This document shows positions 1 through 64,000 of a stretch of DNA of 64,000 nt, piece by piece. Both the position numbers and the translations under genes were made by a program. Position 1 is the first letter of the stretch. The number at the start of each line of letters is the position of its first letter. Origin of the DNA: Pseudoalteromonas tunicata. Its GTDB lineage: Bacteria > Pseudomonadota > Gammaproteobacteria > Enterobacterales > Alteromonadaceae. The stretch is from the NCBI RefSeq assembly GCF_002310815.1, contig NZ_CP011033.1:310001-374000 (forward strand), given 5' to 3'. The notes beneath the pieces are model-generated. The model was given only the letters and a program-made list of their open reading frames with translations. It had not been told where the DNA came from and ran no database searches.

Positions 1-3000
1 CAAGCCTTGCACAACCGTATTGATTGGATGGACCGAGAATATGGCTGTGACAACCTAGATGTTATTTTACAAAAGACCCCGTACAGTTTTGATGTGTCGG
101 TCTGGGAATTTATTTGGCCCATGCTAAAGGGCGCAAAACTAGTGGTAGCCAAACCGCAAGGACACAAAGACCCAAGTTACCTAACCGAACTGATAGTTGC
201 CACCGGCGTGACCAAACTGCATTTTGTGCCTTCCATGTTAGGCGTGATGTTAGCCCATGGCGACTTGCGTCGATGTCAGTCACTGAAACAGGTTTTTTGT
301 AGTGGTGAAGCGTTACAAATCAGCCATGTTGAACAATTTAGACATCAGTTACCAGAGGTTGGATTACATAACTTATATGGCCCAACAGAGGCAGCTATTG
401 ATGTGAGCTACTGGGATTGCTCGCAGCCACTGGGCAGCAGTGTGCCGATAGGAAAACCAATACAAAACATCCAGCTCCATATATTGGATGACGAATTAAA
501 TCTATTACCACAAGGAGCCTGTGGCGAGTTACATATTGGTGGAGACGGCTTAGCCCGCGGCTATTTAAATCGGCCAGAGCTGACACAAGAGCGGTTTATC
601 GCCAACCCATTTTATCAAGCAGAAGAAGCCAACAGCAGTGAGCGCTTATATAAAACAGGAGATTTGGTGCGCTACAAAGAGGATGGCAACATAGAATACA
701 TGGGGCGTTTAGACCATCAAGTGAAGATAAGAGGCTTTCGCATAGAGTTGGGCGAAATAGAATATCAGGTCGCACAACATAAGCAAATAGACTCAGCGCT
801 GGTTGTTGCCCAAGCGGATAAAGCAGGCAATCAACGGCTGATAGCCTATGGCAAAACCGTGCAAGCAGACGCCCCAAAAGAGGATGTTATTACCTCATTA
901 AAAGCTGAGTTAGCGGCGGTATTACCAGAATACATGGTGCCAGCGAACGTTATTTTGGTCTCAGAATGGCCATTGACGCCAAATGGTAAAATAGACCGCA
1001 GAGGACTGCCCTCGGTGGATGAGAGTATCGATAGCACAGCGTATGTCGCGCCACATGGTGAGACAGAAGTGATGCTAGCAGAAGTATGGGCTCATGTATT
1101 AAAACTTGATGTTGCACGAATAAGCCGTAACGCTAATTTCTTTGAACTTGGCGGGCATTCGCTTCTGATAATGCAGTTGATTACCAGCCTCAAACAGCAG
1201 GGTTATCAATGTCATGCTCAGGCAATGTTTAAAGCTGTAAATTTACAAGCAATGGCCGATCAATTGGATTCAAATACCGATCCGATATGCGACTTTATTG
1301 TGCCAGATTACGTTATACCAGAAAATGTCTTACAACTTAGCCCAGATATGTTTCCTTTAGTTCAGCTGGAACAAGATAAACTGGACGAAATTGTAGCAAA
1401 AGTACCTGGCGGTGCGTCAAATATTCAGGATATTTACCCATTAGCACCTTTGCAAGAAGGAGTGCTCTTTATTCATACTATTAATAAAGAGCATGATCCA
1501 TATGTAAGTACCATGGCTTTTGAGTTGGCTAATGAACAATTGTTGATGCGATTACGAGCGGACTTAACTTTTGTAATCGAACGTCATGATGTTCTGAGAA
1601 CCGCGATTTTATGGCGTGGTCGTGCTCAAGCGCTGCAGGTCGTGCAGCGTCGAGCATACTTGCCAGTGACAAGATTAGATTTATCGGGCTCTGATATAAA
1701 ATCGGCATTTGAAACCTATGTTGCACAAGGGGCGCACGGTTTTGAGCTTGAAACAGCCCCGTTAATTGAGCTCGTTGTGACACCCACGGATGAGCAGGGG
1801 CGGATTTTTGCCTTGTTAAAATTCCACCATCTGATTACTGACCACGTTTCGTTGGATATTCTGATGTCTGAACTCAGTGCACCGGATTTGACGCAGTTGC
1901 CTCCTCCTTTACCTTATCGTGAATTCATCGCCCGCTCATTGCATAACACCGCGAACTTGAATGTAGCTGAGTTCTTTAGTGAAAAACTCGGTGACATTGA
2001 TACACCTACCTTACCATTTGATTTAGCACACGTAGCATCAGATGGTAATGATGTTGTTGAGTATGGTGATGAAGTGGCACTCACTCAATCTGAGGATATT
2101 CGCCGCCTAGCAAAACGCCATCAATGTAGCCCCGCAGCGTTGTTTCATCTTGCTTGGGCGCAGGTATTAAGTGCCTGCTGTGGTCGTGATGATGTGGTTT
2201 TTGGTACTGTGATGTCGGGTCGTATGAATGGCATGCCAGGTATTGAGCGCATGATGGGGATGTTGATTAATACCTTACCGCTGCGTTTACCGTTAAAAAA
2301 CCTTCAGGTGACAGACGCGTTACGGCTGGTGAATCAGGAACTGCAAGCATTGCTGCCTTATGAGCAAGTCTCGTTGGCTCAAGCGCAAAGTTACAGTGGA
2401 ATTGGCGGCAATACACCGCTGTTTAGTGCCATCTTAAACTACCGTCATCAGGCGCAAGCGCCAGCGCAATCAAGCTCAATGCCCGAGCAAGCAAGTGCGA
2501 GGCTGCTGAGCACACGAGAGCGGACGAATTATCCCTTTGAGCTTTCAGTGAATGACCAAGGAGAAGGGCATTGTTTTACACTGGACTTTCAGATTGAACG
2601 CCGTATTGAGGCAAAGCGCATCGCGGTTTATATGCAGACAGCGCTCAATAGCTTAGTCACGGCACTGTTAAATGACTCTAATAGTCCAGTGACCGAATTA
2701 ACGGTGTTGCCACATGCAGAACGAACACAACAATTGATTGATTGGCAAGCGGCGTCTGCGATCTATCCGAAAAAGGCTTGTATTCATGAGGTCTTTGAAC
2801 AACGGGTCGCTGACACCCCCGATGCCATAGCGCTCAGTTGTAATGAGCAAGTCTTGAGCTACCGGCAATTAAACGAGCGAGCGAATCAAGTCGCACATTA
2901 CCTTCAAGATAGGCATCAAATTGGCGCCAATAGCCGTGTGGGTTTATGTATTGGGCGCTCAGTTGAGATGATTATTGGTACGTTAGCGATTTTAAAAGCA

Positions 3001-4620
3001 GGGGCCGCTTATGTGCCGCTCGACCCACAGGCGCCCCAATCACGTTTAGCCTACATGCTTGAAGACACCGCAGTGAGTGTGATACTGACAGCGGAATCAC
3101 AGGCAACAGCACTGCACTTTAGTGATGTGCCGCAAATTTGTTTAGACCAACATGATGCGCTCATATCGCAGCAAAGCAGCAATAACCTCAGCCGAGCAAC
3201 TGGGCTCAGTAGCGAGTCACTTGCCTATGTGATTTATACCTCGGGTTCTACAGGGCATCCTAAAGGCGTCATGACCCCTCATCGGGCGGTTAATCGTTTA
3301 GTCTGCTCACCGAATTTCATGACGTTAGACAAAGAGACGGTTTTTTTACAATGTGCCACCATTGCCTTTGATGCTGCCACATTAGAAATCTGGGGGCCAT
3401 TGTTAAATGGCGGGCGCTGTGTCTTGTTCCCAGACGAATTAATCACGCTAGAGCGCCTGAACGCGGTACTGGCAGCGCAGCAGGTGACGGCGATGTGGTT
3501 AACATCGGGCTTATTTACGCAGTGGAGTACAGCCTGTCAACCGGGGCTTGCATTGGAGTATGTGCTTGCTGGAGGCGATGTACTCAATCCGCAAGCAGTT
3601 AAAGCCGTACAACAGGCGTTGCCAGATGTGAGCGTTATCAACGGGTATGGGCCGACAGAAAATACCACCTTTACGTGTTGTTACCCGATACCACGTGGCC
3701 AGGATTTATCCGCAGGTGTTCCGATAGGGCAAGGCGTACAAGGGGATGTGGTGCTAATTTTATCAGCACAAGGCAGCTTAGTACCCGCAGGCGTGATAGG
3801 CGAATTATGTGTCGGCGGTGATGGTCTGGCACTAGGTTACCTCAATCAACAGGCGCAGACGCAGCAGCAATTTGTCGCAAATCCATATAGTCGTATTTTG
3901 GGTCGGGCAGAGCGATTGTACAAAACGGGTGATTTAGTCCGTTATACGACAGATGGTTTAATCGAATATGTGGGGCGAGTAGACGACCAAATTAAAATCC
4001 GCGGATTTCGGGTTGAATTAGGTGAAATCCAAAACAGGATCAATGCGTTGGATGATGTCGAACAGTCTTTGGTGGTGTGCCGTAAAGATCAGAGCGATAA
4101 TGCCAGTATTGTTGCTTATATTCAGCCAAGTTTTGAGTTGAAGGATGAATCGTTTTTGGCATGCAAAGCATCGGTTAAATTATCTCTGGCTGATAAGTTG
4201 CCTACTTATATGCAGCCATCAGCATTTATTATAGTTGAACAATGGCCCCTTACACCAAACGGTAAAATAGATAAAAAGGCATTGCCACTACCTAACTTCA
4301 ATATCGCAGAAAGTGATTATATTGCTCCTGAAAGTGAACTTGAGCTTCAATTAGTCGAGATTATCGCTCGCTTGATAGGTATGCCTGTATCCAAAGTGAG
4401 CATGTCGGCTAATTTCTTTGACTTAGGTGGACATTCCTTGATGTTAATGAGGCTGTTAACAGAAATTAAAGAAAAGTGGATGGTGGAGCTGGCCATTAGT
4501 GAAGTATTTGATTGTCAGTGTTTGGCCAATCTTGCTGAGCTGCTGATAACAGAAATAAAACTGCTAACAACTTTTGATAATACCGAAATTAAAGATGATG
4601 AGGAGGTATTAGAGTTTTAA
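1..4620 (+). CDS. Nonribosomal peptide synthetase, 3' part (A-PCP-C-A-PCP)
   Basis: Open from the first base, so the 5' end lies outside the window. Domain order is the C-terminal two thirds of an adenylation domain (A4-like FDVSVWEF, YGPTEAA, PNGKID), a carrier domain (LGGHSLL, Ser near residue 385), a condensation domain with active-site HHLITDH near residues 607-613, a full adenylation domain (YTSGSTGHPKG, YGPTENT) and a last carrier domain (LGGHSLM). Reading the specificity pocket by hand gives DVWHFSLIDK for the first A domain, which matches the serine code of EntF-type domains, and DALWLGGTFK for the second, close to the valine code of gramicidin S synthetase. The protein ends about 60 residues after the last carrier Ser with an acidic tail and has no thioesterase or reductase domain, so release must happen elsewhere. 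The nearby type II thioesterase at 7734-8510 may assist. Confidence 0.95.
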   Translation, partial: QALHNRIDWMDREYGCDNLDVILQKTPYSFDVSVWEFIWPMLKGAKLVVAKPQGHKDPSYLTELIVATGVTKLHFVPSMLGVMLAHGDLRRCQSLKQVFCSGEALQISHVEQFRHQLPEVGLHNLYGPTEAAIDVSYWDCSQPLGSSVPIGKPIQNIQLHILDDELNLLPQGACGELHIGGDGLARGYLNRPELTQERFIANPFYQAEEANSSERLYKTGDLVRYKEDGNIEYMGRLDHQVKIRGFRIELGEIEYQVAQHKQIDSALVVAQADKAGNQRLIAYGKTVQADAPKEDVITSLKAELAAVLPEYMVPANVILVSEWPLTPNGKIDRRGLPSVDESIDSTAYVAPHGETEVMLAEVWAHVLKLDVARISRNANFFELGGHSLLIMQLITSLKQQGYQCHAQAMFKAVNLQAMADQLDSNTDPICDFIVPDYVIPENVLQLSPDMFPLVQLEQDKLDEIVAKVPGGASNIQDIYPLAPLQEGVLFIHTINKEHDPYVSTMAFELANEQLLMRLRADLTFVIERHDVLRTAILWRGRAQALQVVQRRAYLPVTRLDLSGSDIKSAFETYVAQGAHGFELETAPLIELVVTPTDEQGRIFALLKFHHLITDHVSLDILMSELSAPDLTQLPPPLPYREFIARSLHNTANLNVAEFFSEKLGDIDTPTLPFDLAHVASDGNDVVEYGDEVALTQSEDIRRLAKRHQCSPAALFHLAWAQVLSACCGRDDVVFGTVMSGRMNGMPGIERMMGMLINTLPLRLPLKNLQVTDALRLVNQELQALLPYEQVSLAQAQSYSGIGGNTPLFSAILNYRHQAQAPAQSSSMPEQASARLLSTRERTNYPFELSVNDQGEGHCFTLDFQIERRIEAKRIAVYMQTALNSLVTALLNDSNSPVTELTVLPHAERTQQLIDWQAASAIYPKKACIHEVFEQRVADTPDAIALSCNEQVLSYRQLNERANQVAHYLQDRHQIGANSRVGLCIGRSVEMIIGTLAILKAGAAYVPLDPQAPQSRLAYMLEDTAVSVILTAESQATALHFSDVPQICLDQHDALISQQSSNNLSRATGLSSESLAYVIYTSGSTGHPKGVMTPHRAVNRLVCSPNFMTLDKETVFLQCATIAFDAATLEIWGPLLNGGRCVLFPDELITLERLNAVLAAQQVTAMWLTSGLFTQWSTACQPGLALEYVLAGGDVLNPQAVKAVQQALPDVSVINGYGPTENTTFTCCYPIPRGQDLSAGVPIGQGVQGDVVLILSAQGSLVPAGVIGELCVGGDGLALGYLNQQAQTQQQFVANPYSRILGRAERLYKTGDLVRYTTDGLIEYVGRVDDQIKIRGFRVELGEIQNRINALDDVEQSLVVCRKDQSDNASIVAYIQPSFELKDESFLACKASVKLSLADKLPTYMQPSAFIIVEQWPLTPNGKIDKKALPLPNFNIAESDYIAPESELELQLVEIIARLIGMPVSKVSMSANFFDLGGHSLMLMRLLTEIKEKWMVELAISEVFDCQCLANLAELLITEIKLLTTFDNTEIKDDEEVLEF

Positions 4621-4635
4621 GCATCCTGACAATTA

Positions 4636-4694
4636 GGGATCTGAGCTATTGTTTCTCTTGTTAATCGTAAGAGTAAGAAAACAAGTCAGATCCC
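4636..4694. other. Long inverted repeat just after the NRPS gene
   Basis: The arms GGGATCTGA (4636-4644) and TCAGATCCC (4686-4694) are perfect complements. Inside them TTGTTT and CTCTT pair with AAGAG and AAACAA. It begins 15 bases after the NRPS stop codon. It could terminate the transcript, but no T run follows it, so a small palindromic repeat element is equally possible. Confidence 0.45.
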
Positions 4695-4828
4695 TGTCAC
4701 CCCAACACTTTCCAATTTTATCTTTATAGTGAATCAAAACTCAGTTATTTAATCACTCAGACCAGATATTAGAGTATTGATCCCTACTCGTTTTAAAAAT
4801 GCGAAGATATTAAATAATCTCAATTCAG

Positions 4829-4955
4829 GATAATGAATCTAACTCACGCAGCTATTTTCAACACCAACAGCGTTGGATTAGCTTGCAATCGACTCGCTTT
4901 TGACGTGCCAATCCACCTGGTTACTCTTTAAAATCCGATCTAGAGATGATCGGCA
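4829..4955 (+). repeat. Dispersed intergenic repeat, copy A (degenerate)
   Basis: It shares the block around GCTATTTTCAAC and AACAGCGTTGGATTA with the copies at 28823-29007 and 60899-61080 and with the reverse complement of 31711-31860. The remaining 4956-5190 interval is AT-rich and holds only the presumed promoter of the next gene. Confidence 0.5.
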
Positions 4956-5190
4956 TGGCTATTTATTTTTAGTAAATTTGTTTTGTTTTCTATTTGCTTG
5001 TTAATAGATATTACATATTTAAACAATTGGGTACAAATCCGAACAATTCTCAATCTTGTACCTTTTTTAGGTTGTGTTAACCTTTTAATTATAACTTTCG
5101 TAATTCGAGAATATTTCCTGAAAGGTCCTTGTTTAAGGAAAACTTATTGAGAAGTTTATACCTTAAAATACACATATTATGGAGATGACT

Positions 5191-5862
5191 ATGCATAACA
5201 TTAAAAAAGGATTTGGTATTGCATTTATGTTTGGTTTAACTGCTGTGCTGACAGGTTGTGGCGAGAGTTCAGATGAGTTAGATGATAAATTAAATCATGA
5301 TGTAAAAATTACTTTAGTGAACTCTTTGGATTACATGGTGGACTTCCATGTTAAAAAAAGAAGTATCAGCACAGGATATAGCGGTTTATTTGATAGTGAT
5401 AAAATAGCGTCAAAAGACATCCCTTCAAATAGCGTTGCTAATACTTATAACTATAGTTACAAAGTAACTAATAATATGGTTAATTTCGGTGTTAGAGATA
5501 GTATTAATGCAGATAAAGAAGACCGAATGACAACTACATTGAGCAAAAATGATAACCTTTGGGTGATTGCTTGGGAAGCATCTGGAGACAGAGAACTTTC
5601 AGTTGTTGATAAGAAACAAAGTAATAATGCAGATGTATTTAATGTGCGTTTGTTTGCAAATGGTAATTATGCAGTATCCGTAGATGGGAATCACGTTTTG
5701 AATACCGAAAAAGGGAAAGTAACCACTTATCTAAAAGTCGCTAACTGTGCTAATGGGCTCAAAGTAGCAGATAAAGCGATTGATTTATGTACCGGTGATT
5801 TCGCAAAGTCCTATTTACTCGTTGTTGATAATAGCGGTAAACGCGTTATGGCTGAGGAATAG
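5191..5862 (+). CDS. Lipoprotein of unknown function
   Basis: The product starts with a lipoprotein signal peptide ending in lipobox LTGC, so it should be lipid-anchored in the envelope. The start at 5191 is preferred over in-frame ATGs at 5179 and 5185 because GGAG at 5181-5184 lies at proper spacing for it. The mature part (about 200 residues) is mostly predicted beta and carries two late cysteines (VANCANG and DLCTGD) that could form a disulfide. Its texture resembles DUF4397-type lipoproteins, but I cannot assign a family. It stands alone between the NRPS and the ParB-like gene, with long intergenic spaces on both sides. Confidence 0.8.
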   Translation: MHNIKKGFGIAFMFGLTAVLTGCGESSDELDDKLNHDVKITLVNSLDYMVDFHVKKRSISTGYSGLFDSDKIASKDIPSNSVANTYNYSYKVTNNMVNFGVRDSINADKEDRMTTTLSKNDNLWVIAWEASGDRELSVVDKKQSNNADVFNVRLFANGNYAVSVDGNHVLNTEKGKVTTYLKVANCANGLKVADKAIDLCTGDFAKSYLLVVDNSGKRVMAEE

Positions 5863-6037
5863 TTTTAACTTTTGAGCTGCGGTAAAAGTTATGGCCTCAC
5901 ATTACAGGGATAGGAAGTGTTCTTTTTGTTAAATAACCTTGTACCATGGATGGTTATGTAATTAGTCAATAAACATCATTTTATTGATGAATAAGACCAC
6001 AAAAAAAGCTATTTTGCTAAATGAAGGAAGTTAAAAA

Positions 6038-6145
6038 ATGGATTTATATTTAAGAAACGAGCAGCAGAAAGTGAATGTTAATAAAGCGCTGAATTTTTTC
6101 ACTCATAGTGAAACAGGCTTCAAACATAAGTTTGGATCCTCTTAA
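6038..6145 (+). CDS. Possible 35-residue peptide
   Basis: A short ORF beginning MDLYLRNEQQ and ending KHKFGSS sits behind GGAAG at 6025-6029 with suitable spacing. It has no recognisable domain, signal or cysteines. It could be a real small protein, a remnant, or chance in an otherwise empty 630-base interval (5863-6491) where I see no other gene. Confidence 0.25.
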   Translation: MDLYLRNEQQKVNVNKALNFFTHSETGFKHKFGSS

Positions 6146-6491
6146 ATTTTTATTGTAATTTTCATGTCATATTTTGAGTAGGCAAATGAGCAATATTTCG
6201 CTAGTATTTAGCCAAGTTCAGTGATTTTGCGTAAAATGAGCATAGTTTAGACATTTATTGGGTTGTAGCGAGATACGAGTCAACTAAATAAATAAGTTCG
6301 CTCAATTGATCAATTTAAAATATTTCCAGTGTGTATCTCTTATGTAGTAACGTTTTAGGTTGCATAACCGACAATCAGCACACTTCAAAATATGTCATTA
6401 TACTTTTTAAGATCACTAATAATAGCCACACTTTATAAGTATTAGGTCACTCGTAATTAGTAAAGTCAGCACGTTTAAATGAGTAAAAGTA

Positions 6492-7556
6492 ATGTTAGAG
6501 CAAATGCTACTAAACAATCTAAATAATAAAGAACAATTTAATGATGAGTCATTCGAATATAAGAGTGTGTTTTTTAGCTCTGTAGTGCCAGATCCAACTA
6601 ATGGACGATTTCTACCATCTATTTTTGTTGATGATGAGCATGCAAGGTTATTTGTTGCCCGTAAGCTCAGTAAAGCGCAATTGATTAAGCTATATCATGG
6701 TGAGGAACACGTCTTAATTGGAAAGTCGATTATTATTAATTGCCTGACACGTGATACAGATGATTGGAAACGAGCTGCACATACCATAGAGTCAATTATT
6801 GAATTAGGTGCAAATATCTCTGTTTCCGAAATGATCCAGGTGCCAACGCTTTTTCCTCTGCATGATGGAACGTATCAAATATTAACCGGTCATCGCCGTT
6901 TTTTTGCACTTATATACGCCAAAGGTTATGGGGCTGCCGCTCAATTTAAGGTTTATGATAGTAAACCTTTACTGATAAAAGTGAAGCAGTTTCAGGAAAA
7001 TGCGAGTCGTGAAGATTTACCTAAGTACGGGAAATTACAAGCATTTGTGAATGCAAGCACTGAAATTGAGCAACTGAATAAAGCTAGAATGTTGTCTGGG
7101 ATGTCGCGATTGACCGTTAGAGAGATAGTTTCCACTTTAAGTATTTCGATGGGAGCTTATGACAATTATAATGTACTCGTTCGTTATCCTATTGTGATAA
7201 AAGCTTACGAAAATGGCTGTAGTTATTCATTTATTAAAATGAAAAAGCTAATTTTATCTGTTGAAGCTGACTATAAACAGAAACATCCCAAACCACATTT
7301 GAATGTACAAGATAAGAAAGAAATTTCAGAGCAGATCGAACAGCAGATATTGGGTATCAAAAAGCAGCCACAAAAAACGGTTCCGTCTTTTAGTATTCAA
7401 TCACTTAATTCTGCAAATGCCTTAAAAGTATTATTAACTCAGGATGTGACCAAACTTGACATTCAAATTGAGTGGAATGAACTCGATTGGAACGATAAAA
7501 AAATGGTCACCGGTGCGTTAAATAAGCTAGTAGAGCATCTGAATCAACTCCAATAG
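6492..7556 (+). CDS. ParB/Spo0J-family protein, orphan
   Basis: The N-terminal half carries the ParB nuclease-like fold signature: TGHRRFFA corresponds to ParB box II, followed by ENASREDL. The middle has a helix-turn-helix-like stretch (LTVREIVSTLSISMGAYDN). ParB proteins bind parS sites and act with a ParA ATPase in partitioning, while some family members are regulators. No parA is adjacent, which argues against a standard partition locus. The start is uncertain: an ATG at 6479 in another frame reads MSKSNVRANATKQSK before stopping, which looks like a natural N-terminus and hints at a frameshift or a different true start. The chosen ATG has no clear Shine-Dalgarno. Confidence 0.75.
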   Translation: MLEQMLLNNLNNKEQFNDESFEYKSVFFSSVVPDPTNGRFLPSIFVDDEHARLFVARKLSKAQLIKLYHGEEHVLIGKSIIINCLTRDTDDWKRAAHTIESIIELGANISVSEMIQVPTLFPLHDGTYQILTGHRRFFALIYAKGYGAAAQFKVYDSKPLLIKVKQFQENASREDLPKYGKLQAFVNASTEIEQLNKARMLSGMSRLTVREIVSTLSISMGAYDNYNVLVRYPIVIKAYENGCSYSFIKMKKLILSVEADYKQKHPKPHLNVQDKKEISEQIEQQILGIKKQPQKTVPSFSIQSLNSANALKVLLTQDVTKLDIQIEWNELDWNDKKMVTGALNKLVEHLNQLQ

Positions 7557-7733
7557 ACCCTTGCTCTATCAATTTGATGGTGATTTGCATGGAGCTGTAT
7601 TAACACATACTGTAGTTGAGTTGTTAGAGAGTATCGTTATTGTTGTTCTATTTAATCTAGTGGCATTTTATAGTGGTGAAAGGCCTAAAAACCTCAATGA
7701 CCAAAATTAAAATGCCTACTAGTTATTCAAAAT

Positions 7734-8510
7734 TTATAATGTGCTATAACTCGCGGCAAGCGCGGTTCCTACACGTTGCGAAACTTGATGGATCACTTCA
7801 TTTCTAGATTGATTTATAAAAAAATGATCGCCAGGCAATTGTACTAAATGATGTCCTAAATCAGATAATTCTCCCCAAGCGCTCAATTGATGCTCTTCGA
7901 TGTCAATATCATCTTGGCCATGTAACACGAGAATTGAAAACGGCATTTTGCATTTTTGGGCTAAATAAGTTTCGGCGATTTTAAAGTCAGCCCGTAGAAG
8001 AGACATAAATAAATCCATTAGTTCTCTATTTTCTAATAGTTCCTTAGGGGTGCCATTTAGTTTTTCTAATGCTTGGATAAATTCATTTTTTGGTAGGTTA
8101 TGGATCATCTCTTTATCTTTTGAGACGTGTGGTGCCCGGCTACCTGAAGCAATAAAATATTGTGGCAAGGGCATTTCATTTTGTTTAAGTCTATAACAGA
8201 GTTCATAAGCTACCCTGCTTCCTAAACTATGACCAAATAATAAATAAGGTTGTTGGGTAATAAAATCAGCATGTCTCATCAATTCATCGATCAACGATGT
8301 CATATTATCGTGAGGATCTTCTGCAAGACGAGATCCCCGACCTGGTGGCTGAATAATGACAAGCTCAATATCATCGGGAAAACTATCAGCCCATGAAATA
8401 TAGGTACTAACACCTCCGCCGGCAAAAGGGAAACAAAATAGCCTCATTTTAGGGTAAGGTCTGGGCTTAGGTATTACGAAGAGTTTATTACTTTTTGATG
8501 AATAAATCAT
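7734..8510 (-). CDS. Type II thioesterase (GrsT-like alpha/beta hydrolase)
   Basis: The 258-residue length and motifs fit the stand-alone thioesterases of NRPS clusters: FCFPFAGGG near the start, PPGRGSR, nucleophile Ser95 in GHSLGSR and the catalytic His in PGDHFF near the end. Such enzymes hydrolyse misprimed or stalled acyl groups from carrier proteins. It lies 3.1 kb after the NRPS and points toward it, so it is transcribed separately. Because the NRPS lacks its own thioesterase domain, a role in product release is possible but is inference. Confidence 0.9.
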   Translation of the reverse strand: MIYSSKSNKLFVIPKPRPYPKMRLFCFPFAGGGVSTYISWADSFPDDIELVIIQPPGRGSRLAEDPHDNMTSLIDELMRHADFITQQPYLLFGHSLGSRVAYELCYRLKQNEMPLPQYFIASGSRAPHVSKDKEMIHNLPKNEFIQALEKLNGTPKELLENRELMDLFMSLLRADFKIAETYLAQKCKMPFSILVLHGQDDIDIEEHQLSAWGELSDLGHHLVQLPGDHFFINQSRNEVIHQVSQRVGTALAASYSTL

Positions 8511-8779
8511 GAATAAAAACCTTATTAATTATTGGTTTAGTTGATTCATGTTACTTATATAGGAACGGTGTGTAAATATAAACTTCTCAGTATTGTTTAA
8601 AATTAAAATGAATAATAAACACTTTTATATCGCAAAAGTATAAAGGATGTAATAAAGCTCGCCAGTGTATTAAATTTTAGTTTTTTTGACGTTTAGGTTA
8701 ACAGAACAAAAAAACTAAAATGCTCAATTAAGAATGATAAAAAAATGTAATAGTCTTTATATATCAATAGTTTTTTTCT

Positions 8780-9799
8780 TTAAGGTTGCCAACAAACGCG
8801 GTTGCGACCTTGTGCTTTAGCTTGATATAAATACTCGTCAACAATTTTAACGAGCTCTTCATGTGATGCTTCGTGTTTTGGGATCATAGTTGCACCACCA
8901 ATGCTAATGGTTACGTAATGTGATATTACAGATGATTCATGAGGAATTTTCAGCTGTTCAATAGATTGGCAGATATCAGTCAAAATACGTTTGGCATCAT
9001 CGGCATTGGTATCGGGTAGTACAATCACAAATTCTTCTCCGCCATAACGAGCAATAATATCATGGGGCCGTTTTAATTGATTTTTTATGTGTTTAGCAAC
9101 TAAACGCAAAGCTTCATCGCCACTAAGATGACCGTATTCATCGTTATAGCTTTTAAAGTAATCAATATCTAACAAGGCTAAAGAAATCGCTTTGTTTTCA
9201 CGTTTACAGCCATTCCAGACTTTTCGGATATCAAGCTCATAAAAACGACGGTTATAAATTTCGGTTAAGCTATCTACGAGGGCTAATTTTTCAAGTAGCT
9301 TTTTATTACGTTGCTCTCGCAGCACATTTTTTACTCTAGCTTGCACAATAGCCGGATGAAATGGCTTTGAAATATAATCAACAGCGCCCAAATCGAGACC
9401 ATATTTTTCATCGTCAGCAGAAATTTTTGATGAGATGAAAATAACCGGAATATGCATCGTTGATTCATCGCTTTTTAACGAACGGATCACTTGATGACCT
9501 GTAATTCCTGGCATCATAACATCGAGTAAAATTAAATCGGGCAAATGTTTTGTCGCAAGAGCTAAACCTTGGGCGCCATCTTTAGCTAAAATCACTTTGC
9601 GTTGTGACATTAGCAACTCACAAAGCATGGTTCGGTTATCTTTAGCGTCATCAACAATGAGGATTTTTTCGGGTTCACTCCCAATGAGTGAGAAAGGATC
9701 TTTAGTATCATCAATCATAATAAAAGGTTCATTTTCTAATGAACTGTCAAAACAATGTGATGTGCTGTTTCTTTGGTTAATTATTTGATTATCTTCCAT
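8780..9799 (-). CDS. Response regulator with GGDEF diguanylate cyclase domain (PleD-like)
   Basis: A 50-residue leader is followed by a receiver domain with phosphoacceptor Asp in LLDVMMPG and Lys in SKPFHP, then a GGDEF domain with intact RYGGEEF. The sequence RPHD just before it matches the RxxD inhibitory site for c-di-GMP feedback. The expected activity is phosphorylation-controlled synthesis of c-di-GMP in the cytosol. AGGAG lies upstream of the ATG. It follows the hybrid kinase gene by 14 bases on the same strand, so the two form an operon and probably a signalling pair. Confidence 0.93.
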   Translation of the reverse strand: MEDNQIINQRNSTSHCFDSSLENEPFIMIDDTKDPFSLIGSEPEKILIVDDAKDNRTMLCELLMSQRKVILAKDGAQGLALATKHLPDLILLDVMMPGITGHQVIRSLKSDESTMHIPVIFISSKISADDEKYGLDLGAVDYISKPFHPAIVQARVKNVLREQRNKKLLEKLALVDSLTEIYNRRFYELDIRKVWNGCKRENKAISLALLDIDYFKSYNDEYGHLSGDEALRLVAKHIKNQLKRPHDIIARYGGEEFVIVLPDTNADDAKRILTDICQSIEQLKIPHESSVISHYVTISIGGATMIPKHEASHEELVKIVDEYLYQAKAQGRNRVCWQP

Positions 9800-9813
9800 A
9801 TTCCCACTCCTTG

Positions 9814-12800
9814 TTAATTGAGCTTTTCTGCAAGTATTTTTAAATGGTTACTTGCCCTTGGGTAATCCACATCTTGGATGCTCGATAAAATACTATCTAT
9901 TTCGTCTGGGTATTGATTGCTAAGACTAGTGCTTTGTAATTCGTAAATTAAGAGTTCGGCTGCCGCATTGTCATCGGCCAAAAATAGGTTGAGTTGTTCA
10001 ATGAGCTTTTGGATTTCAGCGTTGTCATTGTCGGTAATACTCGTTGTGAGTTGTTTACGGCTCGGTGGCAAACTATTGAGAGTGGCCAGCGCATGGTTAA
10101 ACTGTTGTTTAAAAGGCTGTAAATATTCATCTAATACGACTAAATTAGCGGCTAGATTTTGCGAGTTTAAGTTACCGGTAAATTGTTCAAGATGCGCTGC
10201 CTGAGTGCTAAGGATTGATTCACCTAAACTTGCAGCCGATGATTTGATGGTATGGAAAAAACGGTTTAGCGCTTCACAATCTTGGTTAGCTAACATAGCG
10301 CGTATTTCAATTTCATAATCACTGTATTCAGTTAAAAACATATGTAGCATTTTTAAATAAAGCTCTATTTTGTTTTGGTGATTTTCTAAACCCGTTTGGG
10401 TATCGAATCCAGAGAGTTGGATCGGACAGCTCTGTCTTACTTTTGTTTGTATATTGCTATTTTGTGAGTCACCAAAAGCTGAAAATTCGATTGTTGCGTC
10501 TGCGGAAAATTGATTAATGGTGGCACTTGCATCAATCCATCGAGTGACAGTGAGGTAGAGTAATTGATGGTCAATTGGTTTATTTAAATGATCATTCATG
10601 CCAGCATCTAAACTGCGACGATAATCATCGGCAGATGCATGTGCGGTCATCGCAATGATAGGCAGTTGTTTGTGTAATGGATTTTTACGTAATTGTTTAG
10701 TCGCTGTTAACCCATCCATAACTGGCATTTGTACATCCATAAGTACTAAATCATAGTGGTATTGATTGATCATATCGAGTGCTTGTTGTCCGTTATTCGC
10801 GGTAGAGACTTGAATGCCAACATCTAATAAAAATTCAGAAGCAACTTCGCGATTTAAAATACTGTCATCTACTATCAGTACTTTTTTATCTCGCAGCGCC
10901 GATAAATCAAGTGAGTTATTTAAATTAAGCTCTCTTTTTTGCGCGCAAGTTCTTGAGGTTTTTTCTTGAAAAAATATTTCGACTAAGTTGTCATGGATAC
11001 AGGAAGCATCGACGGGTTTGGAAATGATTTTTTTGATATTGACGTTATGGGCATCAGATTCGAACTTATCGACATCATAAGCCGTAACCATCAGCATGGC
11101 GGCCGGTTTGGTAATATGGACATTTCGTTCAATTTTACTGGCGGTTTCAACACCATTGATGCCTGGAATATTCCAGTCAAGGAATACGACATCATAAGGT
11201 GTTTGCTTTGAGCAAGCCTTTTCAAGTTCATCAATACCGGCATAGCCGTCAGCCACGGTTGTTACCTCAAGTCCTAAAGAAGTTAAAATATCAGCTAAGA
11301 CTTCTCGGGCCATCGCATTATCGTCAACCACTAATGCGCGCATTCCTTTGAGCCTATTATGAAATGGCATTAGCGGCGTTTTTTCTGAGTCATTAAGGGT
11401 GAGTTTACAAGTGAAATGGAATTGACTACCTACATTGAGTTGACTCTCGACCCAAATTCGCCCGCCCATCAGTTCAGTCAATTGGCGACTGATAGCCAAA
11501 CCAAGTCCGGTGCCGCCATATTTTCGGGTAATACTCGAATCCATTTGCATAAATGGGGTAAATAAAAGATTAATTCTCTCTTGTTCAATTCCAATACCCG
11601 TATCGATAACACTAAAGCGAAGAGTTGATTGTTGGTTGTGTTGTTCAAGAAGCTTAACTCGAATAATTACTTCTCCTTGTTCGGTGAATTTAACTGCATT
11701 GCTGGCAAGATTAATCAAAATTTGCCCTAATCGAATAGGATCACCTATCCATTGAAAAGGCACTTTCTGATCTATGTCGAGCAACAATTCAACGCCTTTA
11801 TATTGTGCTTTATAAGCGCTAATGTTGGTGACACGGCGCAGTACATCTCGAATATCAAAAGGGGTGTAATCTAAAGTAAGTTTGTTTGCCTCGATTTTTG
11901 AATAATCTAATACGTCGTTTAATGTATTGAGTAGCACATCAGAAGAGGAAAGTACCTTTTCCATAAAATCGCGCTGTCGTTTATTGAGCTGCGTTTTAAG
12001 CATGAGTTGACTGAGTCCAATAATCGCATTCATTGGCGTGCGTACTTCATGGCTCATATGGGCAAGGAAATTAGATTTTGCTTTGCTGGCCGATTCAGCT
12101 TTTTTGCGAGCTTCAACTAGTTCAGATGTGCGCTCAGATACTTTTTGCTCAAGATTGGTATTGTAATCAAATATGCGAGTCGCCATTGATTTAAATGCGT
12201 TAGCTAAAATGCCCACTTCATCTTTGCGGTTGCTAGGTAGCTCTATTGCACCACTGGCAACCAGTTGATAGTTTGCTTTGCCGATTTCGCTTGATGCTTT
12301 ACCAAGCATTTTTAGCGGGTTAACAACTTTATTCAGTGTGACAACGTAGAGCATCAGCATTTCAACAATTAACGACAATAAACCAATAATTAAGACAAAA
12401 CGTGCCGTTGATTGTGCAGCCTCATTGACCAATGCTTTAGGATACACGGTCACAAGCAACCAATCAGGGCCTTTTATTGGTGCAACAGCGAGCCAAGCTT
12501 GTTGTAACTCATCAAATAAAATAGCGGTTTCGTTGGTATTTCGTTGAGTGATTAGATTAATTGTTTGGCTCGGTATGGTGTTATTTTTTAATTTTTTAGC
12601 AACAGGATGGGGTTTGTTTTTTAAGGCATCTTCTATTTCTGGGTGGACAATTAATTGGCCTTGGGAACTAACAATAAAATTATAGGTGCCTTCGAGTTTG
12701 TCGTTAATAATCCTATCAATTAGATCTAACAGTAAAATATCGTGGCCAATATTAAGAATATTTTCACCATTAATATCAACCGGAGTTTCCAGTGAGACCA

Positions 12801-13521
12801 TCCAATCTTGCGCTGTTTGGTCATAATATAAATCGGTCCAAACGGGTACTCGTTCAGGATTATTTTTTGGGATCACCACATCAAACCAAGGTTCCTTGCT
12901 AAAGTCTAGATCCGCTGCGGCATCAAGCCCCCAAGGTAAATCTGGCCAATAGAGGATGGCGACATTTTCGGGCATAGTGACATAAACACTGGCAAATCTA
13001 TTAGTCCAAGCAGGACCATATTGGGCAAGTAAATGGTAAGAAATATTGAGTTTATTGCGAAAAGCTTGATTGTTGATTGGTGCTTTGGGGGCTATAAAGC
13101 CTGAAATATTCTTAATAATATCGCCTTGAGGTGTCGCTAAACCATAAAAAACTTCTGGCTGTAAACGTGTGGTGCCATCATCATGGCTAATAAAACGTTG
13201 CCCAAACTCGTCATCTGAAATATTAATACCGCTGTTATAGGCTTCGATGAAGTGTTGTTTAAATACTTGATGATTATCATAGGCAAGTTCAAAAATAACA
13301 CTTTCTTTTTCACTGCGTTCTTTGATGTATTTATTAAGGGTTTCTACCACTTGGTTTTCGTAAATAGTGGTGATGTGCCAATAAGTCGCGCCTGAAACTA
13401 ATACGACAATTAAGGTAAGGCGCAATGCCATTTGTAACAACATTGCGGTGGTGAGCTTATCTTTAAATTTGATTGCGTCAAATTCGCCGATTGGCAGTTT
13501 GGGTTTGAGGCTTCCTTGCAT
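9814..13521 (-). CDS. Hybrid sensor histidine kinase (Cache-HAMP-HisKA-HATPase-REC-REC-Hpt)
   Basis: Order along about 1235 residues: a membrane helix near 30-50, a large periplasmic Cache-type sensor region, a second helix near 375-400, HAMP, coiled coil, HisKA with phospho-His near residue 491 in HMSHEVRTPMN, an ATPase domain (DTGIGI, GGTGLGL), two receiver domains (LDWNIPG and LMDVQMPVMDG) and a C-terminal Hpt domain (FFHTIKSS). The phosphorelay likely feeds the downstream REC-GGDEF protein. An in-frame TTG at 13560 would add 13 residues. The ATG at 13521 is chosen because AGGAT precedes it at good spacing. Confidence 0.93.
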   Translation of the reverse strand: MQGSLKPKLPIGEFDAIKFKDKLTTAMLLQMALRLTLIVVLVSGATYWHITTIYENQVVETLNKYIKERSEKESVIFELAYDNHQVFKQHFIEAYNSGINISDDEFGQRFISHDDGTTRLQPEVFYGLATPQGDIIKNISGFIAPKAPINNQAFRNKLNISYHLLAQYGPAWTNRFASVYVTMPENVAILYWPDLPWGLDAAADLDFSKEPWFDVVIPKNNPERVPVWTDLYYDQTAQDWMVSLETPVDINGENILNIGHDILLLDLIDRIINDKLEGTYNFIVSSQGQLIVHPEIEDALKNKPHPVAKKLKNNTIPSQTINLITQRNTNETAILFDELQQAWLAVAPIKGPDWLLVTVYPKALVNEAAQSTARFVLIIGLLSLIVEMLMLYVVTLNKVVNPLKMLGKASSEIGKANYQLVASGAIELPSNRKDEVGILANAFKSMATRIFDYNTNLEQKVSERTSELVEARKKAESASKAKSNFLAHMSHEVRTPMNAIIGLSQLMLKTQLNKRQRDFMEKVLSSSDVLLNTLNDVLDYSKIEANKLTLDYTPFDIRDVLRRVTNISAYKAQYKGVELLLDIDQKVPFQWIGDPIRLGQILINLASNAVKFTEQGEVIIRVKLLEQHNQQSTLRFSVIDTGIGIEQERINLLFTPFMQMDSSITRKYGGTGLGLAISRQLTELMGGRIWVESQLNVGSQFHFTCKLTLNDSEKTPLMPFHNRLKGMRALVVDDNAMAREVLADILTSLGLEVTTVADGYAGIDELEKACSKQTPYDVVFLDWNIPGINGVETASKIERNVHITKPAAMLMVTAYDVDKFESDAHNVNIKKIISKPVDASCIHDNLVEIFFQEKTSRTCAQKRELNLNNSLDLSALRDKKVLIVDDSILNREVASEFLLDVGIQVSTANNGQQALDMINQYHYDLVLMDVQMPVMDGLTATKQLRKNPLHKQLPIIAMTAHASADDYRRSLDAGMNDHLNKPIDHQLLYLTVTRWIDASATINQFSADATIEFSAFGDSQNSNIQTKVRQSCPIQLSGFDTQTGLENHQNKIELYLKMLHMFLTEYSDYEIEIRAMLANQDCEALNRFFHTIKSSAASLGESILSTQAAHLEQFTGNLNSQNLAANLVVLDEYLQPFKQQFNHALATLNSLPPSRKQLTTSITDNDNAEIQKLIEQLNLFLADDNAAAELLIYELQSTSLSNQYPDEIDSILSSIQDVDYPRASNHLKILAEKLN

Positions 13522-13806
13522 CGCTATCCTTATGTGAGCATCGTTTTTATTTTGGCCCAACTAAACTAATCGATATGAATGAATTTCATTCCTACAGCAA
13601 GCCTAGCGTAGCTCGATTTTAATTCAAGTTTAGGTAATAAGCTGTAAGATAAAAAAAAGGAACAAAGACTAAATTAGAAAGGTATTGCTACAAAATAAAG
13701 TATTAAGCTGTGTATTTTAGTTAATTGAAAAATTTTAACCCCATTTTGGCAAGACGTGCGTTTATAGAGTTAGAAATGCTTATTATCTCATTAAAAGGTC
13801 AAAAAA

Positions 13807-15633
13807 ATGATTCAACTTACAAGTTATAACAGCGAAAAAATGCATGGGTCAATTCTAACGCTGACTATCATCAGCTTATTAGCTGGCTGTCAGGGGCAGC
13901 AGCAAAATACTTCGGCTCAAAGTGATGAGCAGGCTGCTGTTATAGAGCAAAAAAACACACAAAGAGAAGCACAAACACAGACAAATACTTCCGCAGAAGT
14001 GCAAACAAAAAGCAAATCGTCACAAGAGAATGAGATTAGGTTTAATCATCCTCGTATTGAGAATGTCGCGGGATTAAACCATGAAAGCCTCGCGCCTGCA
14101 CAAATGCAGCAAGTGCGCCATCGGATTGGTGCGGTTTATCCACCGATGCCAATGCCACCTATTTTGCCACCTAAACCCATGCCCCCACAGTTTGAAAATG
14201 AACAAGCGCGAGAAAACTACCTTAAAAATGAACAAAACCCAGTAAAACAAGTCATGCTTGAACCTGTTTCTACGTTTTCAATCGATGTTGATACTGGCAG
14301 TTACAGTAATAGCCGACGGATGATAAAAATGGGAAAGCGACCGCCAGCAGACGCAGTGCGCGAAGAAGCCTTTATTAACTACTTTGATTACCATTACAGT
14401 GCACCAAAGTCTTTAGAGACACCATTTAATGTGCATACTGAAGTCGCTCCGGCACCTTGGAATAACCAGCGCCAATTACTGAAAATAGGCATTAAGGGGT
14501 TCGACATTGAAAAAGCAGAGTTAAAAGCGGCTAATTTAGTTTTTTTGCTAGATGTGTCAGGCTCGATGAATGCACCCGATAAATTACCGCTGCTCAAAAG
14601 TAGTTTAACCATGTTAACCAAACAGTTAGATGAAAACGACTCGGTTGCCATTGTGGTTTATGCTGGCGCTGCAGGTTTAGTATTACCCGCAACAAAAGGA
14701 AATGAATATCAAGTAATTAGCAATGCGCTGAATAATTTATCAGCAGGAGGCTCAACAAACGGCGCTCAAGGGATTGAGCTTGCTTATCAAATTGCTAGCC
14801 AAAACTTCAAAAAAGAAGGGATTAATCGTGTTATTTTAGCCACCGATGGTGATTTTAATGTTGGCATGAGCTCGGTTGACGCGCTAAAAAAGCTCATTGC
14901 CAATAAACGTAAAACAGGCATAGCCTTGACCACTTTGGGGTTTGGTCAAGGTAATTACAATGATGGTTTAATGGAGCAATTAGCAAATATAGGCAATGGT
15001 CAGCATGCTTACATTGATACCATTAATGAAGCGCGTAAAGTCTTGGTTGATGAGCTGAGCAGCACAATGCAAATTATTGCTAAAGATGTCAAAATTCAAG
15101 TAGAGTTTAATCCTGCACAAGTGGCTGAGTATCGCCTGATTGGTTACCAAAATCGCCTTTTAAAACAAGAAGATTTTAATAATGATACGGTTGACGCTGG
15201 TGAGCTTGGAGCCGGTCATACGGTGACGGCGCTGTATGAAATTACACTTGCGAATTCACCAGCTAAGCAGATTGACGACTTACGTTATCAAACGCCTCAG
15301 CAAATGCCGACAAACTCTAATTTCTCAAGCGCGCAAGATGAACTAGCCTACGTGAAATTACGTTATAAAGCGCCAAACAGTGATGTCAGCAAGTTAATGA
15401 GCCAAGCAATTTTTGCCAGTGAAACACAATCGCAATTTGCTCAAGCCAGTCAAGATTTTCAATTTGCGGCAACGGTGGCAGGTTTTGCCGATAAACTTAA
15501 AGGTGAAAAATACACAGGGCTTTGGCAGTATCAACAGCTAATTGATGTTGCTGTGGCGAATAAAGGGGACGACCCATTTGGTTATCGAAATGAGTTTATT
15601 CAATTGCTCAGAACAGCAGCTGAGCTTGAATAA
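13807..15633 (+). CDS. VWA-domain lipoprotein (YfbK-like)
   Basis: The signal peptide ends in lipobox LLAGC. A Gln/Thr-rich linker and a Pro-rich segment precede a conserved N-terminal region (FSIDVDTGSYSNSRR), a von Willebrand A domain with MIDAS motif DVSGSMN near residue 249, and a C-terminal domain like that of E. coli YfbK. VWA domains of this kind bind divalent metal and mediate protein contacts at the envelope. The gene is followed after 43 bases by an ECF sigma factor and its anti-sigma-like partner, a combination suggesting an envelope-stress or surface-sensing unit. Confidence 0.88.
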   Translation: MIQLTSYNSEKMHGSILTLTIISLLAGCQGQQQNTSAQSDEQAAVIEQKNTQREAQTQTNTSAEVQTKSKSSQENEIRFNHPRIENVAGLNHESLAPAQMQQVRHRIGAVYPPMPMPPILPPKPMPPQFENEQARENYLKNEQNPVKQVMLEPVSTFSIDVDTGSYSNSRRMIKMGKRPPADAVREEAFINYFDYHYSAPKSLETPFNVHTEVAPAPWNNQRQLLKIGIKGFDIEKAELKAANLVFLLDVSGSMNAPDKLPLLKSSLTMLTKQLDENDSVAIVVYAGAAGLVLPATKGNEYQVISNALNNLSAGGSTNGAQGIELAYQIASQNFKKEGINRVILATDGDFNVGMSSVDALKKLIANKRKTGIALTTLGFGQGNYNDGLMEQLANIGNGQHAYIDTINEARKVLVDELSSTMQIIAKDVKIQVEFNPAQVAEYRLIGYQNRLLKQEDFNNDTVDAGELGAGHTVTALYEITLANSPAKQIDDLRYQTPQQMPTNSNFSSAQDELAYVKLRYKAPNSDVSKLMSQAIFASETQSQFAQASQDFQFAATVAGFADKLKGEKYTGLWQYQQLIDVAVANKGDDPFGYRNEFIQLLRTAAELE

Positions 15634-15676
15634 ACCATTTTGGTTTGAATATCTAGCAGTTAGCTTAGGGTAGGTA

Positions 15677-16264
15677 ATGTTAAAACAGGGTGTGATGGAC
15701 GAATTAAGTGATGAGCATTTAATGCAAAAATATGGCTCAGGTGATGCCAGTGCCTTTGAGCAATTGTATTTACGCCATAAAAATAGTTTATACCGTTATT
15801 TGCTGCGCCAGAGCACTGAGCCACAGATAGCAGAAGAGATTTATCAGGATGTATGGCACAAGGTCATTGCTGCGCGCCTCACCTATCAAGCAAGTGCACA
15901 ATTTAATACTTGGTTGTATCACCTGGCTCGTAATGCACTCATCGATCATTTTCGTCGAAGCGCTACAGCTCATAAATATGTGGTAGAGGATGACGGATCA
16001 CACAACCATGCAGAGAGTGATTTGGTTGATAATGAGCAAGCCATCGATACAACAAAACAGCTCATGCTGTTAAAACACTGTTTGCAGCAATTACCGCAGC
16101 CCCAGCAAGAAGCTTTTTTACTCAAACATGAAGCTGGACTGAGTTTATATGCCATTGCAGAGGTGGTGGGTGAGCAAGAGCAAAGCATTAAAAGTAGGCT
16201 GCGTTATGCATTAAATAAACTCAAATATTGCATGCAGGCCAAATTAGGAGACAACCATGGCTAA
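15677..16264 (+). CDS. ECF-family RNA polymerase sigma factor
   Basis: Region 2 (FEQLYLRHKNSLYRYLLRQS, then EIYQDVWHKV) and region 4 (LPQPQQEAFLLKHEAGLS, ending in a helix-turn-helix) are both present at usual length for an ECF sigma. It would direct RNA polymerase to a small regulon. AGGTA lies just before the ATG. A second ATG at 15695 is possible. Its last codons overlap the next gene by 8 bases, indicating translational coupling with the putative anti-sigma factor. Confidence 0.92.
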   Translation: MLKQGVMDELSDEHLMQKYGSGDASAFEQLYLRHKNSLYRYLLRQSTEPQIAEEIYQDVWHKVIAARLTYQASAQFNTWLYHLARNALIDHFRRSATAHKYVVEDDGSHNHAESDLVDNEQAIDTTKQLMLLKHCLQQLPQPQQEAFLLKHEAGLSLYAIAEVVGEQEQSIKSRLRYALNKLKYCMQAKLGDNHG

Positions 16265-17015
16265 TAAATTAACTGAAGATGAGTTAGTGGCACTATATCA
16301 CCGTGGTGCGGATGAAATGCCAAATAAAACCCTAGATGCAGCTATTTTATTGCGAGCAAAACAAAGTTGTGAAACATCTGATACAGCAATATCAAACAAT
16401 TTAAATGTTATGAACGCTGGCGTTACTGAGCTGCAAAGTAAAAATGTAGTTTCCATTACTCATCAAGCGAATCGTCGAGGCACGCATTGGTTGTGGTCGC
16501 TTTCAACCGCAGCATCGGTTTGTTTAGTGGCATTGATCTATTGGCAAAATAGTGATCAATATCATTTTGAGTCGCAAAGTAGTATCCAGCAACAACTTGA
16601 GATCTCACCTGTTCAATCACAATCAATAAGCATTGAAGGTAAACCCTCGAGAGAGTTCGAACAACAAACTCCTGTTTTACTTCGGGCAAAAGAATTTGAA
16701 GCCGATAGCATACAGCCTAGTGCAGCGGCGATAAAAAATGCAGCTCAAGTAATGAGTCCATTACATAGCGTTGATATTCAACAGCGCAAGGAGCAAGCCA
16801 AAGGAAGCCTTGCCGAGCGTCAAGGTGCGCAGCCAACAACGCCGAAAATGCTTGCAACTCCAATATTTGAATCGCGTTTAATTGAGGTCGATGAATTACT
16901 TGATAAAGGAGAGATAAAGCAGGCAAAAGTAGTGCTAACACTGCTACTTACAGAACATCCAGGACTTAAAGCGCACCTTAGCGAACGTCAGCAGGCGTTA
17001 TTAGCTAATCATTAA
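16257..17015 (+). CDS. Putative anti-sigma factor, single-pass membrane protein
   Basis: A cytoplasmic N-terminal segment of about 75 residues is followed by one membrane helix (HWLWSLSTAASVCLVALIYW) and a low-complexity periplasmic region ending in a short TPR-like helix pair (LLDKGEIKQAKVVLTLLLTE). Overlap with the ECF sigma gene and this topology make an anti-sigma role likely. I see no zinc-binding anti-sigma motif, so the call rests on context and topology. Confidence 0.7.
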   Translation: MANKLTEDELVALYHRGADEMPNKTLDAAILLRAKQSCETSDTAISNNLNVMNAGVTELQSKNVVSITHQANRRGTHWLWSLSTAASVCLVALIYWQNSDQYHFESQSSIQQQLEISPVQSQSISIEGKPSREFEQQTPVLLRAKEFEADSIQPSAAAIKNAAQVMSPLHSVDIQQRKEQAKGSLAERQGAQPTTPKMLATPIFESRLIEVDELLDKGEIKQAKVVLTLLLTEHPGLKAHLSERQQALLANH

Positions 17016-17043
17016 TCGAGACTACGAGGAAAATTTTAAATCA

Positions 17044-17072
17044 AAACAGCAGATTAACGCTGCTGTTTTTTT
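17044..17072 (+). terminator. Rho-independent terminator after the sigma operon
   Basis: AAACAGCAG and CTGCTGTTT form a perfect 9-bp stem with a 7-base loop, followed by a T run. Confidence 0.9.
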
Positions 17073-17192
17073 ATATATTAAGATTATTTAGTACATTAGA
17101 TATGTTAATGGTCGTAATCAGCAGTAGTCAATTATTAATCAACGCGATAGCATGGAGAATCATAATAATAACAGCCTAATGCAGGAACACAG

Positions 17193-18770
17193 ATGGCCGT
17201 AATAACACAGCAACAGCACGCTGAATTTTTGGGACATCCCAAAGGACTCTATGTGTGCTTTTTTACCGAAATGTGGGAGCGTTTTTCTTTTTATGGAATG
17301 AAAGCGCTCCTATTTTTATATCTTGTTAAATATCATTTATTTACCGATGAACATGGCTATAACTTATTGGGTGCCTATGGTGCTATGGTATACGCCATTC
17401 CGGTGATTGGAGGATTATTGGCAGACCGTTACCTTGGTACTCGAAAAGCGGTTATTTTTGGCGCGACTTTATTAGTGCTTGGTCATGCGGGTATGGCGTT
17501 TGAAGGGCATCAAGCTGCGTTGGTAGACGGTAACATCATGCGAGATGAAACCGCCTTGCAATATTTTTATTTTTCACTCTCGCTCATCATTATGGGAGTT
17601 GGGTTTTTAAAACCGAATATTTCAACCATAGTCGGGCGCTTGTATCCTGAGAATGATCCGCGCCGCGATTCTGGTTTTACGTTGTTTTATATGGGAATTA
17701 ATGCAGGCGCATTTTTAGCGCCATTGATCTGTGCTTACCTTGGCGAAACATATGGTTGGAAATATGGTTTTGGTTTGGCGGGTATTGGTATGTTGGCTGG
17801 ATTGGTTATTTTCATTACGGGGCAAAAACATTTACAAGGACATGGTGAACCACCGGTTCCTGCGAAGTTAAAACAACAAGTATTTATTTTGTCTATTGAA
17901 CAGTGGATTTACTTTGGCGCATTTTGTGGTTTATTTGTTGTTTGGGGCTTAATTCAAACTCACTCTATTTCAACTCAATTAGTCAGTTGGCTCCCTGCGG
18001 TTTCACCTGTGATTTGGTTTTTACATCTCACTACTATCATTTTATTAAGTGGGATTTTTTGGTTTATGGCCAAGCGCTGTACCACCGTTGAGCGCCACCA
18101 AATGGGGGCACTCATCGCCTTTATTATTGCAGGATTGCTGTTTTTTAGTCTTTATGAGCAAACCTATGGCTCGTGGGTATCGTTATCTGATAGAGTGATG
18201 GATCGTACGTTATTAGGCGTAGAGTGGACCGCAGGTCAGCTTACGGCCATTGGTGCGATGTTTATTTTGTTACTCTCACCATTTTTTGCCTGGCTGTGGC
18301 CATTTTTAGCAAAACGAAACTTAAACCCAAGTAAACCGTTAAAAATGGCTCTGGGTTTATTATTTGCTGGTTTGTCATTTTTAGTATTAGTTTGGGCGAC
18401 CAATTCACCTATGCCTAATGGTTTAATTAGTGTTTGGTATTTAGTACTGGCGTATTTGGTGCTTGAGATAGGCGAGTTAATTTTATCACCGATAAGCTTG
18501 GCTGCCGTGACACAATTATCGGTGAGTAAAGTGGTGAGTGTGATGATGGGAGCGTGGTTTTTAGGCACTTCGTATGCTGAAATTTTATCAGCCGAACTTA
18601 ATAAACTCGCAGCGATTGAAACTGATGCCGGAGTTATAACTGACTCTGCTGCTGCCTTAGCTAAATACCAAGACCTTTTTTGGTTTTCGGCGCAAATTGG
18701 GATAGGACTTGCTTTGGTCTATTTGCTACTGACACCGCTCTTGAAAAAAATGATGCATGGTGTGGCTTAA
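17193..18770 (+). CDS. POT/PTR-family proton-coupled oligopeptide transporter
   Basis: About 525 residues with 12-14 hydrophobic helices. The family signature EMWERFSFYGMKALL lies in helix 1, and GFLKPNIS with the FYMGINAGAF motif mark the central region. It imports di- and tripeptides with protons across the inner membrane. It is a single gene with AGGAA before the ATG and a terminator after it. Peptide uptake fits an organism that also secretes a large collagenase (33-37 kb). Confidence 0.93.
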   Translation: MAVITQQQHAEFLGHPKGLYVCFFTEMWERFSFYGMKALLFLYLVKYHLFTDEHGYNLLGAYGAMVYAIPVIGGLLADRYLGTRKAVIFGATLLVLGHAGMAFEGHQAALVDGNIMRDETALQYFYFSLSLIIMGVGFLKPNISTIVGRLYPENDPRRDSGFTLFYMGINAGAFLAPLICAYLGETYGWKYGFGLAGIGMLAGLVIFITGQKHLQGHGEPPVPAKLKQQVFILSIEQWIYFGAFCGLFVVWGLIQTHSISTQLVSWLPAVSPVIWFLHLTTIILLSGIFWFMAKRCTTVERHQMGALIAFIIAGLLFFSLYEQTYGSWVSLSDRVMDRTLLGVEWTAGQLTAIGAMFILLLSPFFAWLWPFLAKRNLNPSKPLKMALGLLFAGLSFLVLVWATNSPMPNGLISVWYLVLAYLVLEIGELILSPISLAAVTQLSVSKVVSVMMGAWFLGTSYAEILSAELNKLAAIETDAGVITDSAAALAKYQDLFWFSAQIGIGLALVYLLLTPLLKKMMHGVA

Positions 18771-18801
18771 GCCTTAGCGTAAATTGGTGGGATAACGAAA
18801 T

Positions 18802-18830
18802 AACAAAGGCGCTGTCTGCGCCTTGTTTTT
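18802..18830 (+). terminator. Terminator after the peptide transporter
   Basis: AAGGCGC and GCGCCTT pair around the loop TGTCT and are followed by a T run. The rest of the interval up to 19166 holds no gene that I can support. Confidence 0.8.
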
Positions 18831-19166
18831 CAAAGCTGTTAGTTCATCTGAGGAGCTCTGAAAGCAATCGATTTTGTGACAACAAGCATTATTTAATTGA
18901 GGGTCACTGTAAATTCATATGCTCATTAACTCGGATAATTTACACAATGCAAAAAAGTTGTCGACTGACATGAGTTATTTTTTTGAGGGATTAAATGGCA
19001 ATAATTTAATAACTAAAAAGTAACATATCATTTTATTTAAATATATTTCATGTGGTTATATGTAATTTGTGCGTGGGTTAAGCGGCTGTAAACATTCAAT
19101 TAACACTTGACTGTTAAATGAGCGGGTTGTACTTTGATTCAGGTGTATAACCATGGACGAATTAAA

Positions 19167-20351
19167 ATGAAAAAATATATCCTGCTTGCCACCTTATTCC
19201 TTACACCTACTTTAGTGTTAGCTGATGAAACTAAACTAGCACCAGAATTCCAAGGTGAAACTTGGAATTCAAAATACAAAATTTCTTATGATGACCTTAA
19301 CAATGTATTAGATCTTATGGTGCTTGATACGGGCTTATCAAATCGCGATAGCATGAGCACTAACCGAGCGAACATTGGCACAAAGTTAAAAGCCAGCCGT
19401 AATAAACACACTGGTTTAGAAGCGAATCGCTTTTATTTTGAAGCTTTTAAAACCGATGAGCTAAAAAGTGTATTTACAAAAATCAGGCAATCTCTTGAGC
19501 AATTGCCAACCGAGTTACCGTTAAAAGAGCTAAAACGCAAAGAGCAACTAGCTTATTGGTTAAACCTCTATAATGTAACTGTGCTTGAACAGCTAATTAA
19601 TCGGTATCCGATTGCCAAGCTAGAAGATGAATTAACCGATGAAGATTCATTTTTGAACGAGAAATTATTGACGGTTGCGGGCCATAAATTATCACTGAAA
19701 CAAATTCAAGATGAAATTTTATTTGAAAAATTCGGTGATAAACCAACTGTTATTTATGGCTTATATCAAGGTAATATCGGCAGTCCAAATATTCGTACCG
19801 AAGCTTATACTGGCGACAAAGTTGACCTTCAATTAGAACGAAATGCCACCGAATTTATTAATTCCAACCGAGGCGTGTTTCGCCATGGAAAAAATAAGGT
19901 ACGTGTTAGCCAGTTTTATGAACAACACGCTAAATATTTCCCAAACTTTAAAGAAGATTTAGTGAAGCATTTATCACTGTATTTAAAAGGTGAAATGAAA
20001 ACCTATCTGTTGAGCGCTAAACGTATTACGGCAGATATGGAGGATTGGAGCATTACTGATGTCTATGGCTCAATGCGCAGTTATGGTACTTCTGCTAACA
20101 ATAATAGCGCAGCAATCCTCGATTCTGCGTCAGCAAACTCAACCGATAGCTCACGAGATGGCTCAGGTGGTGGGGTATCTGCGTTTAATTTGGCTTTGAT
20201 ATCTGATCAAGTTGCTTCTCGAACTATTTCATTTGGCCGTTTTAGTGCAGAACAAGCTGACATGCTTCGCAAAATTCAAGATAAGAAAACTCAAACAGGT
20301 AGCTCAGTAACAGTGACCGATTTATCAAGCGATGACAAAAACGATAATTAG
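19167..20351 (+). CDS. Exported DUF547-domain protein
   Basis: A cleavable signal peptide (MKKYILLATLFLTPTLVLA) is followed by a domain with the DUF547 signatures QLAYWLNLYNVTVLEQ and LSLKQIQDEIL. The N-terminal part of the mature protein and a Ser/Asn-rich C-terminal tail flank it. The function of DUF547 is unknown. An in-frame TTG at 19134 would spoil the signal peptide, so the ATG at 19167 is chosen. The gene is isolated, with its own bidirectional terminator. Confidence 0.85.
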   Translation: MKKYILLATLFLTPTLVLADETKLAPEFQGETWNSKYKISYDDLNNVLDLMVLDTGLSNRDSMSTNRANIGTKLKASRNKHTGLEANRFYFEAFKTDELKSVFTKIRQSLEQLPTELPLKELKRKEQLAYWLNLYNVTVLEQLINRYPIAKLEDELTDEDSFLNEKLLTVAGHKLSLKQIQDEILFEKFGDKPTVIYGLYQGNIGSPNIRTEAYTGDKVDLQLERNATEFINSNRGVFRHGKNKVRVSQFYEQHAKYFPNFKEDLVKHLSLYLKGEMKTYLLSAKRITADMEDWSITDVYGSMRSYGTSANNNSAAILDSASANSTDSSRDGSGGGVSAFNLALISDQVASRTISFGRFSAEQADMLRKIQDKKTQTGSSVTVTDLSSDDKNDN

Positions 20352-20372
20352 ATTAGCTTGGTCCAGTTAAAT

Positions 20373-20402
20373 AAAAACGGCAGAGAGTTCTCTGCCGTTT
20401 TT
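20373..20402 (+). terminator. Terminator after the DUF547 gene
   Basis: AAAACGGCAGAGA pairs with TCTCTGCCGTTTT, giving a long stem with A and T tails on both sides, so it may work in both directions. Confidence 0.88.
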
Positions 20403-20592
20403 ATTTATATTTATCAATTATTTGTTTCGGTTAGATTGAATCCAATTGCCAACTTTGTTATGTTCGCGCCAATATTAACAAGGTGATTTGGTTGCTTTAT
20501 TAAATTGCTTATTTGTAGGGTTAAAGTCACAGTAGATGGGTTGTATCTTTATCGCATTAGTTTAAGGCGGGCTCATCTTTACGTCTTTTGCT

Positions 20593-20644
20593 AGCTTTGC
20601 TCGGTATGTAATTTAGTCATTCTAAATCAATATTGAGCAAAGCT
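20593..20644. repeat. Intergenic hairpin
   Basis: AGCTTTGCTC and GAGCAAAGCT are perfect 10-base inverted arms 32 bases apart, and ATTTAG pairs with CTAAAT inside them. It sits in an interval (20403-20879) with no supported gene. It is probably a palindromic intergenic element or structured leader rather than a terminator, since no T run follows. Confidence 0.4.
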
Positions 20645-20879
20645 ACCGCCTCTTGCTCTCGCTCCTTATCTACCGCTGTGTAGGCAACAAAGAGCAACAA
20701 GCGTATAGGTGAACCCGAAGTACTGTGGCTGTTTGGCATTTCTACTGCGTTGATACCGATTTATGTTGAGCACGACACTAGGTCGGCTGCGCTTTGGCTA
20801 AATACTAAAACAAAAACCTATACTAAAGGTCAACAAGGCCTTAATTATTTGGGTTATTTTGAATTGTCAGGAGGAACTA

Positions 20880-21329
20880 ATGACAAGCAATATTGTAATT
20901 TCACCCGCTGTTAAAGCTGACCTTCCGTTTATTTATCAGCTCGACCAAGTCTCGTTTACAGGCGAGGGGTATCCTGCTTTTTTTTTGCGTCAAGCCTTTG
21001 ATTGTTGGCGTAATCATTTTTGGGTGATAAAACAAGAGGATGACGTTATTGCGTATTTATTACTGGTACCCTCAAGTGAAACTAAAGGTGATGGTTGGAT
21101 TTTATCCTTGGCTGTAAGTGAGCACGCCAGAGGGCAAGGATTAGCGAAACAATTGATTCAGCATGCTATTGATCATGCAACAGACTTTCAGCGTTTATTA
21201 CTGACCGTGAGCCCAGATAATTTAGCTGCATTAGCGTTATATCAACAATTTGGTTTTACTGAAATTGAGCAAGAATATGATTATTTTGAGCCTGGTGATT
21301 GCCGCTCAATTTTAGGGTTAACCTTGTGA
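20880..21329 (+). CDS. GNAT-family N-acetyltransferase (RimI-like)
   Basis: About 149 residues with the GNAT acetyl-CoA motif A region (LAVSEHARGQGLAKQLI) and the motif B part (NLAALALYQQFGF) typical of RimI-type ribosomal protein acetyltransferases and relatives. The substrate cannot be read from sequence. A strong AGGAGG precedes the ATG at 20880. An in-frame TTG 21 bases upstream lies before that site and is rejected. The gene is 54 bases upstream of trxC on the same strand. Confidence 0.88.
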   Translation: MTSNIVISPAVKADLPFIYQLDQVSFTGEGYPAFFLRQAFDCWRNHFWVIKQEDDVIAYLLLVPSSETKGDGWILSLAVSEHARGQGLAKQLIQHAIDHATDFQRLLLTVSPDNLAALALYQQFGFTEIEQEYDYFEPGDCRSILGLTL

Positions 21330-21383
21330 TAAATTTAGCCTAGCTTTGGCTTTTAGCGTGTTAAAACGACCTTTGGAGGTTTT

Positions 21384-21806
21384 ATGATTATTGCGTGCCC
21401 ACAGTGTAATGGGTTAAACCGAGTACCAGATGAAAAGCTGACTGAACAGCCTAAATGTGGCAAATGTAAAACGCTTTTATTATCAGGGCAGGTACTTGAA
21501 TTAACGAGCGATAACTTTATTGTACACAGTCAAAAATCTGAACTGCCTTTGGTGGTTGATTTTTGGGCCAGCTGGTGCGGCCCATGCCAACAGTTTGCAC
21601 CTATTTTTAATCAAGTTGCGAGTCGTAAACACACTCAGTTTCGTTTTGGTAAAATTAATACCGAACAACAGCAAACATTAGCGGCGCAGTTTAATATCCG
21701 TTCAATTCCAACCTTGAAGATTATTAAACAAGGGAAAATTGTTGCCGAGCAGGCGGGTGCATTGCCCCAATCAGCCTTTGAGCAATGGCTTAATGCGCAT
21801 CAATAA
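21384..21806 (+). CDS. trxC: Thioredoxin 2
   Basis: A 140-residue thioredoxin with the extra N-terminal zinc site of TrxC (CPQC at residues 5-8, CGKC at 25-28) and the active site WCGPC at 64-68. The cis-Pro segment RSIPT is also present. It reduces protein disulfides in the cytosol using thioredoxin reductase, and the zinc-bound form senses oxidation. GGAGG precedes the ATG. Confidence 0.96.
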   Translation: MIIACPQCNGLNRVPDEKLTEQPKCGKCKTLLLSGQVLELTSDNFIVHSQKSELPLVVDFWASWCGPCQQFAPIFNQVASRKHTQFRFGKINTEQQQTLAAQFNIRSIPTLKIIKQGKIVAEQAGALPQSAFEQWLNAHQ

Positions 21807-21832
21807 AGGCTTTTGCTGTAATTTTGTAACAG

Positions 21833-22101
21833 ATGTACCAGATGGCAAAGCTGATATAAGCTGGGCTAGACGATAAAAGCGAGCTGCTGCTGGTGCAAAT
21901 TGGCATCAGTTCTGTGGCCGAATTTATCCAGGTCGACCCTTTTTTGTTGTACGAACAATTAAAATCAGCAGGTCATACTGTGAGCTTAAATTTACTGTAT
22001 GCCATGCTAGTGCATAACAAGGTTGCCATTGGCAAGTAATTAAACGGGCACAAAAAATGGCCATTTTAGTCCGTTTAGATGATTTAGGTATTGCGCCATA
22101 A
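21833..22101 (+). pseudogene. Decayed TfoX C-terminal-domain gene
   Basis: Reading across a stop at 21857-21859 gives MYQMAKLI then AGLDDKSELLLVQIGISS, continuing to SAGHTVSLNLLYAML, which matches the TfoX_C domain pattern (GPKSE..L..IGI, and SLNLLYA). A frameshift near 22020 is then needed to continue as CHWQVIKRAQKMAILVRL and LDDLGIAP before the final stop. Intact TfoX_C proteins of about 85 residues occur alone or as part of competence regulators. With one nonsense codon and one frameshift this copy should be non-functional. Confidence 0.7.
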
Positions 22102-22229
22102 TAAGGGTTACAGAATAGAGTTTTTATTTATGGTACAGCAAAATTTTGTTAGGATCGGGTGCATGTTATCTCCCTCGTTTAGATGGGTGATATTAAAGCC
22201 AATTGAACGTGCCTGATAGGTCCCAGAAT

Positions 22230-22505
22230 ATGCTGAATGTGTTTAAATGGAGTGTGAGTAAACTCCCACTATTATTGTTTGTATTGTTACCTTTGGCGTT
22301 CGTCATTTACTCTTTTGTTGATACTTTTTTGTACACTAAAGCAACCTACGCACAACTTGAAAGTGTAAACAGCTTTTCGTATCACCTTGGTGCTAACATC
22401 GCCACCTACTTACCAAGCGCACATACGGGAACCTTGTTGCTTTGTTTTGTTAGCGTGTTTTGTGGTTGTATTTATTCTACGCTGAAACAAATTTCTAATC
22501 GTTAG
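22230..22505 (+). CDS. Small membrane protein, unknown function
   Basis: About 91 residues with two predicted membrane helices (LPLLLFVLLPLAFVIYSFV and HTGTLLLCFVSVFCGCIYS) separated by a polar loop of some 35 residues. I do not recognise a family. An in-frame TTG at 22203 would extend it by nine residues. The ATG is preferred because AGG lies upstream of it. Confidence 0.55.
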   Translation: MLNVFKWSVSKLPLLLFVLLPLAFVIYSFVDTFLYTKATYAQLESVNSFSYHLGANIATYLPSAHTGTLLLCFVSVFCGCIYSTLKQISNR

Positions 22506-22633
22506 TGCTGCAGCAATCATTTCATGTTTTTGGCCCGAAGTTTGTTCTAGCGCAATAAATGCGTCACCAATTCCTTTTACACTGCCCGCAACTTAACTGT
22601 ACTTCATTAGTTCTAGATTAAAGGAATAAGTAA

Positions 22634-23701
22634 ATGGCCTCACAAAGTCAGCATCGTGTTTATATCCCAAGTAATGCGCGTTCAAATCAATATATTTTGG
22701 CTGAGTTTAAATTGGATGATCTGTTTTATCAGCAATTTTTAAGCCCTGCACAAGCATACCAAAAAATTAGTGAACATTTATTTACTCTTTGTGAAGAACG
22801 TGAACTCCATAACGTACATTTAATCGCTAACGATAAACTGCCAATCGTGCGTTTTCATGAAGAGTCGTATTGTTTGCAAACTAAAAAACAAGTGATGTTT
22901 TTTTATAATCCAAAATATCATGAATCTCACATGTGTATTGAAGATGCCGACTATGTGGCTAAAAAAATTCGTATCGTCTTTTTGGCTACCGGTGATGAAC
23001 TTCGGGCCAACGCAGCGCAATTTCATCGTCGTGTTGCGGCGGTGATTAAAGAATTTAAAACTACGTTACCTGAATCAATTCAATCGATTAAAGTGCGTGA
23101 TCACCAACATTTAACCTACGATTTATTTGCTAATGCCAAAGGCAATAAAGAGAGTTATGGTTACAAATTACGAAGCTTAACACCGCGTTATCAGACTCGA
23201 GAGTGTCCATTGCCTGCAGAGCACAGTGAAATGACCTATGCCACAGTAAGCATTCCATTAACTCGGGCGATTAAAACGCAATTTTTACCGCAAGGTGAGC
23301 AAGGGTATGCCAATTTATACCGTTATTTAGAAGATACATTTTTAACGGCCTGTGGCACAAGGAAATTACAGCGCATTGCTATGGTTGCCAATGATCGCAT
23401 TCCTTTGGTGCGTAATAGCCAAGTTGATAACAATGCGCAAAATAGCGAACTGCAAAAAATTAGCTTTGATCCTGCTAATCATGACACTCAGTATTACGGT
23501 TTTTGGCAAGAGGATAAATTAGTCCAAACGGTTTATTTTATTCTTGCCGCAGGCGATGAAGATAAAAATGACATTGGTTTTGGTAAGTTTATGAACAGTG
23601 TAGAAGCTGCGATGCGAAGTGTGGCTGATAAGTTTCAAATCCCTGCAGATCAACAAAATGTGACCATTCGTTTTTATCAACATGTAAGCTATCGTGCTTA
23701 A
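22634..23701 (+). CDS. DUF3083-like protein with internal duplication
   Basis: A soluble 355-residue protein without signal peptide. Its two halves look homologous: LHNVHLIANDKLPIVR in the first half parallels LQRIAMVANDRIPLVR in the second, and FLATGDE parallels FILAAGDED. I recall this type as DUF3083 of Shewanella and Pseudoalteromonas, of unknown function; the family assignment is from memory. It is monocistronic, with GGAATAAG before the start and a terminator behind it. Confidence 0.75.
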   Translation: MASQSQHRVYIPSNARSNQYILAEFKLDDLFYQQFLSPAQAYQKISEHLFTLCEERELHNVHLIANDKLPIVRFHEESYCLQTKKQVMFFYNPKYHESHMCIEDADYVAKKIRIVFLATGDELRANAAQFHRRVAAVIKEFKTTLPESIQSIKVRDHQHLTYDLFANAKGNKESYGYKLRSLTPRYQTRECPLPAEHSEMTYATVSIPLTRAIKTQFLPQGEQGYANLYRYLEDTFLTACGTRKLQRIAMVANDRIPLVRNSQVDNNAQNSELQKISFDPANHDTQYYGFWQEDKLVQTVYFILAAGDEDKNDIGFGKFMNSVEAAMRSVADKFQIPADQQNVTIRFYQHVSYRA

Positions 23702-23720
23702 CTGTAAAACGCTTTGATAA

Positions 23721-23745
23721 AAATAGGCAGCTTGGCTGCCTATTT
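23721..23745 (+). terminator. Hairpin after the DUF3083-like gene
   Basis: AAATAGGCAGC and GCTGCCTATTT form a perfect 11-bp stem with loop TTG. The T tract is short, so termination strength is uncertain. Confidence 0.7.
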
Positions 23746-23833
23746 GCGTTTAGTTTCAAGGGTAAAGCTAAGCAGGATTGGGGATAAAATACATCATAGC
23801 TATAAATTAGTTTTGCCAGTTAAGAAGCCAAAA

Positions 23834-24301
23834 CTAATGTAAAACACGGCTAGCTAATGGAGAATCGGATAAAGCGGCCTCACTGGTTACGCCATGTTGT
23901 AGCCATTGTTGATAACAGCGATGGCTTTGTCGGGTGGCAATTTTGGCGATATCACTATTACGATGTAGCGTAAGACGAGTCATTGCTTCATAAGCATGAT
24001 AAAGCTGAAGCGATGCTTGTGCTAATAGATTTTTTGCTGTTAGACAATCGGCTATATTGTGCATAGTAACAACCCAAGCTGCAGCACACTGGGCGAAGTG
24101 ATTAATACTGACATCATCGAGTTTATTACTCAATAACATGCTCATTTGATTGGCGCAGGTTAATTCTGCGGCTTGATAACTTGCTAGTGCAACATCGTAT
24201 TGGCAAGCGATAAAAGCATGATTTGCGCTTTGAACTAATTCTTGCCAATCAAGTAACAGCTGCTGGTGGACTTGAAGTGAACTCGAAAGCTGTGATTGCA
24301 T
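23834..24301 (-). CDS. Hypothetical helical protein behind Fur-box-like sites
   Basis: About 155 residues, almost entirely helical, with a TPR-like stretch (ANHAFIACQYDVALASYQ) and several Cys and His residues. No signal peptide or known catalytic motif is seen. The start at 24301 (MQSQLSS) is preferred to the upstream in-frame codon at 24328 because the longer form would run into the promoter. Two sites resembling Fur boxes lie 12-72 bases upstream, so expression under iron limitation is expected. Function is unknown. Confidence 0.7.
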   Translation of the reverse strand: MQSQLSSSLQVHQQLLLDWQELVQSANHAFIACQYDVALASYQAAELTCANQMSMLLSNKLDDVSINHFAQCAAAWVVTMHNIADCLTAKNLLAQASLQLYHAYEAMTRLTLHRNSDIAKIATRQSHRCYQQWLQHGVTSEAALSDSPLASRVLH

Positions 24302-24312
24302 AAAACACCAGT

Positions 24313-24373
24313 TGATAATGATTCTCAATTAAGTTAACCATAACGTACTTTTATTTAAATGAGAATCATTTTC
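24313..24373 (-). promoter_or_regulatory. Two Fur-box-like sites
   Basis: TGATAATGATTCTCA at 24313-24327 matches 13 of 14 fixed positions of the 7-1-7 Fur consensus as I recall it. GAAAATGATTCTCATTT on the minus strand at 24357-24373 is a weaker second site. They flank the presumed promoter of the gene starting at 24301. Another gene's end lies on the far side, so only that gene is a likely target. Confidence 0.6.
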
Positions 24374-24465
24374 TTTATTCGGTTGTTATTTTGCTGATAA
24401 TTATCACATTAATTACCAAGGCATTTCCCCCTTGTTGCAGTCGGAGCATAAAGGGGGTTATCGTT

Positions 24466-25764
24466 TTAAAAAGAGCGATGTGGAAAGCGAAAGCTCGGTT
24501 CAGTTATTAACTCACCTGACGCATCTTTTGGTGTTGAATAGAAATTAACGATTAATTCATCGGTTTGATTATCAACTTCGATATGAGCAAATCCCCAAGT
24601 AAAACTTTTAGACCAAAGTAAGTTGTATTGTGGGTAGCGTAGCGCTTGTTGTTTTGCAAATGGGGTGTGTTTACCCCGCATTTTGGCCGCCGCGCCACTA
24701 ATGATAAGGGGAAGTTTAGCCAGTTTTTTATCGGGTACTGCCACTGAACAATCATCGGTTAATAACTCTAAATCATGTTCATGTCCGGCAATATACGCAT
24801 CAGCATATTGGCATAAACTAGGTAATAACAACTCTTTTAGTACATGTCCCTCTGCGTATTTTGAGCCTCCAATCGACCATAAAATATGATGACCGTAAAC
24901 AATTTTCCATTTTGCGGTAGAGTTTTTTAAGCCTTCTTTGAGCCAATTTAGCTGTTTAATATCCTCACCAGCTAAAGGAACCTCATGCTTTTCATGTGTT
25001 TCTACTTCAGCTAAATTATTTGCCTTTGCTTGTGCCAAACTTTGTTCACGACCATCAGGTAAAAGGGGAAGGTTGTAAAAGTGCTGCCCTGACAATAGTA
25101 AGTTGGTATCAAGGACAAAAAACTCAACCTCATTGCCTGGTGTGCCTTGGCGATAGCTGTAGTAGCCTTGTTTATCAAGTTGAAAATGGGGTTGCTGTTC
25201 CATCCAAGCAATTTGTTTAGCAACGCCGACACGAGATGTTTTCCAATCGTGATTCCCAAGTGCCGAGTAAACCTTAAGCGCTGGTTGAGCTGCAAACAAA
25301 GGGCTCAGCGGAGCTAATATTAAATCATTCATGCGCTTGGTATCGTCTTTGCCATCGTTGGCATCGGCACCATCAGGATAAATGTTATCGCCTAGTTGAA
25401 TGGCAAAATCGCAGGGTTTTTGTTGACACAATGTCGTCATCGCTAAACCTACCGCTTCTGCGCCACCTTGCTCTGTGGTGATATTAGTACCTGGATAAAC
25501 ATACAAAGGGGCATGGTCAAACTCAGCTATTGGACGATGATCTTCAAGCCAGTCGCGTAGCGCTTTGGCAATAAATTTATCGGGTGCAAGTGGTTTTTCG
25601 ATATGTTTTGTCTTTGGGTAATCCACATGATAACCACCATCACCAAAAGCTAAAAAGGCAAGATTGTTGCTCGCTTGCGGTGCTAAATGTGTCACTTGAT
25701 GGCTGCATGCACTTAAAGCTAAAGCAAGTAAACTTATAGAGATAAAAATTGTTTTTTTATTCAT
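24466..25764 (-). CDS. Metallophosphatase lipoprotein (purple acid phosphatase-like)
   Basis: After a lipoprotein signal (lipobox ALSAC) the calcineurin-type metal motifs occur in order: FGDGG, GDNIYPDG, GNHDW, GHH and AGHEHD. This matches the tartrate-resistant acid phosphatase branch. The protein probably hydrolyses phosphate esters outside the inner membrane. The ATG at 25764 has AGG upstream, whereas the in-frame TTG at 25779 does not. It follows the TonB receptor gene by 38 bases on the same strand, so the pair may bind, cleave and import an organophosphate. Confidence 0.88.
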   Translation of the reverse strand: MNKKTIFISISLLALALSACSHQVTHLAPQASNNLAFLAFGDGGYHVDYPKTKHIEKPLAPDKFIAKALRDWLEDHRPIAEFDHAPLYVYPGTNITTEQGGAEAVGLAMTTLCQQKPCDFAIQLGDNIYPDGADANDGKDDTKRMNDLILAPLSPLFAAQPALKVYSALGNHDWKTSRVGVAKQIAWMEQQPHFQLDKQGYYSYRQGTPGNEVEFFVLDTNLLLSGQHFYNLPLLPDGREQSLAQAKANNLAEVETHEKHEVPLAGEDIKQLNWLKEGLKNSTAKWKIVYGHHILWSIGGSKYAEGHVLKELLLPSLCQYADAYIAGHEHDLELLTDDCSVAVPDKKLAKLPLIISGAAAKMRGKHTPFAKQQALRYPQYNLLWSKSFTWGFAHIEVDNQTDELIVNFYSTPKDASGELITEPSFRFPHRSF

Positions 25765-25771
25765 AAATATA

Positions 25772-25793
25772 CCTAGCAATTTTCATTGCTAGG
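25772..25793 (-). promoter_or_regulatory. Hairpin overlapping the phosphatase ribosome binding site
   Basis: CCTAGCAAT and ATTGCTAGG are perfect 9-base arms with a 4-base loop, lying between the receptor stop and the phosphatase start. On the transcript the 3' arm contains the AGG used as Shine-Dalgarno. No T run follows. It could hold down translation unless ribosomes arrive from the upstream gene, or act as a weak attenuator. Confidence 0.5.
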
Positions 25794-25802
25794 TCCTTAA
25801 TA

Positions 25803-28592
25803 TTAAAGAGAAGTAATGGTCAGTCCCAACTCAAATGAGCGGCCGTATTCTTCGTATTGATAGTTGTTTGAGGCTGTACCGTGATAAAGATAAAACGGCT
25901 CATCTGTGAGGTTGGTCGCATTAAAATAAACTTGAGCGCGCTCGTTAAAGTAGTATTTAGCACTAAAATCAAGTTGGGTATGGCTTGCTTGCATTACGCG
26001 GCGGCTGTTTTCGGTAAATTGATAGCTTTCACTTTGATACGATACGCTTAACCGTGTACTCACTGCGCTATTTTCAAATCCTAGCATGAGGTTGGCGACG
26101 GTATCAGACTGGTTGGGCAAGGCTGCATCGGCATCAATTAAGGTTGCGTTGCTGGCAAACATAAAGCCAGAATCAAATTGTTTATGCCACGCAAGCTCAA
26201 GACCTGTTAATGCGGCACTGCCGCCATTAACAGCTTGCATCACCTGTTTGAATCCTTGCCATTGGCCGTTATCTTGTACTTCTTGTTGGCTAATAAAATT
26301 GTCGATATCTTTATAAAAGAGCCCGGCAGATAAGACACCCACTTTGCTTGGATAATACTCAAGTGATAGGTCAAGATTAATCGATTTATATGGGTCCAGT
26401 TCTGGATTACCCACTTCAGCTTGTCGCACTGTCGTAATTTTGCCATTTTTTTCAATGCTTTGTGTTTCAATCAGCGCATATGCGGCTGAATCTGAAAACG
26501 TCGGTCTGGCGATAGTTTGTGTGGCAGCAAAACGGCTAATTAACTTATCCGAATGTTGATAACGTAGATTGAGGCTTGGCAATAAGTAGTTGTAATCTTT
26601 ATTGACTTGCCAAGGAGTGATATTAACAGTTTGTGAGTCATTGACGTCATCAACAACTAACTCGACCTTATGGCCTTTGGTGCTAAATTGTGTGCCTTCA
26701 TAACGCATTCCAGTAATGATATCGAGTTGGTCAATATCAAGGCTTAGCATGATGTAAGCCGCTAAAATATCTTCTTCAGAGCGATAACTTTGGCCCAAAC
26801 TTTCGATATCGGTATCGTTTTGATTAATATCAAATTGGGTGCTGTTGGCTTTGACATAGTCACGTAATTGTTGGCGATTGAGTCCAGGTCCAAATGCACC
26901 TAAGCTGTAATTTGGCACTGCAGCACTAAATTGTGCAGCGGTGATATCGTCAAAGCCGCCATCATAAATAACGGTATCTACCTTGTTAATTTTTTCACGG
27001 CGGCTGTATTTGGCACCAAATTTTAGTTGGCTGTTATAACCTTGCCATACAAACTCTTTGCTTAAATCAATTTGAGTACTGAGGGCTTTATCTTCGCTTA
27101 AATTATTGGCCAATAGAACTTCATCAAGTTCAAAGTTTTTAAGTTCTCCAGCGGATGCAGATTGGTTTAAGCGAGGTAAAGTGCCAACTTGGTAGCCTAA
27201 ATCAAGTCCTTTACCTGCAAAGCTGACATCTAAGCGATTATCTTCTTTTTCATTCGATTTTGAATATCCAAGGTTATATTCTAAAAACCAATCAGTTAAC
27301 TGAATTTCAGCTCCGCCAACTACCGACAAAATCTGCTGTACTTCGTATCTATCTTTGGTATCACGGTCCATTTTCGCATCAATAAACTGGGCCGACATAT
27401 CGGTTAAACCTGAACTGACGATAGTCCCTTTGGCAAATTTGTATTCATTTCGTAAGCGATATTCATCATCGGAAAAATCACTCCAAAGGGTACGTAAATA
27501 ATACTTATCGTTAGTGGCTGAATGTAAATCAAGATTGAGCGCTGCACCTAAACGCTCTCGAGTGATCAGATAATGGCGCTGCTCTATTTCTTCTGCGCCA
27601 AAGTACGCAATATCATCACCACTTAGGCTATCTTCGGCTTCGAACTCACCCCAACCGCCATCAGTTTCCATATTTAAGGAGCCAAAGTCACGTTTAAACC
27701 ACGACACTGCGGTTGCAAGTCCTAAGGTATAGTGATTATTGAGCTCATATATATCACTAAAACTGGCAGATAGTTTAGGGCTGGTTTTATCAACTTGCTG
27801 ATTGTGTGAGCCTTGTACGGTTAAGCTATAGCTTTGAGCTTGGCGATCGAAGGCAGATAAACTTTTTACTTCAATTGAACCACCCACTGCACTGGCGTCC
27901 ATATCGGCTGTGACGGTTTTACTGACTTCTAAACTTTGAATGAGTTCACTTGGGAGCACATCCATGGCTACGCTGCGTACTCCAGCTTCAGGAGAAGGCA
28001 CATTGACGCCGTTTATACTCACATTATTGAGGTTCGGATCGATGCCTCTGATCCCAACAAAGCGGCCTTCACCTTGGTCGCGGGCAATAAACATTCCAGG
28101 TAAACGTTGTAGCGCTTCAGCTGCATTTTTATCTGGCAGCTGGCCAATACTGTCACTGCTGACAATAGCCTTGATATTCGCTGCATTTTTTTGACGGTTT
28201 AGGGCACCCATTTGGCCAGCCCGTTGACCTAATACCAAAATATCATCCATGGTATTGGATTTATTTTGTAAAGTAATGGGTTGTTGCGTGACCTGATTAT
28301 CTGAGATGGTAATCTGCGTCGTAAAAGGAGCTGCACCTAAATAGCTGACCTTCAAGGTATAGGTGCCAGCAGGCAATTGGTTAAAACGATACGCACCATC
28401 ACGACCACTAATGGTTGATTTTCTAAGTTCAAGCAACTCAAGTTTTGCACCTTCAAAACGCGCTTTTTGTTGCTGATCACTAATGGTGCCCACTAAGGTA
28501 TTAGCACTTAAAGTAGGTGTCATTAGCAAGCTGGCAATACATAAAGCCAGTGGCGTTTTTTTACAGGTCATTGAGGGGAGCAATAACTTCAT
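25803..28592 (-). CDS. TonB-dependent outer-membrane receptor
   Basis: A 929-residue protein with a signal peptide, a carboxypeptidase-regulatory-like beta domain (near residues 30-110), a plug domain (LPDKNAAEALQRLPGM, RDQGEGRFVGIRG) and a long beta-barrel to the end. The plug signature is that of the Xanthomonas/Caulobacter TonB receptor group (TIGR01782), often used for carbohydrates or other organic nutrients. The downstream phosphatase and a possible Pho box suggest a phosphorylated substrate. The Shine-Dalgarno is weak. Confidence 0.92.
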   Translation of the reverse strand: MKLLLPSMTCKKTPLALCIASLLMTPTLSANTLVGTISDQQQKARFEGAKLELLELRKSTISGRDGAYRFNQLPAGTYTLKVSYLGAAPFTTQITISDNQVTQQPITLQNKSNTMDDILVLGQRAGQMGALNRQKNAANIKAIVSSDSIGQLPDKNAAEALQRLPGMFIARDQGEGRFVGIRGIDPNLNNVSINGVNVPSPEAGVRSVAMDVLPSELIQSLEVSKTVTADMDASAVGGSIEVKSLSAFDRQAQSYSLTVQGSHNQQVDKTSPKLSASFSDIYELNNHYTLGLATAVSWFKRDFGSLNMETDGGWGEFEAEDSLSGDDIAYFGAEEIEQRHYLITRERLGAALNLDLHSATNDKYYLRTLWSDFSDDEYRLRNEYKFAKGTIVSSGLTDMSAQFIDAKMDRDTKDRYEVQQILSVVGGAEIQLTDWFLEYNLGYSKSNEKEDNRLDVSFAGKGLDLGYQVGTLPRLNQSASAGELKNFELDEVLLANNLSEDKALSTQIDLSKEFVWQGYNSQLKFGAKYSRREKINKVDTVIYDGGFDDITAAQFSAAVPNYSLGAFGPGLNRQQLRDYVKANSTQFDINQNDTDIESLGQSYRSEEDILAAYIMLSLDIDQLDIITGMRYEGTQFSTKGHKVELVVDDVNDSQTVNITPWQVNKDYNYLLPSLNLRYQHSDKLISRFAATQTIARPTFSDSAAYALIETQSIEKNGKITTVRQAEVGNPELDPYKSINLDLSLEYYPSKVGVLSAGLFYKDIDNFISQQEVQDNGQWQGFKQVMQAVNGGSAALTGLELAWHKQFDSGFMFASNATLIDADAALPNQSDTVANLMLGFENSAVSTRLSVSYQSESYQFTENSRRVMQASHTQLDFSAKYYFNERAQVYFNATNLTDEPFYLYHGTASNNYQYEEYGRSFELGLTITSL

Positions 28593-28670
28593 TTTGTTTG
28601 TTCTCTTTTAGGCATTATTGAAAGTAACGCATTGCTGCGCCAGACGGTGGCCACACGCTAACGTTAAAAA

Positions 28671-28688
28671 GTGAACAATTTATGTCAG
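28671..28688 (-). promoter_or_regulatory. Possible Pho box
   Basis: On the minus strand CTGACATAAATTGTTCAC agrees at 14 of 18 positions with the PhoB consensus I recall (two CTGTCAT-like half sites 11 bases apart). The second half is the weak one. It lies about 80 bases before the TonB receptor start, a sensible place for PhoB activation. Confidence 0.3.
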
Positions 28689-28822
28689 AGATTATAACAA
28701 CTTATTTTTAATAGCTTTTTTGAGTTGTTTTGTTTCTAAAAAGAATGTAAGTGAGCTAATTTGACCCCTCATATAAATCAATATTTGTTATTTTTGGCGC
28801 AGATATAAGTACCCTCAAAATC

Positions 28823-29007
28823 GGATAATCACTCTATCTCAGGCAGTTATTTTTAACGCTAACAGCATTGGATTAATGTGGAGTAGACCCGCTATTAACG
28901 TATCCATCCGCCTCGGTTCCCTTGACGATTTTTGACTAGCGATGAGTAACTTAGCTGCTTACTGTTAATTTAATTGGTTAGCAAATCTCTGATCCAAAAC
29001 TGAGGTT
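28823..29007 (+). repeat. Dispersed intergenic repeat, copy B
   Basis: It shares AACGCTAACAGCATTGGATT with copy A, and its 3' end GCAAATCTCTGATCCAAAAC with copy C. It fills most of the gap between the TonB receptor promoter and the next gene. No protein-coding signal is seen in it. Confidence 0.6.
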
Positions 29008-29089
29008 AAGTATAAAAAGGAGAAGAAAATTAAAAAAAGTGTCACTTAGCTGAGCTATTGTGACCCTTTTATGCTGCATAGGTCGATTT

Positions 29090-30037
29090 ATGATAACGAT
29101 GTTTTTACGACCTTTTTTTGGATTGAATATGAATAGCCGATTTGCGCTACTACACCGGCCTTTATTTGTGATTATGGCGCTTTGTATCAGCGTTACATTA
29201 TCACTCACCTCTTATTTAGGGGTGGCCAAGCCGTTTTCGAGTTTCGATTGGATTGATGTGCTCGGTGAAGGGGGCATGACACTTGTGACCTTATTTTGGT
29301 TATTGGCGACTTTATTTAGTCGTTTAAAAGGCCGAGTGACTAATTTGTTATTTATTGGTTTGTTGGCAATGCATTTGTCGATGCTACTGGATTTACTCGA
29401 TGAGTTTTGGACTTATCCGAATAGTGGTTGGATCACGACCTTTGAATCAATACCTGCGACTTTAGGTATGATGGTAATGAGCGTGGCGCTTTATCATTGG
29501 CATCATGAGCAAATTAGCATTAATGATAAATTACAACAGCGAGAGCGGTTTTATCGCGACCATAGCTTGACAGATTTTGTGACTGGTTTATACAGCGCAG
29601 CATATATGAAACAGCAGCTTAACCGGGAAGTGCAGTTAAGTGAGCAACATGCTCAGCCATTTAGCTTGTTAATGTTTGATTTGAAAAAGTTTGATCAATT
29701 AAATAACCAATATGGCACACGTCACGCCGATGATATATTACGCCAAGTGGCAGAATGCATGCAGCTCAATTGCCGGCCAACAGATTTGATTTGTCGCTTT
29801 GCCAGTGATCGATTTATTGTCTTTTTACCTGCAACCCCCGCATGTACAGCAACTGTGATGATGCATCATTTACAGTGCAGTTTAACTCATACCCGGTTTA
29901 AAACACCAAATGAGACTCAGTTATCAGCTTATTGTAGCCATGTAACGTGGCAAGAAGGTCACACTGGCGAGCAACTGATTGAGCAATTGTGCCAGCAATT
30001 AGCGGTGCAAAAACTGCCTAACAGTGTTGCAGCTTGA
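29090..30037 (+). CDS. Membrane protein with degenerate GGDEF domain
   Basis: Four hydrophobic helices occupy roughly the first 140 residues, followed by a short coiled segment and a GGDEF-family domain in which the active loop reads RFASDRF. Diguanylate cyclase activity is therefore not expected. It may bind c-di-GMP or GTP or act as a sensor only. The ATG at 29090 has AGG at good spacing. A GTG at 29060 and an ATG at 29129 are alternatives. Its stop codon overlaps the start of the AraC regulator, so the two are co-translated. Confidence 0.75.
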   Translation: MITMFLRPFFGLNMNSRFALLHRPLFVIMALCISVTLSLTSYLGVAKPFSSFDWIDVLGEGGMTLVTLFWLLATLFSRLKGRVTNLLFIGLLAMHLSMLLDLLDEFWTYPNSGWITTFESIPATLGMMVMSVALYHWHHEQISINDKLQQRERFYRDHSLTDFVTGLYSAAYMKQQLNREVQLSEQHAQPFSLLMFDLKKFDQLNNQYGTRHADDILRQVAECMQLNCRPTDLICRFASDRFIVFLPATPACTATVMMHHLQCSLTHTRFKTPNETQLSAYCSHVTWQEGHTGEQLIEQLCQQLAVQKLPNSVAA

Positions 30038-31053
30038 TGCGCTATTTTGAGCAACAGCAAAAATTATTCAGTAGTCAGCAATTTGCGGCCCAATTGATTG
30101 ATATTGCTATGTCCCGTGGGGTGCATGTTGATAAGTTGCTTAAAGGCACTCAACTGTTTTATCAAGATATTATTAAGCGCGATGTATTGATAAGCATCAA
30201 CCAGCTGGATCAGCTTATTCACAATAGTTTAAAGTATATTCCAGGTGATGATGTCAGCTTTTTATATGGGCGACATGTTAACTTGGCCCCTCATGGTTTA
30301 TTGCCTCAAGCGTTAAATCATTGCCAAAATTTTGCATCGCAGCTGCGCTTGAGCCAGTGTTTTCAATTTCAGCTCTGTCCTATGTTATTTTTTCAGCCGA
30401 GAGATCAACAAGATCAGCGACATTTGATCATTAATTTTGCATTAGGGCAACCCAAGCAACAAGGGCTGCGTTTTTGGTGCGAATTTTTAGCCTCGTCACT
30501 GATCGCCAATTTTAAGCGCCAGTTAGGTTATACACCTGCTATTACAATTAAGTTTCCTTATCCAGAGCCTGATTATTTAGAGCAATATCAAACGCATCTT
30601 GCTGTTTTGTGTGAGTTTGATTTTCCATTTTTTATGATTTCAGTGCCAAAATCTTTGTTAACCATGCCTTTTATTAATACTAGTTTAACGCAAAAGCGTT
30701 TTGCTTTAGCGCAACTTGGAAAATTGAAATCGGCTCGGCTGGTGGGTTTGATCCAATATATTGTGCAATTGCTTGAGCATCAAAGTCAGCTTGGACTTGA
30801 AGAGGTCGCTGAGCAATTGTGCATCAGCCCTGCCACATTGAAGCGAAAGTTAAAGCAGCATGGTTGTCAATTTAGCGAGCTTAAAGATCAGGTTCGACAG
30901 CAAAAAGCTATTTTTGCCATGTTAGAGCAAGGTTATTCCAACGAAAAAGTCGCTTTTGCATTGCAGTTTTCCGATTTAACTAATTTTAGACGTACCTTTA
31001 AGCGTTGGACGGGCATGACGCCAAGCCAATTGCGCAACCAGTTTGGCTGCTAA
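30037..31053 (+). CDS. AraC-family transcriptional regulator (OruR/ArgR-like type)
   Basis: About 338 residues: an N-terminal arabinose-binding-like domain of the PF12625 type (FEQQQKLFSSQQFAAQLID onward) and a C-terminal double helix-turn-helix (AEQLCISPATLKRKLK, then FSDLTNFRRTFKRWTGMTP). The start codon shares one base with the stop of the preceding membrane GGDEF-like gene, implying that the membrane protein and the regulator work together. The target is unknown. Confidence 0.88.
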   Translation: MRYFEQQQKLFSSQQFAAQLIDIAMSRGVHVDKLLKGTQLFYQDIIKRDVLISINQLDQLIHNSLKYIPGDDVSFLYGRHVNLAPHGLLPQALNHCQNFASQLRLSQCFQFQLCPMLFFQPRDQQDQRHLIINFALGQPKQQGLRFWCEFLASSLIANFKRQLGYTPAITIKFPYPEPDYLEQYQTHLAVLCEFDFPFFMISVPKSLLTMPFINTSLTQKRFALAQLGKLKSARLVGLIQYIVQLLEHQSQLGLEEVAEQLCISPATLKRKLKQHGCQFSELKDQVRQQKAIFAMLEQGYSNEKVAFALQFSDLTNFRRTFKRWTGMTPSQLRNQFGC

Positions 31054-31178
31054 CAATTAGATAATGTCTTTTGGGTGTTGGCTCTTTTTTATTTGAAATT
31101 ATCACAAGCTAACATAGTTTGTTAAAATGCAGCCCGCTCAATATGGGCGATGATAATGAGTATAAAAGGCAAAGTGGC

Positions 31179-31628
31179 ATGACAAAGTTTGATCAACAGC
31201 AACTCGATAATGAAAATCAGCAAGCTCGCTTGGATATTCGCAGTGATAGCGCCATTCAAAATTTGCTTGCACGCATGCCAAAAGAGGTGCAAGACAGTTT
31301 TACTGAATCGCAACTGTCGCACTTGCGGGTTGCTTTAGGGGCACGCAGTTGGGGCAATCATAAAGTTGATGTGCGCAGTACGTTTAAGCTATTTAAATAT
31401 CGTTATTATTATGTATTTGTTGCAGGGCGAAATCGTCGGGAGCTGAGCCGCAAAGAAAAACAATTTGCCCTTATGATGCAGGCCATGATGGTAACCACAT
31501 TTTTAACGTTTAGTGCCTTATTTGGCATTTTTGTGCTGTATATCATCAAATCTGCACTGGGCATTGATATTTTCCCTCACTTTTCATTTGGGATCTGGAG
31601 CTGGTTTAAAGAGACGTTTTTGGCTTAG
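31179..31628 (+). CDS. Small membrane protein, unknown function
   Basis: About 149 residues: a charged N-terminal region, a KFKYR-like basic segment near the middle and a long hydrophobic stretch (MMVTTFLTFSALFGIFVLYI) before a short aromatic tail. The ATG at 31179 follows GGCAAAG. In-frame starts at 31143 (ATG) and 31119 (TTG) are possible. I recognise no family. It follows the AraC gene by 125 bases and may belong to another transcript. Confidence 0.55.
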   Translation: MTKFDQQQLDNENQQARLDIRSDSAIQNLLARMPKEVQDSFTESQLSHLRVALGARSWGNHKVDVRSTFKLFKYRYYYVFVAGRNRRELSRKEKQFALMMQAMMVTTFLTFSALFGIFVLYIIKSALGIDIFPHFSFGIWSWFKETFLA

Positions 31629-31652
31629 TTGTATTTAGCTCAACTAACAAAT

Positions 31653-31689
31653 AAAAACCCACAGCGGGGTGTGACGATCAGCGGTTTTT
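31653..31689 (+). terminator. Probable terminator
   Basis: AAAAACC pairs with GGTTTTT around a 23-base loop that itself can form CACA/TGTG. A T-rich tail follows. Confidence 0.55.
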
Positions 31690-31710
31690 ATTGGTTTTGT
31701 ATTATTCATC

Positions 31711-31860
31711 TGAGTTTTGGCTAAGGGTTTACCAACATATTGAATTAAAAGTAAATACCTAGTTTATTTATCTCTAGCCAGAGAAAATTGAGTCCGAACG
31801 TTGATAAAACGCTGTTAACGTTGAAAATAGCCGCTTGGGGTCGAGTTATTATTGAGCATT
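31711..31860 (-). repeat. Dispersed intergenic repeat, copy D (inverted)
   Basis: The reverse complement contains GGCTATTTTCAACGTTAACA and, further on, TAGGTATTTACTTTTAATTC, matching copies A and C respectively. It occupies the gap before the next lipoprotein gene. Confidence 0.55.
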
Positions 31861-31961
31861 GGGCTTAATTACATTTTTCTATCATCTGATTACAAATGGC
31901 AGCAACTTGTTGAAATTTTCACTGGTACGCTCAATGCATAATTTCTCAATGATGCAATCAA

Positions 31962-32672
31962 ATGAAAATCCAAGTTTTAGTTCTTATTGTTGTGTGTGCG
32001 TTACTCAGTGCCTGTGATGAGCAAAATGCACAAGCCAATGTGCGTGCACTGAATTTAGTCAGTAACGAAGCGGTGATCCGTTGGCATGACGATAACAATA
32101 ATAAAAAAGTGCAGTTAACCTACAATGGCAATTCGCTGCTTTACGGCCAAAGCAGCGATAGGTTTGTCCTTACAAATCAAAAAGCACAAAGTAATACTTA
32201 TCGCTTTGATGTCAAAGATTATGTATCTAAGCCAATCGTCGATACCACCCATTTTGTATTTGGCGAAAATGAGTCTTACTATTTATTTGCTTATGGTGAC
32301 TCTACAAGTAATGGCGAGCAAAAAGCGCAGCTCGGTGCGGTGTATTTATATAAAGATGCCATTGGGCCCGATAACTATCGTTTTAATATCATCCATACTT
32401 ATTTTCCATTGATGACGGATTTAGATGTGTATTTGAATGGTAAGCTTATTAAAGAAAATCTTAAATATGGTCACGATTCAGGATTTTTTACCGTTTCAAC
32501 GGACAAAAATGAACTGCTGATTGTAAAAGCCAATTATCCAAGCACAGGGCCTAACCCAATTTTGCGTACCACCTTATCGGCGCAAAATGACAAATTACAA
32601 CTGGTATTTATTGCACCTAAGGAATTTGATCAAGCTTACTTTTCGGCCAAAGCCTTTGTTGTAACAGACTAA
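31962..32672 (+). CDS. Lipoprotein of unknown function, DUF4397-like
   Basis: A lipoprotein signal (lipobox LLSAC) leads into about 215 residues with repeated beta patterns. The segment FNIIHTYFPLMTDLDVYLNG recalls the DUF4397 repeat (a strand, then a DVYVDG-like motif). It may be distantly related to the lipoprotein at 5191-5862. It is monocistronic with a strong terminator. The role is unknown. Confidence 0.75.
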   Translation: MKIQVLVLIVVCALLSACDEQNAQANVRALNLVSNEAVIRWHDDNNNKKVQLTYNGNSLLYGQSSDRFVLTNQKAQSNTYRFDVKDYVSKPIVDTTHFVFGENESYYLFAYGDSTSNGEQKAQLGAVYLYKDAIGPDNYRFNIIHTYFPLMTDLDVYLNGKLIKENLKYGHDSGFFTVSTDKNELLIVKANYPSTGPNPILRTTLSAQNDKLQLVFIAPKEFDQAYFSAKAFVVTD

Positions 32673-32740
32673 CTTAGGTCGTTTTGAGGTTAAAATATTT
32701 TGATTTCCAGTCTCAAGTAATGCCTTGAAGGGCGTTATTC

Positions 32741-32772
32741 AGGCCAAGTTGCGTTGCAACTTGGCCTTTTTT
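32741..32772 (+). terminator. Strong Rho-independent terminator
   Basis: AGGCCAAGTTGC and GCAACTTGGCCT form a perfect 12-bp stem with loop GTT and a T run. Confidence 0.95.
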
Positions 32773-32888
32773 ATGTCGATTTTAATCTTAGTGAATAGCC
32801 TATTGGCGTATTTTGAGCTTTAAGTTACCGCAAATGGTACTTTGCTGAAAATAGTTGGTATCAACAATTCAAATCTTATTGAATATTG

Positions 32889-32906
32889 TATACATTTTAA
32901 TGTATA
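32889..32906. promoter_or_regulatory. Perfect dyad upstream of the collagenase gene
   Basis: TATACATT and AATGTATA are separated by TT, about 160 bases before the collagenase start. It could be an operator for a dimeric regulator. I cannot name the protein. The rest of 32773-33063 shows no gene on either strand that I would support. Confidence 0.35.
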
Positions 32907-33063
32907 ACGTTTGTATCTCAAATGATAATTAAATGTAAACAATATTTGGGGTAGGTAATGGATTTGAGAGGGACTGCCAAATTGAGGACATACCTCAGGC
33001 AGTGAAGGACTTAACCAGCATGGTGCAGTGTTAATTAAACCCTTGGAAACTTTAACAAAGTTG

Positions 33064-36000
33064 ATGAATATGATACTAACAACCAGAAAATCATTCCTCG
33101 CCAGTGCCATTTTTGTGTCGCTGAACATAGGGGCTGTGAATGCCGCTCAGTTATGTGGTGAAAAAACACTGCCTCGTCAGGGCGAGGTGCCAGCCAATCA
33201 AACACAGTGTATTACCGACTACGGTCATTATTTTTATGTCACCGTGCCTTATGACAATAGTGATGTCACGATTGCTACCAGTGGCGGTACGTTTACCGGA
33301 TCGGATGCAACCATTATTTTATATGATGGTGATGGCTGGAGTGGTGATGAGCAACTTCGCAGTGCCAATGCCGGTACCAATGATGAAACAATCAGTTTTG
33401 TCTCTCATGCGGGTAAACGTCATTTCGCCATCAACGGTAACATTGCACAAACCTCACTGTTAGTGACAATCAGTGGTGGCGATGTGCCACCGCCGATGGG
33501 CGATTATATTGTGTTTGATACTAATATTAATGCTACGATCACTAGCCCAGCTATTAGCTCAAAAAGTCAATATGGCGCGATTATTCCCACTATTTTGACT
33601 GCGGTGTATGCCGACTTTAAAGGCCTTGCTAGTGCTGCGAATGATCCGCTGAGCGATGTTACTAACGCAGTTCATTATTTGGCGAGCGCCGATAACATTA
33701 GCGATCCTGATTTAAACCAGTTGTTGTATTTTTTAGGCTCCTATAAATTTCATGCCTCAGCAATGACCGCTGATGAAGCGCAAGCGCTTAGTAATGCTTT
33801 TATTGCTGTTGCCAAAATGAGCGACTTTTTAACCGACAAAGGCGGCGTCATTCAAGAAGGGTTTGCCAAAGCGCTGAATAACTTTGAGCGTGGTGCAGGG
33901 GCAAAGCATTATCAAGATTTACTGCCTCATGCCTTAGCTGCACTTCAGTACCACTCATTACAACGTAATCCGTTTGCTGCAAACAATGCAGGTGATGCGA
34001 CCATGGCACTGCTCAGTGCGCTGGGCTCTGCAGCCTATTATGGTGATGCCGCAACTAAAACAGCATTTAATAATCGTATGCTCGATGTGCTCTCGGTATT
34101 GCGATCGTTTGCCCATTTAGGTGAAACTGCGGTTGATTTACGCTGGACTACCGAAGCGGATCGCAAATGGATTGTGCCTCATAGCTTTATTGCACTGGGT
34201 AAAATTGCCAGCATTGCAAGCGATGAAGCCAAAGCGCGATTTGATAGCACAGTACGCGAAGCGCAAACTACGCTACAAAACTCACTCAGCCTTGAAACTA
34301 TTGAAACCATTACTACAAAAAATTATCTCGAGTCTGCTGGGCGCCAGTGTGCCGAGGGCGATGCATTGTTTGGCCATTGTATTGTGCCGCCCAAAGAAAG
34401 CGATATTTTAACAGTGAGCCATCAGTGCAACGAGTTTATAACTATTCGTGCGCAAAGCAGCATTAGCCAAGCGACATTGGCGCAATCGTGCACTGATATG
34501 GCGACACAAGAATCTATCTTTCATAGTTTTTTTAATACTCAAGGCAGCCCAGTAACAGGGGATAAAAATGCGCATCTTGAAGTCATCGCCTTTGCCAGCC
34601 CAGACGAATATAAGAAATATGCGCCAGAGTTTTATGGCATCGATACCGATAATGGTGGCATGTATTTAGAAGGCACACCCGAAAACGAAGGCAATCAAGC
34701 ACGATTTATTGCTATGCAATGCCCAGATGATTGGGTTGGTGGTTCGTGCCAATATGAAGACCAAATTTATAACTTGCGCCATGAGTATGTGCATTACTTG
34801 GATGGCCGTTATATCAAAACGGGTTCATTTGGTTATTTTGATTACAACGTCTCTTGGTCTGAAGGGATGGCCGAATACATGGCTAATGGGGATGACCACC
34901 CACGCACACTTGCTTCGTTAAAAGGCCAAGTGATCCCACCTTTATATAATTTGTTATTTATGGCGTATGGTTACGACGAGTTGTATCCGTGGAGTTACTT
35001 CGCTATGCGTTACCTTGCAGAGGAGCATAATGACGACATTCATTTACTCACCGCAGCAATGCGCGCAGGTAATCAAGCCAATTATGTCAGCATGCTAAAA
35101 GCGGTAGCAGAGCGCACGCAGGCAGGCTTTGAAGCATTTGTTTTGGCTAATTCCCAAGCAGTGGCAGCGAAGGCTGAAACCCTACCTGCGCCCGATAGTA
35201 TTGGTAGCTGTGATTTAGCGCAGCAATATGTACGCAAAGTTGATGCGGCCAAGACCAACTTTAGTATTAGCAATACCACCAATACGCCTATTTCACTGTT
35301 TTGGTTAAACAATAATACTGGGAAAGCGAATTTTGCTAAAAACTATAAAACCCTTAATCAGGGCGACAGTTATATCGGCACTAACTGGAGCGAAGCAGAT
35401 CGATTAATGCTGACAGATGGTAATTTAAATTGTATTGGTATAGCGGTGATGGGGTCGCAAAACAATACTTTTACCGTTGATGAAAATTTAGTGAAGGATG
35501 TGGTGCCAGAAACGCTCCCTGCGCAAGATCAAATGGGTAGTTGCGCGCTTGTGCAACCGCATGTGATTAAAGACACTTCCCACGGCTTTAGCATTACCAA
35601 TACTAGTGACACTGCGGTGCGTTTATTTCGGATCGATAATTTGACCGGCAAACCTATGTATGCCAGTGCAGCAACAGGGTTTGATTTTGGCTACGGCACA
35701 TTAGCTCAAGGCGAAACCTACAGCTCAGATATTTGGTATGGCAATCGCCGTATTATGGTGACCGATGCGCGCTTAAACTGCTTAAGTGTCGGTGTGCTTA
35801 ACAATGAAACTGCAAACTTTACGATTGATCAAAACATGGTCGCCACTGCAGAGCCGGCGGAAATCATTCCAGCAGCCAATACGTTAGGTAGTTGTGACTT
35901 GATGCAAAAGCACTTAACGGGCCCATTTGAAGCCGATTTTGCTTTTATCAATACCAGTGATACAGCGGTGCGTGTTTACCGAGTTGATAATGAAACTGGA

Positions 36001-37182
36001 GAACTCAGTGAAAGCTTTGGTTTTAAAACTTTAAACAAAGGAGATACTTACGATAGTGCAACCAGCTGGAAATGGTTTGGTAATCGTCGCGCCGCAGTCA
36101 CCACAGAAACAGGTCAATGTTTAGCTGTGGCGGTGATGAGTGAAGAAAATAGCGTTAATCGTTATGAGATCAGTAACGAGATTGTTGGCGGCACTTCGCC
36201 ACTTGATAGTGATGGCGATGGTGTAATTGATGCGCAAGATGCTTTTCCGTTTGATCCAACTGAAACAAAAGACAGTGATGGTGACGGCGTTGGTGATAAT
36301 GGCGATGCCTTCCCATTTGATGCCAGCGAAAGCAAAGACAGTGATGGTGACGGTTATGGCGATAACAGCGACGCCTTTCCAAATGATGCGTCAGAATGGC
36401 TCGACTCAGATGGCGATGGTCAAGGTGACAACAGTGATCCATATCCAAATGACCCAGACAATGGCGGCGGCACAGTGAGCAATTGTGGCCAAGCAACGAT
36501 TAGCTCAGGTCGTTTAACTTTGGGCGATACTGAGTGTGTCACAGGTGGTCGCGGGTCATTTTATGTCTGGATTGAAAACGACAATACTGGCTTAGTCATT
36601 ACGACAGCGGGTGGCGAAGGCGATGTAGGCATTTATTTTAATGCTGATACCTGGGCGACACAAAGTAATGCACAAGCGCAGTCGGGTGGCAGCGGCACGA
36701 CGAAAACATTGGCAGTCATCGCTAATCGTGGTTGGCGTTATATCAGCCTTGATACCAGCGGCCAGTACCAAGGGGTCAGTTTGACTGTCACTGAAGGTCA
36801 GGCTGACGGCGGTAATAATGGCGGCGGAACTGAGCCTCCGGTCGATTCAGCCATCAGCAATGCGTGTGCCTCACAAAGCCTATTTACCTATGGCGCTGTT
36901 GAGTCGGGTAAAGCAATTTGTACGGGCCAAGGTCATAACAGTTACTATATTTATTTTACTGGTAACGAAAGTGAAGTGACCATTCAAACGGCGCATGGAG
37001 CAGGCGAAGTGAAATTGTACTCAGATGTGAATTGGGCAAATGCCAATCAATATCAGCATAAGTCAACCACCGCAGGCACCACGGTACAAAGTATTACAGT
37101 CAATAATCCGAGTGTTGGCTGGTATTACATCACCGCCGATACCACAGGCAGTAATGTTGCATTGCAAGTGGATGTAAAATAG
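33064..37182 (+). CDS. Secreted M9-family collagenase with VHL-like, calcium and PPC domains
   Basis: About 1372 residues. After a signal peptide ending near AVNA comes a PPC-like domain, then a long helical activator-type region, then the catalytic part with HEYVH near residues 573-577 and the downstream Glu in WSEGMAEYMA, as in Vibrio-type M9 collagenases. Three repeats of about 110 residues follow, each with GSC, a SxxNTxxxxxxxFRxDNxTG-type strand and a final C, resembling the beta domain of VHL. Next are calcium-binding DSDGDGxGD repeats and two C-terminal PPC domains. It should degrade collagen or similar matrix outside the cell. An in-frame GTG at 33028 would lengthen the signal region. 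No start has a clear Shine-Dalgarno. Confidence 0.92.
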   Translation: MNMILTTRKSFLASAIFVSLNIGAVNAAQLCGEKTLPRQGEVPANQTQCITDYGHYFYVTVPYDNSDVTIATSGGTFTGSDATIILYDGDGWSGDEQLRSANAGTNDETISFVSHAGKRHFAINGNIAQTSLLVTISGGDVPPPMGDYIVFDTNINATITSPAISSKSQYGAIIPTILTAVYADFKGLASAANDPLSDVTNAVHYLASADNISDPDLNQLLYFLGSYKFHASAMTADEAQALSNAFIAVAKMSDFLTDKGGVIQEGFAKALNNFERGAGAKHYQDLLPHALAALQYHSLQRNPFAANNAGDATMALLSALGSAAYYGDAATKTAFNNRMLDVLSVLRSFAHLGETAVDLRWTTEADRKWIVPHSFIALGKIASIASDEAKARFDSTVREAQTTLQNSLSLETIETITTKNYLESAGRQCAEGDALFGHCIVPPKESDILTVSHQCNEFITIRAQSSISQATLAQSCTDMATQESIFHSFFNTQGSPVTGDKNAHLEVIAFASPDEYKKYAPEFYGIDTDNGGMYLEGTPENEGNQARFIAMQCPDDWVGGSCQYEDQIYNLRHEYVHYLDGRYIKTGSFGYFDYNVSWSEGMAEYMANGDDHPRTLASLKGQVIPPLYNLLFMAYGYDELYPWSYFAMRYLAEEHNDDIHLLTAAMRAGNQANYVSMLKAVAERTQAGFEAFVLANSQAVAAKAETLPAPDSIGSCDLAQQYVRKVDAAKTNFSISNTTNTPISLFWLNNNTGKANFAKNYKTLNQGDSYIGTNWSEADRLMLTDGNLNCIGIAVMGSQNNTFTVDENLVKDVVPETLPAQDQMGSCALVQPHVIKDTSHGFSITNTSDTAVRLFRIDNLTGKPMYASAATGFDFGYGTLAQGETYSSDIWYGNRRIMVTDARLNCLSVGVLNNETANFTIDQNMVATAEPAEIIPAANTLGSCDLMQKHLTGPFEADFAFINTSDTAVRVYRVDNETGELSESFGFKTLNKGDTYDSATSWKWFGNRRAAVTTETGQCLAVAVMSEENSVNRYEISNEIVGGTSPLDSDGDGVIDAQDAFPFDPTETKDSDGDGVGDNGDAFPFDASESKDSDGDGYGDNSDAFPNDASEWLDSDGDGQGDNSDPYPNDPDNGGGTVSNCGQATISSGRLTLGDTECVTGGRGSFYVWIENDNTGLVITTAGGEGDVGIYFNADTWATQSNAQAQSGGSGTTKTLAVIANRGWRYISLDTSGQYQGVSLTVTEGQADGGNNGGGTEPPVDSAISNACASQSLFTYGAVESGKAICTGQGHNSYYIYFTGNESEVTIQTAHGAGEVKLYSDVNWANANQYQHKSTTAGTTVQSITVNNPSVGWYYITADTTGSNVALQVDVK

Positions 37183-37253
37183 CCCTATTTTACAATTAAC
37201 CTTTAGACCTTGGCGTGCTAAAACACGCCGCACATTTTCCTATGTAACAATGC

Positions 37254-37284
37254 AAAGCAGCACAGCCCCAGTGCTGCTTTTTTT
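37254..37284 (+). terminator. Terminator after the collagenase gene
   Basis: AAAGCAGCAC and GTGCTGCTTT pair around AGCCCCA and are followed by a T run. Downstream, 37285-37790 contains a GCAAGCTTGCTTGCGAAGC-like intergenic sequence and no supported gene. Confidence 0.92.
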
Positions 37285-37869
37285 GTAGGTACAAACTTGC
37301 TTGCCAAGGCGAGCGAAGCTGGGCAGCCCTTAGGCATTTCAATTGTATTCGCTCATCATTTATTCAATTAAACTTGTAATGCGCTGTAATATTAGAAAAA
37401 TTAGTCACTTGCTAGAATTACGGCGTTTGCAAGGTTTGCCCCCGACTGGGCTCTAGTAACCAATATTAAAGGATTAAGCTTAGAACCATCAACGGATTAC
37501 GTGATGTAGTGAAGTGCTATTGATAAGCGAGCAGGACTCTTTTTTGTTCTTTTTCTTTTTGCTCTACCTGTACTTTATTTAAAGTAAAGAATCATAGAGT
37601 AAAGAGCTAAAGTCCAAATATACAAGAGCGCACAGGCTGTGCGACCGTTTAGGACGAATGTTGGAGCTAATGGCTAAGGATGGCTTTTTTACCTTTAATA
37701 GTTGGGGCAATTTGCTCGAGTTCCTGCCGTGCATTATTCATCAAATCTATTTTTTCAGGTTTGATTTAAGGGGTAATTTGTTGGCATCGGCGTGAGCTTT
37801 GGGTTTTGCGTAGGTGCAAGCCTGCTTGCGAAGCTTGCCCGCTTTTGTGTGTCGGGCTTTGCCCGAGGC

Positions 37870-38148
37870 TCTTGGGATGAATTTTTACGGGGATACTTAC
37901 AGCATGTATTACCCAAAGGGTTTATGCGCATTCGCCACTATGAATTTTTAGCCAATGCATGTCGAAAACGAACACTCGCACTAATAAGAGCACACGCGCC
38001 ACAGACAGATAAACCGCTGAAACCAAAGACAGCAAAAGAAACACAGCTACCTCATTGGCCGTGCCAAAAATGTAAAACAGGCACACTGCGATTTATTGGC
38101 ATCGTCACTATTGATGAAGTGATGAATAAAGGAGAGCGAACGAGCTAG
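37870..38148 (+). pseudogene. IS91-family transposase, C-terminal remnant
   Basis: The only recognisable part reads FLRGYLQHVLPKGFMRIRHY then EFLANACRKRTLALIR, a hallmark of the C-terminal domain of IS91/IS801 transposases, and ends with a C..C zinc-type pair (CQKCKTG). The Y2 catalytic region is missing upstream, so this is a fragment. Sequence after it to about 38455, including the palindrome GTGATGTAG/CTACATCAC at 38330-38348, probably belongs to the element end. Confidence 0.7.
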
Positions 38149-38489
38149 CGGCCACGCTTGCTTCGTTAAATCAGAGGGTTAACCTGTTTAAGTATTCAGG
38201 TAAGGTGACGCTGTGCCCAGGAAAAATAAGATTGCCTCAGCGCTAAAAATTAGGTGTAATGGGGACGTAAAAATGGCTGAGTCATGCAGGGAAGGCTAAG
38301 AAAACACCGTTAATCCGATAAAGTAAGCGTGATGTAGCCTACATCACGAAAAGCAAATTCCCATAGCATAAACAATACCCACTCAAACACCGAGCAGGTA
38401 GCGCCTCAGTCCAACAAGCGATTATGCAACACAAACAGCGTGTCGCATAAATACTAAATTGTTAGCTGCCATTCATAGTAAAGGTGTAC

Positions 38490-39806
38490 ATGAAAGAATT
38501 TGAATTGGAATCATTGGCTGAAAAAATTCACTTTGGCAAAACTAAGAGTTATTTCTCTGAAGTTATAAATTCATATCAAAACAAATGTTACCGATCTTCA
38601 GTAGTGATGCTGTGGTCAGTGTCTATTTGCGATCTGGTTTATAAACTTCAAGTTTTAGTAGACCAATATGACGATAAAGTGGCAAAAAATATTTTAGACA
38701 ATGTAAAAAGCTCTCAACAAGCAGACCCGAAGTCTGCTAGTTGGGAGCTTCAAATATTGGATGACGTTTTCAATAAAACCAATCTGATTGATAGCTCTGA
38801 ATATGAAAACTTACGTTATTTGCAAAAGCAACGTCACTTATCTGCACACCCTGTATTGAAAGAAAATCTCGAACTCTACACTCCTAATAAAGAAACTGTC
38901 AGGTCTCTAATTAGAAATACTTTGGAAGGGGTTTTGATAAAGCCACCTTTCTACACACAAAAAGTGACTCAAGAGTTTCTAGAAGATCTAGATGAAGCAA
39001 AAGACGCATTAAATTCTTTTAAAAAGTTAAAGAAATATATTGAAAGCCGTTATTTGGATAGGCTTTCACCTGATTTAGAAATGGCACTTTTTAAGACGCT
39101 TTGGAAGTTAACTTTTAAGCTTGATGATGAAAAGTGTGCTGAGAATAGGTTTGTTAACTTAAAAGCCATGCGTGTAATCGCTGACAGAAATAAAGGATTA
39201 CTTACAGACACAGTGGCTAGTGAACCAGATTACTTCAATAATATATCTCCAAGTGGAACGCCAATTGAAGCGTTAACGTTTTTTTTATCTCTGTATCCTG
39301 AAGTTTATCCAGTCCTAGCCGAGGACTCTAAATTAAAAATCCAACATGCGGTTGAAACTACAGATGTTGGTAAAATCTGTGGTTGGTTCATAAATGGTGA
39401 TCTTGAAAATCATTTTGAAAACATAGTTAAGTGGATTGAGGGTGATGATCATCCTAAGTTTAGTGACAATCAATGGGAGTATCTTCTAGACCTGTCAGAT
39501 TCTGATGAGTGGGAGCAATGCTATTGTAAAATGGTAGCTTCTTATTATTGTGCTAGTAGGAGCTTTGACACTGCAGACTTAAGGTTCTCGCAAGTGATTT
39601 TACCTAATTTGAAGCTTTTCAATGTTGCTAGTGCGATTTATCTACTTGAGAAGATAGAACCTAATAACCAAGTTTGGGCGCGGGGTCGAGCTTACAGAGA
39701 TCACCCTAAGGTTCGTAGCCATTTTGATAAGGTGCTAGGGACTGATTTTGACTACAGCCCTTACCGAAGATTTGACGAGTCTTCAAAAGAAGAAGTCGAT
39801 GAGTAG
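38490..39806 (+). CDS. Cassette protein with HEPN-like N-terminal domain
   Basis: A 438-residue soluble protein. The N-terminal 150 residues are helical and follow the HEPN plan: YQNKCYRSSVVMLWSVSICD as the first helix pair and RHLSAHP carrying the Rx4H catalytic motif of HEPN RNases. The C-terminal part is helical with no recognised domain. HEPN proteins often act in toxin-antitoxin and phage-defence systems, and integron cassettes commonly carry such genes. The ATG at 38490 follows AAGG with good spacing. The gene fills a cassette with GTTAGCT at the front and AGTTAAC behind. Function as an RNase is inference. Confidence 0.75.
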   Translation: MKEFELESLAEKIHFGKTKSYFSEVINSYQNKCYRSSVVMLWSVSICDLVYKLQVLVDQYDDKVAKNILDNVKSSQQADPKSASWELQILDDVFNKTNLIDSSEYENLRYLQKQRHLSAHPVLKENLELYTPNKETVRSLIRNTLEGVLIKPPFYTQKVTQEFLEDLDEAKDALNSFKKLKKYIESRYLDRLSPDLEMALFKTLWKLTFKLDDEKCAENRFVNLKAMRVIADRNKGLLTDTVASEPDYFNNISPSGTPIEALTFFLSLYPEVYPVLAEDSKLKIQHAVETTDVGKICGWFINGDLENHFENIVKWIEGDDHPKFSDNQWEYLLDLSDSDEWEQCYCKMVASYYCASRSFDTADLRFSQVILPNLKLFNVASAIYLLEKIEPNNQVWARGRAYRDHPKVRSHFDKVLGTDFDYSPYRRFDESSKEEVDE

Positions 39807-39845
39807 TTGGCAGTTAACAAGAGACTATGGCGTCAATAGCTAATT

Positions 39846-40795
<950 letters not shown>

Positions 40796-40819
40796 AATAA
40801 GCTAACTCTTGCTTGCATA

Positions 40820-40985
40820 ATGCGGGTTCGAGACCCAGTAGACTATTCGAGTGTGATGCTTGGAGTCTTTTGTGGCGTTCATTCTTGTTATCGGTCTCTC
40901 AACAGAGGATCCATCGCTCAATCGAACTACCACAAAAGAGAGCTTTAGTTGCAGCTAAAGCCTGGGTCTCACATTACCCGAACTC
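40820..40985 (-). ncRNA. Candidate IS110 bridge RNA
   Basis: Upstream of the transposase the minus strand can fold strongly. GAGACCCAG/CTGGGTCTC closes the structure, GCTTTAG/CTAAAGC forms a first hairpin, and CTTTTGTGG/CCACAAAAG closes an arm with an internal loop and an upper CTCT/AGAG hairpin. The 3' strand of that internal loop carries ATAACAAG, identical to the attC flank next to which both IS copies sit. ATAGTCT near the 3' stem also matches the IS terminus. These are the places where IS110 bridge RNAs carry target and donor guides. Ends are approximate. Confidence 0.55.
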
Positions 40986-41021
40986 GGTTTAAAAGAATAA
41001 TTTGATGGGTTTATTATCCAT

Positions 41022-41112
41022 ACAAGTCGTTTAAAAGGACAAAAAACAGTTGGCTTTTGCTCCTTCGTCGCTAATTTTAGCCAACTATTTTATTGCCTCT
41101 TAACGAGGCGTT
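41022..41112 (+). other. attC site, right part (left part beyond the IS110)
   Basis: From ACAAGTCG through the arms AACAGTTGGC and GCCAACTATT to GAGGCGTT, it parallels the intact attC at 41664-41758. Together with AGTTAACAAG at 39812-39821 it forms the attC of the HEPN cassette, now split by the IS. Confidence 0.75.
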
Positions 41113-41259
41113 GAGGCTGTAGAATTACTAATTTGGTCAAGTTTTTAGGTGATTTAAGGGGTCTCAAATGCATTGCTTAGTACGAGATAATCGCTTAGAA
41201 AGCGATACAGGAGGTCAAAAAAATGGCCAAATTTATAAAAATAGAAATTCTACAGTCTC
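41113..41259 (+). mobile_element. 147-bp terminal-inverted-repeat element, copy 1
   Basis: Left end GAGGCTGTAGAATTACT and right end (reverse complement) GAGACTGTAGAATTTCT are near-perfect inverted repeats. It is flanked by GTT on both sides. Inside are the hairpin ATCGCTT/AAGCGAT in most copies (AATCGCTT here) and AGGAGG followed nine bases later by ATG. No transposase fits in it. Copies 2 and 3 are the same length and over 95% identical by eye. Confidence 0.75.
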
Positions 41260-41262
41260 GTT

Positions 41263-41409
41263 GAGGCTGTAGAATTACTCATTTGGTCAAGTTTTTAGGT
41301 GCTTTAAGGGGTCTCAAATGCATTGCTTAGTACGAGATTATCGCTTAGAAAGCGATACAGGAGGTCAAAAAAATGGCCAAATTTATAAAAATAGAAATTC
41401 TACAGCCTC
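41263..41409 (+). mobile_element. 147-bp terminal-inverted-repeat element, copy 2
   Basis: In tandem with copy 1, separated only by GTT, and followed by GTTATGT, the start of the next cassette. The small reading frame that starts behind its AGGAGG (MAKFIKIEILQPR) leaves the element and ends in a TGA that overlaps the GTG start of the 72-residue cassette gene. Confidence 0.75.
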
Positions 41410-41434
41410 GTTATGTGTCTAGGAGATTTCGGTT

Positions 41435-41653
41435 GTGATTATCAAGTTCAATGTATTTGGCAAACAAATGTCCGTTCTTAAAAAAAATGAAGAATGGCAA
41501 CTATTTAATGAATCAGATACAGGTATTCGTTCACGAGTCTACGACGTTGTTATCCCATCTGATTTAGAGTCTACTGAACTTGGAACATACCTCGATGATA
41601 TATATCATGAATATTCATCTGAAAAGCATCCAAATGTTATAGAACTAGGTTAG
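41435..41653 (+). CDS. Small cassette protein, 72 residues
   Basis: Begins MIIKFNVFGKQMSVLKK and ends acidic (YHEYSSEKHPNVIELG). It has no signal peptide, is a probable small alpha/beta fold, and is of unknown function. Small proteins of this type recur in Vibrio-like integron cassettes as I recall, but I cannot verify the family. The GTG start has AGGAGA nine bases upstream inside the cassette and also overlaps the stop of the frame coming from the 147-bp element (GTGA), so translation may be coupled. Confidence 0.7.
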   Translation: MIIKFNVFGKQMSVLKKNEEWQLFNESDTGIRSRVYDVVIPSDLESTELGTYLDDIYHEYSSEKHPNVIELG

Positions 41654-41663
41654 AGTAATAGCC

Positions 41664-41758
41664 ACATAACAAGCATTTAAACAGGGACAAATAACAGTTG
41701 GCTGTCGTTCGTTCCTCACTATTTTAGCCAACAATTATTTACCCATTAAATGGGCGTT
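41664..41758 (+). other. attC recombination site (cassette of the 72-residue gene)
   Basis: R'' box ACATAAC at 41664-41670 is complementary to the cassette's own start GTTATGT at 41410-41416. The arms CAGTTGGC and GCCAAC, and GCATTT/AAATGGGC near the ends, can fold into the usual attC cruciform. It ends in GGGCGTT, where the third 147-bp element begins. Confidence 0.82.
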
Positions 41759-41905
41759 GAGGCTGTAGAATTACTCATTTGGTCAAGTTTTTAGGTGATT
41801 TAAGGGGTCTCAAATGCATTGCTTAGTACGAGATTGTCGCTTAGAAAGCGATACAGGAGGTCAAAAAAATGGCCAAATTTATAAAAATAGAAATTCTACA
41901 GCCTC
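41759..41905 (+). mobile_element. 147-bp terminal-inverted-repeat element, copy 3
   Basis: Same length and ends as copies 1 and 2, again with GTT on each side (41756-41758 and 41906-41908). Removing it joins GGGCGTT to ATGTG, an ordinary attC/cassette junction. Its outward reading frame stops after MAKFIKIEILQPRYVY. Confidence 0.75.
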
Positions 41906-41955
41906 GTTATGTGTATTGAGCTTGACTCTATGCATTGTCCAAAATGCAAGAACAG

Positions 41956-42879
41956 TTATTTGTTAAAATACTGCTTCTTTAGTTCGTGAACCACCTGTGT
42001 ACTTACCCAATAAATATTCGATGCTCCGCTAGGTTCATTGTAACGGCCAAAGAATAAAAACTTACCATCAGGCGTAATTCTAGCAACCGATTCTGTGTGC
42101 TGCGTGTTAACGGCTGGGCCTAGGTTAATAGGCTTTGACCATGAGCCATTTTTTTCTTTAAAATAAACAAATATGTCATGGTCTTTTCTATCTTTGTTGT
42201 CTTTATTACGGGCATTCACCAATAAATAATCTTCATTTGGTGAAATAAACCCGTGAATACCGAATTCAATATCTATAGGCTTTGGTAGTTGAAATTCACC
42301 ATTCTTATTTTTAGCATAATACATTTTACGCTCTGACATATTAGTAAAAATAAGGTCTCCATTTTGCCCTTGATTCATATCGGATAATCGCCCATTGTTG
42401 TAGGGTGATTCATACCTTTTGGCTTCACTAAATCCGCTTTTAGTGGGAGTTACATACCAGACTCCAGAATCTTTGGAATCTGGCTTTCGCCCTGTAAAGT
42501 ATACTCTGTTTTCATTTAGGCTTGCATGGGGGGTTAATTCATATGTCATTTTACCTTTCGTAAAATTAGCTCTTTGGGGCTTTGTCCATTGGTTGTTTTC
42601 TACCTTTGAATAGTAAATTTGTGGGTCTGTATCAACGCCTTCGATAATCTCTAGCGTTGTAAAGTACATTTCTGTTAAATTTGTTGAAAATGAAACACCA
42701 AACTCATAACGCCCTTCGATTGAGACAGTACCAAGTGCAAAGGGTTCTGCTATTAAACCAGGTATTTCTTGGCCAAACCAAGGTCCCTTCAAATTAGGAA
42801 ACGATACAGTTTCATTTGCATTGCTCACCATAGGGATAATGGCGATTAACATAAAGCACATTGACATTATTTTTTTCAT
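41956..42879 (-). CDS. Exported PD40-type beta-propeller protein in a reversed cassette
   Basis: A signal peptide (MKKIMSMCFMLIAIIPMVSNA) precedes about 285 residues with PD40/WD40-like blades: TNLTEMYFTT, HASLNENRVYFTGRK, ITPDGKFLFFGRY. It resembles TolB-like periplasmic propellers but is not TolB, which is longer. It runs against the usual cassette direction, so it needs its own promoter in 42880-43200. The cassette is bounded by GTTATGT at 41906 and ACATAAC at 43201. Function is unknown. A 19-codon + strand frame with CPKC (41930-41989) overlaps its 3' end and is not called. Confidence 0.8.
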   Translation of the reverse strand: MKKIMSMCFMLIAIIPMVSNANETVSFPNLKGPWFGQEIPGLIAEPFALGTVSIEGRYEFGVSFSTNLTEMYFTTLEIIEGVDTDPQIYYSKVENNQWTKPQRANFTKGKMTYELTPHASLNENRVYFTGRKPDSKDSGVWYVTPTKSGFSEAKRYESPYNNGRLSDMNQGQNGDLIFTNMSERKMYYAKNKNGEFQLPKPIDIEFGIHGFISPNEDYLLVNARNKDNKDRKDHDIFVYFKEKNGSWSKPINLGPAVNTQHTESVARITPDGKFLFFGRYNEPSGASNIYWVSTQVVHELKKQYFNK

Positions 42880-43210
42880 GTTTGATCCTTAAATTACCAA
42901 AGAGAACTATTACTTACGCTATCTAAAAGGTGGCAGATTTAAGCTAAAGGATAGTAGCGTATAAACGGTGCAGATTATAAGCTTGTTAAACCTGTGTTAA
43001 ATATACCATTCCAGTAAAATTATGCATTTAGGTAAATGTAACCTGATGTAAATTCTCAATTAAAATATTGGAAGTATACTTTTTTGTTCAATATAATAAG
43101 TGCGAAGGCGTTTTTGTTTTATAGTAAGAAGAGTTTTTTGAGCAGTTTATTTTTTGTGTCTTTATCACAAGTAAAAATAGTACGGGCTCGTGCCTTATAC
43201 ACATAACAAG

Positions 43211-43354
<144 letters not shown>

Positions 43355-43539
43355 AAAAAATAAGACATATATGGACACGACCCACTTTGCAAGCATGAGC
43401 AGTTTTTATCTTGTAAAAAATACAAAATAAATCGTTTATTCTTTTTGTTCGTTAACATATGTTCATGTGGTTTTCTGATAAATAGATATTAAAAATATCA
43501 GCACTGACATATATACAGGCTCTGTTCTTTCCTCAGATT

Positions 43540-44895
43540 ATCAAGAAAAGAGTGGCGGGAGTTGACTCCCGCCGGCCTCTGATGAATTCCGTACTTGAAA
43601 TACCTTAACACCCACACGGATTTTAAACCCTTGTCTCAACCAGGTTATTTTCAAGCGGGAAAACCGTTTACTCATCAACATGTGTTAGCTAACAGTGGTG
43701 TGAACAACCCGTTACTATTTAGGTAATGGTTGAATAAGCAACCATTTATAAATAACGTTATGGTATGAAATCTTCATGTTAGGCCTTTATATGTTGGGGT
43801 TGGTACATCACATCTTTTTGCAACAAGTGCCAAACAATCCGTGCAAGTTTATGGGCAATGGCAACCACCGCTTTATTAAAACCACGTCGATGTGCGACCG
43901 ATTCACCCCACACCTTGAGCGCATCGTTTTCATTTTTATAGCGATTAAGGACGGCTCTGGCGCCATGAATGAGTTGCTTGCGTAAATAACGATGGCCTCG
44001 CTTTGATATTTTGCCCATATAACTATGTGAACCTGATGCATATTGGCGAGGTGTTATTCCCAACCAAACAGCAAAATATTTTGCGCTTTTAAATGCTTGC
44101 CCTTTATCAATGCAGGCAATTAACGCGGAAGCGATGATGTAACCAACTCCTGGCACACTAAGCAGTATTTCTGCTTGTGGAAACTGGGTTAAGTTTTGTT
44201 TTAATTTGGCTTCGATTACTTTTAACTTGGCTTTAAGCCCTAAAAACTCTTCATGCAACATGGCAACCAGAGATTTTATATTTTCGCTCACGTGTGAGCT
44301 TGCCGCGACGATATGGGCCATGACAGAAAAGCAGCGCTCTCCTTGACTGAAAATAATCCCAAAGTCACTCAATAAACCATGTGCTTGGTTTGTTAATGCG
44401 GTTTTGTTTTTAATTAACCGTTCACGAATACGATGCAATGCCATGACTTCTTGTTGCGCTTCACTTTTTATCGGCACAAATCGAATGTTAGGTCGTTGAC
44501 TTGCTTCAACAATGGCTAGAGCATCATTGCGGTCATTTTTATTCCCTCGAACAAAGGGCGTAACATGTTGAGCGGGGATTAGGCAGACAGTATGCCCTAA
44601 TTGGGTTAATTCTCGACCCCAATAATGGGATGAATAACAGGCTTCCATCACCACTTGCGTGGGCGGTTGCTCTGCCATAAAAGCATAAAAATCACGCCTA
44701 GCTAATCGTTGATTAAAAACAGGTTTTAGATGTTGATTCACTCCACACGCTTGGAAAACAGATTTTGCTAAATCAATGCCAATAGTTCTACACTTCATGA
44801 TGGATGCTCCTAGAATAACTGAGTTTCACTTCCAGTTTGGCGCATAGACGCCGTTTTGGGAGTGTCCATCTCATCATCCATAAATATCTCGTTGA
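43540..44895 (-). mobile_element. IS110/IS1111-family element (ends approximate)
   Basis: The element consists of the intact transposase at 43779-44798, a long non-coding stretch behind it (including the strong hairpin GGCGGGAGT/ACTCCCGCC at 43554-43573) and a short upstream end. The upstream block 44829-44889 recurs at 51363-51423, which marks it as part of the IS. A long downstream end is where IS1111-subgroup elements carry their bridge RNA, so one may lie in 43540-43778. Confidence 0.6.
43779..44798 (-). CDS. IS110/IS1111-family transposase
   Basis: An intact 339-residue protein with the DEDD motif start GIDLAKSVFQ, the conserved KNDRNDALAI segment, and a C-terminal Transposase_20 domain (LLSVPGVGYIIASALIACI, WLGITPRQYASG, KRGHRYLRKQLIHGAR). 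It is a different element from the IS110 at 39.8 kb. It has no frameshift, so this copy could be active. Confidence 0.92.
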   Translation of the reverse strand: MKCRTIGIDLAKSVFQACGVNQHLKPVFNQRLARRDFYAFMAEQPPTQVVMEACYSSHYWGRELTQLGHTVCLIPAQHVTPFVRGNKNDRNDALAIVEASQRPNIRFVPIKSEAQQEVMALHRIRERLIKNKTALTNQAHGLLSDFGIIFSQGERCFSVMAHIVAASSHVSENIKSLVAMLHEEFLGLKAKLKVIEAKLKQNLTQFPQAEILLSVPGVGYIIASALIACIDKGQAFKSAKYFAVWLGITPRQYASGSHSYMGKISKRGHRYLRKQLIHGARAVLNRYKNENDALKVWGESVAHRRGFNKAVVAIAHKLARIVWHLLQKDVMYQPQHIKA

Positions 44896-45029
44896 AAAAT
44901 CACAATAGTGGGTCTATTTTTTACTTAATCACTTCATGTTTTGGTGGCTACTTTTTGCAATAACAAAGGGGCACAAGCAAGACGGTCGTTAATTGATTTA
45001 GATTCCACTCCTTCTTTCCTTTAATAAAT

Positions 45030-45970
45030 AAGCACTGCATCAGTCGTTGTGTTCGTAGGGCTTTTTTAGCGGGTTTTGATAAGTATTCCGGTCAAAATTT
45101 TGAACACAGACGGGCTTGGTTAGTTGAGCGATTTAAACGGCTATCGCAAGTGTTTGCCATTGATATTGCGGCCTATGCGGTGATGTCGAATCATTACCAT
45201 TTGGTGCTTAGGGTCGATAGAAGTAGGGCATTAAACTGGTCAAAGGATGAAGTGATAGAGCGCTGGTATTAGTTGTATCACGGTACAATTTTGGTTGACC
45301 GCTACCGCAAGGGTGAGCAGCTTGATGAAGCCTATATGTACAGCGTTGATAAAACAGTAGAAGTGTGGCGCAACAGGCTTTACGACATCAGTTGGTACAT
45401 GCGACTTTCGTTTTAAAATAAGTAAACGAGTTTATTGCCATAGAAGCCATTAAAGAAGATAACTGCACAGGCCGATTTTGGGAGGGACGCTTTAAATCTC
45501 AAGCGCTACTGGACGAGCAAGCTGTACTCAGTTGCATGATGTACGTCGATTTAAACCCAATCAGAGCCAAAATGGCGAAAAACCTGCAAGATAGCGACTT
45601 TACGTCAATTCAAGAGCGTATTAACCATTACAAAAAGCAGTCCACGTCAGAAAATACCAAGCTAGCTACATATCAACCAAAGCAACTGATGGCGTTTGGC
45701 AGTAACCAAAATAATCAAACTATTCCCTTTAAGTTATTAGATTATTTAGAACTTGCTGATTGGAGTGGTCGGCATTTTGACCCAAAAAAACGCGGAGCAA
45801 TCAGTAAAGCTCAACCTAAAATACTGGTCGAATTGGGAATAGAAACCGCCGTGTGGCTTGAAGCTGTACAAAACTTCAGGCGACAATATAGTAACTTTGC
45901 AGGTCAACCCAGTGCCCTTCGACAATGTGCCCATCAACATCAACAAAGTTGGTATCGCGGGGTAGGTTAA
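45030..45970 (+). pseudogene. REP-associated tyrosine transposase (Y1/RAYT type), broken
   Basis: Reading in pieces gives HCISRCVRRAFLAGFDKYSG, MSNHYHLVLRVD (the HUH motif), WRNRLYDISWYM, then in another frame CTGRFWEGRFKSQALLDE and YVDLNPIRA to the end. A TAG at 45270-45272 and a frameshift near 45405-45425 break it, and the N-terminus before HCISR is disturbed. Intact relatives of about 320 residues are common in marine gammaproteobacteria. Confidence 0.8.
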
Positions 45971-46457
45971 CTCGCACCTGTTAACCTGAATTAAAACAAA
46001 CTAGGCACAGCCTAGTTTTATCATGCCTAAAAATCCGATATTTCATGTCTATTTATGAGCATCAGCGGTTTTGATGGTAAAAAGCCGCAATATAAATCCC
46101 TCTCAAGCAACATTCGTTCAATCCACCACACCCTTTGATATCGATTTTGTATTGATTTTTAATACAAATTATTTAAAATCAACGAGATATTTATGAGTGG
46201 CATGTATTTTGTATTTTTTGGCAGTTGTGATTATCGACAGTGCTTGGTGGCACGCTTTCGATACCGTCCAGTCATTTGATAAAGTGACGCTAATCAAGCA
46301 GCCACCGTAATCTCCATAGCTGAATCCTATTGAGCAGCCTAGACAACATCACCTCTTGAGCAAGGACTTTGTGTAATTACAGACCATTCGATTCTAACTC
46401 TTATAGCCCTTTAAAAGCCTGAAATAACGTCAGAAAAATTCACCTAACATATACATT
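45971..46457. other. Intergenic, no feature seen
   Basis: No reading frame with gene-like character, clear terminator or repeat that I can support. It lies between the RAYT remnant and the DJ-1 gene. Confidence 0.5.
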
Positions 46458-47615
46458 TTACAACGTACCTAAACGTTTCATTTTGTTCATTTCGGCTACC
46501 ATTGCCAAAGCAACCCCCTTCGACGATTGATAGTTTGTTCCCGTGATTAGTCTGCCGTCGATTTGCACATAAGGCTGGTTACGTTCACCGTAAAAGAACT
46601 TACCACCACGTTGTTTAATCGTTTCTTCAATGTCGAATGGAAATTGCTGATAATAGTTGGCGTCGGTCTTTTCAAATTCCGTCGGGTAACCACTTATTTT
46701 TCGTCCTGAAACTAAATATTTGCCATTACTAAGCTTTAAATTAACGATGCCAGCGGTGCCATGACATACAGAAGATACAATACCATGATTTTTCTCATAT
46801 ACCTGCATGGCAATAGCTTGAAGAGTTTTATTTTCTGCTACTTGATACATAGCATTGCCACCTCCGACATAATGCACCGCTAGATACTGGCTGGCATCAA
46901 CTTGTTCGGGTGATAGCGTGTTTGCTAATAAATACATAAAATCTTGGTTATAGATGTATTGTTTGTGTTTTAAATCAGAAGTGTTGATATAAGCAAGAGG
47001 TAATTTACCACCTTGTGTACTAACTACATCTACCTGATAGCCCGAATCTATGAAAACTTCATAGGCTTCAACCAACTCTGAAAAACTAGTACCCGTAGGC
47101 AGTGTTGACTTACCGTGTTGATCGGCACTTGAAGCAATAAATAGCACTCTTTTATTCATCGCACTTTCTAGCTGAGCTTGCTTTTGTTGTGTATCTATTT
47201 GTGTCGCTGATTTACTAATAATCTGCCAGCCTTTTGCAAATCGTTTAAGTAAAAACTGATCAACATATTTTTTAACAGGCTTTGCGACGGTAATTAATGC
47301 GCGAGCAGTCGCTATATCACCATCAAGAGTAACCGATAGAATATAGCCTGAACGGGTAGTTTTGGAAGATTCAAACCAACGTGCAAATTCTTTTACTGAA
47401 ACCTGCCAAAAAGGCTTCTTGGGGTGGCTAAGGATCAAGGAAGCTTCTGAATGAAATGCATCTTCAATTAGGCTGGGGTTACCTTTACTAGTGCCATCAA
47501 TATATTGTTGAACTACCGCTTCAACCTCGAGCTGATCTTGTGTCTTATCATTCGCAAATGATGAAAATTGTACTACTAAAAGCAGTAACGCTAAGGCTTT
47601 ATACATTATTTTCAT
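46458..47615 (-). CDS. Exported protein with NTF2-like and DJ-1/PfpI domains
   Basis: A signal peptide (ALALLLLVVQFSSFA) leads to an NTF2/SnoaL-like domain of about 120 residues (VVQQYIDGTSKGNPSLIEDAF, typical of lumazine-binding-like DUFs) and then a DJ-1/PfpI domain with the nucleophile elbow SSVCHGTAG and a downstream ETIKQRGGKF. DJ-1 proteins of this subtype include glyoxalases and chaperones. The substrate is unknown. An AraC-type membrane regulator gene ends 89 bases upstream on the same strand and probably controls it. Confidence 0.85.
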   Translation of the reverse strand: MKIMYKALALLLLVVQFSSFANDKTQDQLEVEAVVQQYIDGTSKGNPSLIEDAFHSEASLILSHPKKPFWQVSVKEFARWFESSKTTRSGYILSVTLDGDIATARALITVAKPVKKYVDQFLLKRFAKGWQIISKSATQIDTQQKQAQLESAMNKRVLFIASSADQHGKSTLPTGTSFSELVEAYEVFIDSGYQVDVVSTQGGKLPLAYINTSDLKHKQYIYNQDFMYLLANTLSPEQVDASQYLAVHYVGGGNAMYQVAENKTLQAIAMQVYEKNHGIVSSVCHGTAGIVNLKLSNGKYLVSGRKISGYPTEFEKTDANYYQQFPFDIEETIKQRGGKFFYGERNQPYVQIDGRLITGTNYQSSKGVALAMVAEMNKMKRLGTL

Positions 47616-47704
47616 TAAATTAAACTCTCTGTATGTAGATTGGAATTAATTTAACTTAAATAAAATAAAAACAATAAGCTAAGTTATATTTCAGTAGTCT
47701 GAAA

Positions 47705-48727
47705 TTATAAATTCATAGTGCGAAATCGATTTGGTGTTAATCCTGTTTGCTGTTTAAACGCATTGTAAAATGTTGATGAAGCGCCAAAGCCACTTTGTTC
47801 AGCAATATCGTCAATACTTGCGTTAGGTTGCTCAAGCAAAAGTTTTTGAGCAAGCCCTACTCTTTGCCTATTGATGTATTGTTTAAAGTTCATTTGATAG
47901 TGTTCATTTAATAGCTGTGATAACACCGTGTGTGATGTACTCAAACGCTTTGCTAAACGAGGTAGAGTAAGCTGTGGATCAATGAAAACCTGCTCTTTAT
48001 CCATAAGTTTTTCAAGCATTAATGAATATTGCCGTATTTGTGATTCGGTAAGTTTATTATTGGCATACTTGTCTACTTCTTCTGTTTTATTTTGTTTAAA
48101 CTTAAGCATTACGAGTAATGACAAATAGAGAATCAGGGAGAAGCTTAATGCCCCGATAATGTATGAAGTATATGAAGCTGTAAAATAAGCAACCCAAATT
48201 AAAGTACTACCTACTAAAGTTGCAAAAGCTTTATCAGCAAAAAGCTTTTGCCATTGGCCTTTTAAGTCACGTATTTGAACTCTGTAAAAATAAAAGGCTA
48301 ACAGCAAACACACTAGCCACAAATAACTGGAACCACGGTATATCCAATACTGCCATAAATCTACATAAGAGCTATAAGGAAATACAATCCCTACAATAAC
48401 AATGGTTGAAATAAGCGTAATGAAAATCCATTTAACCGAAAAATACACTGCGTGAGCTTTAACCTGTTTGGAAATATATGCTACCAAACATGGCCCAATC
48501 AGAAAGCAGGCAGTAAGACCAAGCTGTAAAATGTTTTTATCTAGATCTGGTGCAAAATAAAACGCGACTGACTTTCCTATTCGCACACTTATCAACAACA
48601 ACAGTATGGCAAACCAAGTATCTCCTGTATTTTTATTCCCCCAGATTAGCATCCATGAAGCTAAAACCACACCATTGAATACACCTAAAGTTGAAAAGAA
48701 AAATAATAAATAAGATGTAGCAGTCAT
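47705..48727 (-). CDS. Membrane-bound AraC-family regulator
   Basis: The N-terminal 220 residues contain about seven hydrophobic helices (LLFFFSTLGVFNGVVLASW, IGPCLVAYISKQ and others). The C-terminus is a double helix-turn-helix (LPRLAKRLSTSHTVLSQLL, FGASSTFYNAFKQQTGLTP). It likely senses a signal in the membrane and regulates the adjacent DJ-1 gene. The start is uncertain: the ATG at 48727 has AAGGA somewhat far upstream, while the ATG at 48760 adds 11 residues without a visible Shine-Dalgarno. Confidence 0.85.
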   Translation of the reverse strand: MTATSYLLFFFSTLGVFNGVVLASWMLIWGNKNTGDTWFAILLLLISVRIGKSVAFYFAPDLDKNILQLGLTACFLIGPCLVAYISKQVKAHAVYFSVKWIFITLISTIVIVGIVFPYSSYVDLWQYWIYRGSSYLWLVCLLLAFYFYRVQIRDLKGQWQKLFADKAFATLVGSTLIWVAYFTASYTSYIIGALSFSLILYLSLLVMLKFKQNKTEEVDKYANNKLTESQIRQYSLMLEKLMDKEQVFIDPQLTLPRLAKRLSTSHTVLSQLLNEHYQMNFKQYINRQRVGLAQKLLLEQPNASIDDIAEQSGFGASSTFYNAFKQQTGLTPNRFRTMNL

Positions 48728-48871
48728 AAAAACTAGAATCCTTTGCTCTACGTTAACCATTCTAAATCAGGATCTTACTACATTTGAGCTACTCAGTGTT
48801 TATTCCGATGATTAGTAAAAAAAATGATTTAGCTTAACGCCTATTTTGTAGAGTTAACCAAGTTGTTCTGG

Positions 48872-49696
48872 TCAACTCCAACCGGACACTTTTCTAAAGG
48901 AATGTTCATACTCAATGGGTGATTGGTCGCCGTTCGACGAATGCAACCGATCCAGATTGTAATATTTCACATACGCTGCAACATCTTGCGTCATATGCTC
49001 TCTTGTTGGTTGCGCTACCTTGAACAACCAATCATGTTTTAAACTACCGAAAAACCTTTCAACTACGGCGTTATCCCAACAAGCACCGACGTCTCCCATA
49101 CTAGCGCGACAATGAAGTCGCTTTAATAAGTCTCTAAAGCGTTTACTCGTGTATTGAGAGCCTCTATCACTATGAAACACTAAACCTTTTGGAGGCTGTC
49201 GTAAGCGATGGGCTTTCAAAAACGCTTGTTCAATCAAGCCCGTCGTCATACGTTTTGACGTATGCCAACCCACAATGCGACGACCAAATAAGTCCATTAC
49301 AATTGCAAGGTATAGCCAGCCTTCGCCGGTTTTTAAATAACTCACATCGCCTGCCCACACTTGGTTGGGGCCTGGCGGATTAAAATTCATATTCAATAAA
49401 TTATCCGCCACAGCATCACTGTATTTGCGCTTTGTCGTGACTTTGTAAGCGATGCGCTGCTTAACCACTAAACCCAATCGTTTCATCAAGTTAATGACCC
49501 GATGACGGCTAACATCGAAGCCTTCTTTACGAAGCTTTTTCCCAAGCTCTCGACTACCCAGACTGTCTCGACTTACTTCAAAAAGCCTCTTCGCTCTTCG
49601 ATGTAAATTCAGTGTTTGTGCACTGATAATTATCGCGGGGCGCTTTCGCCAAGCATAGTATGCAGATTTGCTAACTCGCATCACTTTACACGACAT
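48872..49696 (-). CDS. IS3 transposase OrfB (integrase catalytic domain)
   Basis: An N-terminal HTH-like segment (VSKSAYYAWRKRP) precedes the rve DDE domain with Asp in VWAGDVSYL, Asp in FHSDRGSQYTS and Glu in NAVVERFFGSLK. Coding continues upstream in frame to the frameshift site (GFSVFRKRNEIKYSF onward, to about 49775), so the natural product is an OrfAB fusion. The ATG at 49696 is only the first ATG in that frame. Confidence 0.9.
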   Translation of the reverse strand: MSCKVMRVSKSAYYAWRKRPAIIISAQTLNLHRRAKRLFEVSRDSLGSRELGKKLRKEGFDVSRHRVINLMKRLGLVVKQRIAYKVTTKRKYSDAVADNLLNMNFNPPGPNQVWAGDVSYLKTGEGWLYLAIVMDLFGRRIVGWHTSKRMTTGLIEQAFLKAHRLRQPPKGLVFHSDRGSQYTSKRFRDLLKRLHCRASMGDVGACWDNAVVERFFGSLKHDWLFKVAQPTREHMTQDVAAYVKYYNLDRLHSSNGDQSPIEYEHSFRKVSGWS

Positions 49697-49740
49697 TGCA
49701 ACTGGGTACTGTTTACCTAAACTTGTTATAAATGAATATT

Positions 49741-49950
49741 TTATTTCATTTCTTTTGCGAAAAACGCTGAAGCCTTTTTTAATATTTCGCGCTCCATCAG
49801 CAAACGCTTATTGTCTTTTCTGAGCTGAACGAGTTCAGCCCGATCATCCTTGGATAACTCTGAATCTTCATTTTGTTGTTTAAACTTCGCTACCCAGTTA
49901 TAAAGTAGCTTGTCAGTAATATTTAGCGAAGCGGCCGCTTCAACAACTGT
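49741..49950 (-). pseudogene. IS3 OrfA, 5' truncated
   Basis: It reads TVVEAAASLNITDKLLYNWV then AKFKQQNEDSELSKDDRAEL and the leucine-zipper part LVQLRKDNKRLLMEREILKK, ending KEMK. The first 25-30 residues are lost at the junction with the neighbouring IS4 element, so this IS3 copy cannot express a complete transposase. Confidence 0.85.
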
Positions 49951-49988
49951 AATAGATGGGGTCAGGTCGTAATAGATGGGGTCAGGTC
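49949..49988. repeat. Perfect tandem 20-bp repeat at the IS4 edge
   Basis: GTAATAGATGGGGTCAGGTC occurs twice back to back. The second copy supplies the outer end of the IS4 terminal inverted repeat (GGGTCAGGTC), suggesting a slipped or nested insertion of an element end. Confidence 0.8.
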
Positions 49989-51351
49989 CTGACGAATCCC
50001 CACAATTTGATAATATAAATCAATAAGATAATATAAAAAAAATAGTTGAAGTGAAGTGCATAGCTAATTTTGATCTTATATGCTTTTTCCGACCAAAGAA
50101 ATTACATACTAAATCGACTATGCACTTAAATAAATTATTACATAAAACATTTTCTAATACAGTAGGTGTTATTGATAAGCGTAACCACTGCACATTAATG
50201 AAAGCAGCAGCAACACTCTGCCAACATACGTTCATATCCATTGCTGCTTTGGGAAGAAAGCTAAAGAGCAATGCGAAGGTTAAACACAATATTAAACGAA
50301 TAGATAGGTTATTTGGCAACCCTCGCGTCCAGTTCGCCCGCTATCACTATTACCAAGAAATCACTCACCGCGTGATTGGTCAAATTAGACGCCCATGCGT
50401 GACGATTGATTGGTCTGGGTTAACACCCTGTGGCGAGTTTCATTTATTACGGGCAGCGGTGCCAGTTAAAGGTCGAGCAATGACAATCTATGAGCAAAGT
50501 TTTCGTGAATGTGAATACATGAAGCAAAGCGTACATAAGGATTTCATCAAAACACTTAAATCAATATTACCTTCTGATTGCAAGCCGATCATTGTTACCG
50601 ATGCAGGATTTCGCAACCCTTGGTTTAAGTTAGTGCTTAAATTTGGTTGGGATTTTGTAGGTAGAGTGAGGCATCAAACACAATATCAAAAGCCAGAAGA
50701 TGATACGTGTTGGTTACCAGTAAAAACACTTTATTCTAAAGCGACAGCAAAACCCGTTTATCTATTTGAAACACAACTCGCTAAAGCCAATTCATTGAGT
50801 GGTCACTTTTACTTGTTTAAATCAAAGCCTAAACAAAGAAAAAAGAAAAATCTTCGAGGAAAAACGATTCGCTGCAGCGTAAGCTTGAAACATGCTAAAG
50901 GCGCCACGGAGCCATGGTTATTATTTACCTCACTGTGCAATATTAATTATTCAGCGCAAGATATGGTTAAAATTTACAGCCAGCGAATGCAGATAGAAGA
51001 GTCCTTTCGAGACTTAAAAAACACGAGTAATGGTTTGAACTTACGTCATTGTCGTAGCTATGAAAAAGGCCGTTTAAATGTCGCATTATTGATTGCATTA
51101 ATTGCTAATTTTATCCTTTGGCTAGCAGGTTTAACGGCAAAAATATTAAATGTGCATAGAAGCTTTCAGGCGAATACGATAAAGAATAGAAACGTGCTGT
51201 CTAGCTTTAGTTTGGGGACGCAATACTTCGAAAAATTTGGTTATAAAATAAAACTGAAAACGTTTTTAGAAGCACTCAAGCAATTAAATAAGGATTGCCG
51301 TGAGTGCTTGTAGCTTGGATAAAATTGTGGGGATCCCTCAGGACTTGACCC
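49979..51351 (+). mobile_element. IS4-family element (IS10-like group)
   Basis: Inverted ends about 30 bases long: left GGGTCAGGTCCTGACGAATC, right (reverse complement) GGGTCAAGTCCTGAGGGATC, both continuing CCCACAATTT. The IS10-like CTGANNNATCC core is visible. It holds one intact transposase. I find no clear target duplication. Confidence 0.75.
50120..51313 (+). CDS. IS4-family transposase
   Basis: About 397 residues with the DDE residues in TIDWSGL, IIVTDAGFRNPW and the YREK motif YSQRMQIEESFRDLK. The N-terminal HLNKLLHKTF onward is typical of IS10-like enzymes. The frame is open further upstream (to 50051), but the ATG at 50120 gives the usual length. No defect is seen. Confidence 0.92.
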   Translation: MHLNKLLHKTFSNTVGVIDKRNHCTLMKAAATLCQHTFISIAALGRKLKSNAKVKHNIKRIDRLFGNPRVQFARYHYYQEITHRVIGQIRRPCVTIDWSGLTPCGEFHLLRAAVPVKGRAMTIYEQSFRECEYMKQSVHKDFIKTLKSILPSDCKPIIVTDAGFRNPWFKLVLKFGWDFVGRVRHQTQYQKPEDDTCWLPVKTLYSKATAKPVYLFETQLAKANSLSGHFYLFKSKPKQRKKKNLRGKTIRCSVSLKHAKGATEPWLLFTSLCNINYSAQDMVKIYSQRMQIEESFRDLKNTSNGLNLRHCRSYEKGRLNVALLIALIANFILWLAGLTAKILNVHRSFQANTIKNRNVLSSFSLGTQYFEKFGYKIKLKTFLEALKQLNKDCRECL

Positions 51352-51362
51352 TGACGAATCTC

Positions 51363-51423
51363 CTTCCAGTTTGGCGCATAGACGCCGTTTTGGGAGTGTC
51401 CATCTCATCACCCATAAATATCT
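51363..51423. mobile_element. Fragment of the IS1111-like upstream end
   Basis: From CTTCCAGTTTGGCGCATAG to CCATAAATATCT it matches 44829-44889 with one difference, but no transposase follows. It is the remains of a second copy, cut by the IS4 insertion. Confidence 0.8.
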
Positions 51424-51471
51424 TCTTGAAATAAAATGATTTTTAAAATTTAGTGCTCGTAAAATAATCGT

Positions 51472-51775
51472 TTAACCTCGGTGTAGCGCAGCACCTCGGG
51501 GTTCTCGGTGGTGAAAACGTTTGTATCTCACAATGACGCCAAAAGCTAAGTGGTGTCGCGATAAATCACGACCTACAATCTGGGTGTTTACTTCAACATG
51601 TTTTTAATCGGTTGGGTTGGGTTGTTTTGGTTGAAATGTGAGCGATTATGATGTGCTTTAACCTTGTTGTAGCACAGCGCCTTGGGGCGCTCGGTGGTGG
51701 AATGTTTTTTTATCACAATTGTTCCCAAAGATAAGACTTGTTGTGATAAATCACGACCTAGGGAGTCAGTGTTTT
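51472..51775. repeat. Two copies of an intergenic repeat with a palindromic core
   Basis: Units starting at 51472 and 51658 share TTAACCT, GTAGC.CAGC.CCT, GG..CTCGGTGGTG and the core GTCGCGATAAATCACGAC (51555-51572; GTTGTGATAAATCACGAC at 51740-51757). A third core lies at 54453-54470. No gene is seen in 51424-51872. Confidence 0.65.
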
Positions 51776-51872
51776 GGTAATTTATGTATTGAATGTTTTA
51801 TATTTCAATCTGTTTTGGTGGTTTTAACCTACACTTCGCTTATCTATTAGAATCACTGATTGAGATTAATTG

Positions 51873-54289
51873 ATGCCAGAAAGAAGTTACAATTTTTTGG
51901 AAGATGAAAACAAGCGGCTTAAGTTAGAACTTGAGCAAATTACGTTCGAAAGAGATAAATATAAAATGCTGTTTGATGCGTCAGCCGATGCATTATCGAT
52001 CATCGATTTAAATTCAGGCAAGTTTGTAGAGTGTAATCAAGCTGCGGTTGAGATGCATGGTATTGCTAGTAAAGCGGACTTTTTAACCTTAATACCTTCT
52101 GATTTATCGCCTCTATTTCAGCCATGTGGCCGCCCTTCTGAAGATATGGGCAAAGCGTACTTAGAAAAAGCATTGCACGACGGAGCTCAATTATTTCAGT
52201 GGACGCACACGCGCTTAGATGGATCCATCTTTCCTTGTTTAGTATCACTGACAGCAATCCATTTCAACGAAACCTGCTTAGTATTGGTAATTGGCAGAGA
52301 TATTACTGCACTGATTGAAACGCAAGACAAATTAAGCGCGGCATTAACCGAAATTAAACGTTATGAACACGCATACTTAAAAGAGAAGCAAAAATTTGAA
52401 ACATTTGTAGATTTGGCCCCTGTGGGCATTGCGATAAACGCGTTTGATAATGGCGCTTTTAATTATGTAAATCGCGAATTTAGTCGTTTTACGGGCTATA
52501 ACGTTGATGAACTTAATGAGATGGATTACTGGGAACTCACACCACAATCTTATCAAGCTCAAGAGCAAGAACAGTTAAATTTACTATCTGATACAGGACG
52601 TTACGGTCCATATAAAAAAGAATACACTCATAAAAATGGTCACACTTACCCCGTTTTATTATCGGGTATAAAAATAACTGACGAGCATGGTAATAATGTT
52701 ATCTGGTCTGTGGTACAGGATATTTCTCAGCAAAAGACAATTGAAGACCAATTAATTGAAGCTAAAAAACAAGCTGATGCTAGCAATCGTACCATGCAGT
52801 TAGCGAATGATTCTGCAGGAATTGGTGTATGGGAATGGGATTTAACGACCAATGCGTTAGTGTGGGATGACTGGATGTACAAATTGTATGGCATTTCAGC
52901 AAAAACGTTTACGGGTGCCTTTGAAGCATGGACAAACAGCGTTCATCCTGATGATATTGAAGGGGCAAAAGCGGAGTTAGAGTCTGCAGTGGCTGGCCTT
53001 GGAGAATATAACCCTGAATTTAGAGTGGTGCATCCTGATGGATGTGTAAGAACGCTCAAGGCCAGTGCGGAAATTTTAAAAGACGAGTGCGGACAGCCAA
53101 TCAAAGTCGTTGGTGTAAATTACGATGTAACTGAGAAAGTCATTGCGATGAATACGTTAGCCAAAGCTAAATTAGCCGCTGAAAATGCTGCTAAGGCTAA
53201 AAGTGATTTTTTAGCTAACATGAGCCATGAAATTCGTACTCCGATGAATGCCATTTTAGGCGGGTTGCAATTGTTACAAAGTGCTCAGCTAGAAGATAAC
53301 TTGCGCATCATACTCGATAACGCCACTTATTCGGCACAAAGTTTACTTACCATCATTAATGATATTTTAGATTATTCAAAAATTGAATCGAACAAACTTG
53401 AGCTAGAACAAGCGCCTTTCTCTCTGGTTGATGTGGTAGATTCGGTCAAATATGATCTTGATGCGCAGATAAGTAATAAGGGTCTCGATTTTGTAGTGAC
53501 CATCGATGAGCGTTTTGTTGATGGTTGGGTGGGGGATTTTGTTCGAGTAAAACAAATCTTGTTAAATCTTGTCTCTAATGCGGTTAAATTTACGCATAAC
53601 GGGCATGTTGAGCTAACGATTGATTACACGCGCTATCACGACCAGCAGGCAGTATGTATTAACGTGATTGATTCGGGTATTGGCATGAATGAAGAGGCGC
53701 AGCAAAAAATATTTGAGCGCTTTTCGCAGGCCGATACTTCGACAACCCGTCAATATGGGGGCACGGGGCTAGGGATGTCGATAACGAGTAATTTGGTGGC
53801 ATTAATGGGGGCCATATTGAGCTGACTAGTGAGCTTGGAAAGGGAACTCGGGTTAGCGTTGTCTTGCCTTTGGAAAAAACCACTCTGATGGTTAAGAAAA
53901 ATAACGCTCAATCGTTGTTAGCACCTAATCTAACAGGGAAAAAAATACTCATCGCTGAAGATAATAAGATTAATCAAATCGTGATCCAAACGATGTTAAA
54001 GGCCACTCACGCTCAATTAACAATGGTCGAAAATGGGCTGTTAGCAGTCGAACTATTTGCAAAACAAGGCTTTGATTTAGTGCTGATGGATATTCACATG
54101 CCTGAGATGGATGGTATTGAGGCGCAACAAAAAATTCGAGAGGTGAATAAACAAATACCGGTGATTGCGTTAACAGCTAATGTGATGGCCAATGACGTTA
54201 AAGCGTATTTAGCGCAGGGATTTGCTGCGCATATTGCCAAACCTATTGATATGAAGAGTTTATATGGCGTGCTTAAGCAGTATTTTTAA
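51873..54289 (+). pseudogene. PAS-PAS-PAS hybrid histidine kinase, split by a frameshift
   Basis: First frame (to 53825): a coiled start, three PAS domains (FDASADALSIIDLNSGKFV; APVGIAINAFDNGAFNYVN; GIGVWEWDLTTNALVWDD), HisKA with NMSHEIRTPMNA and an ATPase domain up to GGTGLGMSI. It then stops after ALMGAILS. In the other frame the text continues naturally as HIELTSELGKGTRVSV and a receiver domain (LMDIHMPEMDG, AKPIDM) to 54289. The shift is at a run of five G (53807-53811). Six would restore one protein of about 806 residues with no membrane helix. It may be phase variation, mutation or sequencing error. Confidence 0.85.
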
Positions 54290-54452
54290 TGAGTTACCGA
54301 AACAAACTGGGGCAGCTCTATCTTTTTGTCTTTCAATTAAATAAACCTATAAGTTCTTGTTTACCTAATTAAAATTACTATGCTTATTGAATTGTAAGTA
54401 TTCAGCCCCAGCCAGTATTGGCGCTTTTTTATTTGCAGGTAATTAGTGTTTT

Positions 54453-54470
54453 GTCGCGATAAATCACGAC
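54453..54470. repeat. Third copy of the GTCGCGATAAATCACGAC palindromic core
   Basis: Identical to the core at 51555-51572, here within the 54290-54725 gap, which otherwise shows no gene. Confidence 0.6.
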
Positions 54471-54659
54471 CTTCAAATAGTGAGCTGTGACGTTGTTTAG
54501 ATACATTTTCTGCCTCGGTGGCGAAGCCCCCTTCGGTGATGCTCAAAACTATTTTGCTTGGTTATGGGAATGGTTTAATCAGTAGCCGTCATCTTGTCAA
54601 AGCGTGCGAGAGTAATATTCTGTTTATGAGTGCGTCGGGTTGGTGTTGATCAGAAGATG

Positions 54660-54690
54660 CAGCAGTGGCTACAAATGAATGCCACTGCTG
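54660..54690 (-). terminator. Hairpin downstream of the immunity-like gene
   Basis: CAGCAGTGGC and GCCACTGCTG are perfect 10-base arms with an 11-base loop, placed 35 bases after the end of the minus-strand gene. It lacks a clean T run on that strand. Confidence 0.45.
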
Positions 54691-54725
54691 ATTTTGATTA
54701 ACACGGTGCCAGTTGCGCACAATTG

Positions 54726-54995
54726 CTAATGACTGATTGGTTTTAAACGTGCTTTTGCTGCGAGTTTATCGCTCAGTTTGCCAGTAACAGCCCACACACA
54801 TAAAGCTATCCATGCGATCCATGATAGGCCTGCCGGGACATTAAGTAGCGCGATTTTTAAAGCATGTTGGCGATTAAATAGTAACGCTAATAGGCTTGGT
54901 AAAAACCACACAACCAGAAAAAATACGCCAAATAGGATTAACGTTAGGGTATTGGCTTGTTCTAATACTGTTAGGTAATTTTGTATTGTTTCCAT
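54726..54995 (-). CDS. Superinfection-immunity-like small membrane protein
   Basis: An 89-residue protein with two membrane helices. The pattern FLPSLLALLFNRQHALKIAL then NVPAGLSWIAWIALCVWAV fits the Imm_superinfect family (PF14373), named for phage T4 Imm, which blocks DNA entry of superinfecting phages. The family is widespread outside phages, so a phage-exclusion role is not proven. AGGA precedes the ATG at 54995. Confidence 0.8.
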   Translation of the reverse strand: METIQNYLTVLEQANTLTLILFGVFFLVVWFLPSLLALLFNRQHALKIALLNVPAGLSWIAWIALCVWAVTGKLSDKLAAKARLKPISH

Positions 54996-55052
54996 GGGAG
55001 ATTCCTCGTTTTAGTTTGTTCGTCAGTGATAAAAAAGTGATTAGTGCGTTGT

Positions 55053-56528
55053 TTACAGCACAGCATCGGTCAAGGTTGATAATTGTGCTTTAAGGTCTGC
55101 CACTTGTGTGACATTGCCGCGTTGCACTACGGTGTTAATTGTTTTGAGTGCATCAAGGCTCTTTAGCGGGTTAGCTGCCATAACAATAAAGTCAGCGTTA
55201 AACCCGACCGCCAATTTTCCGGTATCGGTTAAACCAAGATGACGGGCACCATTGATGGTCGCAAGTTGCAAAACCTGCCAATTGCTAAGCCCAGCAGCTT
55301 GGCTCAGTTGCAATTCGCGCAGATAAAATGGGCCACTGGTAAAGCTGTCGGTGCCAATTGCCAGTGGTACACCGGCATCGTAAAGGCGCTTAAATAATTG
55401 CTGCACTTTGGACATTTGTTGTTGAGCTAAGGTAAAGTCCTCTGCTGTCCAGTTATAACTAGGCGCAGCCATGGTCGCGCGCCAATGCTGGCGTAATTGT
55501 GGATGAAATACCCACATATCTTGCTCGGGGTAGCGGGTTTCAAGCTCCTTAGCAAAGTAAAATAGTTCATTCACTACCATGGTTAAATCAATATTGGTTT
55601 GCTGCTTGGCCAAGGTTTTAAACAATTGTTGCATCGGCTCACTGTCATAATCGACATGTTGGAACCAGCGGTAAATAAATCGTTGGTTATAAGGGTCTTG
55701 TCGTTCTTCTTGATAGCTTGTTTTATGTTCGCCTGTCAGGAGTTCTGCGCTGGTTGGTAAAGCATGGGTTAAGGCATCAACGCCTAACTCTGCTGCATAT
55801 TGCCAGCTGACATTATCAAGATGAGCAACGGTTTTTAAGCCAGCTGATTTTGCTAAGTGCACGCCCATGGCCACTTCGTCTTTATTGAGGCCCGTATAAA
55901 GCTTGATGTATTGTACGCCTTGTGCTTTTTGGCTAGCAATTTCAGCTTGCCAGCTTGCTTCATCTTTTGGGTAAACTGCGCCACCTAAAATAGGTGTTGG
56001 TTCAAAAATATAACCTGCATAAATCAGTGCAGGGCCTATCCACTGGCCTGAGTTTTGCTTTTGCGCATAGTCAAAATTGGCGGCAGGTTCACCGGCAGGG
56101 CTAAATGCGGTAGTGATCCCCGACGCAAGCGTCGTCAGCGCATGATAGCGAGTTATTTGGCTATGTCCTTTCATTGACAAAATAGGCGTGTCACCTTGCA
56201 TTTCAACCCGATGTGGCCCTGCTGTAAGGTGCAGATGCACGTCGATTAAACCGGGTAAGACAAATTGGTCATTTAAGTCAATATGTTGCTCTGCAATAGG
56301 CAAAGTAGGCTGTGCGCTGTGTTGTTGACCCATTGCGATAATGCGACCTGCATTGGTTAATAACCAACCGTCTTTAAGTTGCTGCTCGCTTGCGGGATCG
56401 AGTAACGTTGCGTTGTGGTACAGCACTGTGCCTGTTTGTTCTGCATCTAAAAGGTTTGATGGTGTATTAGCCCAAACGTGCCCCACTGTTAGGCTGCTAA
56501 TAAGGTAAATAAGTGAACGTTTTTTCAT
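55053..56528 (-). CDS. Exported amidohydrolase-family enzyme
   Basis: A signal peptide (MKKRSLIYLISSLTVGHVWA) is followed by a TIM-barrel amidohydrolase with metal-binding HVHLH, the KLYTG segment holding a Lys ligand, VAHLDN and the catalytic Asp in AIGTDSF. Size and motifs resemble secreted imidazolonepropionase-like or prolidase-like amidohydrolases. The substrate is unknown. It is divergent from the ECF sigma gene (start-to-start 210 bases), which may control it. Confidence 0.87.
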   Translation of the reverse strand: MKKRSLIYLISSLTVGHVWANTPSNLLDAEQTGTVLYHNATLLDPASEQQLKDGWLLTNAGRIIAMGQQHSAQPTLPIAEQHIDLNDQFVLPGLIDVHLHLTAGPHRVEMQGDTPILSMKGHSQITRYHALTTLASGITTAFSPAGEPAANFDYAQKQNSGQWIGPALIYAGYIFEPTPILGGAVYPKDEASWQAEIASQKAQGVQYIKLYTGLNKDEVAMGVHLAKSAGLKTVAHLDNVSWQYAAELGVDALTHALPTSAELLTGEHKTSYQEERQDPYNQRFIYRWFQHVDYDSEPMQQLFKTLAKQQTNIDLTMVVNELFYFAKELETRYPEQDMWVFHPQLRQHWRATMAAPSYNWTAEDFTLAQQQMSKVQQLFKRLYDAGVPLAIGTDSFTSGPFYLRELQLSQAAGLSNWQVLQLATINGARHLGLTDTGKLAVGFNADFIVMAANPLKSLDALKTINTVVQRGNVTQVADLKAQLSTLTDAVL

Positions 56529-56737
56529 TGTTACTCTCTGCTGTGTGATGTGTTTGTTTTTTAAGTCGTGGTATTTTTGTATTGTGTTACATAAAATTTT
56601 TTATTTTTTTTATGTAACACTTTGCCAAGCAGGGCAGACTAATAGGATGGTAGGGTAAGCGCAGGAGTGAGTATTTGTGTTTATCAAAAATAAATTTAGC
56701 GACGAGGTTTTGTTTGACCACATTCGATTCGAGTTTA

Positions 56738-57238
56738 ATGACGCCTGAGCAGTTTTTACTGCACTTATGGCAGCAAAATCAGGGAGCAATTAGTCGAACC
56801 TTGCTTGCTTGTGAGGCAGATCCGGCCGCTCGGCAAGATTTAAAACAGGATGTCTTTTTGGCTTTACATCAGTCAGTTTCGCGTTTGCAGGAGGCGCAAA
56901 ACCCTCGCGCTTATTTGTTTAGGATTGTTCACAATGTAACGGTTGATCACATTGCTCGGGCGCAGCGCTTTAAATGGCAGCCACTCGAAGACGATATTCA
57001 TCATGTGATGCTGCAAGAATGCCCCTCTGCAGAGGTAGATGAACGCCAGCAAAATCAACAGTTAATGAATGCTGTTCGTCGTTTATCGCCGGCTAATAGG
57101 CAGGTGATCCTGTTAGCCATGGAAGATTTAGATGCACCTGAAATTGCAGATATTTTGCAGGTAAGCCATGGTGCGGTGAGGGTGCGACTGAATCGTGCCA
57201 AAATAGAATTGATGGAGTTGATGCAACATGACCGATGA
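56738..57238 (+). CDS. ECF-family RNA polymerase sigma factor
   Basis: Region 2 (ADPAARQDLKQDVFLALHQS, NPRAYLFRIVHNV) and region 4 (LSPANRQVILLAMEDLDAP, then the helix-turn-helix ending VRVRLNRAK) are complete. The ATG at 56738 is chosen because the product then starts MTPEQFL like relatives. The frame is open back to 56675. It overlaps the next gene by 11 bases. Confidence 0.88.
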   Translation: MTPEQFLLHLWQQNQGAISRTLLACEADPAARQDLKQDVFLALHQSVSRLQEAQNPRAYLFRIVHNVTVDHIARAQRFKWQPLEDDIHHVMLQECPSAEVDERQQNQQLMNAVRRLSPANRQVILLAMEDLDAPEIADILQVSHGAVRVRLNRAKIELMELMQHDR

Positions 57239-57827
57239 TTTTGACTTTAAAGCGCTGGCAAAAAGCTGGCAACAACAGCAAACCCCAAAAGAGCACGCTC
57301 CAAGTGTTGATGATTTAGCGCAAGCAAGTAAGCGCCAGCGTCGCCAGCGAACTCTAATGTATGGCGAATGGCTAGGTGCGTTAGTGATGGCGATGGCAGC
57401 GTGTTGGATAGTATTTACCATTCCAGGCTGGCTTGGTGGAGTGTCTTGTGCATTTTTGGTTTTCGGTGCGCTCAGTACATTTTATATTAGTTGGCAGGTG
57501 CATCGTCCTATTTTAGCGTACGACAATTGGAGCTGTGATGGCTTAGTGCAATTTCGCTATCGGGCGTGTCAGTTAAGTGTGCAATACCTGCGTTATACTC
57601 AGTGCTCTTGTATTGCTTTAATGGTGTTTAGTGGCGTACTTTGGCTGTTGCATTGGTTGCAATTAGATCACGCAACCGAACAATTATTAGGGTTTTATAC
57701 GTTTATCGTTTCACCGCTTTGTTTGCTTGCTATTTATAAGCTACAGCAAAAAATACGTCAGAAAACCACAGAACTTGGGCATCTTAAGGTTTTAGTTGCT
57801 GACTTTGAGCACAGCGCACAAAACTAG
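57228..57827 (+). CDS. Putative anti-sigma membrane protein
   Basis: A cytoplasmic N-terminal 45 residues begin MTDDFDFKALAKSWQQQ. Four membrane helices follow (LGALVMAMAACWIVFTI, GVSCAFLVFGALSTFYI, SCIALMVFSGVLWLL, FYTFIVSPLCLLAIY). The overlap with the ECF sigma gene suggests it holds the sigma factor at the membrane. No classical anti-sigma motif is visible. Confidence 0.7.
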   Translation: MTDDFDFKALAKSWQQQQTPKEHAPSVDDLAQASKRQRRQRTLMYGEWLGALVMAMAACWIVFTIPGWLGGVSCAFLVFGALSTFYISWQVHRPILAYDNWSCDGLVQFRYRACQLSVQYLRYTQCSCIALMVFSGVLWLLHWLQLDHATEQLLGFYTFIVSPLCLLAIYKLQQKIRQKTTELGHLKVLVADFEHSAQN

Positions 57828-57866
57828 GATGTTAGGTGGTGAGAACGAATATTGGTGAACTGAGAT

Positions 57867-57892
57867 AAAAAAGCGGCCGAGGCCGCTTTTTT
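57867..57892. terminator. Bidirectional terminator between convergent genes
   Basis: AAAAAAGCGGCC and GGCCGCTTTTTT are perfect 12-base arms, serving both the anti-sigma gene and the opposing katG. Confidence 0.93.
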
Positions 57893-57951
57893 AATTTTTA
57901 AACTCTGGGTTGTAAACTCATGTTTTAATCGATTGTTTTAAAAAAAAGGTA

Positions 57952-60195
<2,244 letters not shown>

Positions 60196-60361
60196 CTATA
60201 GGTATCAATGTCAAAATTTACTAAGGGGATAAACAGATTGAACAAATCGGAAAAATCGACAGAGGTATTTTCGCTAGAAATAATATAAACGAATCTATTT
60301 TAGAAAGTATTACGTAATAAGGTATAGATATTGGTTAAATTTAGTCATTAAAGGGGATGTA

Positions 60362-60898
60362 ATGTTTAAGGTGATGTTTAGCGCAGTCGTATTGTTGGTA
60401 CTCGCGGGGTGTTCGAGTAAGTATCCTAATCAGCAATTGGTCGGAAAACAGTTTCCGACCGTATCGGGCGAAAGTTTAGAAAAAAATCAAGTTGTGATCC
60501 CTCGCGACTTTAATAATCAACATACTTTGCTCCTTATTGGTTACAAGCAAGATAGCCAATTTGACATTGACCGCTGGCTAATTGGTCTTGATATGACAGA
60601 TACAGTGCTGCCGACTTATGAATTGCCAACAATTCAAGGAATGGCGCCAAGGATGTTCAGTACTTTTATTGATAGCGGGATGCGCAAAGGGATCCCTAAA
60701 GAGCTGTGGGGTGGGGTAATAACCATTTATAAAGACGGCGATACAGTGCAGCAATTCACCGGCAATGAAAATCCGAATAACGCCCGCGTAGTGCTCATAA
60801 ATCAGGCAGGAGTAATTATCTATTTTTACGATAGAGGCTTTTCAGTTGGCGCCCTTAATGAGCTCAAATTGGTGTTGGCTAACTCGCTTCAATTTTAG
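60362..60898 (+). CDS. Lipoprotein with thioredoxin-like fold
   Basis: A lipobox LAGC is followed by LVGKQFPTVSGESLEKNQVV and a TLLLIGYKQDSQFDIDRWL strand-helix pattern, which recall thioredoxin-fold proteins of the ATP10/peroxiredoxin-like kind. There is no CXXC, so redox catalysis is not expected. It is divergent from katG with a 196-base gap. The function is unknown. Confidence 0.7.
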   Translation: MFKVMFSAVVLLVLAGCSSKYPNQQLVGKQFPTVSGESLEKNQVVIPRDFNNQHTLLLIGYKQDSQFDIDRWLIGLDMTDTVLPTYELPTIQGMAPRMFSTFIDSGMRKGIPKELWGGVITIYKDGDTVQQFTGNENPNNARVVLINQAGVIIYFYDRGFSVGALNELKLVLANSLQF

Positions 60899-61080
60899 AT
60901 AATAAGCTAATCCCTGGTAGCCATTCTCAACGTATTCAACGTTGGACTTACGTGCACTAGGCCTGCCATTGACGCGACCATTCGTTTTGTTAGCCTTGAA
61001 AATTTCTGTCTAGAGTTGAATAACTTAGATATTTACTTTTCAATGCGTTGGTAAATCTCTTATCCAGCATTGAGGTTTAG
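60899..61080 (+). repeat. Dispersed intergenic repeat, copy C
   Basis: It shares CATTCTCAACGTATTCAACG with copy A (degenerate) and GGTAAATCTCTTATCCAGCA with the end of copy B. It fills the gap between the lipoprotein gene and the terminator. Confidence 0.6.
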
Positions 61081-61094
61081 TAACATTGAAATAA

Positions 61095-61125
61095 AAAGGC
61101 AAGGTTGAGGTTCAACCTTGCCTTT
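61095..61125. terminator. Bidirectional terminator
   Basis: AAAGGCAAGGTTGA pairs with TCAACCTTGCCTTT. It closes the porin gene on the minus strand and the lipoprotein gene on the plus strand. Confidence 0.9.
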
Positions 61126-61140
61126 GTGTTTTAAGTGTGG

Positions 61141-62289
61141 TTAAAAAATAAAATCGACACCGACAGTGATGGTATCGGAGTCACCGTGGTACGCCCAACC
61201 GGTTGCTTTATCACCTTGATCAACAAACTTATCATATTGTAACTTTAATGACGCGCTTTGATGGAAATCGTAGCGTACTCCATAGCTTAATAAATAATGC
61301 TCTTCGTAATCTTCCTCATTAGCTCGTTTGGTGCGTTTTTGATCGGCTTTTGAGTAGCTGATATAGGGATGAAACTGATCCATATGATAGACTAGCGATA
61401 CTAAATAAGTTGGAAATTCAGTACCATAGATATCATCGTATTTCACCATATTCATATCGAATAAAACAGTGAAATTGGCTAAGTCAACATTTCCCCCAAG
61501 GCCCAAAAATTGTTGAGAAAATGGGGTGTAGTCGGCGATACTGCCATCTTGTGCAATGGTTTCTCTATCTCGGTCATTTTGGAAATAAACAAATCGAACA
61601 TTAAAGAAATCACCCGATAAGTTCCAGTTCATACCAACAATATCGGTCCAAAACTCGTTCACAGCCCTTGCATTGCCGCCATAGAGCTTATCATAGTAAT
61701 TCATTTCTTTGTTTTCGTTAGAATACTCATTGCCATAGAAGAAACTGACGGTATTAGAATATCCCCCCATATCAAAATCGTACATCGCGGTAAAGCCATT
61801 AAACTGCGTGACTTGCCACCAATATAAATTTGAAGGTGGTCTCATCCACGGATAGGCATAGCCCACTTCAGAAAACTCTGAAAAATAATACATCGGAATA
61901 TTACGACGACCGACCATCAGCGTTAGCTCATTGGTAGCTTGATAGGTGAGGTAATACCAATCAAGCTCAGGTCTAAAGTCATCGGTACCTTTGGCCACTA
62001 ATTGGCCTGTTACTTTTAGTTTATCGCCCATATCGGCTGATATTTGCAGGGCAAACACCGTTTCAGGTTCAAAAGTAAAATCATTACTGTATTGGCCTAC
62101 ATCATAAAAATCAGCGGTAAAAATCTCGTCTCGTTTAGTGCCGGGTTTTAGCGGGTCTTCAACCGTGCCTAAGGTTTTACCTGCTACGATAGAACCAAAA
62201 CCGGAAATACTGACTTCTGCTTGTGCAATATGTGATACACAACTTCCAGAAATAATTAATGCTAAGAGTGTTTTGTTAAAATGCTTCAT
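61141..62289 (-). CDS. Outer-membrane porin-like beta-barrel
   Basis: About 382 residues: a signal peptide ending VSHIAQA, then VSISGFGSIVAG and alternating amphipathic strands to a C-terminal aromatic residue (VGVDFIF). These are features of gammaproteobacterial porins. The ATG at 62289 follows AGGTGG. The gene is 10 bases behind a small phosphate-binding-like gene, suggesting joint regulation. Confidence 0.85.
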   Translation of the reverse strand: MKHFNKTLLALIISGSCVSHIAQAEVSISGFGSIVAGKTLGTVEDPLKPGTKRDEIFTADFYDVGQYSNDFTFEPETVFALQISADMGDKLKVTGQLVAKGTDDFRPELDWYYLTYQATNELTLMVGRRNIPMYYFSEFSEVGYAYPWMRPPSNLYWWQVTQFNGFTAMYDFDMGGYSNTVSFFYGNEYSNENKEMNYYDKLYGGNARAVNEFWTDIVGMNWNLSGDFFNVRFVYFQNDRDRETIAQDGSIADYTPFSQQFLGLGGNVDLANFTVLFDMNMVKYDDIYGTEFPTYLVSLVYHMDQFHPYISYSKADQKRTKRANEEDYEEHYLLSYGVRYDFHQSASLKLQYDKFVDQGDKATGWAYHGDSDTITVGVDFIF

Positions 62290-62299
62290 ACCGTCCCAC

Positions 62300-62740
62300 C
62301 TAAAATTTAGCAATTACTTTGACATCATCAGTTACGGACGAAACGCTAACATAGCCAATCGCTCCTTTATTTGATGATATTGTTGAAATAATTTCGGCAT
62401 CGGATGCAAGTTCCATCGGCATATTACCTTTACCTGTGAATACCAACTTAGACCAGTAAGCGTTTACTTGGCTGCTGGTTCGCCCAAGCACGCTTTGATT
62501 GAATTCATCCCTTGTGCTCATGTTTTTTGCGGCATTCATAGGTATCGCAACATTTCCGTCGGGATAAGACTTCATCCGACCGGTAAATATTTTTTCGATA
62601 TCTGCTTTTTCAAGAGTGGTATTGTTGGCGGTGTTAACAATTACGGCAATTTCGGCTGAGGCTCCAAAAGTGGTGGATAACCCTGAGAGCATGATGGCGG
62701 CTAATATACTTAGTCGATTTACGTTACATGGTTTATGCAT
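62300..62740 (-). CDS. Small periplasmic PstS-like binding protein
   Basis: A 146-residue exported protein (signal ending FGASA). The mature part matches one lobe of phosphate-binding proteins of the PBP_like type: LEKADIEKIFTGRMKSYPDG, then TRDEFNQSVLGRT and GAIGYVSVSS. It is much shorter than PstS, and no ABC genes adjoin it. It forms an operon with the porin. Substrate phosphate is a guess from family resemblance. Confidence 0.8.
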   Translation of the reverse strand: MHKPCNVNRLSILAAIMLSGLSTTFGASAEIAVIVNTANNTTLEKADIEKIFTGRMKSYPDGNVAIPMNAAKNMSTRDEFNQSVLGRTSSQVNAYWSKLVFTGKGNMPMELASDAEIISTISSNKGAIGYVSVSSVTDDVKVIAKF

Positions 62741-63054
62741 TATTAAATCCCCGATATTAACTCTGGCAGTAATATCTACCAGATTGTTTGTAGCAAGATA
62801 ACTATAGAATTAGTCTGTAAATTCGCCAATTTTTGAGTTAATTAGGGAGGATAAGTGCAGTTTTTGCGCTATTGATATGCCATGAAGTTTAAAATAGCTA
62901 TTTTAGCGCCCAATAAAAAATAGCTGCTAACTAGCGTTAAGATTACATATCACAATAATTGAATCTGATGATTTGTATCTATGATATCTAAGGGCCGCAA
63001 GGTTTCTAGATACAAGTTTTATATTAGAGAAAATCACATTGAGTGGAATGAATA

Positions 63055-63086
63055 AAAGCCCCTTAAATTAATATAAATGGGGCTTT
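63055..63086 (-). terminator. Probable terminator
   Basis: AAAGCCCC and GGGGCTTT pair around a 16-base AT-rich loop, after the PepSY gene on its own strand. The rest of 62741-63172 is AT-rich promoter-like sequence without a gene. Confidence 0.5.
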
Positions 63087-63172
63087 ATGGTTTAGAACCA
63101 AAGTGATTAAAATAGAATAATAATTATTAATTCACTGAGCTTAGCGTAAGCATTTTAGTGGTTAAGCGGCCC

Positions 63173-64000
63173 TTAATTTTGGCATCTTTTTGAGTTTAGT
63201 ACCGCTGAATCTGCATTAATCGAGTGAGATTTTCTAGCGCGTTTGTTTCGTCTTGAAATCCATAAATAAGCACCTGTAATCCCTAATAATAAAGGTGTTA
63301 AGCCAACGATGGTATAAATTACTTTGCTTGTGAGTCCGGCGAAATTGCCAAAATGAAGCTTTCTGAAGGTATCGACCATGACCATCACAAAAGATTGTTG
63401 TCGGATATCGTAACTATTAAGCAGATTACCTGTTTGGGCATCAAACGTTAAGGTGCTGCCATAATCACTTAAAAGGGGATTATTACTGCTGACTTTGCCA
63501 AACAAGGTGATTGGATATTTGGGCTCAGTTGGCATTAATACATAGGTTGTTTCAAACCCTGTTAGGTATTGTTCTGTTTGGGTGAACAGCTGTTCAAAAT
63601 TGAGATCACTATTGTATAAACGAGCGCTTATTTTATGATGCTCTTGCCCATCTTGGTGTTCTTGCCACTCATGAACATAAATAGCGATATTGTAATAACC
63701 TCCGGTGATGCCAAGTACTAATAAAATAGGTGACGCAAGGGTGCCAACCATTTTATGGAGATCACTAAAGACCACTAACAAGCGCTGATCCCACCGTAAG
63801 GTAAATATACGACGCCAAAAGTGTCGATAAATAATCAGACCTGAGATCCCTAAAAAAATTAAAAGTAAGGCAAAAATACTAGTAAAAGCCGTTCCTAAAT
63901 GCTCATCTAACCCTCTAATATCATTTAATAATAAAGTGTAGTGTAACTCAAGTAACCAATCGGTGAGATAATGACTCATCAGGGTCGGTTCACTGAGCTT
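63173..64000 (-). CDS. PepSY-associated membrane protein, 5' end outside the window
   Basis: The frame is open through the last base of the window (KLSEPTL before the first internal ATG at 63979), so the N-terminus is cut off. It shows WLLELHYTLLL, three membrane helices (FALLLIFLGISGLIIYRHF, GTLASPILLVLGITGGYYN, GLTPLLLGITGAYLWISRR) and the DLHKMVG and RKLHFG motifs of the PepSY_TM family. Such proteins are often ferric reductase-like or linked to siderophore receptors. A TonB receptor may lie upstream. Confidence 0.85.
   Translation of the reverse strand, partial: KLSEPTLMSHYLTDWLLELHYTLLLNDIRGLDEHLGTAFTSIFALLLIFLGISGLIIYRHFWRRIFTLRWDQRLLVVFSDLHKMVGTLASPILLVLGITGGYYNIAIYVHEWQEHQDGQEHHKISARLYNSDLNFEQLFTQTEQYLTGFETTYVLMPTEPKYPITLFGKVSSNNPLLSDYGSTLTFDAQTGNLLNSYDIRQQSFVMVMVDTFRKLHFGNFAGLTSKVIYTIVGLTPLLLGITGAYLWISRRNKRARKSHSINADSAVLNSKRCQN

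Follow-up and report, generated by a model that had tools for sequence, protein, structure and literature searches.

The 147-bp repeat that occurs three times in the window, the whole stretch of 64,000 nucleotides analysed here (C2:310001-374000, in a genome of two contigs and 4.96 Mb), is very probably a non-autonomous MITE which, to judge from sequence comparisons, would be mobilised in trans, the transposase being an IS1182-like DDE enzyme encoded in the same genome. A sequence-only reading of the window had described three near-identical copies with inverted-repeat ends and GTT on either side, and this description holds. Copy 1 (41113..41259), copy 2 (41263..41409) and copy 3 (41759..41905), the query for the genome search, all lie on the plus strand and are 97, 99 and 100% identical to the query, each with GTT to its left and right. 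Copies 1 and 2 form a tandem pair with GTT alone between them (41260..41262), a putative target duplication, and the ordinary junction ...GGCGTTATGTG remains upon removal of copy 3 or of copies 1 and 2 together, as the same reading had expected. The inverted-repeat end GAGGCTGTAGAATT, with up to two mismatches allowed, is found six times in the 64-kb window versus 0.50 expected and versus a maximum of three in 100 shuffles of the window, one of the six ends being GAGACTGTAGAATT, the right end of copy 1.

The three window copies are a small share of a genome-wide population. With copy 3 as the query at least 29 matches were obtained among the best 40 of 78 candidates scored, of which 25 are full copies with lengths of 146-148 bp, one is truncated (C1:2663388-2663492) and the other three, of 22 bp, are IS left ends. 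The full copies reside on both contigs, all 25 in the same orientation relative to attC, with a mean identity among copies of 96% and a lowest identity of 89%. The table of flanks, which had been proposed as a check, gave GTT as the left triplet of 24 copies and GAT for one, and GTT as the right triplet of 24 copies and GTG for one. Two of the 25 full copies come after another MITE; apart from the window, tandem insertions occur at C2:194523/194673 of this genome and, in other species, at loci L065, L110, L121, L133, L134 and L136. One array of the same genome (L038 9696-11407; C1:1383696-1385407) has the order MITE-cassette-MITE-cassette-MITE with a period of 782 bp, which might have arisen either by unequal crossing-over between MITEs or by IntI movement of a MITE-led cassette. 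The GAGGCTGTAGAATT-type end motif has 82 matches in the genome; single matches at C1:1136005, C1:1841329 and C2:257795 are without GTT and look like chance. Further left-end-like sequences with one mismatch are located right after GTT at C1:2157069 and C1:2219418, both on the minus strand and outside the arrays studied.

The 147-mer matched in five of 108 genomes of the genus, the present one included, with seven candidates scored per genome; G092 possesses two full copies, and G004, G066 and G096 gave weak partial matches, those of G004 and G066 being elements of a 146-bp type described below. In the plasmid collection the 147-mer had no counterpart at E 1e-5, and the exact-end pattern was absent from the contigs of other genomes, a pattern that copies with one altered end base would escape.

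The larger autonomous relative with the same ends, the search for which had likewise been suggested, is present intact in the genome as an IS1182-like DDE IS of about 1.86 kb (L040) with an ORF of 521 aa and the junctions GGGGCGTT|GAGGCTGTAGAATTACTCATTT ... TCTACAGGCTC|GTTATG. The 147-bp element is shorter than 500 bp and contains no ORF of 80 aa or more, as is typical of a MITE, and it has 14-bp ends in common with the IS, the first 22 bp of which are identical to the MITE consensus. At least 11 left ends of the larger IS with the same ends as the MITE occur in the genome in one orientation, and all 11 examined that continue into transposase sequence start directly 3' of GTT. The transposase combines the Pfam domains DUF772 and DDE_Tnp_1_6, and the best NCBIfam model is IS1182 (NF033551; residues 56-517), with a score of 257.6 bits that lies under the curated cut-off of 270; as domains and best model point to IS1182 yet the score stays below this cut-off, the element is called IS1182-like. 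Its identity to the transposases of the named IS1182-like plasmid elements ISPa22, ISPpu20, ISBf3 and ISMsp1 is 22-25%.

Sequence comparison with the IS relatives indicates that the GTT around the element is a target duplication, since the triplet follows the target. In Colwellia (L093) the attC core is GGCATT and the IS is flanked as ATT|IS|ATT. In Catenovulum (L085) the IS breaks a reading frame as AAT|IS|AAT, and at L086 and L178 reading frames are broken as GTT|IS|GTT. When the element and one triplet are removed, the joined flanks (900 bases) are open over 300 (L085), 169 (L086) and 299 (L178) residues; L102 and L130 appear by eye, from one end only, to be further insertions in coding sequence. 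The target duplication of the MITE is thus read through its IS relatives, the MITE's own GTT being indistinguishable from a fixed part of the element. The earlier proposal of a MITE at the attC core with a 3-bp duplication is thereby borne out with the exception of its 'strict' specificity, as IS relatives also enter reading frames: the attC specificity of the element family is strong, but not absolute.

In the window the insertions adjoin two attC sites on the plus strand, site 1 (41016..41112), the last base of which adjoins copy 1, and site 2 (41663..41758), the last base of which adjoins copy 3. They score 99.2 and 91.5 bits, respectively, with the attC covariance model R1, for which 22 occupied sites of this genome, these two among them, had served as the alignment. 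Even at E up to 0.05, R1 recognizes only these two attC sites in the window, which makes the cassette array here a very short one. A small gene cassette (41410..41758, plus strand) separates copies 2 and 3 and has an ORF of 72 codons at about 41435-41653, assigned by eye. When an empty orthologous site was sought for this cassette, the outcome was a 77% DNA relative of the ORF in the same genus (G066:C1:654945-655177), and the context of a further locus, L180, was not comparable.

Throughout the genome, 35 of 40 upstream flanks carry R'' (TAACAA or similar, by a simple pattern) 50-122 bp before the insertion, and the other five consist of two tandem MITEs and three flanks matched by the attC model. 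The alignment of 22 flanks yields a hairpin with compensatory changes in 15 of 20 pairs. R1 finds at least 42 sites at E <=0.01 in the genome among the best 150 of 3767 candidates scored, 28 with an element of the MITE/IS group immediately 3' and 14 without, three of the latter with a group II intron; this occupancy is not unbiased, as R1 came from occupied sites. These attC sites are scattered in many short arrays over both contigs, at 1.38, 1.43, 2.04, 2.25-2.27, 2.38-2.41, 2.46 and 2.66 Mb of C1 and at 0.06, 0.10, 0.19, 0.35, 0.43 and 0.92 Mb of C2, a distribution that might be due to recombination between MITE/IS copies. The genome encodes one intact intI and three further broken ones.

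The target sites tend to carry the motif CCnnTKAnnnnGGCGTT, the 3' (L'-R') arm of attC, represented in the window by CCTCTTAACGAGGCGTT at 41096..41112 (C2:351096-351112) for copies 1 and 2 and by CCCATTAAATGGGCGTT at 41742..41758 (C2:351742-351758) for copy 3, both identified by motif scan on the plus strand. The consensus over 97 distinct sites, for which only left ends after TT were kept so that L085 was dropped, reads CC (-17/-16), T (-13), T or G (-12), A (-11) and GGC (-6 to -4) followed by GTT, with weaker preferences elsewhere on the left side. A weight matrix derived from other species separated 31 occupied from 20 unoccupied attC sites of this genome (AUC 0.83, p 3.7e-5), and the reverse test on 61 occupied and 53 unoccupied attC sites of other species gave an AUC of 0.70 (p 1.4e-4). 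The motif itself is present in 26 of 31 occupied versus 4 of 20 unoccupied sites of this genome (Fisher p 7.5e-6) and in 48 of 61 versus 23 of 53 in other species (Fisher p 1.0e-4); as it was read off after the 97 sites had been seen, R1's 22 among them, near independence can be claimed for the cross-species matrix tests alone. These tests used R1 matches to approximately E 0.003 in the own genome and 0.0045 in the others; shadow matches on the opposite strand and one partial match were excluded, and some attC sites with a group II intron were counted as unoccupied.

Scanned over the whole genome, the motif occurs 37 times versus six times for a reversed control. Thirty-three of the 37 are in attC, 28 with a MITE or IS, three with a group II intron and two with neither. 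The remaining four, in open frames of 122-341 residues, are all empty; this is no evidence on specificity, as insertions in open frames may be lost by selection. Where the element interrupts a reading frame or the site is not clearly an attC, matrix scores extend from 20.4 (L102), 10.7 (L086) and 3.3 (L173) down to 0.7 (L163), -0.4 (L178) and -9.8 (L130). The motif is therefore not the whole rule, as there are low-scoring insertions and, in other species, 23 of 53 unoccupied attC sites bear it.

A mechanism can be proposed in which the transposase would bind the terminal inverted repeats of 14-22 bp and select the 3' arm of attC as the target. A cut across the GTT core, staggered by 3 bp, would then duplicate the triplet, and the element would land on the IntI crossover triplet, usually in one orientation. 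The exchange point of IntI is G/TT. Since an insertion leaves the arm and one GTT unchanged on its left, the site remains open to another copy, and such re-insertion leads to a tandem pair with GTT in between without any special mechanism. The ends, the target and the preference for it, the triplet that varies with it, the orientation, the parent IS and its spread can be read from the sequences, while trans-mobilisation by the transposase, its biochemistry and the effect on cassette movement are what we infer here.

Three other explanations have to be weighed against a transposase-mobilised MITE. That the 150-bp unit would be an ORF-less cassette inserted by IntI, its attC being the palindrome at its own junction, had been put forward beside the MITE and has become most improbable. 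Insertion exactly on the crossover triplet in a single orientation and the intact intI in the genome would suit such a cassette, but a transposase-bearing IS has identical ends and an identical target, and an IntI event is an unlikely source as the triplet varies with the target, ATT or AAT flanking some IS relatives, and reading frames are hit. Furthermore, the MITE lacks an attC of its own with the order R''-L''-L'-R', as R1 has no match inside or across it at E up to 0.05, and intI is above cut-off in 32 of 39 IS-bearing genomes searched and has no match above it in seven, the assemblies of which may be incomplete. The suggested check of whether the junction palindrome folds like an IntI substrate places GTT in a hairpin loop: the single strand of the tandem junction is predicted to form an inner stem of 14 pairs with GTT as the 3-nt loop (-11 kcal/mol), whereas the bottom strand of one attC of the window has a minimum-energy fold, itself a minor part of the ensemble, with the triplet paired at the base of the stem. 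Cumulatively, a MITE that depends on an attC-targeting IS for its mobility is by far the likelier identity of the element than an IntI cassette. It is also improbable, though less so than IntI insertion, that the array retains the element as a regulatory or cargo repeat with a function, such as providing the next cassette with a ribosome site and mini-ORF (MAKFIKIEILQPR). A core of 60 bp is common to the 147-bp, 146-bp and a third family while the rest has diverged, and AGGAGGT-N7-ATG is found near the right end of the 147-bp family, both of which would agree with such a role. On the other hand, the mini-ORF is absent from the 146-bp family and frameshifted by a base loss in one of 25 copies, the core is flipped in L065, promoter-like sites between 41000 and 42000 number four versus 3.4 in shuffles with none inside the MITE, and no Rfam match beyond chance was obtained; over the window nothing was above the gathering score, and 41100-41920 gave chance-level matches with E 0.25-0.89.

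The third explanation retains the transposase and alters what it recognizes, namely the folded attC, or IntI on it, instead of a double-stranded motif, the arm consensus then merely reflecting the local attC sites. This is possible, although on balance unlikely. The targets are indeed attC sites of approximately 50 to 122 bp with varied central parts and arms that covary in 15 of 20 pairs, some weak-scoring sites in reading frames show by eye a hairpin beside GTT, and IS1272 of the IS1182 family takes inverted repeats as targets (PMC5678879). The target attC is itself an imperfect inverted repeat, although the preference tracks one of its arms. Yet the arm motif is rarer in unoccupied attC sites, in this genome as well as in other species (see counts above). 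In addition, one MITE is inserted at an attC site where a group II intron starts one base past the second GTT, so that a complete R' box may be dispensable if the intron was not the later arrival.

The IS has relatives in marine gammaproteobacteria which occupy the same position. A scan of genome contigs identified at least 77 distinct IS loci, from the best 80 of 85, with hosts in Pseudoalteromonas, Shewanella, Colwellia, Psychromonas, Marinomonas, Psychrosphaera, Motilimonas, Paraglaciecola and others, and the search of 394 genomes of the order matched 26 at E 1e-40, with up to three candidates scored for each, and added relatives including some of 43-46% identity. Among the best 120 of 5500 protein relatives (8000 best candidates scored) are proteins of Shewanella, Psychromonas, Colwellia and others with the name 'transposase' or 'IS1182 family transposase'. 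Plasmids carry three close IS relatives, on large replicons of two Pseudoalteromonas and a Catenovulum, and the phage collection has no IS relative at E 1e-20. The flank table covers 95 IS loci, 77 from the contig scan and 18 from the order search, whereby L149, L152, L156-L162, L168-L170, L174 and L175 were kept out as apparent repeats or because no end was reached. Distinct left flanks (n=65) end in GTT in 62 cases, the exceptions being ATT (L093), AAT (L085) and L099 with TGA and no recognisable left end; distinct right flanks (n=64) begin with GTT in 62 cases and with ATT and AAT in one each. For 52 of the 65 left flanks of other genomes, the match of the attC model, which was searched around 73 loci, stops exactly where the IS begins.

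The targeting of attC seems to be old in this IS clade, few distant members of which were sampled, since relatives of 43-46% identity (L163, L164, L167) likewise begin directly 3' of GTT. The left end of L164 coincides with the end of an attC model match and L167 is attC-like by eye, whereas the site of L163 is not clearly attC. The orientation is not absolute, as a relative of 60% identity on the Catenovulum adriaticum plasmid pCadTS8_1 (L189) is inserted in the opposite orientation at an attC-like GGCGTT|..|GTT and the core of the L065 MITE is flipped.

The 147-bp element is not the only MITE with these ends. A second family of 146 bp has four copies in the genome with the same ends and sites, all four at GTT, and in other species related elements with these ends measure 145-154 bp at L058, L059, L069, L077, L106, L110, L121, L133 and L136. 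Other lengths are 146 bp (L065), 177 bp (L072) and 176 bp (L080), in addition to a 59-bp remnant at L121. Many of these MITEs measure 146-147 bp (L065, L069, L077, L106, L110 and this genome), and those of 176-177 bp (L072, L080) have an unrelated interior; a constraint on MITE length is possible, with common descent accounting for part of the similarity. A core of approximately 60 bp is common to the 147-bp, 146-bp and L065 elements, since in every pairing of single representatives none of 300 letter shuffles did equally well, and is inverted in the L065 MITE. L072 and L080 have an interior in common that differs from this core. The exact core pattern was found in this genome alone among the 394 genomes of the order. 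Our best guess is that the core reflects shared descent of the MITEs with reversible orientation. Comparison of MITE interiors with the parent IS showed no similarity above shuffles (in the best case four of 60 shuffles were as good); as the interior is unlike the IS beyond the repeats, simple internal deletion from the parent IS is unsupported.

A wider scenario, doubtful as a whole, is that this DDE clade has long made the attC 3' arm its home, has spawned several MITE families with a 60-bp core not found in the IS, and occupies, together with the group II intron, 31 of the 33 arm-matching attC sites. The R' box has the consensus GTTRRRY, and because the element starts with GAG, which is near the RRR of this box, cassettes upstream of it may retain their mobility, with the MITE perhaps riding as the leader of the next cassette; the parasite would then mark the integron and at the same time travel on it.

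With respect to known systems, IS1182 and IS1272 have a transposase with DUF772 and DDE_Tnp_1_6 domains, as is the case here. According to PMC5678879, IS1272 targets inverted repeats, some IS1182 members target palindromes as stated in a review quoted therein, and new IS1272 insertions replace the target without duplication, in contrast to the 3-bp duplication and the attC target described here. The ISAjo2 group of the IS1202 family likewise consists of DDE IS which insert in one orientation at a tyrosine-recombinase site, pdif/dif, but with another transposase family, a 5-bp duplication and a distance of 5 bp from the XerC site, (PMC10132070), whereas the MITE sits on the crossover triplet. 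IS1111-attC elements such as ISKpn4 and ISPst6 use an RNA-guided DEDD enzyme of the IS110/IS1111 family and thus belong to another family; IS110-type DEDD transposase and subterminal repeats are replaced here by a DUF772/DDE transposase and terminal repeats. Group IIC-attC introns are likewise attC-associated group II introns (PMC7923331); they are ribozyme retroelements, and the group II intron of this genome has a position other than that of the MITE, GTTA|GTGCG. MITEs linked to Acinetobacter class 1 integrons flank whole integrons (PMC10969869), while the MITEs here are inside attC. Titles and abstract beginnings of the open-licence literature yielded no attC-specific IS1182-like or MITE element, and a named IS of the same clade may exist.

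The targeting of attC was known before for RNA-guided IS110/IS1111 elements and group II introns, and here an ordinary-looking DDE IS and its own MITEs target attC and land on the crossover triplet itself. This shows the extent to which the cassette reservoir can be invaded and offers for study a natural DDE transposase of compact size, the preference of which extends across approximately 18 bp. In integron annotation, GAGGCTGTAGAATT after GGCGTT is a simple marker for misread cassette junctions.

Group II introns and IS110-type elements are both present in this genome as well. The window contains an IS110-family element separate from the MITE (39846..41019, minus strand, candidate far boundary), with its transposase frame broken into two ORFs, that abuts the R'' of attC site 1; a second IS110-family transposase gene is located at 43779-44798 (minus strand; NF033542, 320 bits). 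At five places in the DNA examined, the window and L041, L043, L044 and L048, the R'' side of an attC is directly adjoined by the same IS110-type end (...GGGTTTATTATCCA|TACAAG), which looks like that of an IS1111-attC element, whereas the MITE occupies the GTT of R' in the same genome. Origins of the MITE as a group II intron remnant or as a MITE of IS110/IS1111-attC elements were considered and rejected, as its ends are those of the IS1182-like IS. Group II intron 5' ends number at least six (C1:1379986, 2463415, 2668673; C2:59763, 191526, 924514), and RF02005 of Rfam was matched at both intron places scanned. At five places in the DNA examined the intron 5' end is directly at attC as GCGTTA|GTGCG, and at the sixth a MITE lies between the attC arm and GTTA|GTGCG.
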